Of a DNA stretch of 38,421 nucleotides, positions 1 through 38,421 are shown piece after piece. The stretch comes from a virus. The position numbers were made by a program, and so were the translations under genes. The stretch lies in IMG/VR virus record IMGVR_UViG_3300042554_000932, positions 1 through 38,421 of that record. One strand, given 5' to 3'. Under the pieces are notes generated by a model. The model ran no database searches. It had not been told where the DNA came from and saw only the letters and a program-made list of their open reading frames with translations. Position 1 is the first letter of the stretch. Every line of letters starts with the position of its first letter.

Positions 1-115
1 CAGCGTAGGCGACGTTGACGCTGCCGGCCGTGCGAGCACGCTCCGCGTCAATCACGCCGGGATCGGCGGATGACCACGTCAGCACATAGAGCAGCCAGTG
101 CCACAGAGCGTGCAT
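1..115 (-). CDS. Hypothetical protein with hydrophobic N-terminus, cut by window edge
   Basis: Only the first 38 codons are inside the window; the gene continues leftwards out of it. It opens MHALWHWLLYVLTW, a short hydrophobic stretch that could be a signal peptide or membrane anchor, followed by SSADPGVIDAERARTAGS. The ATG lies directly after the stop of the upstream gene, so it belongs to the same operon. I do not recognise a family with certainty. Position at the end of the membrane-protein module suggests a lysis or envelope role, by context only. Confidence 0.6.
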   Translation of the reverse strand, partial: MHALWHWLLYVLTWSSADPGVIDAERARTAGSVNVAYA

Positions 116-397
116 CTACCACCTCTCGTTTCGCAGCTGCACGTGGCCGTCGATGCCGAGGACGGCGTGAGCCATTTGTGTCTCGTCGGCGTCTGCCGGT
201 GCAGGCTCCATGAAGACCAGGGCGGTGAGACCGATGCGTGCCGCCAGCTTGCCGATTTTCGCGAAGAACTTGAGCACCGGCCGGTCGGGCCGCGGTGGCT
301 CTGGGCGAATCGGAGAGTCAGGTGCGGTCGCGAACCACCACGTCACGCCAACGAGGACGACGGCCGCGACGGCGAGCTTCTTTTGCGTGGCGTTCAC
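116..397 (-). CDS. Small single-pass membrane protein
   Basis: 93 aa. The GTG start overlaps the previous stop in a GTGA, which decides the start; longer in-frame extensions would run through the previous gene. Residues about 8-25 (LAVAAVVLVGVTWWFA) form one membrane helix, followed by a proline/arginine-rich linker (DSPIRPEPPRPDRP) and a second hydrophobic stretch (IGLTALVFME). No known domain recognised. A signal-anchored small protein in a protease/lysis neighbourhood could be a spanin-like or holin-accessory protein, but no sequence motif proves that. Confidence 0.6.
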   Translation of the reverse strand: MNATQKKLAVAAVVLVGVTWWFATAPDSPIRPEPPRPDRPVLKFFAKIGKLAARIGLTALVFMEPAPADADETQMAHAVLGIDGHVQLRNERW

Positions 398-621
398 GAC
401 TGCTGACTCCATGCGGTGTAGAGATACAACACGACGCAAGCCCCGATGACCGAGCCAACCATGCCCGCCGGCCCCTGGCCAAACGGCAGGCCGCCGACCA
501 CGCTGCCGATGCAGCCAAGAGCGGCACACGGAACCCAGCCGCCGGGCCACTGCAGCGGCAGGATCGCCTTCGCGATGCTGCCCGCGATGACTCCGGTCAC
601 TGCCCAGACGATCAGCGTCAT
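394..621 (-). CDS. GlsB/YeaQ/YmgE-family membrane protein
   Basis: 75 aa. The glycine-rich pattern WAVTGVIAGSIAKAILP ... LGCIGSVVGG ... GSVIGACVVLYLYT matches the small three-helix membrane proteins of the transglycosylase-associated family (Pfam Transgly_assoc), at the usual length. Family members are stress-induced inner-membrane proteins of unclear function. The ATG overlaps the papain-like protease stop (ATGA) and the gene's own stop overlaps the next start (GTGA). Directly downstream of a membrane-anchored protease in a phage, a pore-forming or holin role is a reasonable inference, but it is not shown. Confidence 0.75.
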   Translation of the reverse strand: MTLIVWAVTGVIAGSIAKAILPLQWPGGWVPCAALGCIGSVVGGLPFGQGPAGMVGSVIGACVVLYLYTAWSQQS

Positions 622-1685
622 AGTGCCAGCCCCCAATCGGCATTGTGAAGGTCACGCCACTCGTAGCTCGTGCCGATTGCCCACGAGTCGCCCTGTTGCA
701 GTGCCGCCTCGACGTCGCGACGGCGTGCCCAGAATGAGCCGTCAGGCTGATCGTCTGGCCACCGCGGTCCCGAAACCCAGTTGGTATTCCAACTGTTTTG
801 AATCAGACCCATATCGTCTGGCGAGCCGTTGTGCTTGTGCCGCACGCCCCACACGAGCATCGCGTGGGACCACGACGAGCCGCGGGAGAGTGCGCCGTCA
901 GAGTCACGCACTCGCGGCGTCGGGCCGTAGCCCACCTGCGAGCAGATGGCCACAGGCGTGCCACGCTCGACGGATGCACACAACTCCTGCCAGGTCTGCA
1001 CCTGCACGCACTTCGCCTTGCGTTTGTTGGCCTCGCGTGCAAGCTCGAGCGGCACGCCGTTGCGTCCCCAATCGCGAGACAAGGGGATCGAATACTTCGA
1101 CAGGTCAAACGAGCCGTACTGTTGGCGATAGAGCACGCCGCCGAGCGTCTTGTCGGTGCACTTGCCTGTGAGCCAACGTGCCGCGGCACCTCCGTAGCTG
1201 CCGTCGCCTCCGTTGTTTCGCTCCATCGGCGGGATTCTGGCGGCCGTCCTCGATCCGCCGTACACCGGCTCGGTCGCACATGCCGCCGGCGGTTCCTTCA
1301 CCTTGCCCGCAACGTGGTCGACCGCTTCCGCCGTGTATTCGCCGAGAGCAAACGCGAACGAGACGCACGTGCCCGCAGAGCCCTGGTCCCACGACCGCCA
1401 CGGCGTGCCGTACTTCCGCTGGTGAGCAATATCGACCGCACGGTAGAGGAACGTGTCCCGGCCGGTCGCGTTCTGCATCGCGTCGGCACCAGCCTCTGCG
1501 AAGGTGGGCTGGGCCAGCTCGCCGAGGAACAGACGGACGCCCTCGGGATTCGGCTGGTAGCCAAAGCCGCTATCGACGCGCTTCAGTAGGCGATGCGTGT
1601 AGTGGTCGATGATCGCGCCGGCGACCGCCGCAAACACGACGAACGCTATGGCCGATATCGTCCAGACGCTGCGTCGATGGCTCAA
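618..1685 (-). CDS. Membrane-anchored papain-like (C1) cysteine protease
   Basis: 355 aa. A membrane helix at about residues 8-27 (TISAIAFVVFAAVAGAII) anchors or exports the protein. The papain-type catalytic set is complete: Q101 in DQGSAGTC, nucleophile C107, H274 in SHAMLVWG and N297 in NSWNTNW. Family knowledge: these residues form the oxyanion hole and Cys-His-Asn triad of clan CA C1 peptidases. The start is TTG, overlapping the upstream stop (TTGA), with GGGGAGG seven bases upstream. It sits among five or six small membrane proteins and no muramidase or amidase is visible nearby, so it may attack a protein-rich cell envelope in place of a standard endolysin (inference). Confidence 0.85.
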   Translation of the reverse strand: MSHRRSVWTISAIAFVVFAAVAGAIIDHYTHRLLKRVDSGFGYQPNPEGVRLFLGELAQPTFAEAGADAMQNATGRDTFLYRAVDIAHQRKYGTPWRSWDQGSAGTCVSFAFALGEYTAEAVDHVAGKVKEPPAACATEPVYGGSRTAARIPPMERNNGGDGSYGGAAARWLTGKCTDKTLGGVLYRQQYGSFDLSKYSIPLSRDWGRNGVPLELAREANKRKAKCVQVQTWQELCASVERGTPVAICSQVGYGPTPRVRDSDGALSRGSSWSHAMLVWGVRHKHNGSPDDMGLIQNSWNTNWVSGPRWPDDQPDGSFWARRRDVEAALQQGDSWAIGTSYEWRDLHNADWGLAL

Positions 1686-1927
1686 TCGTCAGCCTCCCCG
1701 AGATTGCGGAGGCGCGGCAGCACCCGTGGCAGCACGGGGCCAGGGCCGCGGTCTTCGCTGCACTTGCACGAGGCGGACTGCTCGCGAATCTGGACAAGCT
1801 CCGCGTGAATTATGTGCAGGTAGACCGGGCACGCGATGGCAGACGCGGCCACGACGAGCACGGCAATGCAGCAGCACAGCATCAGAGCGTTGTCGACGAC
1901 CTCCCACACATGATCGAGCAGCGTCAT
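1682..1927 (-). CDS. Small membrane protein
   Basis: 81 aa. ATG overlaps the previous stop (ATGA at 1924-1927). One strong, cysteine-rich membrane helix covers about residues 14-36 (LMLCCCIAVLVVAASAIACPVYL). It is followed by a soluble tail with CKC and a Pro/Arg-rich end. No family recognised. It is translationally coupled to the papain-like protease downstream, so the two products are probably made together. Confidence 0.65.
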   Translation of the reverse strand: MTLLDHVWEVVDNALMLCCCIAVLVVAASAIACPVYLHIIHAELVQIREQSASCKCSEDRGPGPVLPRVLPRLRNLGEADD

Positions 1928-2379
1928 CGGACGGCCTCCTCGGCGGCATCGGCGAGCGTGCGGTACGCCGCGACCCATCTGGCACGAGTCGTCGTGTCGA
2001 GCGGCCCGCCAGATGTGCCGGCCACCTCATCGAGATACCTGCCGGCAGCGGCGGTAGCGTGTGGCTGCTCGCGTGTCAGCGTCCGCGGCAGGAATCGCCC
2101 CTCGGCGGCAGCGACACGAACGTCCTCGAGCTGAACGCCCGTGGTGATTCGTGGCGTGGACTTCTGGCCGTCGGCCTGCAAGGCGTCGGCGATGCCTCGG
2201 CACAGCCCGGCGAACGCAGCAGCGTCATCAGACGCATTCGGGCCGACAAACTTGCCGCGCAGCGACAGGCCGGGCTCGGGGCGAACGTCCCCGCCTGGAC
2301 GCTGCGAGAACTCGACAACGGCAGCCAGTGCCGCCACGGCAAGCAGGGCGGCGAATACGATTGCCTTCTCTCGGCTCAT
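1924..2379 (-). CDS. Signal-anchored hypothetical protein
   Basis: 151 aa. Starts MSREKAIVFAALLAVAALAAVVEF, an N-terminal membrane anchor, followed by a soluble, alanine-rich domain (DDAAAFAGLCRGIADALQ; RARWVAAYRTLADAAEEAVR) predicted to be mostly helical. The ATG overlaps the upstream stop. No enzyme motif seen and no family recognised. It belongs to the run of small membrane proteins that precede the papain-like protease. Confidence 0.7.
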   Translation of the reverse strand: MSREKAIVFAALLAVAALAAVVEFSQRPGGDVRPEPGLSLRGKFVGPNASDDAAAFAGLCRGIADALQADGQKSTPRITTGVQLEDVRVAAAEGRFLPRTLTREQPHATAAAGRYLDEVAGTSGGPLDTTTRARWVAAYRTLADAAEEAVR

Positions 2380-2645
2380 CGCTTGGCGCTCCCGTGGAGC
2401 AGCTCCAGCCAGAGGCGGTCGACCGCGGCACCGCTCTCCTCGTCGAGCGGGCCACCAGCGGACAGCCGGTCACGCACGGCCAGCAGGCTGTCGATCGCAG
2501 CCCTGGCATCCGGCGTGGCTGGTGCCGCAGGCGGTTGCACTCGGAACAGGTCAGACGGCAGCGGCATCGCCTGTGATGGCGTCGCCTTGCCGGTCGGCCA
2601 CATGAGCCAGGCCACGGCGGCGGCGACGATGAGCAAGGTCATCAT
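2376..2645 (-). CDS. Small membrane protein with proline-rich linker
   Basis: 89 aa. The N-terminus MMTLLIVAAAVAWLMWPTG is a single membrane helix or signal anchor. A Pro/Ala-rich linker follows, then a helical tail (AAIDSLLAVRDRLSAGG...LWLELLHG). The start overlaps the stop of the upstream gene (ATGA) and its end overlaps the next start, so it is in the same operon. Function unknown. Confidence 0.65.
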   Translation of the reverse strand: MMTLLIVAAAVAWLMWPTGKATPSQAMPLPSDLFRVQPPAAPATPDARAAIDSLLAVRDRLSAGGPLDEESGAAVDRLWLELLHGSAKR

Positions 2646-3016
2646 GCGGGGTCTCTCCTCGTGATTGCGAGCAGGGCTTCAATGGCACCGGCAGCGAGCG
2701 ACAGGATCAGCACGCGAGTCGCCGGCCGAATCAGCAGCCACGCCGGCCAGACGGTCAGCGGGACGCACCTGTCAGCGAACGAATCGAACAGGGCGGCGGC
2801 GGCCGTCAGCACGACCGCCTTCTTCTCTGGCCCCGACAGCGTCGTCACGGCGTCGAGCCCGGCGACGAGCAGGTGCAGCAGCTGCACGAGCAGCCGGCCG
2901 AACTCGGCCCATGTCAGGCCGTCCGCGGCTTGCTCGCGGGCAGCCGCCAGGAACGCATTGGCCTTGGCGGCGACTGTCTGGAGGTTGTCGGCGGCGTCCA
3001 CGGCAGCGTCATCCAG
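2642..3016 (-). CDS. Helical hypothetical protein with hydrophobic C-terminus, start uncertain
   Basis: About 124 aa. The reading frame looks real from DDAAVDAADNLQTVAAKAN onward, with a central LLVQLLHLLVAGLDAV helix and a hydrophobic C-terminal segment (WPAWLLIRPATRVLILSL). No ATG, GTG or TTG is well placed. The CTG at 3014-3016, overlapping the previous gene's stop, is my choice; an upstream ATG at 3094 would overlap the previous gene by 86 bases. I recall similar proteins in planctomycete prophages, without known function. A holin-like role is possible but unsupported. Confidence 0.5.
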   Translation of the reverse strand: MDDAAVDAADNLQTVAAKANAFLAAAREQAADGLTWAEFGRLLVQLLHLLVAGLDAVTTLSGPEKKAVVLTAAAALFDSFADRCVPLTVWPAWLLIRPATRVLILSLAAGAIEALLAITRRDPA

Positions 3017-3296
3017 AGGGCGGCGAATCGTCCTCCGTCGATTCTGCCGCCTGCCCCCCGTCCCCTTGCAGGGGCATCGGGAACACGACGGCATCGCTGA
3101 TGTGCTGGTAGCACGCCTGCCAGCAGTCGTCCGCCTCGTCGTGGGCGTCGCGCCGCTCCAGCAGGAACGGCTGCGTGAAGACCTCCTCCCGGCCCGGCAC
3201 GAGCTTCGCCGTGGCGTCCGTCATCGTCAGGTACACGTACCGACGCCCGTACTCGATGACGATCCGCCGCTCGATGTAGTCGTGCTCGCGACTCAT
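3009..3296 (-). CDS. Hypothetical protein
   Basis: 95 aa. Starts MSREHDYIERRIVIEYGRR with beta-strand-like alternation (YVYLTMTDATAKLV). An acidic tail (STEDDSPPSG) ends in the overlap with the next gene. ATG overlaps the previous stop (ATGA at 3293-3296). No family recognised; probably a small cytoplasmic phage protein. Confidence 0.6.
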   Translation of the reverse strand: MSREHDYIERRIVIEYGRRYVYLTMTDATAKLVPGREEVFTQPFLLERRDAHDEADDCWQACYQHISDAVVFPMPLQGDGGQAAESTEDDSPPSG

Positions 3297-3646
3297 TCTT
3301 CCACCGGCAGCTCGTCGAACGCTTGGCGAGCCTCGTCGGTCATTTCGATTCGCTTGAGCGTCACCGGCCGAGGCTTGATGACCGACCGCTCCTGCCTGGT
3401 GCGATCATCCCATCGCGCCTGCACTGCCTTGCAGCGTTGCTCGATTTCGGACGGCGTCGGGTCGCGCGTCTCGCCGCGGGCAGGCTTGTACCGCAGTCGG
3501 CGATTGTTCCGCAGCGGCAGATCCCACAGGTCACGCAACCGGATGACCTGATCCTTGGAAATTGTGTAGCGGACGCACAGTGCAGCGATCGGCATGTGCG
3601 AATCCCAATCCGCACGAAACGACAGCACGTTGATTGTCGCCGTCAT
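3293..3646 (-). CDS. Helix-turn-helix protein carrying a DPTPxEI motif
   Basis: 117 aa. The ATG at 3644-3646 overlaps the glycosyltransferase stop (ATGA); a GTG three codons upstream is an alternative. Residues about 20-45 (MPIAALCVRYTISKDQVIRLRDLW) read as a helix-turn-helix like those of small phage regulators and terminase small subunits. RDPTPSEIEQRCKAVQARW follows. The same DPTPxEI signature occurs in the genes at 7909-8211 and 10681-10917. A regulator or terminase-small-subunit-like role is possible; the sequence alone does not decide. Confidence 0.6.
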   Translation of the reverse strand: MTATINVLSFRADWDSHMPIAALCVRYTISKDQVIRLRDLWDLPLRNNRRLRYKPARGETRDPTPSEIEQRCKAVQARWDDRTRQERSVIKPRPVTLKRIEMTDEARQAFDELPVEE

Positions 3647-4512
3647 TCCAGCCACGACATCACCGTTCTCATCGCCGGGTCGAGGTAGAGCGACTTGCCT
3701 GTCTTCGCCGCGATGGACGCATGGAACGGAACGTGCTCGCAGTCGCTGCCGTCATAGGTGCCAGACAGATACGCGCCGGTCTCGTAGATCGTCATCCCGC
3801 CGAACGCAGATGCCACCGGAACGACAGGCGATCCCACGGGTGGCAGCCACGAGTGTTTCCAGCCGCCGATGCCAGCCGTGTAGTCGTCGAAGCTTGAGTT
3901 GAGCCGCAGCGCCCAGCAGTCGTACTGCAGCCACGTTCTCTCCCGCTTCGCTTCGCCCGCGGGGCTCATCACCATCTGGAAGTGCCGCATCAGCGACACG
4001 CTCGCCATACCGTAGGCGTGCGGATTGGCAGCCAGCGCCCCCACGCCGTGCAGGAATCCTGCGTGGCTCCAGCCGCCCCACATATCGAAGTCGATCGCCA
4101 CGACGAGGCTGGCATTCGGCGCGGACTCCCTTACCCACGACTGACACTCCGTCCGGTACTCCGCAAGCGCCTGCGTCCGGGGTCCAGCCCATTCGGCTCC
4201 GTAGTGTTTCCGGCCGAGCGTCTGGTCGATGTAGGACGCCTGCGGATACTCCTGGCAAAACTCATGCAGCACCCGCGGCGTCTCGTCGGTGTTGTCGTTC
4301 GTGCGGACGTGCAGCCGCCACGAGCGGACGCCGTCGCACAGCTGCACCAGGCGAGCGAGATTGCCCGCCAGCCACTTGTCGCAGTTGCGGGCAAGACCGA
4401 CGAATGCCACGTCGGTATCACGCAAGACGTCGACGCCTCGCTCGTAGTTCGCCTTGAAGTCCTCGACGAACACGTCTAACGGGTACAGCAGGTGATCCGG
4501 TGGAGACTCCAT
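3643..4512 (-). CDS. Glycosyltransferase (CAP59/mannosyltransferase-like)
   Basis: 289 aa from the ATG; a GTG immediately before it (4515) is the alternative start. DVAFVGLARNCDKWLAGNL near residue 35 and the acidic VVAIDFDMWGG at about 140-146 fit GT-A fold enzymes that bind a nucleotide sugar and metal through a DxD-type motif. The overall pattern is like CAP59-type mannosyltransferase domains (Pfam CAP59_mtransfer), as I remember them. It follows the radical SAM gene without a gap. A sugar would be added to a virion or host surface component (inference). A second, broken glycosyltransferase lies at 34130-34917. Confidence 0.7.
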   Translation of the reverse strand: MESPPDHLLYPLDVFVEDFKANYERGVDVLRDTDVAFVGLARNCDKWLAGNLARLVQLCDGVRSWRLHVRTNDNTDETPRVLHEFCQEYPQASYIDQTLGRKHYGAEWAGPRTQALAEYRTECQSWVRESAPNASLVVAIDFDMWGGWSHAGFLHGVGALAANPHAYGMASVSLMRHFQMVMSPAGEAKRERTWLQYDCWALRLNSSFDDYTAGIGGWKHSWLPPVGSPVVPVASAFGGMTIYETGAYLSGTYDGSDCEHVPFHASIAAKTGKSLYLDPAMRTVMSWLE

Positions 4513-4515
4513 CAC

Positions 4516-5367
4516 TCAGCCCTCGTGCTTCACATGGTCGCAGCAGGCAAAGCAGACAGCGTCGCACCACTCGACACGACGCTCCAATTCGTCCAGTCGC
4601 ACGCTGCCGTCGACTTTGCAGATTGGCTCGATGTCCTGATACGCAAACGTCACGCACTGATAGAGCGAGCCGTCCGCTCCGACTGCCATGAGCTTGTCGT
4701 GCCGATTGCAGAGCTTCCCCTGCGGCGGCGGTCCAGCGAGGTAGACGTTGCCCGGCCCGAGGATCTCCTCAGCCGCCGCCTTGAGGTGCGACACGTCCGC
4801 CGGGCCATGCGTGTCGAGGTGCCAGTTGATTCCCGCCAGCGGCAGCGAGCGGAGGTACGCGAGCGTCTCGGCGAGCTTCGAAACCGTCGAGTCGGCAATC
4901 ACGACCGTGGCCCGAGCAGGACGACCGCACTCCGCGAGCATACGGATGCTGCGGCTGTACGAGTCCTCCATGCCGCTGCACGGATGCCACGACGCAGTCC
5001 AGGCAACGCATCGCTCGAGTGCACCCGTGGCGATGAGCCGCTGAATCGCCGTGCTCATCAGCGTGTTGCTCGTGATCGCCCAGCGGTGCGGAATCGCCGC
5101 GAGGATCTCGGGCAGGTCGAGACGCATCAGCGCCTCGCCGCCGCTGATCTCCAGGTGCCCGCCCATCGCGTCGTAGTTGGCGTTGAAGAACGCGACGAGG
5201 TCCGCAGCTGGGGCACGCTCGTCTGAGGAGGTTGGCTTGTTGTCGTACACGAGCCTGTTCGTGCTGCGATCAAACCCATAGACACAGTAAGGGCATTTCG
5301 GGCCGAACGATGTGCCGCTAGGCCCGTAATTTTGGCAATTCCAACCTGGGAACCAGACCAGTTTCAT
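4516..5367 (-). CDS. Radical SAM enzyme with C-terminal cysteine cluster
   Basis: 283 aa. The N-terminal cysteines are C11, C25 and C28 (CPYC), that is CX13CX2C rather than the usual CX3CX2C; they would ligate the 4Fe-4S cluster that cleaves S-adenosylmethionine. ISGGEAL at 74-80 is the GGE motif that binds the methionine amino group. Seven cysteines at C220, C238, C250, C268, C272, C275 and C276 resemble a SPASM/twitch-type auxiliary cluster domain, which in known families modifies peptides or sugars. ATGA overlap with the HNH gene; the glycosyltransferase follows directly. Substrate unknown; a joint surface or peptide modification with the neighbour is inference. Confidence 0.8.
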   Translation of the reverse strand: MKLVWFPGWNCQNYGPSGTSFGPKCPYCVYGFDRSTNRLVYDNKPTSSDERAPAADLVAFFNANYDAMGGHLEISGGEALMRLDLPEILAAIPHRWAITSNTLMSTAIQRLIATGALERCVAWTASWHPCSGMEDSYSRSIRMLAECGRPARATVVIADSTVSKLAETLAYLRSLPLAGINWHLDTHGPADVSHLKAAAEEILGPGNVYLAGPPPQGKLCNRHDKLMAVGADGSLYQCVTFAYQDIEPICKVDGSVRLDELERRVEWCDAVCFACCDHVKHEG

Positions 5368-5972
5368 TTTCTTCTCGCTCCCTTCCTGTGGTTGTCAATT
5401 GCCCAAAGAGGCTGGAGGTTCGTGTAGTGAAACGCACGCGCCTGCTGCGGCTCGCTCTCAAGATTGAACCACGCAATAGGCAGGACGTGATCCACCTGCC
5501 ATTTGCCGTTTCCCGCCCCATGATTTTCCCAGCTCATGCCGTCGGTGAACTTTGATTCCAAGTGCTCAATCAGCTTTTCCGGCGTGCATCCAATTAGTTT
5601 CATCGTCTTGGCTGATTTCGCTTTTCCAGCCATTGCGCGATTCACGCGGCTGCGACACGTGCAAATCAACTTGAATCGCAATTCCTTCCGGCGGCGATCG
5701 CGCACATAGTCGCGCTGCCGTTTGCGATCACGCTCTATCTGTTCCGCCGTATACAGTTCTTTGCGTTTACGGCGTCGCTCGCTGGATTGCTGATTGAGGC
5801 GTTGACGCTCTTCCAGCGGCTTTGCGGCGTACCACTCCCGCGTCTTTTGTGCAGATTTCTCCCTGAGCTTTTGCAACTCATGCGGCGGCAGGCTTTGGAC
5901 AAACTGCTGCCACTTCGTCCTTTCAGCTGCTGTTTTGCCAGAATCGCAGAAGTCAAAGAATTGCTGCTTCAC
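5364..5972 (-). CDS. HNH endonuclease
   Basis: 202 aa, GTG start overlapping the RusA stop (GTGA). A long basic helical N-terminal half (RQRLNQQSSERRRKRK, RDRKRQRDYVRDRRRK) is followed by a C-terminal HNH fold: WQVDHVLPIAW with D161/H162, TNLQPLW with N185, and AIDNHRKGARR with N194/H195. The family cuts DNA with a single metal ion. It may be a free-standing homing-type nuclease or a packaging-associated HNH protein. No intron is visible nearby, and the tight overlaps show that it is integrated in the operon. Confidence 0.8.
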   Translation of the reverse strand: MKQQFFDFCDSGKTAAERTKWQQFVQSLPPHELQKLREKSAQKTREWYAAKPLEERQRLNQQSSERRRKRKELYTAEQIERDRKRQRDYVRDRRRKELRFKLICTCRSRVNRAMAGKAKSAKTMKLIGCTPEKLIEHLESKFTDGMSWENHGAGNGKWQVDHVLPIAWFNLESEPQQARAFHYTNLQPLWAIDNHRKGARRK

Positions 5973-6370
5973 GAGATCCTCACCGTCGTTCTGCCTTCGG
6001 TGCCGTATGACTTCTCCACCACCAGCCGCCGCACAAGCGTGTCGTCCCCCATGACGTCCTGCAGTGCATCCAACACAGCCTTGCCCACGTTGTCGACGTC
6101 TGGCCGTGGCAGCTGCGGTGCTGTTGGCTTGACGCCCTTCTTCGTCATGTGTGATTTCGGTCGTGCGAACACGGCATCCACGATGACCTCCACTGGCTCG
6201 CCCGTTTGCTCGAGCCCCGCCTTGGCGGCCTCCTCGGCAATCGCTGCACGGTAGGCGTGGACCGGATGTTTGCTTGGCACGTATGCCCGAGCGAACCCGC
6301 CCCGCGTCGAGACTCGTGGCCTCGGCTGCGGGACGGGCTCGCCGGCGACTGTGAAGGTCACAGGACGCAT
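5969..6370 (-). CDS. rusA: RusA-family Holliday junction resolvase
   Basis: 133 aa from ATG 6368-6370. FTVAGEPVPQPRPRVS at the N-terminus and RPDVDNVGKAVLDALQ...GDDTLV at about 90-115 are the RusA signature; the aspartates (D-x-D and the later D) bind magnesium. Family knowledge: these dimeric enzymes resolve Holliday junctions, and phages use them to debranch DNA before packaging. Longer upstream extension in frame would overlap the preceding gene and has no support. Confidence 0.9.
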   Translation of the reverse strand: MRPVTFTVAGEPVPQPRPRVSTRGGFARAYVPSKHPVHAYRAAIAEEAAKAGLEQTGEPVEVIVDAVFARPKSHMTKKGVKPTAPQLPRPDVDNVGKAVLDALQDVMGDDTLVRRLVVEKSYGTEGRTTVRIS

Positions 6371-6372
6371 GG

Positions 6373-6756
6373 TCACTCGTATCGCACTACGGCGATCCAG
6401 CCGCGACGCGCCGGGCACCACGCGGTGCCGATCTCGCGGACGCGCCTCGTGCCCCAGAAGCACGCCGAGCGGCACGCATGGTCAGGCGACGTGGTGCTGA
6501 ACCCCAGCCCCTCGTAGCCGCCTCCACGGCGGTTGCAGTGGCTGAACGTGTTGGTGGACGCCAGGTGTGCCGCATGGGCATCAGCCGACACCACGGTGAC
6601 GCTGCGCGGCGTGCTGACCACGACGCTCGTGGGTGCGTCACTGTGAACCACGACACGCTGGGGACGCAGCAGGCTGCATCGTCCGTTGATGCAGACGGTG
6701 TCGGCGTGAGCCGCCGAGCAGAGCAGGGCGGCGAGAGCAAGAAGTGCGAGACGCAT
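6373..6756 (-). CDS. Secreted hypothetical protein
   Basis: 127 aa. MRLALLALAALLCSAAHA is a textbook signal peptide; GGAGG lies seven bases before the ATG. The mature part has several cysteines (C-INGRC; HCNRRGGGYEGLGFS; DHACRSACFWGTRRVREIG). I remember the pattern of its C-terminal half from phage hypothetical proteins. Probably exported from the host cell; function unknown. It is the first gene after a 71-base gap downstream of the PP-loop gene. Confidence 0.7.
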   Translation of the reverse strand: MRLALLALAALLCSAAHADTVCINGRCSLLRPQRVVVHSDAPTSVVVSTPRSVTVVSADAHAAHLASTNTFSHCNRRGGGYEGLGFSTTSPDHACRSACFWGTRRVREIGTAWCPARRGWIAVVRYE

Positions 6757-6827
6757 GGCAGTCCTCCGTGAGCCAGGCCGCACTGCGCGGCCTCATGCGA
6801 CTCACGGTAGCGGCGGCGTCAAGCGAA

Positions 6828-7691
6828 TTAGTTGCCGCAGTAGCCTTCGCACTCGTCTTGGAATCCGCTGAACAAGTGACGCTGCCCGCTCTTCTCGTCT
6901 GCGGGCCGCAGGTCTACTTGGTCAAGCGGCTGGCAGGATTTGTGCAGATATCGGTGTGCGTCTAAGCCGGCCCCAGTGCGGCACACGGCGTCGATCTCCA
7001 CGGCCCGGCTCCATCCTTTTGGGTCGTCTGCCTTCAGCCGCCGCCACTCGTCATCTGACTTGAACGGGCAAAACACGCAGGCAGATCGAGGCACCTCGTA
7101 CGGCATCCTGCCACGCAAGTACGTCTGGCAGTCGCCGCGCGTGAATTGCATCTCCCAGAGCGGGAAGTGGACTCTCCAATTCGATGGCTTTGCCGTGAAT
7201 CGCTGGTTCACGCGAATCACTCGCTTCGGCTCGTCAAACGACAGGCCCATGTATTGGTGTATGACGATGTCTTTTTGCACCGGCCTTCCAGGCACAGCTC
7301 CAACAAGAGTGCGAATCAGTTTTTCCAGCGGTTTGACCTTGAAGTCTGCGGTACATTGCCTCTGAATGATTCCTTTTTCGCCTGTCTGTGGGTGCAGCGT
7401 AAACGCAGGAATAGATATGTAATGGCCGCCATCCGTACGTTTATTGCCGCTGGCATCGCTGCCTTGATCTAAGGCGTCACCTAACTGCCCAGCCGTCGTT
7501 CTCAGGATCGGCGGCCCGCCTTGCTTCTCCAGCCATTCTAGGTGCCGATACACCTCGTCGGGCTCTTCCTGCGTGTCGGCGAAAATGGCGGCGTCGAACT
7601 TGGGCACTTCCGGCTCGTCGCCGTCGATGCTCATCAGGTAGAGCGCCGTCGATTGAACGCCTGCACCGAGGTTGAGGTAGTGCTTTTCCAT
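6828..7691 (-). CDS. PP-loop ATPase of the PAPS-reductase-like family
   Basis: 287 aa. LNLGAGVQSTALYL at residues 6-19 is the phosphate-binding PP-loop (SGGxxS-like). Cysteines C113 (RQCTADFK), C188, and the pair C205xxC208 (ACVFCPFKSDDEW) recur in phage relatives. PP-loop enzymes adenylate a substrate or transfer sulfur. The phage members are often annotated phosphoadenosine phosphosulfate reductase but are rarely tested, and roles in nucleic-acid modification have been proposed for related families. It begins a transcription unit after a probable terminator and a palindrome. Real substrate unknown. Confidence 0.8.
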   Translation of the reverse strand: MEKHYLNLGAGVQSTALYLMSIDGDEPEVPKFDAAIFADTQEEPDEVYRHLEWLEKQGGPPILRTTAGQLGDALDQGSDASGNKRTDGGHYISIPAFTLHPQTGEKGIIQRQCTADFKVKPLEKLIRTLVGAVPGRPVQKDIVIHQYMGLSFDEPKRVIRVNQRFTAKPSNWRVHFPLWEMQFTRGDCQTYLRGRMPYEVPRSACVFCPFKSDDEWRRLKADDPKGWSRAVEIDAVCRTGAGLDAHRYLHKSCQPLDQVDLRPADEKSGQRHLFSGFQDECEGYCGN

Positions 7692-7712
7692 GCCCGCAGC
7701 ATGGAGACTGCG

Positions 7713-7847
7713 TCAAGCGAGACGCTTCAGCATGGCGCGGAGCGTGGCGGCTTGATTCTTGAACGCCCCAAAATGCCCTGCCGCAAATGCCACCGCCTCC
7801 CGCTCCTCGTCGGTGAGCGTGGGCTTTGATTTTGCACTGGCGGATAT
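7713..7847 (-). CDS. Possible small protein lacking a normal start codon
   Basis: A short frame, about 44 codons, reads SKPTLTDEEREAVAFAAGH, then a FKNQAATLRAMLKRL tail and TGA. It resembles small helical proteins seen in planctomycete phages. A TAG lies two codons before the first usable codon, and upstream only an ATA (7845-7847) or an internal GTG (7791-7793) could start it. It may be a decayed gene, may begin at the non-standard ATA inside the palindrome, or may start late. Confidence 0.3.
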   Translation of the reverse strand: MSASAKSKPTLTDEEREAVAFAAGHFGAFKNQAATLRAMLKRLA

Positions 7848-7862
7848 ACCCTAGGTATATTC
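7842..7862. promoter_or_regulatory. AT-rich palindrome, candidate operator
   Basis: The sequence reads ATATACC-CTA-GGTATAT at 7844-7860, a perfect inverted repeat with 7-base arms. Flanking GG/CC extends the symmetry with one bulge. It lies between a probable terminator (7887-7910) and the PP-loop gene, where a repressor site controlling the downstream accessory genes would be expected. Confidence 0.4.
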
Positions 7863-7886
7863 CGAAGCCTAGCGGCAAAGCTGCGC

Positions 7887-7910
7887 AAGAAAAACGTGGC
7901 GGTTTTTCTT
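7887..7910 (-). terminator. Candidate intrinsic terminator after helix-turn-helix gene
   Basis: Read on the minus strand, AAGAAAAAC, six bases, GTTTTTCTT forms a perfect nine-pair stem beginning in the TAA stop of the gene at 7909-8211. The 3' arm is a U-run, but the stem is A/U-rich, so strength is doubtful. Confidence 0.4.
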
Positions 7911-8211
7911 ACTGAATTCTCCGAAACGCATACCCGTCCCATTGCACGACGCGGATCTCAACTCTCGCCGCTGCGTCTTCCGGCATCCGGCGTCTTGTGC
8001 GTAACTCTGCGGCACGCTCTGCGATTTCGTCTGGCGTCGGGTCCGCAACCGGCTTGCCATGCCGACGTCCACGATTTGGCAGCCCGTGGCGTCGCTTGAG
8101 GTGATCGATGGTCGTGTCCTTGCAGCCGAGGGCCGCGGCGATCTCTTGGTAGGTATCGCCGCGAGCCCACAGCTGTCGCAGGTGCTCCACGCTGTACCGC
8201 AGTGGTGCCAC
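7909..8211 (-). CDS. Helix-turn-helix protein with DPTPxEI motif
   Basis: 100 aa from GTG 8209-8211, one base after the sliding-clamp stop. Residues about 8-36 (SVEHLRQLWARGDTYQEIAAALG, then DTTIDHLKRRHGLP) form a GcrA/sigma-like helix-turn-helix. DPTPDEIAERAAELRTRR follows. This arrangement of a DNA-binding helix pair then DPTPxEI recurs in two other small proteins in the window. Likely a transcription regulator; target unknown. Confidence 0.65.
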   Translation of the reverse strand: MAPLRYSVEHLRQLWARGDTYQEIAAALGCKDTTIDHLKRRHGLPNRGRRHGKPVADPTPDEIAERAAELRTRRRMPEDAAARVEIRVVQWDGYAFRRIQ

Positions 8212-8212
8212 G

Positions 8213-9334
8213 TCAGTCCTTCGCCAACGGCATGATGACGCCCGTGTGGTCGCCGCAACGCAGCACGACGGCGGACTGCTCGTCCACAGCCTCGACCTCA
8301 ACCTCGGGCTCGGCGTCACCGCTGATGCCGTTCAGCCACTCCGTGACGAACGTCGGGTCCAGCTTCACGCTGCACGAGTCGCCAGCCTCCACGACGTCGC
8401 AGGTGACGCTCGACTCGCCGCACTCGGCCGACTGCCCGTGCAGCCAGATGCCGGTGTTCGCAAACGTGTAGTCGACTCCCTTGCTGCTCTCGCTGGTCAC
8501 GATGGCAGCCGCTCGAGTCGCCGCCATGAGCGCCGCCCTGTCAACGGTCGTGGCCTTGGCGTCACGCTCAGGGATGACTTTCCGCCAATCGGGGAACCGC
8601 CCATCGACAATCCTGGCCGTCACGACTGTGCCGCCGATGGTCGCCACGATTTCGCTGGGCGTGCCCTCGAGCTGCACCGCAGCGTCGCCAGCGTTGCCCG
8701 CGATCCGTGAGATGATGCCCATCGCACGGGCCGGCACGAGAGTTTGCGAGTCATCCACCGCCAGGTCGTGCTCGGCAGCGAACGATGACAGACGCCGCCC
8801 GTCCGTTGCCACCAGGGTCACCGTGTCGCCCCGCACCTCCACGAGCACCGCACCGAGAGCGTAGCGGCTGGACTCGCTGTCGGTAGCGAACACAGTGCCA
8901 CGCACGGCACGCACGAACTGGTCAGCCGGCAGCCGCGTGACGCTCCTGGCGTTCGTCGGCATCCACGCCGGATACTCGGCCGCGTCCTCGGTCGGCAGCG
9001 TCCACTCGCCGTGGCCCGCACGGACGATGCAGGTGGTGCCGTTGGGCACCAGAGTGACCTCGTCGCCCGTGGCGTTGGCCAAGATGGCCTGCAGCCGGTC
9101 CTTCGGCAACAGCAACGCCGGCCCGTCGTAGGAAATGGCAGCGTCGATGCGGATGTCGCCATCACTCCCAGACAGGACCGCGCCCGACAGGAGCACGTTC
9201 TGCAGCACCGGCCGTGGACTTCTTGCCGGGACAGCCGGTGCCACGGCAGCGAGCGCCGCCTTGAGATCCCTGGTGGACAGGCTGATGCCACCATCCTGCG
9301 TCTTTCGCTTCCGTTCCTTCGTCATCGTCGCCAT
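8213..9334 (-). CDS. dnaN: DNA polymerase III beta subunit (sliding clamp)
   Basis: 373 aa, the normal bacterial clamp length. The ATG at 9332-9334 is preceded by AAAGGA. The three-repeat clamp pattern is recognisable: SPRPVLQNVLLSG in domain 1, LPADQFVRAVRGTVFATDSESSRYALGAVLVEV with TLVATDGRRL in domain 2, FPDWRKVIPE in the linker, and a C-terminus GVIMPLAKD close to the usual MPMR-type end. The clamp tethers the replicative polymerase to DNA. Carrying a complete bacterial-type clamp is uncommon for a temperate phage that has no polymerase in view; it would have to work with the host enzyme. Confidence 0.92.
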   Translation of the reverse strand: MATMTKERKRKTQDGGISLSTRDLKAALAAVAPAVPARSPRPVLQNVLLSGAVLSGSDGDIRIDAAISYDGPALLLPKDRLQAILANATGDEVTLVPNGTTCIVRAGHGEWTLPTEDAAEYPAWMPTNARSVTRLPADQFVRAVRGTVFATDSESSRYALGAVLVEVRGDTVTLVATDGRRLSSFAAEHDLAVDDSQTLVPARAMGIISRIAGNAGDAAVQLEGTPSEIVATIGGTVVTARIVDGRFPDWRKVIPERDAKATTVDRAALMAATRAAAIVTSESSKGVDYTFANTGIWLHGQSAECGESSVTCDVVEAGDSCSVKLDPTFVTEWLNGISGDAEPEVEVEAVDEQSAVVLRCGDHTGVIMPLAKD

Positions 9335-9440
9335 CTCGCACATCCTTTCGCAGAGAGGTACCAACACACACGCCGCAGGAAAACGCTCCTGCGACGACAA
9401 TCATTCCCGTCACGAGCAGGGCTAGGTCTTCGGTGGTCAC
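9162..9440 (-). CDS. Possible small membrane protein overlapping the clamp gene
   Basis: The GTG overlaps the previous stop in a GTGA. The first 30 residues (MTTEDLALLVTGMIVVAGAF, then SCGVCVGTSLRKDV) make one membrane helix and fill the space between two genes. The frame then runs about 170 bases into the clamp gene before a stop, which makes its C-terminal part doubtful. It may be a genuine small membrane protein with an overlapping tail, or a gene with a lost stop. Confidence 0.45.
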   Translation of the reverse strand: MTTEDLALLVTGMIVVAGAFSCGVCVGTSLRKDVRDGDDDEGTEAKDAGWWHQPVHQGSQGGARCRGTGCPGKKSTAGAAERAPVGRGPVWE

Positions 9441-9628
9441 AGCTCGGCCTCCGTTCGCTCTATGGTCTGGGCCAGCCTGCAGCACCTGTCCAGCGTGACG
9501 GACAGCGTCTTCGCAGCCACCTCGAGCAGCAGGCGATGCTCCTCTGGCGTGTCGTCGTGTGCAGCTGCCTCTTCAAGCCAACGCACGACGTCCAGCGGTG
9601 CCGGCAGGTAGATCCACTCGGGATTCAT
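9437..9628 (-). CDS. Small acidic hypothetical protein
   Basis: 63 aa. ATG overlaps the LexA-like gene's stop (ATGA at 9625-9628) and its own stop overlaps the next GTG. Sequence WIYLPAPLDVVRWLEEAAAH and TPEEHRLLLEVAAKTLSVTL suggests two or three helices. No family recognised. Confidence 0.6.
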   Translation of the reverse strand: MNPEWIYLPAPLDVVRWLEEAAAHDDTPEEHRLLLEVAAKTLSVTLDRCCRLAQTIERTEAEL

Positions 9629-9858
9629 GCGTCACCTCCCGTCACGCGGATGGTGCGGGCCTGGCCGTCGAGCCACGTGACGGCGTTCTTTTTCCGCATC
9701 GCTCGCAGGTGGCACATCACGCCGTTCGTCGTCCACCCGTAGGCGTGGCCGATTTCGCGGACGGACGGGCTGAAGCCGTGCGTGTCGATGTAGCCCGCGA
9801 TCCAATCGCGGACGTCCTGCTGGCGTGGCGTCAGGGTGTTCGTGGTGGTGCTGCTCAT
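9625..9858 (-). CDS. Stand-alone LexA-type DNA-binding domain
   Basis: 77 aa. LTPRQQDVRDWIAGYIDTHG, SPSVREIGHAYGWTTNG and VMCHLRAMRKKNAVTW match the winged helix-turn-helix N-terminal domain of LexA (Pfam LexA_DNA_bind). LexA is normally about 200 aa with a C-terminal S24 self-cleaving protease; here the protein ends after the DNA-binding part. Such a protein could bind SOS-type operators without being released by RecA (inference). Its ATG overlaps the replication initiator stop, so it is made with the replication genes. Confidence 0.8.
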   Translation of the reverse strand: MSSTTTNTLTPRQQDVRDWIAGYIDTHGFSPSVREIGHAYGWTTNGVMCHLRAMRKKNAVTWLDGQARTIRVTGGDA

Positions 9859-10691
9859 GTGTCCTCGTCCTTGAGTTTGAGAGTCTGTGCAAGCGCGGCG
9901 ACTTCCTTTGGCGTGCGGTACGGGGCAGGGCGGTACTCGTCACGCCACGCCTTCGGCGGCGGTTTCTCCTCGGGCCGCACGCCTGGCGTCCGGTTGGTGC
10001 CGCCCTTGTCCTGGCACCTCTGGAGCCACCCGACGAGGAATCGCCGCCAGTTGCGGCGTCCTGCCCGGCTCGGGTTCGCAGTCAGCCAGGCCGTCGCCTT
10101 GGCTAGCTCCTGGTCAATGACGGCACCGGGGTAGGCCGTAGCCCACTGCTGACGGTCAGCGTCCGTGATGCCTTCCCAGCCGGATTCAGAATCCCACGAG
10201 ATCCGAGGCTTCGCCGGCGTGCGAGACGCCTTTGGCGGATCGCTCGTCGGAACCGGCGCAGCCGGTATGTATTCTTCTTCTCTCTTCTCCTCTCCTCTCC
10301 TCTCCTCTAGTCCGCAATCTGTCCGCTCGTCATGCGGACAAGATGCGGACAACCTGCGGACAGACTTCGCCCTAGCATCTAAAAGCCGCCTTTTTGCAGC
10401 ATTTCCGAACCTTTCCTCCCAGCCCGGGATGGTGATTGTGTCGCCGTTGACGACCAGCCAGCCGGCACGCTCAACAGCCTGCCAGTACGCTTCGTCGCCG
10501 CCGGCCACCATCCCCAGCATGGCAAGCGGCACCCGGATGGTGCCGTCTGCCGTCACGTGCCAGGCCCACGACCACAGGCGGACCATCCGGCCGACCACGA
10601 CCTCAATAGGCTCGTGAGTCGCCGCGGCCACCTCGAGCACCTCGGGCTTCGTGCCGAGGTTGCAGTCAACGGGAATCCATTCACCGGCCAT
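9855..10691 (-). CDS. Replication initiator / replisome organizer protein
   Basis: 278 aa from ATG 10689-10691. The N-terminal 115 residues (MAGEWIPVDCNLGTKPEV...EVVVGRMVRLWSWA...GWLVVNGDTITIPGWEERF) resemble the winged-helix domain of phage replisome organizers. A charged linker (EERRGEEKREEEY) follows, then a C-terminal module (QQWATAYPGAVIDQELAKA, AWLTANPSRAGRRNWRRFLV, WLQRCQDKGG) typical of phage proteins that recruit helicase or loader. Iterons and a purine tract lie inside the coding sequence just after the DNA-binding domain, as the lambda origin lies inside gene O. No phage helicase is seen, so host helicase would be recruited. Confidence 0.75.
   Translation of the reverse strand: MAGEWIPVDCNLGTKPEVLEVAAATHEPIEVVVGRMVRLWSWAWHVTADGTIRVPLAMLGMVAGGDEAYWQAVERAGWLVVNGDTITIPGWEERFGNAAKRRLLDARAKSVRRLSASCPHDERTDCGLEERRGEEKREEEYIPAAPVPTSDPPKASRTPAKPRISWDSESGWEGITDADRQQWATAYPGAVIDQELAKATAWLTANPSRAGRRNWRRFLVGWLQRCQDKGGTNRTPGVRPEEKPPPKAWRDEYRPAPYRTPKEVAALAQTLKLKDEDT
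10286..10308. repeat. Pentanucleotide tandem repeat in a polypurine/polypyrimidine tract
   Basis: Four TCTCC units plus TCT on the plus strand (GGAGA on the coding strand), within a wider pyrimidine run from about 10272. It encodes the Glu/Arg linker of the initiator protein. Strand asymmetry next to iterons is typical of origin unwinding regions. Unit-number change would shift the reading frame. Confidence 0.75.
10310..10362. other. Iteron array, probable replication origin
   Basis: Three direct copies of TGCGGACA start at 10333, 10344 and 10355, exactly 11 bases apart. Two inverted copies (GTCCGCA at 10310, GTCCGCT at 10321) are also 11 bases apart. A period of 11 is not a multiple of three, so protein repetition does not explain it. 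One-turn spacing, a dyad arrangement, an adjacent polypurine tract and location inside an initiator gene are the features of lambdoid origins. Confidence 0.7.
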
Positions 10692-10917
10692 CCACGCACC
10701 TCCACACCGACGTCCTGCGACCTCGGCCGCTCGTCCACCTTCCAGATTCCGTGTGATGCACCAAGAACTGCGGCGGGCTAGATTCCTCGTCGCCGTACTT
10801 TCCGAGACGATGATTTCGCTGCTCAACCGTCCACGCACGCTGTAGCGCATCACACGCCGCGGTAATTTCCTGCGGCGTCGGATCTCGCATCCGGTTCCAA
10901 GACCATTCACCGGCCAT
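10681..10917 (-). CDS. Small protein with DPTPxEI motif
   Basis: 78 aa. It starts MAGEWSWNRMRDPTPQEITA and continues ACDALQRAWTVEQRNHRLGK. MAGEW also opens the next protein (the initiator), with which this gene overlaps by 11 bases. No helix-turn-helix precedes the DPTP motif here, unlike the two relatives in the window. Function unknown; position suggests a partner or regulator of replication. Confidence 0.6.
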   Translation of the reverse strand: MAGEWSWNRMRDPTPQEITAACDALQRAWTVEQRNHRLGKYGDEESSPPQFLVHHTESGRWTSGRGRRTSVWRCVDGR

Positions 10918-10921
10918 TGAT

Positions 10922-11596
10922 TCACACCTCCTCGTGGCCGTAGGCGAACTCGTACACCAGCGACCGCCAGTCGGACAGCGACGCAACAAACACATCGTCC
11001 ATCACGGCGTATGGGTCGCCGCTGCCCTTGCAGGCTTCGTTTGTGTTTGTCATTCCGACACGAACGCCAGGAAACCAATCAGCGAATGCGTGGCGGTAAA
11101 AGTCGGCGCTGTCTTGGCACTCGCCCGCTGAACGACTCAGGCAGGCACCGTTCCGCCGTATCAAGTCAGGTATCCGAATCTCTGCGATTTCCTTGACGCC
11201 AAAGCTTCCGCATACTCGAAAGCCGCAGTCACGAGAATCTCCACCGCAGACTTTGCGAATTGCGTAAAGGCATCCATCTCGCATCGCCTTATGCAATCCG
11301 ATCTGGTACGCCTCAAACAGATACTTTGCTGGCCCTGTCGGGCGATATGAAGTCTTTGCCTCTAGCGGCATGTGCATACCGCTCACCGGATTGAGCATCC
11401 GCTTGTCGCATCGCAGGCGCTCGGCTAATCCGGCTGCGCTGTAGTCGTATTTCAGCTTTTCTGCGGCATCTTCTGGCAACCTGTCGTGGTAGGCAGGGTT
11501 GCCTTCAAACGACAGGCCGCAGCTCTGCGCGTACTGCTCAACCTCAGCGACAAAGGCGTCGTGCCTTGAATCGAGCGTCTTCCTGACGGCAACCAA
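10922..11596 (-). CDS. Hypothetical protein, possible PD-(D/E)xK-type nuclease
   Basis: 224 aa. The start is TTG at 11594-11596: AAGGAGG lies six bases upstream and no in-frame ATG is usable. It begins one base after the methyltransferase stop. The region NPVSGMHMPLEAKTSYRPTG holds an E-x-K preceded by beta-like residues, followed by helices (YLFEAYQIGLHKAMRDGCLY), as in PD-(D/E)xK nucleases; that is weak evidence. Several cysteines (C in VCGGD, RDCGFRVCG, NGAC, GEC) could bind metal. If it is a nuclease, the methyltransferase next door could be its partner; otherwise it remains unknown. Confidence 0.55.
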   Translation of the reverse strand: MVAVRKTLDSRHDAFVAEVEQYAQSCGLSFEGNPAYHDRLPEDAAEKLKYDYSAAGLAERLRCDKRMLNPVSGMHMPLEAKTSYRPTGPAKYLFEAYQIGLHKAMRDGCLYAIRKVCGGDSRDCGFRVCGSFGVKEIAEIRIPDLIRRNGACLSRSAGECQDSADFYRHAFADWFPGVRVGMTNTNEACKGSGDPYAVMDDVFVASLSDWRSLVYEFAYGHEEV

Positions 11597-11597
11597 T

Positions 11598-12917
11598 TCA
11601 TGCCTCCTTGATTCGCTGGGTTGCAATTGCCGCGTACTCCTGGTCGAGTTCGCACGTAATCCACTTTCGGCCAGCGAGCTTTGCAGCCACGGCCGTCGTC
11701 CCGCCGCCACAGAACGGATCAACAACGAGCCCGCCAGAAGGCGTGAGCTTCTCGATGTAGTAGCGAGCCTCGACAACCGACTGCTGCCAAGGATGGGCAG
11801 ATTTCTCTTTGGTCGAGACAATCAGGTCTTCAACGACGGCAGATGTGTCGAATCTGTTGCCGCCGTTGACAAACCAAAGCATGGGCTTCCACTTCACGCG
11901 GATGCCCCAAAAAGCCATTACCTGACCTGGCCCTTCGTGGTAGCAGCACAGCGGCCAGAGAAACTTGAGGTGTTTGCCTACAAGGCGGCACACGTCAGCC
12001 GTTGCATACTGGCCGAGGTAGCAGATAAGCGACCCGCCTGGGCGAAGGATTCGCGCTGCCTCGCGGGCCATGTCTTCGTAGAGCGGGACCGTTTCCTTGT
12101 CGTAGGGCGGGTCTGTGAAGATCAAATCCACGCACCCGTCAGGAATGGACGGCAGGATCGTGCGAAAGTCGCCGAGTCGTACGATGTCGCCGTCAATGAC
12201 GCCGGCCGCTGCTGCTTCCTTCTTCCGCTCGGCGGCCTTCGCTTCGGCCTTGTGTTTCTTGACCGTCTTATCGACGTGGTTGATTGACACAGCACCGGTG
12301 CGGAGTTTTGTCAGCGTGTCATCGTCTACCAATCCGGTCGAAGCGGCCTCGGTAATACGCTTGACCTTTGCGACCGTGTCACGCGACACACCGGCTGCGT
12401 CACCAATCTTGGCGTCAAGACTGCGTTCGTGACGATCACTTAAATGCCCAGAATTCTGGGCATTTTTAGAAACTTTAACTACACGAGCGCCATCTTCGTG
12501 AGTGATGACGCCGCCGGTCGCAACGTCGATTAGGTCAGGCCCTCTGGGCCTTCCCTTAGGAGCAACCATCATCTGGTGAATTGCCTCTCGCTTTAGCTCC
12601 AGTTCCACCTTCGCAAAGTCGGCCAAGTTCCTGCGGCCGTTCTGGTTGTCGATGATCCACAACATGGCAGCGTTGCGGTCATCGAATCGCATCTCCTCAA
12701 TCTCAAACGCCAGATCGAGACGTGTGCAGATTTCGTAGCGATTGTGCCCGTCAACGAGCGTTAACTTGCCCGCCTTGGACCAAACAACCAGCGGATCTCG
12801 TGCGCAACCGTGGGCCGAGATGTTCGCCTCCAGCTGATTGCGCTCGTCAGCCGTTAGCGGCGGGATGAGTGCGGCGAACTCGGCGTCAACGATGATGTCT
12901 TCAAAAACCTGTGGCAT
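11598..12917 (-). CDS. ParB-like / DNA methyltransferase fusion
   Basis: 439 aa, AAGGAGG nine bases before ATG. Residues 1-110 form a ParB/Srx-like domain (PLVVWSKAGKLTLVDGHNRYE). Residues 160-230 contain a helix-turn-helix (IGDAAGVSRDTVAKVKRI) and a charged coiled coil. Residues 240-439 are an N4/N6 amino-methyltransferase of the order IV-then-I: DPPY at 269-272 and DPFCGGGTT at 400-408. It transfers methyl groups from S-adenosylmethionine to adenine or cytosine; target sequence unknown. Phage fusions of this type are known and are thought to protect phage DNA or alter regulation. A perfect 24-base palindrome encodes residues about 151-159. Confidence 0.9.
   Translation of the reverse strand: MPQVFEDIIVDAEFAALIPPLTADERNQLEANISAHGCARDPLVVWSKAGKLTLVDGHNRYEICTRLDLAFEIEEMRFDDRNAAMLWIIDNQNGRRNLADFAKVELELKREAIHQMMVAPKGRPRGPDLIDVATGGVITHEDGARVVKVSKNAQNSGHLSDRHERSLDAKIGDAAGVSRDTVAKVKRITEAASTGLVDDDTLTKLRTGAVSINHVDKTVKKHKAEAKAAERKKEAAAAGVIDGDIVRLGDFRTILPSIPDGCVDLIFTDPPYDKETVPLYEDMAREAARILRPGGSLICYLGQYATADVCRLVGKHLKFLWPLCCYHEGPGQVMAFWGIRVKWKPMLWFVNGGNRFDTSAVVEDLIVSTKEKSAHPWQQSVVEARYYIEKLTPSGGLVVDPFCGGGTTAVAAKLAGRKWITCELDQEYAAIATQRIKEA
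12442..12465. repeat. Perfect 24-bp palindrome inside methyltransferase gene
   Basis: Twelve-base arms AAATGCCCAGAA and TTCTGGGCATTT meet at a central GAATTC with no spacer. It codes for the KNAQNSGHL stretch between the ParB-like and helix-turn-helix regions. A chance 24-base perfect palindrome in a window this size is unlikely (about 38421 divided by 4 to the 12th). Confidence 0.9.
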
Positions 12918-12957
12918 GGCAGCCTCCTTGCGTTGTGATTGAGAACCAGGCCCACCA

Positions 12958-13290
12958 TTACAGGCTGGTCAAGTTCCATTCCCTTTCGCCCCTGCCGCTC
13001 GCGCTCTGCACGACGCGGCCCGTGGCCACGATCCTGCCAGCCCGTGCAAGCTCGTTGATCCGCTTGTTGACCTGATGCGGCAGCAGTCCGCACCTCGCCG
13101 CGATGCCGCTGGCACCTGCCGGGCCGTGCGACAGTGCCTCAAGGATCGCCGTGTGGTGCTCGCCCGCGAACGAACGCGCAGCGCGTGCCGCCTGGTGCGA
13201 CGTCACCGGGTCAGACTTGCGGGCCGCCGGCTGTGCGAACAGCGGCAGATCCGCCAGACGACTCACGACGTCCAAGTAGTAATCGCTCAC
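12958..13290 (-). CDS. Winged-helix DNA-binding protein
   Basis: 110 aa from GTG overlapping the previous stop (GTGA at 13287-13290). Residues about 45-95 (HHTAILEALSHGPAGASGIA, ARCGLLPHQVNKRINELARAGRIV) form a winged helix of the MarR/ArsR-like kind, with a C-terminal wing ending REWNLTSL. The preceding SDPVTSHQAARAARSFAG is common in phage homologues. Probably a transcription regulator of the early region. Confidence 0.75.
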   Translation of the reverse strand: MSDYYLDVVSRLADLPLFAQPAARKSDPVTSHQAARAARSFAGEHHTAILEALSHGPAGASGIAARCGLLPHQVNKRINELARAGRIVATGRVVQSASGRGEREWNLTSL

Positions 13291-13505
13291 AGCCCATCTC
13301 CTTTCCGTGCCTCGATCAGCTCCAGCGTCCGCGACAACGCGATGCACCGTGCACGCAGCTCCTCGTTCTCGCAGTCGATCTTGAGCAGCACCGACAGCAC
13401 GCCGTCGGCGTTGCGGGCCAGGTCGCCGTCAGAAAACCGTGCAAAGAACGACAGCCAGGTGCAGGCGTCGTCCAAGTCGCGGACGGGGCGGGGGCGTTTT
13501 GCCAT
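13287..13505 (-). CDS. Small hypothetical protein
   Basis: 72 aa, MAKRPRPVRDLDDACTWLSF. The ATG is preceded by CGAAAGGA, the ribosome-binding pattern shared by several early genes (13505, 14720, 15180, 20236), which decides this start over an upstream in-frame GTG. The rest is helical (LLKIDCENEELRARCIALS). The 158 bases between this gene and the next one upstream (13506-13663) hold only a GCCCGG/CCGGGC hairpin (13529-13545) and no clear gene. Confidence 0.65.
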   Translation of the reverse strand: MAKRPRPVRDLDDACTWLSFFARFSDGDLARNADGVLSVLLKIDCENEELRARCIALSRTLELIEARKGDGL

Positions 13506-13663
13506 GACGAATCCTTTCGTGTGTATTTGCCCGGTTACGCCGGGCGCGGCTGCGTCACCTGTTGGAGACAGGCCGCAGCTGCGGCGGTTACTCGCCACCC
13601 ATCCGCTTGGCGACCAATGCGGCCCGTGATGCAGCCGCTCGGGCAATGGCGTGCCTCGGCGAT

Positions 13664-13891
13664 TCAATCTCCTGTCCACACGACGTCAGGCTGACGATTC
13701 GGTGGCGGCTCGTACTTGTTCAACCTCTTCGCCAGGGCGGCGATCTTGTCCTTCAGCGCTTCCTCGCGGAGGTACGCATCGTGTGAACGTGAGTCGAGCA
13801 CGCGAATAAACGCCGCCATGTTGGGCCTGGCCTGCCGCTCGAGGTACTCGGCGATCACGCTGGCGTCGATGTTCACGGGCTCGTCACGCAT
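13664..13891 (-). CDS. Small hypothetical protein
   Basis: 75 aa. ATG overlaps the RecT-like gene's stop by eight bases. Helical, charged sequence (VIAEYLERQARPNMAAFIRV; LREEALKDKIAALAKRLNKY) with a probable short coiled coil. Family not recognised; could be an accessory protein of the recombination system by position. Confidence 0.6.
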   Translation of the reverse strand: MRDEPVNIDASVIAEYLERQARPNMAAFIRVLDSRSHDAYLREEALKDKIAALAKRLNKYEPPPNRQPDVVWTGD

Positions 13892-14720
13892 TCGTCACCT
13901 CCTCGGGCTCTGCCATGAGGATCTCGACGCGGCCCATCAGCAGCCGCGTCAACTCGGCAAACTCGTCGTCGCTGATCTCGCCGCCGTCGTGGTAGACGTC
14001 GAGCTTGCTGCGAAGCGCCTCGCACGCCTCAATCGTCGCGGCACTGCCGATGGCCAGGCGGCCAGCGTCGGCACGAGTGCGCTTGATCTCGACCGGAGCC
14101 TTGGGCTTGAGCGGCACCACGGTTTCCGTGTCGCTCTGGAACTTTGGACGCACGACCACGGGCTCGCGGGCCGGCTCGGGCTGCGGGTAGTCTTGCGCCT
14201 CCTCGGCGGTGATGAGCCCACGCAGGGCGTCTGCGAACGCATTACGCAGGGCGAACCCGCGGGCACGCAGCTGCAGCATCCGCTCGGGGTACTGGCTCCA
14301 CGGCCCGCTCTTGCCCGCCAGCCCGGCCCTCTTGGCGTCCGCCATTGAGAACCGGCTCACGGTTGGTGCCGGGTAGCCTCGGCGCTTGGCCTCGCAGACA
14401 GCCGTCAGGTTGTCGCCCTGGCCCTCGACGTACTCCTTCACGTACTCGCAGACCGGGCTCGACTGCACCAACGCAAGGGCGGCATCGCCCCAGATCGTCG
14501 GCCTGCCGTTGATGACAGCAATGCTCTGGAGCGACTGCATCGGGGATAGCCCGACTTCGCTGCCATGCTGAATCGCCAGGAGGCACGACTCAGGCTTGCC
14601 CTTGAAATCCTTGGGCGCGAAATCCGATGCCGCCACCATCTTGGCGAACCGGAAAGCGTCGTCGAACGATTGCAGCGCCAATCCTGTTGCAGCACGCTGC
14701 GTGCTGATTTCCGTGCTCAT
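13884..14720 (-). CDS. recT: RecT-like single-strand annealing protein
   Basis: 278 aa. The core DFKGKPESCLLAIQHGSEVG, LSPMQSLQSIAVINGRPTIW and GDAALALVQSS is the RecT/Redbeta-type annealing signature, and PERMLQLRARGFALRNAF matches its C-terminal core. These proteins form rings on single-stranded DNA and promote annealing in recombination-dependent phage replication. The last 60 residues are variable and acidic. The usual partner exonuclease is not obvious next to it; unknown neighbouring proteins (14749-15180, 13664-13891) could contribute. Preceded by CGAAAGGACGCAGAG. Confidence 0.85.
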   Translation of the reverse strand: MSTEISTQRAATGLALQSFDDAFRFAKMVAASDFAPKDFKGKPESCLLAIQHGSEVGLSPMQSLQSIAVINGRPTIWGDAALALVQSSPVCEYVKEYVEGQGDNLTAVCEAKRRGYPAPTVSRFSMADAKRAGLAGKSGPWSQYPERMLQLRARGFALRNAFADALRGLITAEEAQDYPQPEPAREPVVVRPKFQSDTETVVPLKPKAPVEIKRTRADAGRLAIGSAATIEACEALRSKLDVYHDGGEISDDEFAELTRLLMGRVEILMAEPEEVTNA

Positions 14721-14748
14721 CTCTGCGTCCTTTCGTGAAGTGGTGTGG

Positions 14749-15180
14749 TTAGTGGGCTTCGCCGTTCATATCCCGCCACGTGCCAGCCGGGTCGGCCTTT
14801 GGCTGTGTGGCAATGCTCTCGACTGCGGCGGTCAGACGCTCAAGCGTGGCCTGCATAAACGAGATGCCGTTGTTGATCTCGCACAGGGCGACAACGGCAC
14901 CTTCAAGGCGGCGGTCAGAGGCGTGCGAATCGACAGCCGCTGGCCTCGTTGATGGCTTGTCGTTTGCCAGCACCTTTCTGGCTGCATCGGCATCAACCCA
15001 CACGGGGCCAGTGCGGTCGTCGGTGCTCCGCATCAACTTCACAGCCTCAATCAGGCCGTCGGTGTGAGCGTCACTCAGCTTCTTCTGGTCTGTGAGCGAG
15101 TCCGCCAGCACGGAGATTCGCTTGAATCCAGCCGGCACCTGCGACTCATCGGTGATGACCTTAGTTCGATACTTCCTCAT
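14749..15180 (-). CDS. Hypothetical early protein
   Basis: 143 aa, MRKYRTKVITDESQVPAGFK. It contains a helical region (LSDAHTDGLIEAVKLMRS; ALCEINNGISFMQATLERLT) and the segment GPVWVDADAARKVLAN. No catalytic motif seen. Ribosome-binding sequence CGAAAGGACGCGAGAG. It precedes recT, so a role in recombination or DNA binding is possible by context. Confidence 0.65.
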   Translation of the reverse strand: MRKYRTKVITDESQVPAGFKRISVLADSLTDQKKLSDAHTDGLIEAVKLMRSTDDRTGPVWVDADAARKVLANDKPSTRPAAVDSHASDRRLEGAVVALCEINNGISFMQATLERLTAAVESIATQPKADPAGTWRDMNGEAH

Positions 15181-15307
15181 CTCTCGCGTCCTTTCGTGAA
15201 TGAATGCCCGGCTGGCGTCCTGCTCACCGGGTGGTATTGCGTCCCTGCTGCTCGGGCTCCGCCCGACTCCTTCCGCCCGCTGCGTCCTGCTCGCAGGCGG
15301 TCCTTCC

Positions 15308-15532
15308 TCAAAACGTGATGTCTCTCACGGGCACCGACAGCCACGCCCCGCCGACGTCGACGCAGGCATCGCCGTTGTCGAAAAACCAATCGATCCTGCC
15401 GCTCCAGGGTTTTCCGCAGCTCACGCCGCTGACGAAATCGCCGACGGCGTAGGTGCGGTGCAGGGCAGACGGCAGCGTGTGGTCGGCCATTCCGGCCACG
15501 GCGGCGAGGTATTCGTTGCGGTGTGCGTCCAT
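15308..15532 (-). CDS. Small beta-rich hypothetical protein, first gene of the early operon
   Basis: 74 aa, MDAHRNEYLAAVAG, then YAVGDFVSGVSCGKPWSGRIDW and VDVGGAWLSVPVRDITF, which reads like a small SH3-like barrel. AAGGAG nine bases before ATG. The 127 bases downstream (15181-15307) hold a TCGGGC-GGA-GCCCGA hairpin and two copies of GAGCAGGACGC but no gene. It is the first gene downstream of the promoter at 15688-15716. Confidence 0.65.
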   Translation of the reverse strand: MDAHRNEYLAAVAGMADHTLPSALHRTYAVGDFVSGVSCGKPWSGRIDWFFDNGDACVDVGGAWLSVPVRDITF

Positions 15533-15658
15533 GTGGGTGATCTCCTTCGTGTGTGGGGCGCAACTATACGCCCGTACAGGTGATGGTCAAGCGTCCGAAA
15601 GTGCTGGAAAAACAGGTGTGGAGCGGTTTGTGTTTGTTGGATTTTTGAACACTAGTCG

Positions 15659-15709
15659 ACATAGCTTCGGCGTTAGAAGAATGGCAGAACATAGCGGCGG
15701 CGTTAGAAG
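15659..15709 (+). repeat. Two 21-base direct repeats, 30-base period
   Basis: Copies at 15659-15679 and 15689-15709 share ACATAGC, two variable bases, then CGGCGTTAGAAG, and start exactly 30 bases apart. Each includes the 11-mer CGGCGTTAGAA that recurs at 16563-16573 and, inverted, at 16882-16892. They look like tandem operators. Confidence 0.85.
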
Positions 15710-15716
15710 TAGTCAA
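15688..15716 (-). promoter_or_regulatory. Probable early leftward promoter with operator in the spacer
   Basis: On the minus strand TTGACT (15711-15716), a 17-base spacer, and TATGTT (15688-15693) form a sigma-70-type promoter. The spacer contains CTTCTAACGCCG, the complement of the repeated 11-mer, where a repressor would block polymerase. It points at the early operon that starts at 15532. Its -35 box overlaps the stop of the 47-aa gene. Confidence 0.6.
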
Positions 15717-15856
15717 CCAAGAAAACGCGAGGCAGCAGAAACAGCGGCGTCGATGCACTGGGCCACGGCTTGAGCAAGCTCGGAGTCGCTGCCAAGCTCT
15801 TGGCCGAGGCGGACGAGAAGCAGTGAGCGGATGATGGCGTCAATGTGGCGTCGCAT
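15713..15856 (-). CDS. Very small hypothetical protein
   Basis: 47 aa, MRRHIDAIIRSLLLVRLGQE, LGSDSELAQAVAQCIDAAVS, then AASRFLG. AAGGAGG with six-base spacing precedes the ATG, which is strong evidence for translation. Amphipathic helices throughout. The stop codon lies within the -35 box of the next promoter. Function unknown; its position in the control region suggests a regulatory role. Confidence 0.6.
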   Translation of the reverse strand: MRRHIDAIIRSLLLVRLGQELGSDSELAQAVAQCIDAAVSAASRFLG

Positions 15857-15898
15857 TCGGCCCTCCTTGGCCAGAGAATCCTGTGTGCGCAAAGCAAT

Positions 15899-16171
15899 TT
15901 ATTTCGTGCGATTGAGCAAGCCTTGAAGCGTGGCGACTATGCCTTGAACATCGTTCTGGTGGGATACGCAATATTCTTCCGCCCACTCCTGATAGACGCC
16001 GACAACACACTCCACTGCAGCAAGTTCTTGTGCAGTAAGCGGAGATTTTAGGTGCTTCCACTGACTGACCTTCACTGCCAGCAAGTCACGCTCATCAAGA
16101 GCACGCCTCAAAGCAAACTTGAGGTCAGCAATCTGTTGACAAAAGCCTTCCCGCTCAAGTTGGTCAGCCAT
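15899..16171 (-). CDS. Small coiled-coil hypothetical protein
   Basis: 90 aa. MADQLEREGFCQQIADLKFA and LRRALDERDLLAVKVSQWKH suggest a coiled-coil N-terminal half. The C-terminal half (LTAQELAAVECVVGVYQEWA) is helical. GAGG lies nine bases before the ATG. Codon use is less GC-rich than in neighbouring structural genes. No family recognised. Confidence 0.6.
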   Translation of the reverse strand: MADQLEREGFCQQIADLKFALRRALDERDLLAVKVSQWKHLKSPLTAQELAAVECVVGVYQEWAEEYCVSHQNDVQGIVATLQGLLNRTK

Positions 16172-16239
16172 TTCAGCGTGCCTCAGTTTTGTGTTTTCTC
16201 AAGTTTTTGCCGCCGTGCATTGCAATCATTGAAGATTTT

Positions 16240-16265
16240 GCCATCCGGCCCAATTGCCGGATGGC
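16240..16265. other. Strong 10-bp stem hairpin between small genes
   Basis: GCCATCCGGC, six bases, GCCGGATGGC: a perfect ten-pair GC-rich stem just after the stop of the 74-aa gene. No U-run follows in either direction, so it is not a standard intrinsic terminator; it may be an RNA processing or stability element. Confidence 0.6.
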
Positions 16266-16276
16266 TGGGTTCGCTT

Positions 16277-16501
16277 TCAGAGTTGACGGCCAAGGTAGCA
16301 GCCGGAAGCCTTCATCGCCGCAACACTTCCCCAGTGGATGCACTGGTTGCGAACGCAGAGTGCTGTGTTGTGCCAGCTGCCGTAGCAGTCAGGCCACCGA
16401 TAGGCCGCCTTCGCCATCGCGTCGAATTGCTGGCGGGTAAATCCAAGGCTGATGACTTCGTTGCGAAGGGCTTGGCACTTGTTCTTGGTTGCGGTCGTCA
16501 T
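16277..16501 (-). CDS. Small hypothetical protein from the control region
   Basis: 74 aa from the ATG at 16499-16501, which has GGAG upstream. An ATG at 16544-16546 would add 15 residues and would lie only six bases after a -10 box, as a leaderless start. Sequence KCQALRNEVISLGFTRQQFD, AMAKAAYRWPDCYGSWHNTA, then CVRNQCIHWG; five cysteines. No family recognised. Confidence 0.55.
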   Translation of the reverse strand: MTTATKNKCQALRNEVISLGFTRQQFDAMAKAAYRWPDCYGSWHNTALCVRNQCIHWGSVAAMKASGCYLGRQL

Positions 16502-16552
16502 CGTTTCGTCTCCGGTTCGTCGTCCGCGAGTCTCAATCGCTCGCATGGATGT

Positions 16553-16580
16553 ATTCTAGCTTCGGCGTTAGAAGTAGCAA
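16553..16580 (-). promoter_or_regulatory. Leftward promoter with operator copy 3 in the spacer
   Basis: On the minus strand TTGCTA (16575-16580), a 16-base spacer CTTCTAACGCCGAAGC, and TAGAAT (16553-16558). The spacer is almost entirely the repeated element (CGGCGTTAGAA on the plus strand at 16563-16573) and has CTTC/GAAG dyad ends. It would drive the small gene at 16277-16501. Confidence 0.6.
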
Positions 16581-16587
16581 GAGGTGA

Positions 16588-16618
16588 GAAAAAAGATTTT
16601 TTCGGGTGGGTTTTTCCC
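16588..16618 (-). terminator. Possible terminator between helix-turn-helix gene and next promoter
   Basis: Two adjacent inverted repeats, GAAAAAA-GA-TTTTTTC-type (16588-16603) and GGG-TTTTT-CCC (16608-16618), lie directly downstream of the 81-aa gene and before the next leftward promoter. A U-run is present, but the GC stem is only three pairs. Confidence 0.35.
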
Positions 16619-16628
16619 GGCGAAACGC

Positions 16629-16874
16629 CTAATTCGCCTTGAATCCGCCCTTGGGGCGACCAGTTTTGCCCTTCTTGGGCCTGGACTCGGCCAGCCGATC
16701 GACCTCGTCGGCGTCAAATACGAGGGCCGTAGGGGCAGCCCAATATCTGGTCAGGCCGCCCTTTTTCAATCCGAGGATCCCCAACTGGCGCACGCGGCCC
16801 ATCGAGACGCCGAGCCGCTTGGCTGCGTCAGACGTTGAGATCAGCCGTTTTCCAGATGGGAGCGTCACAACCAT
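16629..16874 (-). CDS. MerR/excisionase-like helix-turn-helix protein
   Basis: 81 aa. RLISTSDAAKRLGVSMGRVR and QLGILGLKKGGLTRYWAAPT followed by LVFDADEVDRLAESR form the winged helix-turn-helix of MerR-type excisionases and AlpA-like regulators; the tail (KKGKTGRPKGGFKAN) is basic. It is transcribed divergently from the integrase, the usual place for a recombination directionality factor or a repressor. No ribosome-binding site precedes the ATG, while a promoter -10 box ends six bases upstream, so the mRNA is probably leaderless. Confidence 0.75.
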   Translation of the reverse strand: MVVTLPSGKRLISTSDAAKRLGVSMGRVRQLGILGLKKGGLTRYWAAPTALVFDADEVDRLAESRPKKGKTGRPKGGFKAN

Positions 16875-16880
16875 GCCCGG

Positions 16881-16908
16881 ATTCTAACGCCGGAACAAGT
16901 GATGTCAA
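16881..16908 (-). promoter_or_regulatory. Promoter for leaderless helix-turn-helix mRNA, overlapped by operator copy 4
   Basis: On the minus strand TTGACA (16903-16908), 16 bases, TAGAAT (16881-16886), six bases, then the ATG. The -35 is perfect and the -10 differs from TATAAT at one position. The 11-mer CGGCGTTAGAA (16882-16892, minus strand) overlaps the -10, so a bound repressor would shut it off. Confidence 0.7.
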
Positions 16909-16959
16909 TTTCGTCCTAGAAAACAGGCGGTTTGCCTTGCCCGTCGTGCGGTGCGTATC

Positions 16960-16973
16960 GTTCACTGGTGAAC
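16960..16973. promoter_or_regulatory. GTTCAC-TG-GTGAAC palindrome, candidate operator
   Basis: A perfect six-base inverted repeat with a two-base centre, in the 175-base divergent region between the helix-turn-helix gene and the integrase. It contains GTTC and GAAC half-sites, which recall SOS-type operators in some phyla. Candidate partner: the LexA-like domain protein or a helix-turn-helix protein in this genome. Confidence 0.45.
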
Positions 16974-17049
16974 AGAACCTAAGTGGAGGATAGGGTCTTG
17001 AACATCCGTACACTATCATGGCACGGACGCCAAAGAGAGGAGCCATGCC

Positions 17050-17955
17050 ATGACAGAGTCCAGACTACTCAGAGAAATCTACGAGAACGAGTACGCCGTC
17101 CTGCGAGCCCATAACGCAGGGTGCCGGCACCAATACCGCATGACTTTGCAGCGGTGGGCCGAGCAGCTCGGCCGGGAGCCGACCGTGGATGACCTAGATG
17201 ACTTGACCGTCCAGCGGTACATCGCCAGCCGCAGAGCCGTGGTCAAGGCTGCGACTGCCCGCAAAGATCGCAATCAGATAGCCGCATTGCACCGCTACTG
17301 TGCCGCGCGTCGCTACACGGAGCAGTTCCCGACGTACCCGCAGATCAGAGCACCTGGACGCATACCGCGTGCGTACACGGTCGACGACGTCTCTGCCCTG
17401 CTCCGAGAGGCTTTGCGGAAGCGACCGCCTATACGCGGCACCACGCTGCAGCCGCACATGTTCCTGTCAACGCTGGTCCGGTGTTGTTGGGAGACAGCCG
17501 AGCGGATCGGTGCTCACCTGGCACTGGAGTGGCAGGACGTTGACCTAGCTGGGCGGTACGTGGTGTTTCGTGCCGAGGGCCGCAAAGGAGCCACGCGGGA
17601 CATCATGCGGCCCATCTCGCATGACCTTGCCGGATGGATGGAGCAGATCCGTGCGGCAGAGGGCGAAAGCGTCTGGCCGTGGCACGCCGACAAGAGCACG
17701 CTGTGGCATCACTTCAAGGGTCTTTGCAAGCGGGCTGGCGTCGTGAACCGAGGCTTCCACGGCCTGCGTAAGTCCGCTGCCAGCTACATCGCAGCCGCCG
17801 GTGGCGATGCCACCCAGCTGCTCGACCACAGCAACCCGGCAATCACCAAGCGCCACTACCTAGACGAGACGATTGCCAAGCCCAAGCAGACGGCGATAGA
17901 CCTCCTGCCCACGCTCGACCTCACCGACAAACCGCCGGAAAACCCGGCGGCGTGA
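17050..17955 (+). CDS. int: Tyrosine site-specific recombinase (integrase)
   Basis: 301 aa; GAGAGGAG upstream of the ATG. The N-terminal SAM-like core-binding domain covers about 10-105. The C-terminal catalytic domain has R152 (ETAERIGAH), K179 (EGRKGATR), H237-x-x-R240 (HGLRK), H260 (LLDHSNPAIT) and the nucleophile Y270 (KRHYLDE), the complete set. It would integrate and excise the phage genome at att sites not identifiable here. It is one of only two plus-strand genes. A CCGCCGG/CCGGCGG stem (17932-17950) overlaps its 3' end. Confidence 0.93.
   Translation: MTESRLLREIYENEYAVLRAHNAGCRHQYRMTLQRWAEQLGREPTVDDLDDLTVQRYIASRRAVVKAATARKDRNQIAALHRYCAARRYTEQFPTYPQIRAPGRIPRAYTVDDVSALLREALRKRPPIRGTTLQPHMFLSTLVRCCWETAERIGAHLALEWQDVDLAGRYVVFRAEGRKGATRDIMRPISHDLAGWMEQIRAAEGESVWPWHADKSTLWHHFKGLCKRAGVVNRGFHGLRKSAASYIAAAGGDATQLLDHSNPAITKRHYLDETIAKPKQTAIDLLPTLDLTDKPPENPAA
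17932..17950 (+). other. GC hairpin at integrase 3' end
   Basis: CCGCCGG, AAAAC, CCGGCGG forms a perfect seven-pair stem inside the last codons of the integrase. No U-run follows, so it may act as an mRNA end-protecting structure rather than a terminator. Confidence 0.5.
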
Positions 17956-17996
17956 ATCATTGCTAGACTTTCAAACCACAGAAAAGGAGCGAACCG

Positions 17997-18353
17997 ATGG
18001 CGAAAAAGAAAAAGTCCGCGAAAGTCAAGGTACCGAGCATGGGCATGGCTGTCGTCCCTGCTGGCTGGAGCCTTGGCACTGATTGGCAAGTAGTGCAGAT
18101 CATTCCCGCCACAGGCTATTGGGCGACGTACAAGGATGGCGGGAGGGAGCCAGTTGTGGCGTGGGCGATGCAGTGTCGCGTACTTAGAGAAGAAGAGCGT
18201 GGAGATTGGGGCGATGACGAAGTCGCGCCAGGATTTATCAGCCGCGTAATAGGGATTGTCGCGTGCGGTAGATCCCCCTGTCTGTACGAAGCAGACAGCG
18301 ACTTTTTAGTCGACAGCGACGACGACTTCACTGGCTACGAGTATGACCGTTGA
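17997..18353 (+). CDS. Hypothetical acidic protein downstream of integrase
   Basis: 118 aa. A basic start (MAKKKKSAKVKVPSMGMAVV) is followed by a probable beta-rich body (WQVVQIIPATGYWATYKDGG; VAWAMQCRVLREEE) and an acidic C-terminus (EADSDFLVDSDDDFTGYEYD). AAAAGGAG precedes the ATG. It follows int on the same strand, 41 bases after the stop, and so may be expressed in the lysogen. Lysogenic-conversion or immunity functions would fit the position but nothing in the sequence proves it. Confidence 0.7.
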   Translation: MAKKKKSAKVKVPSMGMAVVPAGWSLGTDWQVVQIIPATGYWATYKDGGREPVVAWAMQCRVLREEERGDWGDDEVAPGFISRVIGIVACGRSPCLYEADSDFLVDSDDDFTGYEYDR

Positions 18354-18360
18354 GCTAGAG

Positions 18361-18404
18361 CTCGTGCGACGACAGAAGCCATCGCGGCTGGCCTATCGCA
18401 CGAG
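18361..18404. repeat. Inverted repeat at the convergence of two operons
   Basis: CTCGTGCGA (18361-18369) and TCGCACGAG (18396-18404) are perfect nine-base arms around a 26-base loop that holds a smaller AGCC/GGCT stem. The right arm is the last codons and stop of the trypsin-like gene. It may be a bidirectional terminator or part of an attachment site. Confidence 0.6.
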
Positions 18405-19121
18405 GCCCAGAATCCACTCCCGGTACAGGCTGACGCGGGTGTGAGCGGTCTCTTCGCCTTGGCGGCTCTTCAGCGTCGAACCCTTCGGGGCCATCGTGAA
18501 GCTGTTCACGCCGGCCAGCTTGCCGTTGGCGAACAGCGGGCCGCCGGAGTCGCCGGGAGAAATGCAGAATTCAAGCGTGCTTGTGCCGCACGCCGCATGG
18601 CACACGATGAGGCTGCGGTCGAACCTCTCGATCGTCTGCGTCCCTGCTCGCAGCCTGCCGTCGTGGTCGGTGTGACCTTGCGTCAGCCGCCCGTGGAGTC
18701 CGTATCCGGCGATGCTGACGACCTGGCCGACGTGCTCGTCGCCGTCCGATAGCGCTGGGAAAAACTCCAGCTCAAGCGGCTCGTCGCACCGGACGAGAGC
18801 CAGGTCGTGCAGCCCGTGCACGTCACGCTGCCACTCGGGATGGATCACGACCGTCGCCGCAGCCCGCGGCAGCGTCCCCGACGTCACGATGACATCGGTG
18901 CAGCCATGCACCACATGAGCCGCGGTGATGGCCCAGTGCGGCGACAGGAGCGTGCAAGACGCAGAGGCTCGCCTGCCGTCCCCGCCGACGCCGCTGATGC
19001 GAGCCGTATACGTCGAGAATCCACGCCCGTAATCGACATACCGGGCGTCGGGCACGGCATCGTCGGTCGTGCCGGCCACCAGCGGCGAGCACAGCACAGC
19101 GAGGATGATGGCGGCACGCAT
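18393..19121 (-). CDS. Secreted trypsin-like serine protease (S1 family)
   Basis: 242 aa. MRAAIILAVLCSPLVAG is a signal peptide. The catalytic triad is complete: H69 in TAAHVV, D106 in HDLALV, S192 in GDSGGP, with cysteines positioned for the usual disulfides (C56-C74 and C174/C178/C186). The product should be exported and active outside the cytoplasm. Trypsin-like proteases are rare in phage genomes. It could process a virion protein, attack the host envelope, or be a lysogenic conversion factor. It is the last gene of the late-direction operon before the integrase. Confidence 0.88.
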   Translation of the reverse strand: MRAAIILAVLCSPLVAGTTDDAVPDARYVDYGRGFSTYTARISGVGGDGRRASASCTLLSPHWAITAAHVVHGCTDVIVTSGTLPRAAATVVIHPEWQRDVHGLHDLALVRCDEPLELEFFPALSDGDEHVGQVVSIAGYGLHGRLTQGHTDHDGRLRAGTQTIERFDRSLIVCHAACGTSTLEFCISPGDSGGPLFANGKLAGVNSFTMAPKGSTLKSRQGEETAHTRVSLYREWILGLVR

Positions 19122-19204
19122 TGCCGCAGCATCGCGGAAGTGTCAAGCCGGCGGGGGCGACCAGGGTGGAAAGGAGGACACCCCGGCCGCCGCGCCCGCC
19201 CGGC

Positions 19205-19429
19205 TCACTCAGGCACGCCCGCCAACGCTGGCAGCGGCCTACGAATCTCGTCACGTCTCGCCAGCTCTACCGTGAGGTGATTCACCTCCGCGAGCAGCCG
19301 CTTCCGCTCGGCCAGGCATCGCAGCACCATGCCCGCGAGAGTGCCCGATGTGCCCGTAAACGCACCGCAGAATCGACGAGCAGCGTGCTCCATCGACTTC
19401 ACCTCGTCGTCGCTCAGAGTCACGCTCAC
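19205..19429 (-). CDS. Small coiled-coil protein
   Basis: 74 aa from the GTG that overlaps the previous stop (GTGA at 19426-19429); an ATG five codons upstream is an alternative. SVTLSDDEVKSMEHAARRFC and LRCLAERKRLLAEVNHLTVE suggest helical, partly coiled-coil structure. No family recognised. Confidence 0.55.
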   Translation of the reverse strand: MSVTLSDDEVKSMEHAARRFCGAFTGTSGTLAGMVLRCLAERKRLLAEVNHLTVELARRDEIRRPLPALAGVPE

Positions 19430-19623
19430 GAGAAATCCTTCCACTCGTCGTCGTCATCGTCGAGGTCGGCCCGCATCGCCTTGACCTCGGCGGAGATGCC
19501 CTGCAGGTGAGCAACAGCCGCCGTCGCGAATAGCGTATGCGTCGTCGCAATCTCGCTCACCGCCCTGGCGATCGCCAGCACGTTCTGCTCGAGAGCGGAT
19601 ACGCGAGCCTCTAGGTCCGTCAT
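19426..19623 (-). CDS. Small coiled-coil protein with acidic tail
   Basis: 65 aa. MTDLEARVSALEQNVLAIAR is a heptad-type coiled coil; the end ADLDDDDDEWKDFS is very acidic. It overlaps the next gene by GTGA. The 70 bases upstream (19624-19693) contain no gene. Function unknown; such short coiled-coil proteins occur among phage tail or accessory genes. Confidence 0.55.
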   Translation of the reverse strand: MTDLEARVSALEQNVLAIARAVSEIATTHTLFATAAVAHLQGISAEVKAMRADLDDDDDEWKDFS

Positions 19624-19693
19624 GGCAACTTGACCGCTATCTTGTTGATGTTGCGTTTAGCTTTTAGCACGTCCGATTCAGACCAAAACAACC

Positions 19694-20236
19694 TCATCTG
19701 CCAGGTGCCGGGGGCTGGCAATCCTTGTCTCGCAACGTGCCTTCGTTTAGCTGCGGCCACAGTTCTTGCGAATGAATCGCGGCGAGCAGATTCCACGCCG
19801 CGTGTCCGAGGTGCGGCTCGCTTCTGTCACCAGACAGAAATCCGTAGATGTGTGCGATGGCGTGATTCAGCAAATCATGCACCGGCATTCCCTTCTCCCA
19901 GTTCCAGTCTCCGTACTTCTGAGCGCCTTCAGCGCAGGCTCTTGCAACCTCGCGAAGCCCTATGGGCGATACAAGGTCGTAGCGAAACTCCTCAAATGTG
20001 TCGGAGCGAACAGCACCAGTGCCGAACTTTGCTGTCACCCCAGACGCCCGGCTGTGATCCGCAGACGCAAACGCTGGCGGCGTCCATTCCGCGTAGTTCT
20101 CGGGGCTGGCGTTGAGGATGCCGTCGCCCGGCAGGCGATAGCCCTGCATTTTGGGATCATCGGCTGGCGTGCCTGCCAGGCGAGCCTCGACGGCAGTGCG
20201 GAGTGCGGATACGGATTCGTCGAGCGTGGTGGTCAT
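19694..20236 (-). CDS. dATP/dGTP diphosphohydrolase-like protein (DUF5664 type)
   Basis: 180 aa. KFGTGAVRSDTFEEFRYDLV, SPIGLREVARACAEGAQKYG, DWNWEKGMPVHDLLNHAIAH and IYGFLSGDRSEPHLGHAAWN match the phage family known as DUF5664 / dATP-dGTP diphosphohydrolase N-terminal. The H/D/E residues in the last two segments resemble an all-alpha NTP pyrophosphohydrolase site. In known cases such enzymes shape the phage nucleotide pool. The family name rests on recollection of the motif. CGAAAGGG precedes the ATG. Confidence 0.75.
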   Translation of the reverse strand: MTTTLDESVSALRTAVEARLAGTPADDPKMQGYRLPGDGILNASPENYAEWTPPAFASADHSRASGVTAKFGTGAVRSDTFEEFRYDLVSPIGLREVARACAEGAQKYGDWNWEKGMPVHDLLNHAIAHIYGFLSGDRSEPHLGHAAWNLLAAIHSQELWPQLNEGTLRDKDCQPPAPGR

Positions 20237-20266
20237 CGTGTCCCTTTCGGAGTTTCCGGTGGATGC

Positions 20267-21478
20267 TTATGTGATAGCGGAGCGGTCCAGCCTCGGGCCT
20301 GCGACGTGCATGGCGGTGATCCCGCCGCGGGCGTCGTAGAGAAAGCACTCCATCGCCTCGCGCTGGCCAACCCAGCCGTTTACCGCGTGGTAATCATCCG
20401 GCGGCGACAGCGACGGCGCGATACGCACGAGCACTCCATCGATCGTCTCGATGGGCCGCGACCACTCGGCGGCCTGGTGGTGCAGGTGGCCCGTGTGCCA
20501 TTCGCGATACGGGCAGGTGCTCCACGCCGCGGCCTGCTCAAGTGCCATCAGCTGCGGCAGCTTTTTCTTTGCACGATGCCCGTGTGCGAAGCCGAGAAGA
20601 TTCTTCCCGCAGGTCACATACTGCCTGCCCGTGAACGCACCCGATACGGTGACTCGCCGGTCGTTGCGGAATCGCTCACGCATGATTCGTTGATACGCCC
20701 ATGACAGCGTCTCGTCGTGGTTTCCGTTCACGACTAGGGCATCAGTCGGAGCGATGGCGGCCGACTTCTCCACGATTGCCAGCAGTGCATCCGTCCCTTC
20801 GTTGATCATCTTCTGCAGGCGTCCGTCCGTGCTGCCCGCAAGTGCCGTGCCGCCTGTTGTCGTCAGCCCAGGCGTGTCCGCGTGAAACAAGTCGCCGAGA
20901 TACGCTACGAGGATGCGGGCGGGCTTGTACGTGTGACATACGTCAAGTAGGTGGCCGGATGCCTCGGCGATCCGTGCCGCTGCAATGGCGATGTCATAGT
21001 CATCGTGGCCGGTGCCCGCGGCCCATGCGTACTTGCCGACGTGCGTGTCGGCAACGACGAGAACGGCATACGTGTCTGATTTCTTTGCTTTGACAGCTTT
21101 GGTCAAGGGCCGGCGAATGCCGCCCGACGCACCAGCAATCATCGCCTCGACGATCTCTTTCGTCGTCGGGCCGCCGCGTGGCTTGAGCCGCACGAACACA
21201 CGATGCAACTCGGTGACGATCGGCTCGCCGTCATCTCCAGCAGTCGCACACTCCCATTTCGTTGCCTCACTGGCGGCGACCTCGTAGCGCTCAAGGTCTG
21301 CCTCGATGTGCCGCAGCAGATCTTCGACCGTCTTGATTCGACGGCTCGTGGACCGTGCCTCGAGCACGTCGCCATCACGCTTCTGCGTGACCTGCTCGGC
21401 ATCGTGGCCGGGCTTCGGCGTAGCACCAGCGGACGCAGCCGCGAGAATCTCTACGGCGCGTCGGCGTGAAGCAGCCAT
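20267..21478 (-). CDS. Calcineurin-like metallophosphoesterase
   Basis: 403 aa. Metal-binding motifs in order: D144/H146 in VVADTHVGK, D196 in YLGDLFHAD, N253-H254 in NGNHDE, H299/H301 in AHGHR and the GHLHH at 330-334. These define a two-metal phosphoesterase of the type found in DNA-repair nucleases and many phages. The first 130 residues are a charged helical region without a known domain. It overlaps the 3' end of the preceding gene by 28 bases. Substrate (DNA end, cyclic nucleotide or other) cannot be told. Confidence 0.85.
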   Translation of the reverse strand: MAASRRRAVEILAAASAGATPKPGHDAEQVTQKRDGDVLEARSTSRRIKTVEDLLRHIEADLERYEVAASEATKWECATAGDDGEPIVTELHRVFVRLKPRGGPTTKEIVEAMIAGASGGIRRPLTKAVKAKKSDTYAVLVVADTHVGKYAWAAGTGHDDYDIAIAAARIAEASGHLLDVCHTYKPARILVAYLGDLFHADTPGLTTTGGTALAGSTDGRLQKMINEGTDALLAIVEKSAAIAPTDALVVNGNHDETLSWAYQRIMRERFRNDRRVTVSGAFTGRQYVTCGKNLLGFAHGHRAKKKLPQLMALEQAAAWSTCPYREWHTGHLHHQAAEWSRPIETIDGVLVRIAPSLSPPDDYHAVNGWVGQREAMECFLYDARGGITAMHVAGPRLDRSAIT

Positions 21479-21750
21479 TCCGATAATCCCTTCTTACACG
21501 GGAATCGTGTCTCTGGCATCTGGGCGATCAGCGTCTTCGCCAGCGATGCGGCCGATACGCCCGTCATCTCGCGAGTCGCACGCCAGCGGTCACGGATCTC
21601 GACGAGGAGTTCTTTTTCGCTTGGCGGTAGGGCGGTGAGCCAATTCGTCTGGCCCGACGCCTGTGCCAGCGCCAGAATCTCCGCTGCCCTGCTTGAGGGT
21701 GATCCAGCCGTCATCGTCGGGGATGACGGAGCCGCCTTCTTCGTCGTCAT
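21451..21750 (-). CDS. Hypothetical helical protein, overlaps two neighbours
   Basis: 99 aa from an ATG with GGAG seven bases upstream. SRAAEILALAQASGQTNWLT, ALPPSEKELLVEIRDRWRAT and LAKTLIAQMPETRFPCKKGL give a helical protein that may bind DNA. Its first 160 bases overlap a gene in another frame (21590-21817). The combination looks like one protein split by a frameshift, or two coupled genes. Family not recognised. Confidence 0.55.
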   Translation of the reverse strand: MTTKKAAPSSPTMTAGSPSSRAAEILALAQASGQTNWLTALPPSEKELLVEIRDRWRATREMTGVSAASLAKTLIAQMPETRFPCKKGLSEWLLHADAP

Positions 21751-21817
21751 CGTCGAGCTCCGGGGGCAGGATGACGGCGTCAGGCTGGGGCTTCGGCTGC
21801 TTCCTTGGCCGTGGCAT
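21590..21817 (-). CDS. Acidic hypothetical protein or N-terminal half of a frameshifted gene
   Basis: 75 aa. MPRPRKQPKPQPDAVILPPE is basic and proline-rich; LDDDDEEGGSVIPDDDGWIT is acidic; after KQGSG the sequence looks less protein-like (DSGAGTGVGPDELAHRPTAK). AGGAG lies eight bases before the ATG. A +1 shift near the LKQGS codons would join it to the helical part of the overlapping frame. Confidence 0.5.
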   Translation of the reverse strand: MPRPRKQPKPQPDAVILPPELDDDDEEGGSVIPDDDGWITLKQGSGDSGAGTGVGPDELAHRPTAKRKRTPRRDP

Positions 21818-21870
21818 GGGCGTCGCTCCTGTGACGCCGCCGATTGTGGAGAACCTGTCAAGCCAGACGG

Positions 21871-23667
21871 CTACTGGAGCATTCTGTAGTAGTCATCGGA
21901 ATAGTATTCCATCGGCTGGTCAATCTCGCGGCAGATGGCGTCCTTGCGGATGGCGACACATACAGGGTTGAATCCTGCATAGCAGTAGACGTCCACCCAC
22001 CTAGCCTCTGACGCGATTTGCTGCATTGTCCTTCTAGACGCCGTCAGGTCAACGCTGTCGCCGAGGAGTCCGTTGTCGTTCTTTCCAGCGGACCACATGG
22101 TCCCGTCTGTCTTTATGCCTACCAGGAACTTACGAAAGAGCGTGTTGTTGTAGTCAGTTGTGGCGAACGTGGCACCGGACGCATAGCCGTCTCCAATGCA
22201 CGACAATGCAAAGCCATTTCCCTCAACCCGATTTGCGGCGATAGAGTCAATCTCTAGCGTGCTATCCAAACTAGGATTGGCAACGTACAGCCTGCCTCCA
22301 GATGAAATGACGACTCCGCTCCTGGCAAAGCGATATGGCCCGGCAGAATGGAAGAGTATCCGGTCGTGGAAGGCATTGGTTGCGTTGACAACATCCCAGT
22401 ACGCCGACAAACCAAATGAGTAAAGCCCGCCATTGTTGTCAATCAGGAAGTCGTCACCGACTGCATCGCTCGAGACAAATGAGTGGCTGCTATCAAACAT
22501 CTCGCAAGAAAACTGAGCGCCGCTTCCACTGCGAATGTCGTTTGGGCCGCCAGGCGGCTCGACTACAGGGCTTGGAGCCGACGAGTACCCGCGTCCTGAC
22601 TTCACCACCTTTGCCGAAACAACAACACCATTCTGCACTTCGCAGGTTCCTGTCGCCTTGACTCCAGATCCAGGCTCGCCAAACACAAGCGGAGCCGTGA
22701 AGGTAGTCGCCTGCTGTGAGCCTTGCGAATAGCCGCTGCCACCGCTCGTCACGTTGATTCGCTTCACAAAACCGGTGAGCTTTTCCGGTGCGTTCATCAC
22801 GTTGTTTTCGTAGTCATACCACCAGAAATACAACTGGCCGTCATCTGCGATAACGCAGTTGCTTAGTCCAGAAGGGATTGAGGCGGCCTTGATGCCTACT
22901 GGAAGATTTACCTCCGTGACTACGGGAGCGAATGGCGGGTGGATGGAAGCGTAAACCGACACAGACCTTCCTTGTCCTCCGTAAAGCCTGGCGTCCGGCC
23001 TGCTTGTGTTTGGAGAAACGCCATGCGCACCGCCATTGAGCATTCCCGCGACAAACACTCTTCCGCTGCGCGTAACGACGGTCACGCTGTATGCGTTTCC
23101 GTTTCGCGGCGACCTTGCAGCGACATCAACAATTGGCTCGTCTATCGCGGGAAAGAAAATCCTTCGCGGCCTTGCGCAGTAATCTGCGGGGAAGAAAATC
23201 GGCGACAATGAGTCGCGGAACGGAAGGTACACGCGAGCGTTAGCACTCAGCGTGTTTGCCGCGTCTCCAATAAACGCGCTGAATATGTCACATTGCCGGC
23301 CAGGCTGCCCCCATGCGTAGAGCTCGCCGTGAATGGTTAGGCCGACCAAGCCGTAAATTGTTGAGCCGCCACCACCGTGAACAAGCTGTATCTTTTTCCA
23401 AGGGAACTGCTTTTCGCAGGGGACGTCATGAATCTCGCCGCTCTGGGCGGTATTCTGGCTGGTCCCTAGCGGCCACCTTTTGAAAAGGACTCTGCGTGGC
23501 CCGGATTCTCTAGTCGGGACAATCGGTGATATGGCTTGGCTGATGTTGAATCCTGCTTGAGAATTCACATAGCCAGACACGCCATTTGGGTAGAAGCTGA
23601 ATGGCGTGTTGTCATTGCAGTGTCCCCAGATATGGACGGGCAGCCTGCCTTCGTAGAAGAAGCTCAT
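21871..23667 (-). CDS. RCC1-like beta-propeller tail protein
   Basis: 598 aa. Repeated blade motifs of the RCC1 type are spread along the protein: TIHGELYAWGQ, TRSGRVFVAGM, ADDGQLYFWWY, DNNGGLYSFGLS, SSGGRLYVANP and KTDGTMWSAGKNDNGLLGD. RCC1 repeats fold into a seven-bladed propeller used for binding. Between them is a serine/glycine-rich insert (GGSGYSQGSQQ; GRGYSSAPSP) like those in tail fibres. Position at the end of the tail operon suggests a receptor-binding or tip protein. It is less GC-rich than its neighbours, a sign of separate acquisition. Confidence 0.75.
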   Translation of the reverse strand: MSFFYEGRLPVHIWGHCNDNTPFSFYPNGVSGYVNSQAGFNISQAISPIVPTRESGPRRVLFKRWPLGTSQNTAQSGEIHDVPCEKQFPWKKIQLVHGGGGSTIYGLVGLTIHGELYAWGQPGRQCDIFSAFIGDAANTLSANARVYLPFRDSLSPIFFPADYCARPRRIFFPAIDEPIVDVAARSPRNGNAYSVTVVTRSGRVFVAGMLNGGAHGVSPNTSRPDARLYGGQGRSVSVYASIHPPFAPVVTEVNLPVGIKAASIPSGLSNCVIADDGQLYFWWYDYENNVMNAPEKLTGFVKRINVTSGGSGYSQGSQQATTFTAPLVFGEPGSGVKATGTCEVQNGVVVSAKVVKSGRGYSSAPSPVVEPPGGPNDIRSGSGAQFSCEMFDSSHSFVSSDAVGDDFLIDNNGGLYSFGLSAYWDVVNATNAFHDRILFHSAGPYRFARSGVVISSGGRLYVANPSLDSTLEIDSIAANRVEGNGFALSCIGDGYASGATFATTDYNNTLFRKFLVGIKTDGTMWSAGKNDNGLLGDSVDLTASRRTMQQIASEARWVDVYCYAGFNPVCVAIRKDAICREIDQPMEYYSDDYYRMLQ

Positions 23668-23670
23668 GGC

Positions 23671-24057
23671 TTACGCCCCGCCAGCGGCAGCCTGCACGTG
23701 CCAGATGCCGTCAATCCTGGCAACGGTCACGAGAGCGGTGGCCATGTAGGCCGAACTGGTCACGCCAGGGATTGAGAACATACTTGCCACCGCAGTGGCT
23801 GTCTTGTTCGTGGCGATCTTGATTGGCAGGATTGAGACAGACGCTGTGTCCTTCTCAAAGAAGTAGACTTGCCGAGCGGACATCCGCACCCAGACGGACG
23901 TTCCAGTAAATGCAGCTAGTCGCAGCTGCTTCCCGCTAGGAATTGTTGGAGTGATTCCAAGCTCTAGCGGCTGCCCACCAGGCCGGGCGTTCTCAACGAC
24001 CCTAACAACGCGAGCGATCCTCGCCGCGGCAGGCCGTGTGAATGAGATCCGCTCCAT
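23671..24057 (-). CDS. Hypothetical tail-associated protein
   Basis: 128 aa, MERISFTRPAAARIARVVRV, then a beta-rich body (SVWVRMSARQVYFFEKDTAS) and DGIWHVQAAAGGA at the end. The stop is three bases from the RCC1-like gene start. It sits between tail fibre and propeller genes and is probably structural. No family recognised. Confidence 0.65.
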   Translation of the reverse strand: MERISFTRPAAARIARVVRVVENARPGGQPLELGITPTIPSGKQLRLAAFTGTSVWVRMSARQVYFFEKDTASVSILPIKIATNKTATAVASMFSIPGVTSSAYMATALVTVARIDGIWHVQAAAGGA

Positions 24058-24069
24058 GCGTCACCTACG

Positions 24070-24444
24070 TCACTTGTACTCGACGTAGGCCACGTCGACC
24101 GTCAGGTCGCCGGTAGCGTTCGCGAAGACGCGAATCGTGTGATCCTCGGGCAGCACCAGCTTCGCCGTGCCATCGACCACGCGAAGCGAGGCGTCGGCCG
24201 GCACCGAGATTGTCGTATACAGCTGCGTGGAGTTCGTGCCGACGAATCGCAGCACGCTCACGTCGGCAGAGTTCACTCCGTCGATGTTGTTGACCGTGAG
24301 CGAGTTGATCTCGAGGACAGCGGAACTGGCTGACCCGTTGGCGAGTACGAGCGTGGCGCTCGACCCGGTGGCGGTGCCGACAGGGATCGTCACTGTCCGC
24401 AGATACACCTCGGTCGCAGTCCCGGCAACATTCGGAGCGGCCAT
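24070..24444 (-). CDS. Hypothetical structural protein
   Basis: 124 aa. An all-beta look: VYLRTVTIPVGTATGSSATL, AVLEINSLTVNNIDGV, LTVDVAYVEYK. Alternating hydrophobic residues and Thr/Ser/Gly richness are typical of tail or decoration proteins. It follows the fibre gene by eight bases. No family recognised. Confidence 0.65.
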   Translation of the reverse strand: MAAPNVAGTATEVYLRTVTIPVGTATGSSATLVLANGSASSAVLEINSLTVNNIDGVNSADVSVLRFVGTNSTQLYTTISVPADASLRVVDGTAKLVLPEDHTIRVFANATGDLTVDVAYVEYK

Positions 24445-24452
24445 CGTTCACC

Positions 24453-25895
24453 TCACGTGCGAAAAACAAAATGCAAAGAACGTGCAGCCGGGGCGGCAGA
24501 GCCACCGCCACCTCCCGACGCGATCGTGATCGTGGCCCCGGCGGTGCTCACCGTCACATTACTGCCGGCCGCAATAGTCAGCGTGCCGGTGAGACCGTTG
24601 AGGGTGCTCACGTGGCTCGGCATCCGAGCGACGTCGAGCGTCCCGCTCGTGATGTCGGCGGCGGCATGGGTGTGAACCGCGGCAGCGGCAGTGATGTCCC
24701 CGACCGTCGGAAGCGTGTGAACGTGATCCTCGCGGCTGGCGTTCGCGGACGAACCGGCCGCTGCCGTGCCGAGCGGCTGCGGCGTCGCCGAGCCAACCGC
24801 CAGGCCAGACGTGCCGCCAGCGAATGCAATCGTGATGGAGCCGGCAGACGTGTCGCGGGTGAACGCCATGCCCGCACCCTGCACGAGCACGGGATTCACG
24901 ATGGAATACCGGCTCGTCCACGTCGCACTCGTGCCGTCCGTCACCAGCGGCCCAGCGTAGCCAGCCTGCGCCGGCAGCCCGGCATACCCGGAGATATCGC
25001 TGGTCGAGTGCGTGTGCGTGGCCGGTGCGAACGTCAGCGGCACGTTGCCTAGGCTCGTGTAGGAGCCGCTGGTGGCCACGTCCGCCAGACCCGAGACGTC
25101 AGCCGCGGCCAGGCTGATCGCCCCCGTGCGGCCCGCCACGGACTGCACAGGGGCTGCTGCCGACGCCGCCGCAGTGAACGACACGATGTCTGTCGTGCTG
25201 TGCGTATGTGCCGAGGGGGAGAACGACGACGGCACCCCAGACAGGGCGGTGTACCCGATGGTCGGGATGCGGGCGATGTCGAGCGTCCCGCTCTGGATGT
25301 CGCCGGCCGCGTGCGTGTGGCCCGCCTGGGAGAACGACGCCGTGAGCCCGACGATGTCGCTGGTCGAGTGCGTGTGCACCTCAGCGGCGGCGGTGAGGTC
25401 TGCCCGTGTGATGACGACGGCACCCGTCCTCGACTGCACCGATTGCACGGGTGCTGCGGCAGACGCCGCCGCCGTGAATGCCACCACGTCCGTGGTCGAA
25501 TGCGTGTGGGCCGACGGGGCAAACGTCGTCGGAACGCTGCTCAGAGCCGTGTACGAGATCGTCGGGATGCGGGCGATCGCGAACGTGCCAGCCGTGACGT
25601 CGCTCGCCTGGAGCACGATTGCCCCGACTCTCCCGGCCACGGACTGCACCGGCGAGAATCCCGCGACGGCCGCCGTGTCGTAGCTCGCAATCGTGAACTG
25701 TCCGCTCGTCGTGCTGACCGTGATGCCGGGGCCGGGCACGAGTTGAAACGTGCCGAACGCATTGGTCGCCGTGCCAGGCACGGTCAGGAATCCAGCGGGT
25801 CCGATGCCGCCGCTGGCGACCACGGAGATACCCGTGTTGCCGCTGACGGAGACACTGACGCCCGTCTCGCCAAGGATCGAGACGCTGATGGCCAT
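24453..25895 (-). CDS. Tail fibre protein with HxH repeats
   Basis: 480 aa, Ala/Ser/Thr/Gly-rich. Seven H-x-H sites recur (AHTHSTTDVV, VHTHSTSDIV, GHTHAAGDI, AHTHSTTDIV, THTHSTSDIS, DHVHTLPTVGDI, VHTHAAADI), often with an xSGTLDxARxP segment between them. In known trimeric fibres such as T4 short-tail fibres, HxH motifs bind metal ions along the axis. N-terminal residues 1-45 (VSILGETGVSVSVSGNTGIS) would attach to the tail. Overlaps the upstream gene by TGATG. Confidence 0.8.
   Translation of the reverse strand: MAISVSILGETGVSVSVSGNTGISVVASGGIGPAGFLTVPGTATNAFGTFQLVPGPGITVSTTSGQFTIASYDTAAVAGFSPVQSVAGRVGAIVLQASDVTAGTFAIARIPTISYTALSSVPTTFAPSAHTHSTTDVVAFTAAASAAAPVQSVQSRTGAVVITRADLTAAAEVHTHSTSDIVGLTASFSQAGHTHAAGDIQSGTLDIARIPTIGYTALSGVPSSFSPSAHTHSTTDIVSFTAAASAAAPVQSVAGRTGAISLAAADVSGLADVATSGSYTSLGNVPLTFAPATHTHSTSDISGYAGLPAQAGYAGPLVTDGTSATWTSRYSIVNPVLVQGAGMAFTRDTSAGSITIAFAGGTSGLAVGSATPQPLGTAAAGSSANASREDHVHTLPTVGDITAAAAVHTHAAADITSGTLDVARMPSHVSTLNGLTGTLTIAAGSNVTVSTAGATITIASGGGGGSAAPAARSLHFVFRT
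25130..25600 (-). repeat. Diverged internal repeats of the fibre gene
   Basis: Two segments of roughly 150 bases, near 25130-25290 and 25435-25600, encode near-identical runs (FAPSAHTHSTTD and FSPSAHTHSTTD, each followed by AAASAAAPVQSV). The boundaries are approximate. Such modules expand and contract by recombination and change fibre length. Confidence 0.6.
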
Positions 25896-26275
25896 CAGGG
25901 AACCCTCACGCTCACGTCACCGGCCAGATAGGTCCGCGTCACGTTGCCGGGCGTAATCGTTTTGAACCACCAGCGGTACACGCCCGTCGCCGCCAGCTGG
26001 TCCGTCTGCACCTCGGAGAGTGAGACGTTGACCTGGCCGGCGGTGAGATTGACCGGCGTGACGGTGAACGCCACAACGGTGCCACCCGCGGCAACCGTCA
26101 CCCCGGCTCCGAGCCCGCCGCCAGCAGCGACGCTCGTGAGTGAGTAGATGCGGCTGTCGTAGGTGTGGCCGGTCAAGTCCGTGCCGTCCATCGAGATAAC
26201 CATCCCGAATTCGTCACCTTTGACGAACGCGAGATCAAGCTCGGCCGGCAACTGCTCGTATGTCGTGTCTGCCAT
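25895..26275 (-). CDS. Baseplate/tail-type hypothetical protein
   Basis: 126 aa. ELDLAFVKGDEFGMVISMDG and the C-terminal GVYRWWFKTITPGNVTRTYL with GDVSVRVP resemble small proteins found before tail fibres, with an Ig-like beta layout. It shares its last base with the fibre start codon. A 44-base gap separates it from the gene upstream. Function inferred only from position. Confidence 0.6.
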   Translation of the reverse strand: MADTTYEQLPAELDLAFVKGDEFGMVISMDGTDLTGHTYDSRIYSLTSVAAGGGLGAGVTVAAGGTVVAFTVTPVNLTAGQVNVSLSEVQTDQLAATGVYRWWFKTITPGNVTRTYLAGDVSVRVP

Positions 26276-26319
26276 GGTTCTGTTTTACGCCTCGCGGGGG
26301 CTCATCTTGCAGACGCAGC

Positions 26320-27192
26320 TCAACTGGGCGGCGAGCCGAAAAGGCCGGTAAAGCTCGCCTCTGGCAGCACTCGCCGCTCCAGAATCGCCGGGTAGCTCCC
26401 CGTCTGTGCACCGCTGCCGTTGAGTCCGACGGGGTTGGCACTGGGAATCCATTCGCCGTTCTCAAAGTCGAACACCATCGCACGACGCTTCTGGTTGCCC
26501 GAGAGGAAATTGAACCCCACGTCAGGCAGCTGGAGGTTCCAGCCGGTCGGCCGGAACAGCACCTGCGACTCCGCCTTCCAGTACGGGACGATGGCGTTAC
26601 CCCACAGTTCTTCAATACGCTCGATCGTGCTTCCTTCGTGCTTGCACTGATACGGATTCGTGCCAACAAACGAGTCCGAATTCACGTAGCCGAACGATCC
26701 GATGATTGCATCGGGACGAGCTGCAAAGTTTTGCGTAATCGTCGCCCGCGTCAGGGATTCTTCAACGGTCAGCCCTTCAAAATAATCGTTTGCACTGTTC
26801 GTGAGCGGTCGCCTGTCCGTCCCGTCGTAGTAGGAAAGCGCCGGAATCTGCTCGCCCGACACGACCTCAAATTTCCACTCTGGGATTCTGTCAAGCGGCC
26901 CGAGTGCCTGATTCGTCGTCAGCACCGCGTACTCAAGGATGACCTCGACGTGGTACGGATTCTCCCCGAACGTCTCGTTCATCACGATTTTGCGGAGCTT
27001 CAGAAATGAAAACTCCGGGTGGGCGACGCCCCACAGTCCGCCGCCGACGGCGTTGACGACATCCAGGTTCGCCGTGGGCGAGACCGTGGCGTTGTCGTCA
27101 AGGATGACAACGAACCGTCGCTTTGCCACGGTCGACTCGCCAATTGCGCCTTCGATCGTGCGGCCCAGCTCGCGGTAGGATGCGACTGCCAT
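26320..27192 (-). CDS. Tail protein, probably distal tail
   Basis: 290 aa. MAVASYRELGRTIEGAIGES, then RRFVVILDDNATVSPTANLD, WGVAHPEFSFLKLRKIVMNE and ENPYHVEVILEYAVL. It follows the tape measure by one-base overlap (TGATG), the standard place for a distal-tail or tail-associated protein. I recognise no named family from the sequence. Confidence 0.65.
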   Translation of the reverse strand: MAVASYRELGRTIEGAIGESTVAKRRFVVILDDNATVSPTANLDVVNAVGGGLWGVAHPEFSFLKLRKIVMNETFGENPYHVEVILEYAVLTTNQALGPLDRIPEWKFEVVSGEQIPALSYYDGTDRRPLTNSANDYFEGLTVEESLTRATITQNFAARPDAIIGSFGYVNSDSFVGTNPYQCKHEGSTIERIEELWGNAIVPYWKAESQVLFRPTGWNLQLPDVGFNFLSGNQKRRAMVFDFENGEWIPSANPVGLNGSGAQTGSYPAILERRVLPEASFTGLFGSPPS

Positions 27193-30100
27193 CAGAAAAT
27201 CTCCGCTGGCGTGTTCATGTAGTTAGCCGTCGCGTTGGTGATCGCGGTGCGGATGCCCTGCAGCTGCTTCGTCTGCAGCCTCGCCTCGATCAGCTGCGGG
27301 TCTTGAGCCTGAGCGCCGAGCCCGAGGACGAGCTTCGCCCCCTCGGCGGTGCGAATGTCGGCAGTCGCCACCGGCCCCTGCACGGGACGGGCAAGCTCCG
27401 CTCGGCGGGCAAGCTCTGCACCGGCTCTCGCAGTTGCCGCGATAGCGATGTTCGCAGAATCCAGCATTCGCTGCTGCGACTGTGCGGCCCTCTGCTGCTG
27501 GGCAATCGCCGCACCGAACTGCTGATTGCCGCCGGCGGCCTGCTGCTGCGAGCTTATCCGGCCCGCGGCGATGTTTTTCTCGATCTTCTCTGCCTGCCGA
27601 AGCTGCTTGAGCCTGTCGGCTCCCTCCTTCGCAGCCTTGAGGTTGCCGTCATTGCGAGCCACTTCGACGGCCTGCTGCTCCGCCGCGATCCGGTCCTGCA
27701 GCGCCTGGATGTTGAGTGCCGCCTGCTTCTTTCGCTCCTCCACCTGTGCCGCGAAATCAAGCTCCGCACGCTGCCGCTCGTCGAGCTGGCCACGCAGGAA
27801 CTCTTCGACACGCTGCGCACCTTGCAACCGCTGGTTGAAGATGTCCTGCTGCCGCGCGACTTCTCGGTCGTATGACTCTTTGGTCAGGATGCCGTCCCGG
27901 ACTTGCGATTGGGCTGCCGCAACGCCATTGCGAAGCCCTTCTGCAGCAATGGCACCAACGCGCCCGAAATCCTGCGTCTTTGCTATGAGGTCCGAGACGC
28001 TCTTGCCCGTGGCGTCAAAGGCTTTCGTGAACCCGTCCGAAAAACCTTGCTCCGAGGCAGCCTGCGTGTCTAGCAGTTTTGCTCGCTGCTGATCAAGCTG
28101 TGCCAGCCTCGCAGTGGCAGCGTCTGCGGAGGCAGTATCTTGGGCAGCACGTGCTGCCGCTTGCTGCTCCTGTACGCGAACCTGCTCACGCTCAACGGCT
28201 GCGAGATCCTCTGCCAGCTTCGACTGAGCGTCGCTCACTTTCGTCAGAGCTTCAATCCGTTTTGTGTCCGCGTCGGCCTGGGCGATAGCAGCATCCTTCA
28301 CGGCCTGCCGCGTCTGTAGCTCTTGATCGACTGCATGGTTGACCTTGTCCTGCTCTACCTTGATGCGGGCAATCTCGTCCGCTGTGATATTGAGCGGGTC
28401 GGCAACAGATGCCGCAGCCGCCTCGAAACCACGCATCGCCTCGGTTACGGCACTGCTTTGATCGACGACCCCATTGAAGAACGAGTCGAATCGGTCGCGG
28501 GTCTGCTCAATGTCAGTCTCGATCTTGAACTGCGGCGACCGCTCGCGTTCGATCTGAGCCCGCAAGCCTTCAAGGTACGTTGTCGCCGCACCGGCTGCGG
28601 CGTCCTGCTGCTCAGCGGCGGTGCCGAAAATAGCCTGCGTCGTGCCGTCGATGATCTGCTGGCCTGCCGACTCAAGCTCGGCAAGGTTCTGCTGTAGTTG
28701 TGCGTTCGCGTCTATCTGCAAACCACGCCCAAAGTTTTCGAGGTCGGTACTGACGTAGCTGCCAATCGCCTCAAGAGCTTTTCCAAGTGCCACCGCTATG
28801 CTGTTGCCGATGATCTCAAACGTGTTAAAGATGCTTCTAAACACACCGCTGAGAACTTCCAGCACGCCCGTGATCTGGTTGAATGTTTCGCCCGCTGTGT
28901 TCAACGCACCAGTGAAGCCGCCGAAGTATTCGACGTACTCGTCGAATATGCCAGCGAAATACTCCGCCCCTCGCAGCAGCGTGTCTGTGATCGCGTTGGC
29001 GATGCCAGTGCCGCCCTGGCCGTCAATCCCGGCGAACTCTTCTACAAACTTTAGAAACTGATTCGTCACGTCAGTGACCGCCGGGGCAAGGTTGCCAAGC
29101 ACCTGCCCTGTGATGCCTTGCACCGTAGCGGCCACAAGGTCGAAAGCGTCGTTCATGCTCGTGACGTTGTTGACCTGCGTCTCATCGACGATCACTCCGA
29201 GCCTTTCGGCACGGGCTTGCAGTTCCTCGATACTGTCTGCACCGGCACGAAACAGCGGCGCGAGTGCGGCACCCTGCTTGCCGAACACCTCGACCGCAGC
29301 GGCAGCACGATCCGCGACGGTGGGCAGCGTCGAGATAGCATTGCCGATAGCTGAGAACTGCTCCTCTGGCGACAACGCACGCAGTTCACCGACAGACAGG
29401 TTGATCGCTCGCAGCGACTTGTCGAGTGCGTCACCGGGAGCGGCCTTGCCGATGCTCACCGCGAGCCGCTGGACGGCGGTTCCGAACTGTTCCGTATCGA
29501 CGCCAGCCAGGTTCGCGGCGAGTGAGTAGCCTTGCAAAGCCTCCACGCCGATGCCAGTGCGCTGGGCAAAATCGTCAAGCTGGTTGATCGAAGCGTTGGC
29601 GGACGTCACCAGCCCAGCGATCTGATTCTGCACGCTCGCGAACGCATTGCCGAGGGCACGCACGCCGTCGAATACCAGCCTGCCGATTTCGATATTCTTC
29701 AAGAAGTTGACGTTCTTGTTGAGTTGCTCGATGTTCTTGTCAGCCTTGCCTGCTTCTTTGCCGATCCCGTCGAGGTCAATCTTTGCCTTCTGGGCAGCAC
29801 GGTTGAACTGATCCTGCGAGAGGCGGCCAGCCTCAAGATGACCGCTCAACTCCAGCATCTGCTGCGAGTACCGCTCTTGTGGGCTCAGGTTCGCGGCGAT
29901 GATGCGAGCCGCCGACGCGGCAGCGTCAGCACGCTCCTTCTCGACGCCAGTGGCACGCTCTGACGCACGGACGAATGTCTCTTGCGAGATGGCCCCACGC
30001 TCTAGGAGGTCTTGCAGCCTGCCAAGCTCCTCGGCCCGACGCTCCTCTTCGCTGCGAACCTCGCGGGTGACACGCAGCCCCTCCTCGAACGCAGCCGCAG

Positions 30101-30383
30101 ACGCCTTGGCTTCCTCGGAGAGCTTCCCGAATGCCGCTGCGTATTGTTCCGGCGCAACAACGCCGTCTCGCAACTGCTGGGCGAGCGACTCAAACTTCGC
30201 CGCGAACTCCTCTTGAGCCTTGCCCGCAGCGGCCGTTTTATCGGCAAACGGCTGAAACACAGCCGTGGCCTTCTCGGCCTGCTTGCCGAGGTTGTCGAGC
30301 GCACGATCGACAGGCGTAAGTGACTTCGCCAGCCCGCTGGCGTCACCGCTAACCTTGAGCGCGAGTCCGAGAATGTTCGCCAT
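27192..30383 (-). CDS. Tail tape measure protein
   Basis: 1063 aa, the longest gene in the window. It opens MANILGLALKVSGDASGLAK, a typical tape-measure start, and consists of long Ala/Gln/Glu-rich coiled coils (KEEERRAEEL-like segments, QQRAKLLDTQAASEQG), with a hydrophobic middle (residues about 510-600: FRSIFNTFEIIGNSIAVALG). At roughly 0.15 nm per residue in known siphophages, tail length would be about 160 nm. It follows the chaperone pair directly. Confidence 0.9.
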   Translation of the reverse strand: MANILGLALKVSGDASGLAKSLTPVDRALDNLGKQAEKATAVFQPFADKTAAAGKAQEEFAAKFESLAQQLRDGVVAPEQYAAAFGKLSEEAKASAAAFEEGLRVTREVRSEEERRAEELGRLQDLLERGAISQETFVRASERATGVEKERADAAASAARIIAANLSPQERYSQQMLELSGHLEAGRLSQDQFNRAAQKAKIDLDGIGKEAGKADKNIEQLNKNVNFLKNIEIGRLVFDGVRALGNAFASVQNQIAGLVTSANASINQLDDFAQRTGIGVEALQGYSLAANLAGVDTEQFGTAVQRLAVSIGKAAPGDALDKSLRAINLSVGELRALSPEEQFSAIGNAISTLPTVADRAAAAVEVFGKQGAALAPLFRAGADSIEELQARAERLGVIVDETQVNNVTSMNDAFDLVAATVQGITGQVLGNLAPAVTDVTNQFLKFVEEFAGIDGQGGTGIANAITDTLLRGAEYFAGIFDEYVEYFGGFTGALNTAGETFNQITGVLEVLSGVFRSIFNTFEIIGNSIAVALGKALEAIGSYVSTDLENFGRGLQIDANAQLQQNLAELESAGQQIIDGTTQAIFGTAAEQQDAAAGAATTYLEGLRAQIERERSPQFKIETDIEQTRDRFDSFFNGVVDQSSAVTEAMRGFEAAAASVADPLNITADEIARIKVEQDKVNHAVDQELQTRQAVKDAAIAQADADTKRIEALTKVSDAQSKLAEDLAAVEREQVRVQEQQAAARAAQDTASADAATARLAQLDQQRAKLLDTQAASEQGFSDGFTKAFDATGKSVSDLIAKTQDFGRVGAIAAEGLRNGVAAAQSQVRDGILTKESYDREVARQQDIFNQRLQGAQRVEEFLRGQLDERQRAELDFAAQVEERKKQAALNIQALQDRIAAEQQAVEVARNDGNLKAAKEGADRLKQLRQAEKIEKNIAAGRISSQQQAAGGNQQFGAAIAQQQRAAQSQQRMLDSANIAIAATARAGAELARRAELARPVQGPVATADIRTAEGAKLVLGLGAQAQDPQLIEARLQTKQLQGIRTAITNATANYMNTPAEIF

Positions 30384-30658
30384 CAGCCAGTTCCTAGCGC
30401 CGACTGCAGCATTCGTATCTGTGCGAGCATCTGATCCTCGTGCTGCGGCGGATGCTCAATCGGGTTGAAGTCCTCGGCACTCGGTGCCTTGCCTTTTGCG
30501 GAGTACGGTGCCAGCATCGCACTCACCTCGAGCCCTGTCTGTCTCCACGGATCTGGCAGCGCCTGGAAGTACCGCGTGTAAGCCATCCACTCGGACAACT
30601 CGCGAGAATCCATTCGCTCGCACAGTTCGCCGACCGTCATCTTCAAGTGCCCCGCCAA
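30383..30658 (-). CDS. Tail assembly chaperone, gpT-like part
   Basis: 91 aa. MTVGELCERMDSRELSEWMA is the signature of phage tail assembly protein T (DUF4035 type). The frame is open further upstream (ENLSVSPTRRFIFALAGHLK) back to the end of the preceding chaperone gene in the -1 frame, so it is probably made mainly as a G-T fusion by frameshifting. It shares one base with the tape measure start. Confidence 0.8.
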   Translation of the reverse strand: MAGHLKMTVGELCERMDSRELSEWMAYTRYFQALPDPWRQTGLEVSAMLAPYSAKGKAPSAEDFNPIEHPPQHEDQMLAQIRMLQSALGTG

Positions 30659-30690
30659 AGCGAAGATGAACCTCCGCGTCGGCGAGACAC

Positions 30691-31035
30691 TCAGGTTTTC
30701 CCCAGCTGCTCGACGTCCGCCTCCGTCATGTTGTTGTGTTGGAGCGCCTCGTCGAAGAGCCTGCCCATGACGGCTCCACTCTTATTCGCCAGCGCCGAGA
30801 CCTGATCGCGGGTGAAGAGCAGCTCGCCCCTCTCGTTGCAAAGCACCCTGCACAGGTACTCGGTGCGGAAGTTCTCCACGCCGGTCTCGCGCTTGCCCAT
30901 CCAGAGCCGCTCGTAGGAGTCACGCTCGCCGACGCTCATCACGCGGATGTAGACGTCATCGCCCCACCCCCTGACGTGAATCTTCTTCAACCCGAGGTCG
31001 TCGCTTGCCAGAATCTGCTCAGCAGTCAGTGCCAT
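30691..31035 (-). CDS. Tail assembly chaperone, gpG-like part
   Basis: 114 aa. MALTAEQILASDDLGLKKIH, then WGDDVYIRVMSVGERDSYER and FDEALQHNNMTEADVEQLGK, a pattern seen in siphophage tail assembly chaperones that coat the tape measure. Ends with CTG GGG AAA ACC TGA; the downstream chaperone part is in the -1 frame. Family and context agree. Confidence 0.8.
   Translation of the reverse strand: MALTAEQILASDDLGLKKIHVRGWGDDVYIRVMSVGERDSYERLWMGKRETGVENFRTEYLCRVLCNERGELLFTRDQVSALANKSGAVMGRLFDEALQHNNMTEADVEQLGKT
30694..30703 (-). other. Probable programmed -1 frameshift site
   Basis: GGGGAAAACC immediately precedes the gpG-like stop. A -1 slip gives GGG GAA AAC CTG and continues in frame into the gpT-like protein. 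It resembles but does not exactly match the X-XXY-YYZ heptamer in frame, since only the glycine codon re-pairs perfectly. Confidence 0.55.
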
Positions 31036-31044
31036 GCTCTTCTC

Positions 31045-31377
31045 CTAGATGGGTGCTAATCGCAGCGTCACCGTGTGTCGTTGCACATCATTGAGCTTCT
31101 TCTCGACGGCCAGTCGCTCGAAGATAGCCTTGTGAGTGAACACGACGCCCGGCCCCGAGACTTGAAACGTGGCACGCTTGCCGTAATTGGCAACGCTACA
31201 GTTCGCGGTCCCGAGGCACGCTATCTCTATAGTGCCAAGGTCAAGCGAGAACGCGCTGCCAGCTGGCGCTGCACGCGAGATCGGCAGATTGCCGCCGAGC
31301 GTCACTTTGAAGTCAGTGACCTCGGTGAACGCAACGCTGTTCCACGTCACGGTAACGCCGGCAGCATAGTCAGCCAT
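31045..31377 (-). CDS. Tail-tube-like hypothetical protein
   Basis: 110 aa. MADYAAGVTVTWNSVAFTEV and TDFKVTLGGNLPISRAAPAG followed by beta-rich sequence (KRATFQVSGPGVVF; VQRHTVTLRLAPI). It lies between the chaperone and the second tail-tube-like gene; both may form the tail tube or one may be a tail terminator-associated protein. No named family. Confidence 0.6.
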   Translation of the reverse strand: MADYAAGVTVTWNSVAFTEVTDFKVTLGGNLPISRAAPAGSAFSLDLGTIEIACLGTANCSVANYGKRATFQVSGPGVVFTHKAIFERLAVEKKLNDVQRHTVTLRLAPI

Positions 31378-31401
31378 GACGGGATGCCTCCGTCACGACG
31401 A

Positions 31402-31782
31402 TCAGCGTGCGACCTTGAAGACCGCCTGGCCCTTGATGACGTCGTTCGTCGCGAATGTCACCGACGAACTGACGACCGTGGCGTCCTTCGACAGGAACGT
31501 CACGCCGGCGTGCGAGATCGACATGGCGGCACTGGAGGCGTCTGCGACGATAGCCTTGCCGAGATAGTCGATCGTGACCTGCCGCCCCGTGTCGGTGGCG
31601 TTGCCGGTCAGCGGGCGGTCAATCGTCTTGACGGCGTTGCCGGCGGTGAGCCCGAGGTGCGACACGTCAATCGTGTTGTCGGTCGCCGGATCGGCCAGAT
31701 TGTACACGATGTTCGTGACGGTGAAGGCCGTGCCGCCAAACGTGAACACTGTACCCGCACCGTCATGAGGCGTGATCGCCAT
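31402..31782 (-). CDS. Major tail protein candidate
   Basis: 126 aa. MAITPHDGAGTVFTFGGTAF, IDVSHLGLTAGNAVKTI and GRQVTIDYLGKAIVADAS: an all-beta protein placed directly before the chaperone region, where siphophages encode the tail tube protein. DVSHLG-type segments (IDVSHL) occur in known major tail proteins as I remember them. Confidence 0.65.
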   Translation of the reverse strand: MAITPHDGAGTVFTFGGTAFTVTNIVYNLADPATDNTIDVSHLGLTAGNAVKTIDRPLTGNATDTGRQVTIDYLGKAIVADASSAAMSISHAGVTFLSKDATVVSSSVTFATNDVIKGQAVFKVAR

Positions 31783-31785
31783 GTG

Positions 31786-32202
31786 TCAACTCTCCTGCCA
31801 GAGGATGCCGTAGATTTGTTGCACTGTGTAGACCGGCGGGAGGTCGCCGCCGGCCAACTGGGCGAATCCGTCGCTCTCGTTGTCGAGCGACACACGCGCC
31901 ACAGTCACATTTTCCAATGTGCCCCCCCAGCCATCCAGAGACTGCCGGCACTGGTCTGCGATATCTCTCGCGGATTCGTAGGTCTCTGCGAAGATGTCGA
32001 CCGAGAGGCTTACTGTCGGCGTGCCGATCGGTCCCTTGAGGGACTGTGCTCGCTCGACCGCCACCCGCCGCCACGTCACGAACGGCAGGGCAGCCGTGGC
32101 CGGTGCAATCACGGGGTAGATGCGGGTGCCGATGAGGGCCGTCACACCGGCTGTCGCGACGAGGCGGCTGCGAACGGCAGCCTCTGGTGATTTCAAAGGC
32201 AT
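31786..32202 (-). CDS. Tail completion/terminator protein (DUF3168 type)
   Basis: 138 aa. TALIGTRIYPVIAPATAALP, FVTWRRVAVERAQSLKGPIG and VDIFAETYESARDIADQCRQ match the DUF3168/gp17-like family, which closes the head-proximal end of the tail tube. ATG lies two bases after the previous stop. Position between the gp10-like and tail-tube genes is the canonical order. Confidence 0.8.
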   Translation of the reverse strand: MPLKSPEAAVRSRLVATAGVTALIGTRIYPVIAPATAALPFVTWRRVAVERAQSLKGPIGTPTVSLSVDIFAETYESARDIADQCRQSLDGWGGTLENVTVARVSLDNESDGFAQLAGGDLPPVYTVQQIYGILWQES

Positions 32203-32204
32203 CG

Positions 32205-33008
32205 TCAGACTCCGGAGAGGGTGCCTTCGCCGCGGAACGTGAGCGTGCTCAGTGCTCGCTCCAGGCTGATCCGCAGCTCCTGCTGCAGGATGAACGCCAC
32301 CTGACTCTGCGACTGTTCAAAAGCAGTGCGAACCGGCGGGCGTCCTGCACGACCGCCCACGGGCGTCGGTGCGATCACGATGGGCGTTTTTGACTTGCGA
32401 AAGAACGCCCCCGGATACGGCGGATCAGTCTGGACCCGGCCGTTTCGCTGGCGAATCAGGTCGAATGGCCCGAGGCTCTTGAAGCTCGACGCGATGTAGG
32501 CGTTCTGTCCCTTCTTGACCTCGTGGACGACGCCCTTGCCGCGAACCGTCTCCTGCCGGCCCATGCGGGTTCGCACGAACGGCACCGCCGGGCTTTTCCG
32601 CTCATAAGGCTTGTTTGAAAACTTGCCGACCACACGCTGCCGCGTGCCGTACTCGACGAGCCACTGGTGGTTCGCACGGTCACCGACAGACGCACTAGAG
32701 ACACGGACCTTGCCGCCTGCGGCGCTGCGAGAGTCCTGCCTGTTGGCCCGGCGATAGCCAATCAGGCCGACGGCAGCACCATCACGCGGGTATGCCTTCA
32801 CCAAGTGCGAGGCCGCGGCCTTCAGATTGCCGGTAGGACCGACAGGCGACAGTTCACGCAGCCGCAGATACGCCGGATAGATTGCTTTTTCCAGCGCATT
32901 CTTCAACGCCTGGGCTGTGAAGTTCTTGTCGCCCAGCCCGCGGATAGCGTCCCCGACCCGCTGAAGGTCAGGAAAGTCTGCCGAGATGACGATGCCGGCT
33001 GTCGCCAT
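32205..33008 (-). CDS. HK97 gp10-like tail component
   Basis: 267 aa. GLGDKNFTAQALKNALEKAI, YPAYLRLRELSPVGPTGNLK and HQWLVEYGTRQR fit the HK97 gp10/minor tail family that works at the head-tail interface. The C-terminal third (PPVRTAFEQSQSQVAFILQQ) is helical, longer than many family members. It starts directly after the upstream stop. Confidence 0.75.
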   Translation of the reverse strand: MATAGIVISADFPDLQRVGDAIRGLGDKNFTAQALKNALEKAIYPAYLRLRELSPVGPTGNLKAAASHLVKAYPRDGAAVGLIGYRRANRQDSRSAAGGKVRVSSASVGDRANHQWLVEYGTRQRVVGKFSNKPYERKSPAVPFVRTRMGRQETVRGKGVVHEVKKGQNAYIASSFKSLGPFDLIRQRNGRVQTDPPYPGAFFRKSKTPIVIAPTPVGGRAGRPPVRTAFEQSQSQVAFILQQELRISLERALSTLTFRGEGTLSGV

Positions 33009-33326
33009 CTACGTGTTCTCCTGGCAGATAGCCTCGTGCTCGCTGCGGTTGCCGTGCTCGAGCAGGCTGACAATCTCCAGCGTGCGAGACCGCCACGAGA
33101 AGCGATGCGACTGCGTCAGTCCAGGCAGATACCGCATCCGCACGCGGTGGCTGATTGCCGTCTGGCTCTGCCCCGCCGTGATCTGCTCACGTGCCGACAC
33201 GCCCTCCACGCTCGCCCAGACGGCGGACGAGTCGGACCACGTCAGCACCGTCTCGCCGAGGGCATTGGTCGTGCCACTGGCGACCTGCACCGTGACCCGC
33301 TCGCGGAGCTTGCCAGGGTCAATCAT
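33009..33326 (-). CDS. Head-tail joining (adaptor) protein
   Basis: 105 aa from the ATG overlapping the previous stop (ATGA at 33323-33326). MIDPGKLRERVTVQVASGTT, then WASVEGVSAREQITAGQSQT and ISHRVRMRYLPGLTQSHRFS are the pattern of the SPP1 gp16/HK97 gp9-like head-tail adaptor family. It forms the stopper ring between portal connector and tail. Confidence 0.85.
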   Translation of the reverse strand: MIDPGKLRERVTVQVASGTTNALGETVLTWSDSSAVWASVEGVSAREQITAGQSQTAISHRVRMRYLPGLTQSHRFSWRSRTLEIVSLLEHGNRSEHEAICQENT

Positions 33327-33922
33327 CGGTACGAGCCCCAGCGTTGAGCGTCGAGCAGCGCCTTTGCCCCGAACGGGATCTCGTTCAAAGCCCCGGCATC
33401 GGCCGCCAGCCGACGCTCGTACCAGTGCCCAACGAGCATCAGGATGGCATTGCGGACGCCCTGCGGCACGTCGTTTCCAGACGAGCCGCGACCCGCCCAC
33501 CACGTCACGGTGACGGCGTTGTAGTCCATGATGTGTCCAGGCCACGCCCCGCCGTAGTTCGTGCGGATCACGCCCGGCGTGCTGTCCCGATCCACGCGGT
33601 ACTGCGTCGAGGACAGCGTTGCCGTCGTGCCGCTCTCGTCGAGCGTGTACGTGACCGTGACGGCAGTCGTCGTGCCGGCAGTTGCCATCGGTGGACGCGG
33701 CAACTCGATCTCGACGGGGAACCCGTCCATCTTCATTGTCAGCTGCTGGTGGACGAGCGACTCGTCCATGTAGGCTTCGACCCACTCACGTGCCGCCGTC
33801 ACCAGCGACGCGATGTAGGCGTCGTCGGTTGTCGAGTCGACCCGGCAGTGGCCCTTCGCCTCGGCCAGCGAGACAGGCTCAACTATCGGCTGCGTGACCG
33901 TCCTGATGCTGCGGTAGTTCAA
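33323..33922 (-). CDS. Head-tail connector protein (gp6-like)
   Basis: 199 aa. PVSLAEAKGHCRVDSTTDDA and YIASLVTAAREWVEAYMDES followed by PQGVRNAILMLVGHWYERR are hallmarks of the phage gp6-like/phiE125 gp8 connector family. It binds the portal as the first connector ring. Its start lies 44 bases inside the preceding gene. Confidence 0.85.
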   Translation of the reverse strand: MNYRSIRTVTQPIVEPVSLAEAKGHCRVDSTTDDAYIASLVTAAREWVEAYMDESLVHQQLTMKMDGFPVEIELPRPPMATAGTTTAVTVTYTLDESGTTATLSSTQYRVDRDSTPGVIRTNYGGAWPGHIMDYNAVTVTWWAGRGSSGNDVPQGVRNAILMLVGHWYERRLAADAGALNEIPFGAKALLDAQRWGSYR

Positions 33923-34133
33923 CGCTTCGCTCCTTGGGAGGTCGCCCCCGCCGCCGCGGAGTCAGGTCCGCAGACTCGCCGCCAGGCTCAAGTGCCGCCG
34001 TCTCGATCAGGTCGGCCTGCCGATCTGCTACGGCAGTGCCCTCGGCGATGAGCCGACGAGCCACTGCCTCGTCGCAATCGACAACGTCGCCCGGCCGGTA
34101 AGTCGAGTAGTTCTTCTGGAATTTGATTTTCAC
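33879..34133 (-). CDS. Small protein with KOW/SH3-like start and AT-hook-like tail
   Basis: 84 aa from the GTG that overlaps the glycosyltransferase stop (GTGA). VKIKFQKNYSTYRPGDVVDC and DEAVARRLIAEGTAV form a small domain common in phage head operons. TPRRRGRPPKERSVE resembles an AT-hook. The end overlaps the connector gene by 44 bases. An upstream ATG at 34151 is an alternative start. Confidence 0.6.
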   Translation of the reverse strand: MKIKFQKNYSTYRPGDVVDCDEAVARRLIAEGTAVADRQADLIETAALEPGGESADLTPRRRGRPPKERSVELPQHQDGHAADS

Positions 34134-34917
34134 GATTGGGGCACGCTCCATGCAGTGTCGGGGGCTTTCAGCTTGCTCGTGAACTCCGTCGTCCATTGGA
34201 AAACAGGCGTGCTGAGATCCTTGCCGGGCCACGTCACGACGTACTCGCCGTGTCCGAGAATCACTCGCGGCGTGACGAACACGCGGTTTCCGCTTTCACG
34301 CCAGTTCTTCCACCAGTAAATGTCCGGGTCTAACCTGCCGTCATTCCAGGTGCCGTCCGGCGCTGGCTTCGACCAGAACCACGGTTTCTTGCATCGCTTG
34401 AGTGCGGCCGTGCTGATTACCGTGAGCCCGAAATGTGCGGAGTCCACCTCCTGCACGGGCTCGCCGAACCAGCTGGCAGGCACCGTCGTGCTGCCGCTCT
34501 CGGGAGGATTGTCGAGCGTGCCCTTGAGCGTGAGCATCGGACGGCCGTCTTCACGCTTGGTCTGCAAGCCCGTCAGTGCATCGCACTGAAACGTGAGCGC
34601 CATCGTGAAGAGATGCTCAACGTCAGCCCTCGTGAAAAACGTGTCGTAGTCGATGGTGAGGATGTATTCGCACTTATCGATGAACTGCTCGAAGATGCGA
34701 GAGTTGACTTGGTCGCATTTGTCCTAGGGTTGAGCCCCCTGGCATTTAGCCAGAGGGCTCAACCCCAGAATGCGCCGGTCCCCATAGTCGGGCGAATCCC
34801 CAGAGGCATGAGCGCCTGAGCCCATGCGAAGTGGTTTGCGGTAAAGCTCAACCGCGGCATCGACAGCACCGCCTCGACGCGGATGTCTGCCTCTGTGTTC
34901 CCGATCTTGACGATCAT
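34130..34917 (-). pseudogene. Glycosyltransferase gene split by a hairpin insertion
   Basis: The first part (ATG 34915-34917, GAGG upstream) reads MIVKIGNTEADIRVEAVLSM ... RPTMGTGAFWG and then meets TGA at 34759-34761. The second part, after a TAG at 34724-34726, reads DKCDQVNSRIFEQFIDKCEY, ILTIDYDTFFTRADVEHLFT (DxD-type motif) and continues 197 aa to 34130. Removing exactly 41 bases (34724-34764) joins the frames as ...AFW-DKCDQ.... The joined protein, about 249 aa, is a GT-A type glycosyltransferase. An internal ATG at 34603 could make a C-terminal fragment without the DxD motif. Between capsid and connector genes, it could have glycosylated the virion. Confidence 0.75.
34724..34768. mobile_element. 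REP/MITE-like palindromic hairpin insertion
   Basis: GGGTTGAGCCCCCTGGC (34727-34743), loop ATTTA, GCCAGAGGGCTCAACCC (34749-34765): a 17-base stem with a single G-T type mismatch, extended outward by a further CT/AG pair at 34724-34725 and 34767-34768. It interrupts a coding frame by 41 bases and brings stop codons in both flanking frames. Small size, no gene, strong dyad: a non-autonomous palindromic element. Confidence 0.7.
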
Positions 34918-34997
34918 TTTGGTACCTCGTGAAAAAGGAGACGGCTGGCGGGGATTGCTCCCTGCCAGCCGTCCAGAATGACGATAGTGTCAAGCGA

Positions 34998-35438
34998 TCA
35001 GGACTCGACCGAGACCTTCACGCCCTTGCCGGTCGCGTCGACCGGGCCAGCCTCGCCGCGGCCGAGCCGAGCCGAGACCACGATCACCGTGTCGGTGTTC
35101 GGGCTCGCCACCACTCGGAGGTACCGCTTCTTGCCGCGGAGGTCCACGTCCAGCCGCGAGACGGTCATCGCGTCCGTCGCGGTCTGGCCGGCGTAGGCCG
35201 CCGGCTTGAGGTCGCCAGAAAATCCCGACACGGTGGAGTAGGTGCCGGTGCTGGCATCCGACTCGGTGAGGGTCAGGGTCTGGAACACGCTCGACGTCGA
35301 TGCCGCAGGTCCGGCAATCACGTCAATGGACGCATAGGCGTAGCCCAGCGTGTCGAGCGTCAGGGTCGCGGTCTGCGAGGACGTGTAGACCGCACCCTTG
35401 CCGGCCGCAGCGGACTTCGTAGCAGCAACGTGGTTCAT
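34998..35438 (-). CDS. Capsid decoration-like hypothetical protein
   Basis: 146 aa. ATLTLDTLGYAYASIDVIAG, SSVFQTLTLTESDASTGTYS and YLRVVASPNTDTVIVVSARL show beta structure; VDLRGKKRYLRVV is typical of small head proteins. AGGAG ten bases before the ATG. It directly follows the major capsid gene, the usual place for a decoration or head-stabilising protein. No named family. Confidence 0.65.
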   Translation of the reverse strand: MNHVAATKSAAAGKGAVYTSSQTATLTLDTLGYAYASIDVIAGPAASTSSVFQTLTLTESDASTGTYSTVSGFSGDLKPAAYAGQTATDAMTVSRLDVDLRGKKRYLRVVASPNTDTVIVVSARLGRGEAGPVDATGKGVKVSVES

Positions 35439-35469
35439 GGATCAGAGTCTCCTAGGAAGGGGGTGTTGT

Positions 35470-36828
35470 TCAGCCGAACTTGAGGGCGACCACCGGGCCG
35501 GCCTTGGTGGTGGAGCCGAGGTCGTGGGCGACGATCGCCACGCGAGCGGTCGCGAAGGTCAGCGTCTGGTCGTACTCGATGAAGCGGCTGCCGTCGGTCT
35601 TGATCGTGACCGCACGCCGCTCGCCGTAGGTCGCTGCCTGGCTCATGTCGCCGAACAGACAGGCCACCGTGCCGGTCGTGCCGGTGAGAGCCGACTGAAG
35701 CGGGTGGCAGAGCACCACCGGGAAGCCGAGGAACTGGAGGTTCGCACCGCCAGCAATGTCCGAGGCGTTGTTGCCCGCGTTGGCAACCATGAGCCGCAGC
35801 ATCGACGAGCCGTACCCGGCCGGGCTGATGTAGAACTTCGCCGACCGCCGAGCGAACAGCGGAAGCCGAGCGACGAGGTTGGTGAAGTCCGTCAGCGTCA
35901 AGGCGTCGAACGTCGTGCGGCTGGTCGCCGTCACCACGCCCGCGGTGTGCGTGCCATCGTTGATGGCAGTCGCCACGCCCGTCGTTCCGTGATACGTGCT
36001 TCCGCCGTCGCCGATGAGGCCCGCGTTGTCGAAGGCTTCCGCGAACGACTGCGCCACCTCGACTGCCATCGCGTCGGCCAGATCCACCACGGAGTCTTCG
36101 AGAAGGCTGTTGGGCACGCGGTTGTCGATGCCCCACAGCTTCGCCACGAGGTTGACGTTGTCGAACGTCACGTCGCTGGTCGTCGGAGCAGCGTTCTCGC
36201 CGATCGGCCGAGCCGACAGGCCGCCGGTGCGACGGGCGACCAGAATGCTGTCCGTGTTCATCGAGACGCGGCGGAACTCCGACGGCACCACGCCGAACTC
36301 CTCGACGAGCCGGATGATCTCGCTCGACAGCTCCTCGCTCACGAGCACGCCGCCAAGCGAGTTGATGCCGCCGGCCTGGGCACGGCTCTCGACGCCGTGA
36401 TCGCGGCACCACCGACGAGCCTCCTCGTCACCGAGCACAAAGCCCTTGAGGTGCATTCCGGCACGGTAGGCACGCTCTTCGGCGTTGGGGCCGACGAAGC
36501 CCTTGAGCTTGCCGGTCGCACGGGGGACAGCGTAGTTGCGGTTTTCCACGACGGACTCCTTGGTCTCGGGGGCTTCGGTCTTCTCGACCGTCTTGGCGGG
36601 AGCGGCACGCTCCAGAACGGCACGCAGTTCGACCTGCTTTGCCTCGATCCGCTGCAGCAGCTCGATCTGCTCGCGGAGGCCAGCGGCACGGGTCTCGAGC
36701 GAGCGGAGGGACGCCTCCTGCTCGGCACTCATCGCGGGAGCGTCACCTTCGGAGGGCATCTCCGAGGTCGCTTCCATCTCGGCAACCACCGCGGCGAGTT
36801 CGTCGAGCAGCTTCTTGAGCTTGTCCAC
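35470..36828 (-). CDS. Major capsid protein, HK97 fold
   Basis: 452 aa from GTG 36826-36828, preceded by AGGAG; a longer frame to 36876 lacks a ribosome-binding site. Residues 1 to about 105 form a charged coiled coil (VDKLKKLLDELAAVVAEMEA; LRSLETRAAGLREQIELLQR) that acts as an internal scaffold (delta domain) and should be removed by the prohead protease. The rest is the HK97 shell domain: GGVLVSEELSSEIIRLVEEF, FDNVNLVAKLWGIDNRVPNS, SFAEAFDNAGLIGDGG, QFLGFPVVLCHPL, SRFIEYDQTLTFATARVAIV. Confidence 0.93.
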   Translation of the reverse strand: MDKLKKLLDELAAVVAEMEATSEMPSEGDAPAMSAEQEASLRSLETRAAGLREQIELLQRIEAKQVELRAVLERAAPAKTVEKTEAPETKESVVENRNYAVPRATGKLKGFVGPNAEERAYRAGMHLKGFVLGDEEARRWCRDHGVESRAQAGGINSLGGVLVSEELSSEIIRLVEEFGVVPSEFRRVSMNTDSILVARRTGGLSARPIGENAAPTTSDVTFDNVNLVAKLWGIDNRVPNSLLEDSVVDLADAMAVEVAQSFAEAFDNAGLIGDGGSTYHGTTGVATAINDGTHTAGVVTATSRTTFDALTLTDFTNLVARLPLFARRSAKFYISPAGYGSSMLRLMVANAGNNASDIAGGANLQFLGFPVVLCHPLQSALTGTTGTVACLFGDMSQAATYGERRAVTIKTDGSRFIEYDQTLTFATARVAIVAHDLGSTTKAGPVVALKFG

Positions 36829-36935
36829 TTGTGAAACTCCTGTGTACGGGATGGGCGACGCTTGCCGCCCGCACACTCAAAACTACGGAGAGACCCCGCG
36901 ACCCTTGCAGTGAAAGGGCGTCGACAGTAAACGAA

Positions 36936-37106
36936 TCAGCCGACCTTCAGCCGGCGGACCTCGACCGCATGGAGCACATGCTTGTCCGTGCAGCCGCAGG
37001 CGCGGCACCGCAGGTACCGCACCTGATAGTCGCCGTGCCGCTGGCTACTGGCGATTTCCAGCCTGCCGCGACGGCAACCGCATGGGTCGTTCGTCCTAGC
37101 GGCCAT
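36936..37106 (-). CDS. Small zinc-ribbon protein
   Basis: 56 aa from the ATG overlapping the protease stop by 11 bases. C9 and C11 (PCGC) pair with a second knuckle RCRACGC to form a four-cysteine zinc ribbon. QVRYLRCRACGCTDKHVLH is typical of small phage zinc-finger proteins of unknown role. The 107 bases downstream (36829-36935) hold only a CCCTT/AAGGG hairpin (36902-36918) and the capsid gene's ribosome-binding site. Confidence 0.65.
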   Translation of the reverse strand: MAARTNDPCGCRRGRLEIASSQRHGDYQVRYLRCRACGCTDKHVLHAVEVRRLKVG

Positions 37107-38097
37107 GCTTGCGGAGGTACTCGCGGAGGTCTGCGGCCCGTGCCTGGATCGCCAGCCGCTTGGACGACTCCGCGTCACGCTGGCTGCGGAAGGCGTTGAA
37201 GGATCGCTGGGCTACGCTCACGTCGGCGTCGGGATAGGCTGGGAACGTCACCGGGCCAACGTCGATCAGCGAGTCGATCTTCGTCACGGTGCGGATACTG
37301 CGACCGTCCTCGACGCTCCAGGCTTCGCCGCCCGGCGCGATCTGGAACGAGAACGACGAGCCACGCACGATGCCCGCGTCGATGTTCGCAGCGAGGTCGC
37401 GGCCGTAGGTCGTGTCTGGCACGGGGAACTCGTACCGCAGCCCGATGTCGTCCACGTTCATCCGCAGCGTGCCGGGATACCGAGCGAGCGGGAAGTTTGC
37501 GTCGTGGTTCCACAGGGCTCGCGTCTCCAGCGCTTTCTTGCGCCCACGCCGCTCGGCGACGATACCAAATGCCTGCGGGTCAATACGCTCTACGAAGTCG
37601 CCGAGATCGAGCGAGTTTACGCCGAACTTCGCGGCGTAGCCGACGATCCACCGCGACTCCGCGGCACCTTCCTCGGAGCGTGACTCCACTCGGAGCAGCG
37701 GCAGGTCGGCGGACTCTTCCTCGTACAGACTGCGTCGCTCAATCATGCTTCGGTTCTCCTCGTCTGCGGCGTTCATTTGCTCAACTAGCTTGCGACTCCA
37801 CGCCCACCCGGGGTCGGAGCCCCACAATGCCCACGCGATCCGCCCGTTGCTTGGGAAGCCCGGCTCGCCGGGGCTCCAGCCCTCACCTTGCTTGTCGATC
37901 TCGTGCCGGTCGAAATACGCCTTCATCCTGCGTGCCGTCTCGGGGCTGATCGTCGTGCCGTTGCTCAGGTCGCGTCCGCGAGCCACGCCGACTGCCGTGC
38001 CGCCTCGGCCGTATTCGCTTCGCCATGCCAGCCCCTTCGCCGCCTCCTCCCGCACGCCCGCGGGCGGCGTGAAGTCAATGTGGTCGTACCTAGCCAC
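37096..38097 (-). CDS. Prohead protease, HK97 U35/S78 family, with N-terminal extra domain
   Basis: 333 aa from GTG 38095-38097, which overlaps the upstream stop by eight bases; the longer frame is Arg-rich and not protein-like. Residues 1-108 (YDHIDFTPPAGVREEAAKGL ... GRIAWALWGSDPGWAWSRKL) are a domain often found separately in phage head operons. The protease follows: WIVGYAAKFGVNS, catalytic H198 in LWNHDANFPLAR, catalytic S247/S248 in GIVRGSSFSFQI. It matures the capsid by cutting the scaffold region of the major capsid protein. Confidence 0.9.
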   Translation of the reverse strand: MARYDHIDFTPPAGVREEAAKGLAWRSEYGRGGTAVGVARGRDLSNGTTISPETARRMKAYFDRHEIDKQGEGWSPGEPGFPSNGRIAWALWGSDPGWAWSRKLVEQMNAADEENRSMIERRSLYEEESADLPLLRVESRSEEGAAESRWIVGYAAKFGVNSLDLGDFVERIDPQAFGIVAERRGRKKALETRALWNHDANFPLARYPGTLRMNVDDIGLRYEFPVPDTTYGRDLAANIDAGIVRGSSFSFQIAPGGEAWSVEDGRSIRTVTKIDSLIDVGPVTFPAYPDADVSVAQRSFNAFRSQRDAESSKRLAIQARAADLREYLRKHGR

Positions 38098-38395
38098 GCT
38101 TCCGCCCCTTCCGCTTGGGCTTGCCGTAGGCGTTCTCCTCGACCGGCGGCGGCTCGGGCAGCGGGTCGATCTTCGTGAGCGTCGACACCTTGTGCCCGAC
38201 TTGCGTCTCGGTCGCCTGCCAGCCGCCAGCCACCTCTTCGTAGAGCGTGATGAGGGCGGCAGGATCTTCTTTCGTAGCGTCAATCTTGAAATCGGTGCCG
38301 GGGATGTCGAGCGTGCCGTAATCCATCACATGGTCAATCCGCCCGCGAGCACGGCCGCCCGAGGAATCCCACGACACGAAGTCACCTTCCGACAC
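38090..38395 (-). CDS. TUDOR-like small protein (DUF2945/hypervirulence-associated type)
   Basis: 101 aa. MSEGDFVSWDSSGGRARGRI and DHVMDYGTLDIPGTDFKIDA, then AALITLYEEVAGGWQATETQ, match a small SH3/TUDOR-like beta barrel often encoded or fused beside prohead protease genes. The basic end (GKPKRKGRKRG) could bind nucleic acid. It overlaps the protease start by eight bases. The next gene upstream would lie beyond the window, where portal is expected. Confidence 0.7.
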   Translation of the reverse strand: MSEGDFVSWDSSGGRARGRIDHVMDYGTLDIPGTDFKIDATKEDPAALITLYEEVAGGWQATETQVGHKVSTLTKIDPLPEPPPVEENAYGKPKRKGRKRG

Positions 38396-38421
38396 GGTGC
38401 CAGGCTGGGCACGCTGCTCGC

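Follow-up and report, generated by a model that had tools for sequence, protein, structure and literature searches.

The window, meaning the whole stretch of 38,421 nucleotides that was analysed, is a temperate tailed phage: matches to PHROGs identify a major head protein, a head maturation protease, a tape measure protein, an integrase, RecT, an exonuclease and a replication initiator. The predicted replication initiator gene (9855-11078) has an imperfect inverted repeat within it at 10307-10375 (20-bp arms, 29-bp spacer), possibly an in-gene origin, and the gene at 6828-7691 resembles phosphoadenosine phosphosulfate reductase (PHROG 424, E 1.4e-33). Two strong hairpins, at 34724-34768 (20-bp arms at 90%) and 34940-34973 (15-bp arms at 93%), lie between larger ORFs among the structural genes. 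They are unrelated to the palindrome described below; the likeness of its half to the 34.7-kb hairpin, noted in an initial sequence-only reading, is a 9-base coincidence. The gene with the palindrome and the features within it are:

11598-12917, minus strand: host gene, 439 amino acids; ParB-fold domain, linker, helix-turn-helix (HTH) domain and N6_N4 adenine methyltransferase
12624-12917, minus strand: ParB-like NTPase-fold N-domain, residues 1-98, with the motifs DGHNR and NQxGRRNL (alignment, structure matches)
12450-12563, minus strand: linker, residues 119-156, predicted disordered, pLDDT about 50 (AlphaFold model); the palindrome codes for its end
12442-12465, no strand: perfect 24-bp palindrome AAATGCCCAGAATTCTGGGCATTT, codons 151-159; predicted cognate (parS-like) site of the protein of the same gene
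12447-12460, no strand: inner core CCCAGAATTCTGGG, half-site positions 1-7 on each side, co-varying with HTH residues; centre AATT
12339-12449, minus strand: HTH, helix 157-175 and recognition helix 179-193 (AlphaFold model, structure match)
12414-12416, minus strand: codon of D168, HTH column 4, assigned by covariation to half-site position 6 (here Asp with C)
12378-12380, minus strand: codon of D180, HTH column 16, assigned by covariation to half-site position 5 (Asp-C)
11619-12131, minus strand: N6_N4 DNA methyltransferase domain, residues 263-433 (PF01555)

The methyltransferase domain is readily recognised (69 bits against a curated PF01555 cut-off of 26.7), whereas neither Pfam nor NCBIfam assigns a family to the N-terminal half of the protein. 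The AlphaFold model has a mean pLDDT of 86.6, with residues 119-156 poorly ordered, and its structure matches (Foldseek, VIA-align) are Caulobacter ParB, Noc, KorB and pNOB8-like ParB-N: the Foldseek matches 6t1f, 7ng0 and 5k5d all have E < 1e-4, and VIA-align gives Z of 9.7-11.1 over 160-180 residues, in keeping with the ParB/Noc fold of a ParB-like N-domain followed by an HTH of ParB type. DGHNR and NQxGRRNL are motif-like residues conserved in the alignment of relatives. When solved structures were searched by sequence, 5k5a/5k5d were the only meaningful matches; pentatricopeptide matches were discarded as artefacts of repetition, one 29-residue stretch being present in 8 copies.

The palindrome is perfect, with two 12-bp arms and a spacer of 0, and is in frame in the minus-strand gene, where it encodes KNAQNSGHL; the palindrome, its frame and the peptide had been read correctly from the sequence, as had its location between the ParB-like and HTH parts: its codons run from the last residues of the linker into the first HTH helix. 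The low chance probability proposed for it also holds, although not the figure of 0.002: window composition gives an expected number of about 0.005 for 12-bp arms, and arms of at least 12 bp were reached in 2 of 300 Markov-simulated windows. Taken alone, a chance origin of AAATGCCCAGAATTCTGGGCATTT is thus only moderately improbable. There is no second match within 3 mismatches in the whole window, and a search of viral_contigs for the exact 24-mer, a check that the sequence-only reading had proposed, returned as sole other carrier a contig of the same phage with 99.95% identity, and no dispersed copies.

At the same linker between ParB-fold domain and HTH, homologues in phages, prophages, plasmids and an archaeal virus have inverted repeats that differ from AAATGCCCAGAATTCTGGGCATTT. 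Most phage-type relatives carry one; these repeats are perfect or near-perfect and unrelated in sequence, for example ACAACTCCGCAGAAATCTGCGGAGTTGT (L009), AAGGTTGTCAGATTTCTGACAACCTT (L083), TTTTGGAGAATTCTCCAAAA in the archaeal Methanoculleus virus (L053) and a repeat of 39 bp in L164. Linkers of 209 distinct proteins were scored for palindromes against synonymous-codon shuffles, with windows in the N- and C-domains of each gene for comparison. Outside a betaproteobacterial branch, the mean linker score is 8.66 versus 4.81 for the null; 23 of the 209 linkers score at least 12 (null fraction 0.00045), and the N- and C-domain windows are at null level. About a third of the 209 linkers score below 7, and in a minority of relatives the palindrome is weak or missing, among them ParA-paired plasmid proteins (L490, L498, L503) and proteins of gut Firmicutes (L353, L358, L494, L495). 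The chromosomal betaproteobacterial branch (L298-L348; Pandoraea, Bordetella, Herbaspirillum and others) has Ala/Pro-rich linkers without a palindrome (5.86 versus 5.75 for the null) and is a natural control.

Palindrome symmetry extends for about 13 bp per side, with a dip at position 8, and reaches background by position 17; its inner values are inflated, because the set for this profile was picked for having a repeat, yet such selection alone would not be expected to make symmetry rise again, past the dip, at positions 9-13. The centre is AT-rich in either orientation. The linkers of L084 and L088 have identical arms and differ by a central AA to TT change, as if the palindrome centre had been inverted. 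Conservation at the peptide level was rejected as a cause of the palindromes, as the residues vary and the class with odd spacing uses two reading phases. The type of methyltransferase was rejected as a determinant, as three MT-A70 fusions have three different cores; the effectors found behind similar N-domains are N6_N4, MT-A70, Dam or none recognised.

These relatives also bear on the idea that the palindrome is an insertion into a permissive linker, similar to a Rickettsia palindromic element. An in-frame palindrome within a disordered linker would suit such an origin, as would the length of the linker in the window protein, which exceeds that of its nearest relatives by about 20 residues. 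However, homologues do not lack the element: they have unrelated palindromes at the same place, none with the same sequence, and the window holds no other copy, so that neither dispersal nor absence from relatives is seen. We regard the probability of this origin as close to negligible. The pattern that had been named as refuting any such special role, residues kept while changed codons destroy the palindrome, is the opposite of what is found: the residues vary and the palindrome persists.

HTHs were aligned with their half-sites, treating even-spaced and odd-spaced palindromes apart. In the even-spaced class, column 4 in helix 1 corresponds to half-site position 6 (Arg with G in 40/40, Lys with T in 10/10, Gln with A in 5/5) and column 16 in the recognition helix to position 5 (Asp with C in 55/56, Asn with G in 8/8, Arg with G in 4/4); in the odd-spaced class, position 3 is tracked by column 20. 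Helix-1 Asp, the class of the window protein itself, is rare and has C in only 3/5. The rule was fixed in writing before 33 new members were fetched, and every member that it covers obeyed (R-G 10/10, K-T 6/6, D-C 18/18), some of these members being close to earlier ones. The sequence of the core goes with the HTH rather than with the N-domain: the partial Mantel correlation between core and HTH given the N-domain is 0.457 (maximum over 500 permutations 0.076) versus 0.033 between core and N-domain given the HTH. Between close pairs with a changed column 4, position 6 is changed in 60/69 and positions 2-5 are kept in 67/69, while position 6 is changed in 0/29 close pairs with unchanged column 4. 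Relatedness of the sequences inflates some of the covariation statistics, and the mutual information z-scores take no account of it; the close-pair comparison and the blind test are more reliable in this respect. The outer arms (positions 8-13) are symmetric and are explained less well by the HTH.

In a sequence alignment (not a structural superposition), columns 4, 15/16 and 20 coincide with Q162, R173/S174 and N178 of Caulobacter ParB, and in the crystal structure of that protein Q162, R173 and N178 contact parS; a change of R173 to Q accompanies a preference for A instead of G (PMC7383237). One cyanobacterial and one Bacteroidota plasmid protein, both with the recognition helix SRATIERDA, have a common site, TCCCTCAAAATGAGGGA. 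Pairs with N-domains that are more than 80% identical often differ in both HTH and site (197 pairs), which is consistent with site and HTH moving together.

Since the bases of the half-site follow the specificity residues of the HTH, the palindrome is very probably bound by the HTH of the protein that it helps to encode. That it is in addition a self-encoded parS-like site of this protein is, judged from the sequence comparisons, only slightly less probable. The earlier proposal of an operator survives in this part: the site is very probably read, as DNA, by the HTH that the gene encodes. The alternative proposal, an mRNA hairpin that controls translation of the gene, fares badly: the RNA strand does fold stably (-17.8 kcal/mol, z -3.85), but the palindrome bases track HTH residues, and the AA/TT exchange between relatives with the same arms is neutral for double-stranded DNA and not for an RNA loop, so neither loop nor orientation is conserved. 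A role as mRNA structure is therefore very improbable.

Sixteen phage genomes were scanned, each with its own core and with the palindromes of the other phages as controls. No convincing extra copy outside the gene was found in these 16 genomes: near-matches elsewhere in them are no better than those to the control palindromes of other phages, and a regulon of dispersed sites was rejected for this reason. One of the 16, G018, is uninformative, as the scan missed even its in-gene copy, probably because of orientation and mismatches. The genome of L174 has two copies, both inside the gene. In Bacteroidota plasmid relatives, parA adjoins the parB-like gene, and plasmid relatives next to parA have one or two in-gene sites; the parB-like genes beside parA of Runella SP2 and an Emticicia plasmid (L492, gene 929-1888; L497, gene 902-1813) have two in-frame palindromes each. 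The ParB-like gene of the Gloeothece plasmid Cy782202 (L487, gene 341-2188) contains four tandem in-frame copies of GTGGTCACTTTGACCAC at an iteron-like spacing of 36 bp, the last one inverted. Some ParA-paired relatives with short linkers have no in-gene repeat; two of them, L502 and L503, instead have repeats next to the operon that may be terminators or parS. Just downstream of two plasmid parB-like genes there are inverted repeats with 25-30 bp arms (L491, 1883-1939; L500, 2256-2318), either terminators or further sites. Among the 20 large window ORFs that were tested, no ParA was seen; given this and the presence of an integrase, true partition is unlikely in this phage.

Binding of the protein to its own gene is also compatible with an autoregulatory operator, which differs in purpose: the protein on the in-gene site would block transcription, with no loading or sliding. 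The gene itself contains what is essentially the only copy of the site, and KorB, one of the structural matches, exemplifies ParB relatives that are repressors. Nevertheless, the start codon lies about 450 bp upstream of the site, which is not at a promoter, and the tandem copies and ParA partners of the plasmid relatives suggest a loading site; we consider the operator unlikely, if still a serious competitor. Alternatively, the site could be a replication origin licensed by the protein, as is oriL by G38P in SPP1. Such origins have precedents (SPP1, PMC3485210; repC, PMC2783167) and the gene is located between those for RecT and the replication initiator. Yet the protein has a ParB fold and is not an initiator, a separate initiator gene exists, and methyltransferase effectors do not fit; an origin is accordingly improbable.

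By analogy to ParB, we lean towards clamp loading rather than plain autoregulation. A dimer would bind the palindrome through its two HTHs, and the ParB-fold domain may use NTP to load at, or slide from, this single site, as ParB does from parS. The fused adenine methyltransferase would then act on the DNA molecule that bears the gene. A site beside the HTH codons would keep specificity and target linked, and site, HTH and effector could be exchanged together, as a single cassette, behind an N-domain that stays conserved. In the phage form, the role might be clamp loading, cis methylation, autoregulation or replication. More tentatively, and somewhat against the odds, mobile elements may carry a widespread class of ParB-fold clamps that are self-targeting and NTP-switched, with an in-frame loading site beside the HTH codons, an effector that acts only in cis, matched diversification of site and protein and a general code that reads orphan targets; as part of the same tentative reading, the effectors would be an adenine methyltransferase, ParA-coupled partition or others. 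Because many relatives carry their own, differing in-gene palindromes, the target of each such protein would be largely readable from its gene.

Orphan fusions of ParB-fold domains and methyltransferases are common in phages, and we found no reported DNA target for them. If the proposed self-encoded site is correct, each gene supplies its own candidate target, and well over a hundred protein-DNA pairs matched by nature would be available to examine the evolution of HTH specificity. In these proteins, direct tests of partition, NTP switching and cis-restricted methylation would become feasible, and the pairs may yield orthogonal ParB-parS-like systems for DNA labelling.

Single cases of a target within the protein's own gene are already known; for a family-wide, co-varying, in-frame site we found no report in the open-access literature (most subscription papers and all bioRxiv preprints being outside this search). 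Rickettsia palindromic elements share with the sites described here the in-frame palindromic DNA in a coding region, but here there is no common sequence family and no dispersal, and the palindrome is tied to the HTH. Lambda O, with ori, is a further parallel of a target in the protein's own coding sequence. SPP1 G38P likewise licenses oriL inside its own gene (PMC3485210) and the origin of repABC lies in the repC coding sequence (PMC2783167); in contrast to the proteins studied here, G38P and RepC are replication initiators and not ParB-fold proteins. Borrelia ParZ, a possibly phage-derived centromere-binding protein, has its binding site inside its own gene and has ParA as its partner (PMC9712426); it is a single protein with no described site-protein code.

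ParB-CTPase folds fused to N6_N4 or MT-A70 methyltransferases are a recognised phage class with the same architecture as the window protein, the N6_N4 type being enriched in phages (PMC12704722). That paper reports no DNA target for the fusions, and a text search of it gave no palindromes or inverted repeats; it notes that nucleotide binding was not seen for 17 of the 28 ParB-fold proteins tested, for which lack of a cofactor such as a DNA sequence may be the reason. The best full-length structural match of the window protein is pNOB8-like ParB-N (PDB 5k5a, 5k5d; Z 10.6-11.1 over 170-181 residues), although with an identity of about 20%. ParB-parS and Noc-NBS have in common with the phage system a ParB-fold domain with an HTH and a short palindromic site, and in ParB-parS too, HTH residues set specificity, with Arg-G and Gln-A contacts (PMC7383237); even a site within the gene has a counterpart, parS-359 of B. 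subtilis, located within parB (PMC4442127). Unlike in these systems, the phage genomes have no convincing second copy, the phage members carry methyltransferases, with no ParA seen in this phage, and the predicted site is systematically in the linker between ParB-fold domain and HTH, differing from relative to relative.
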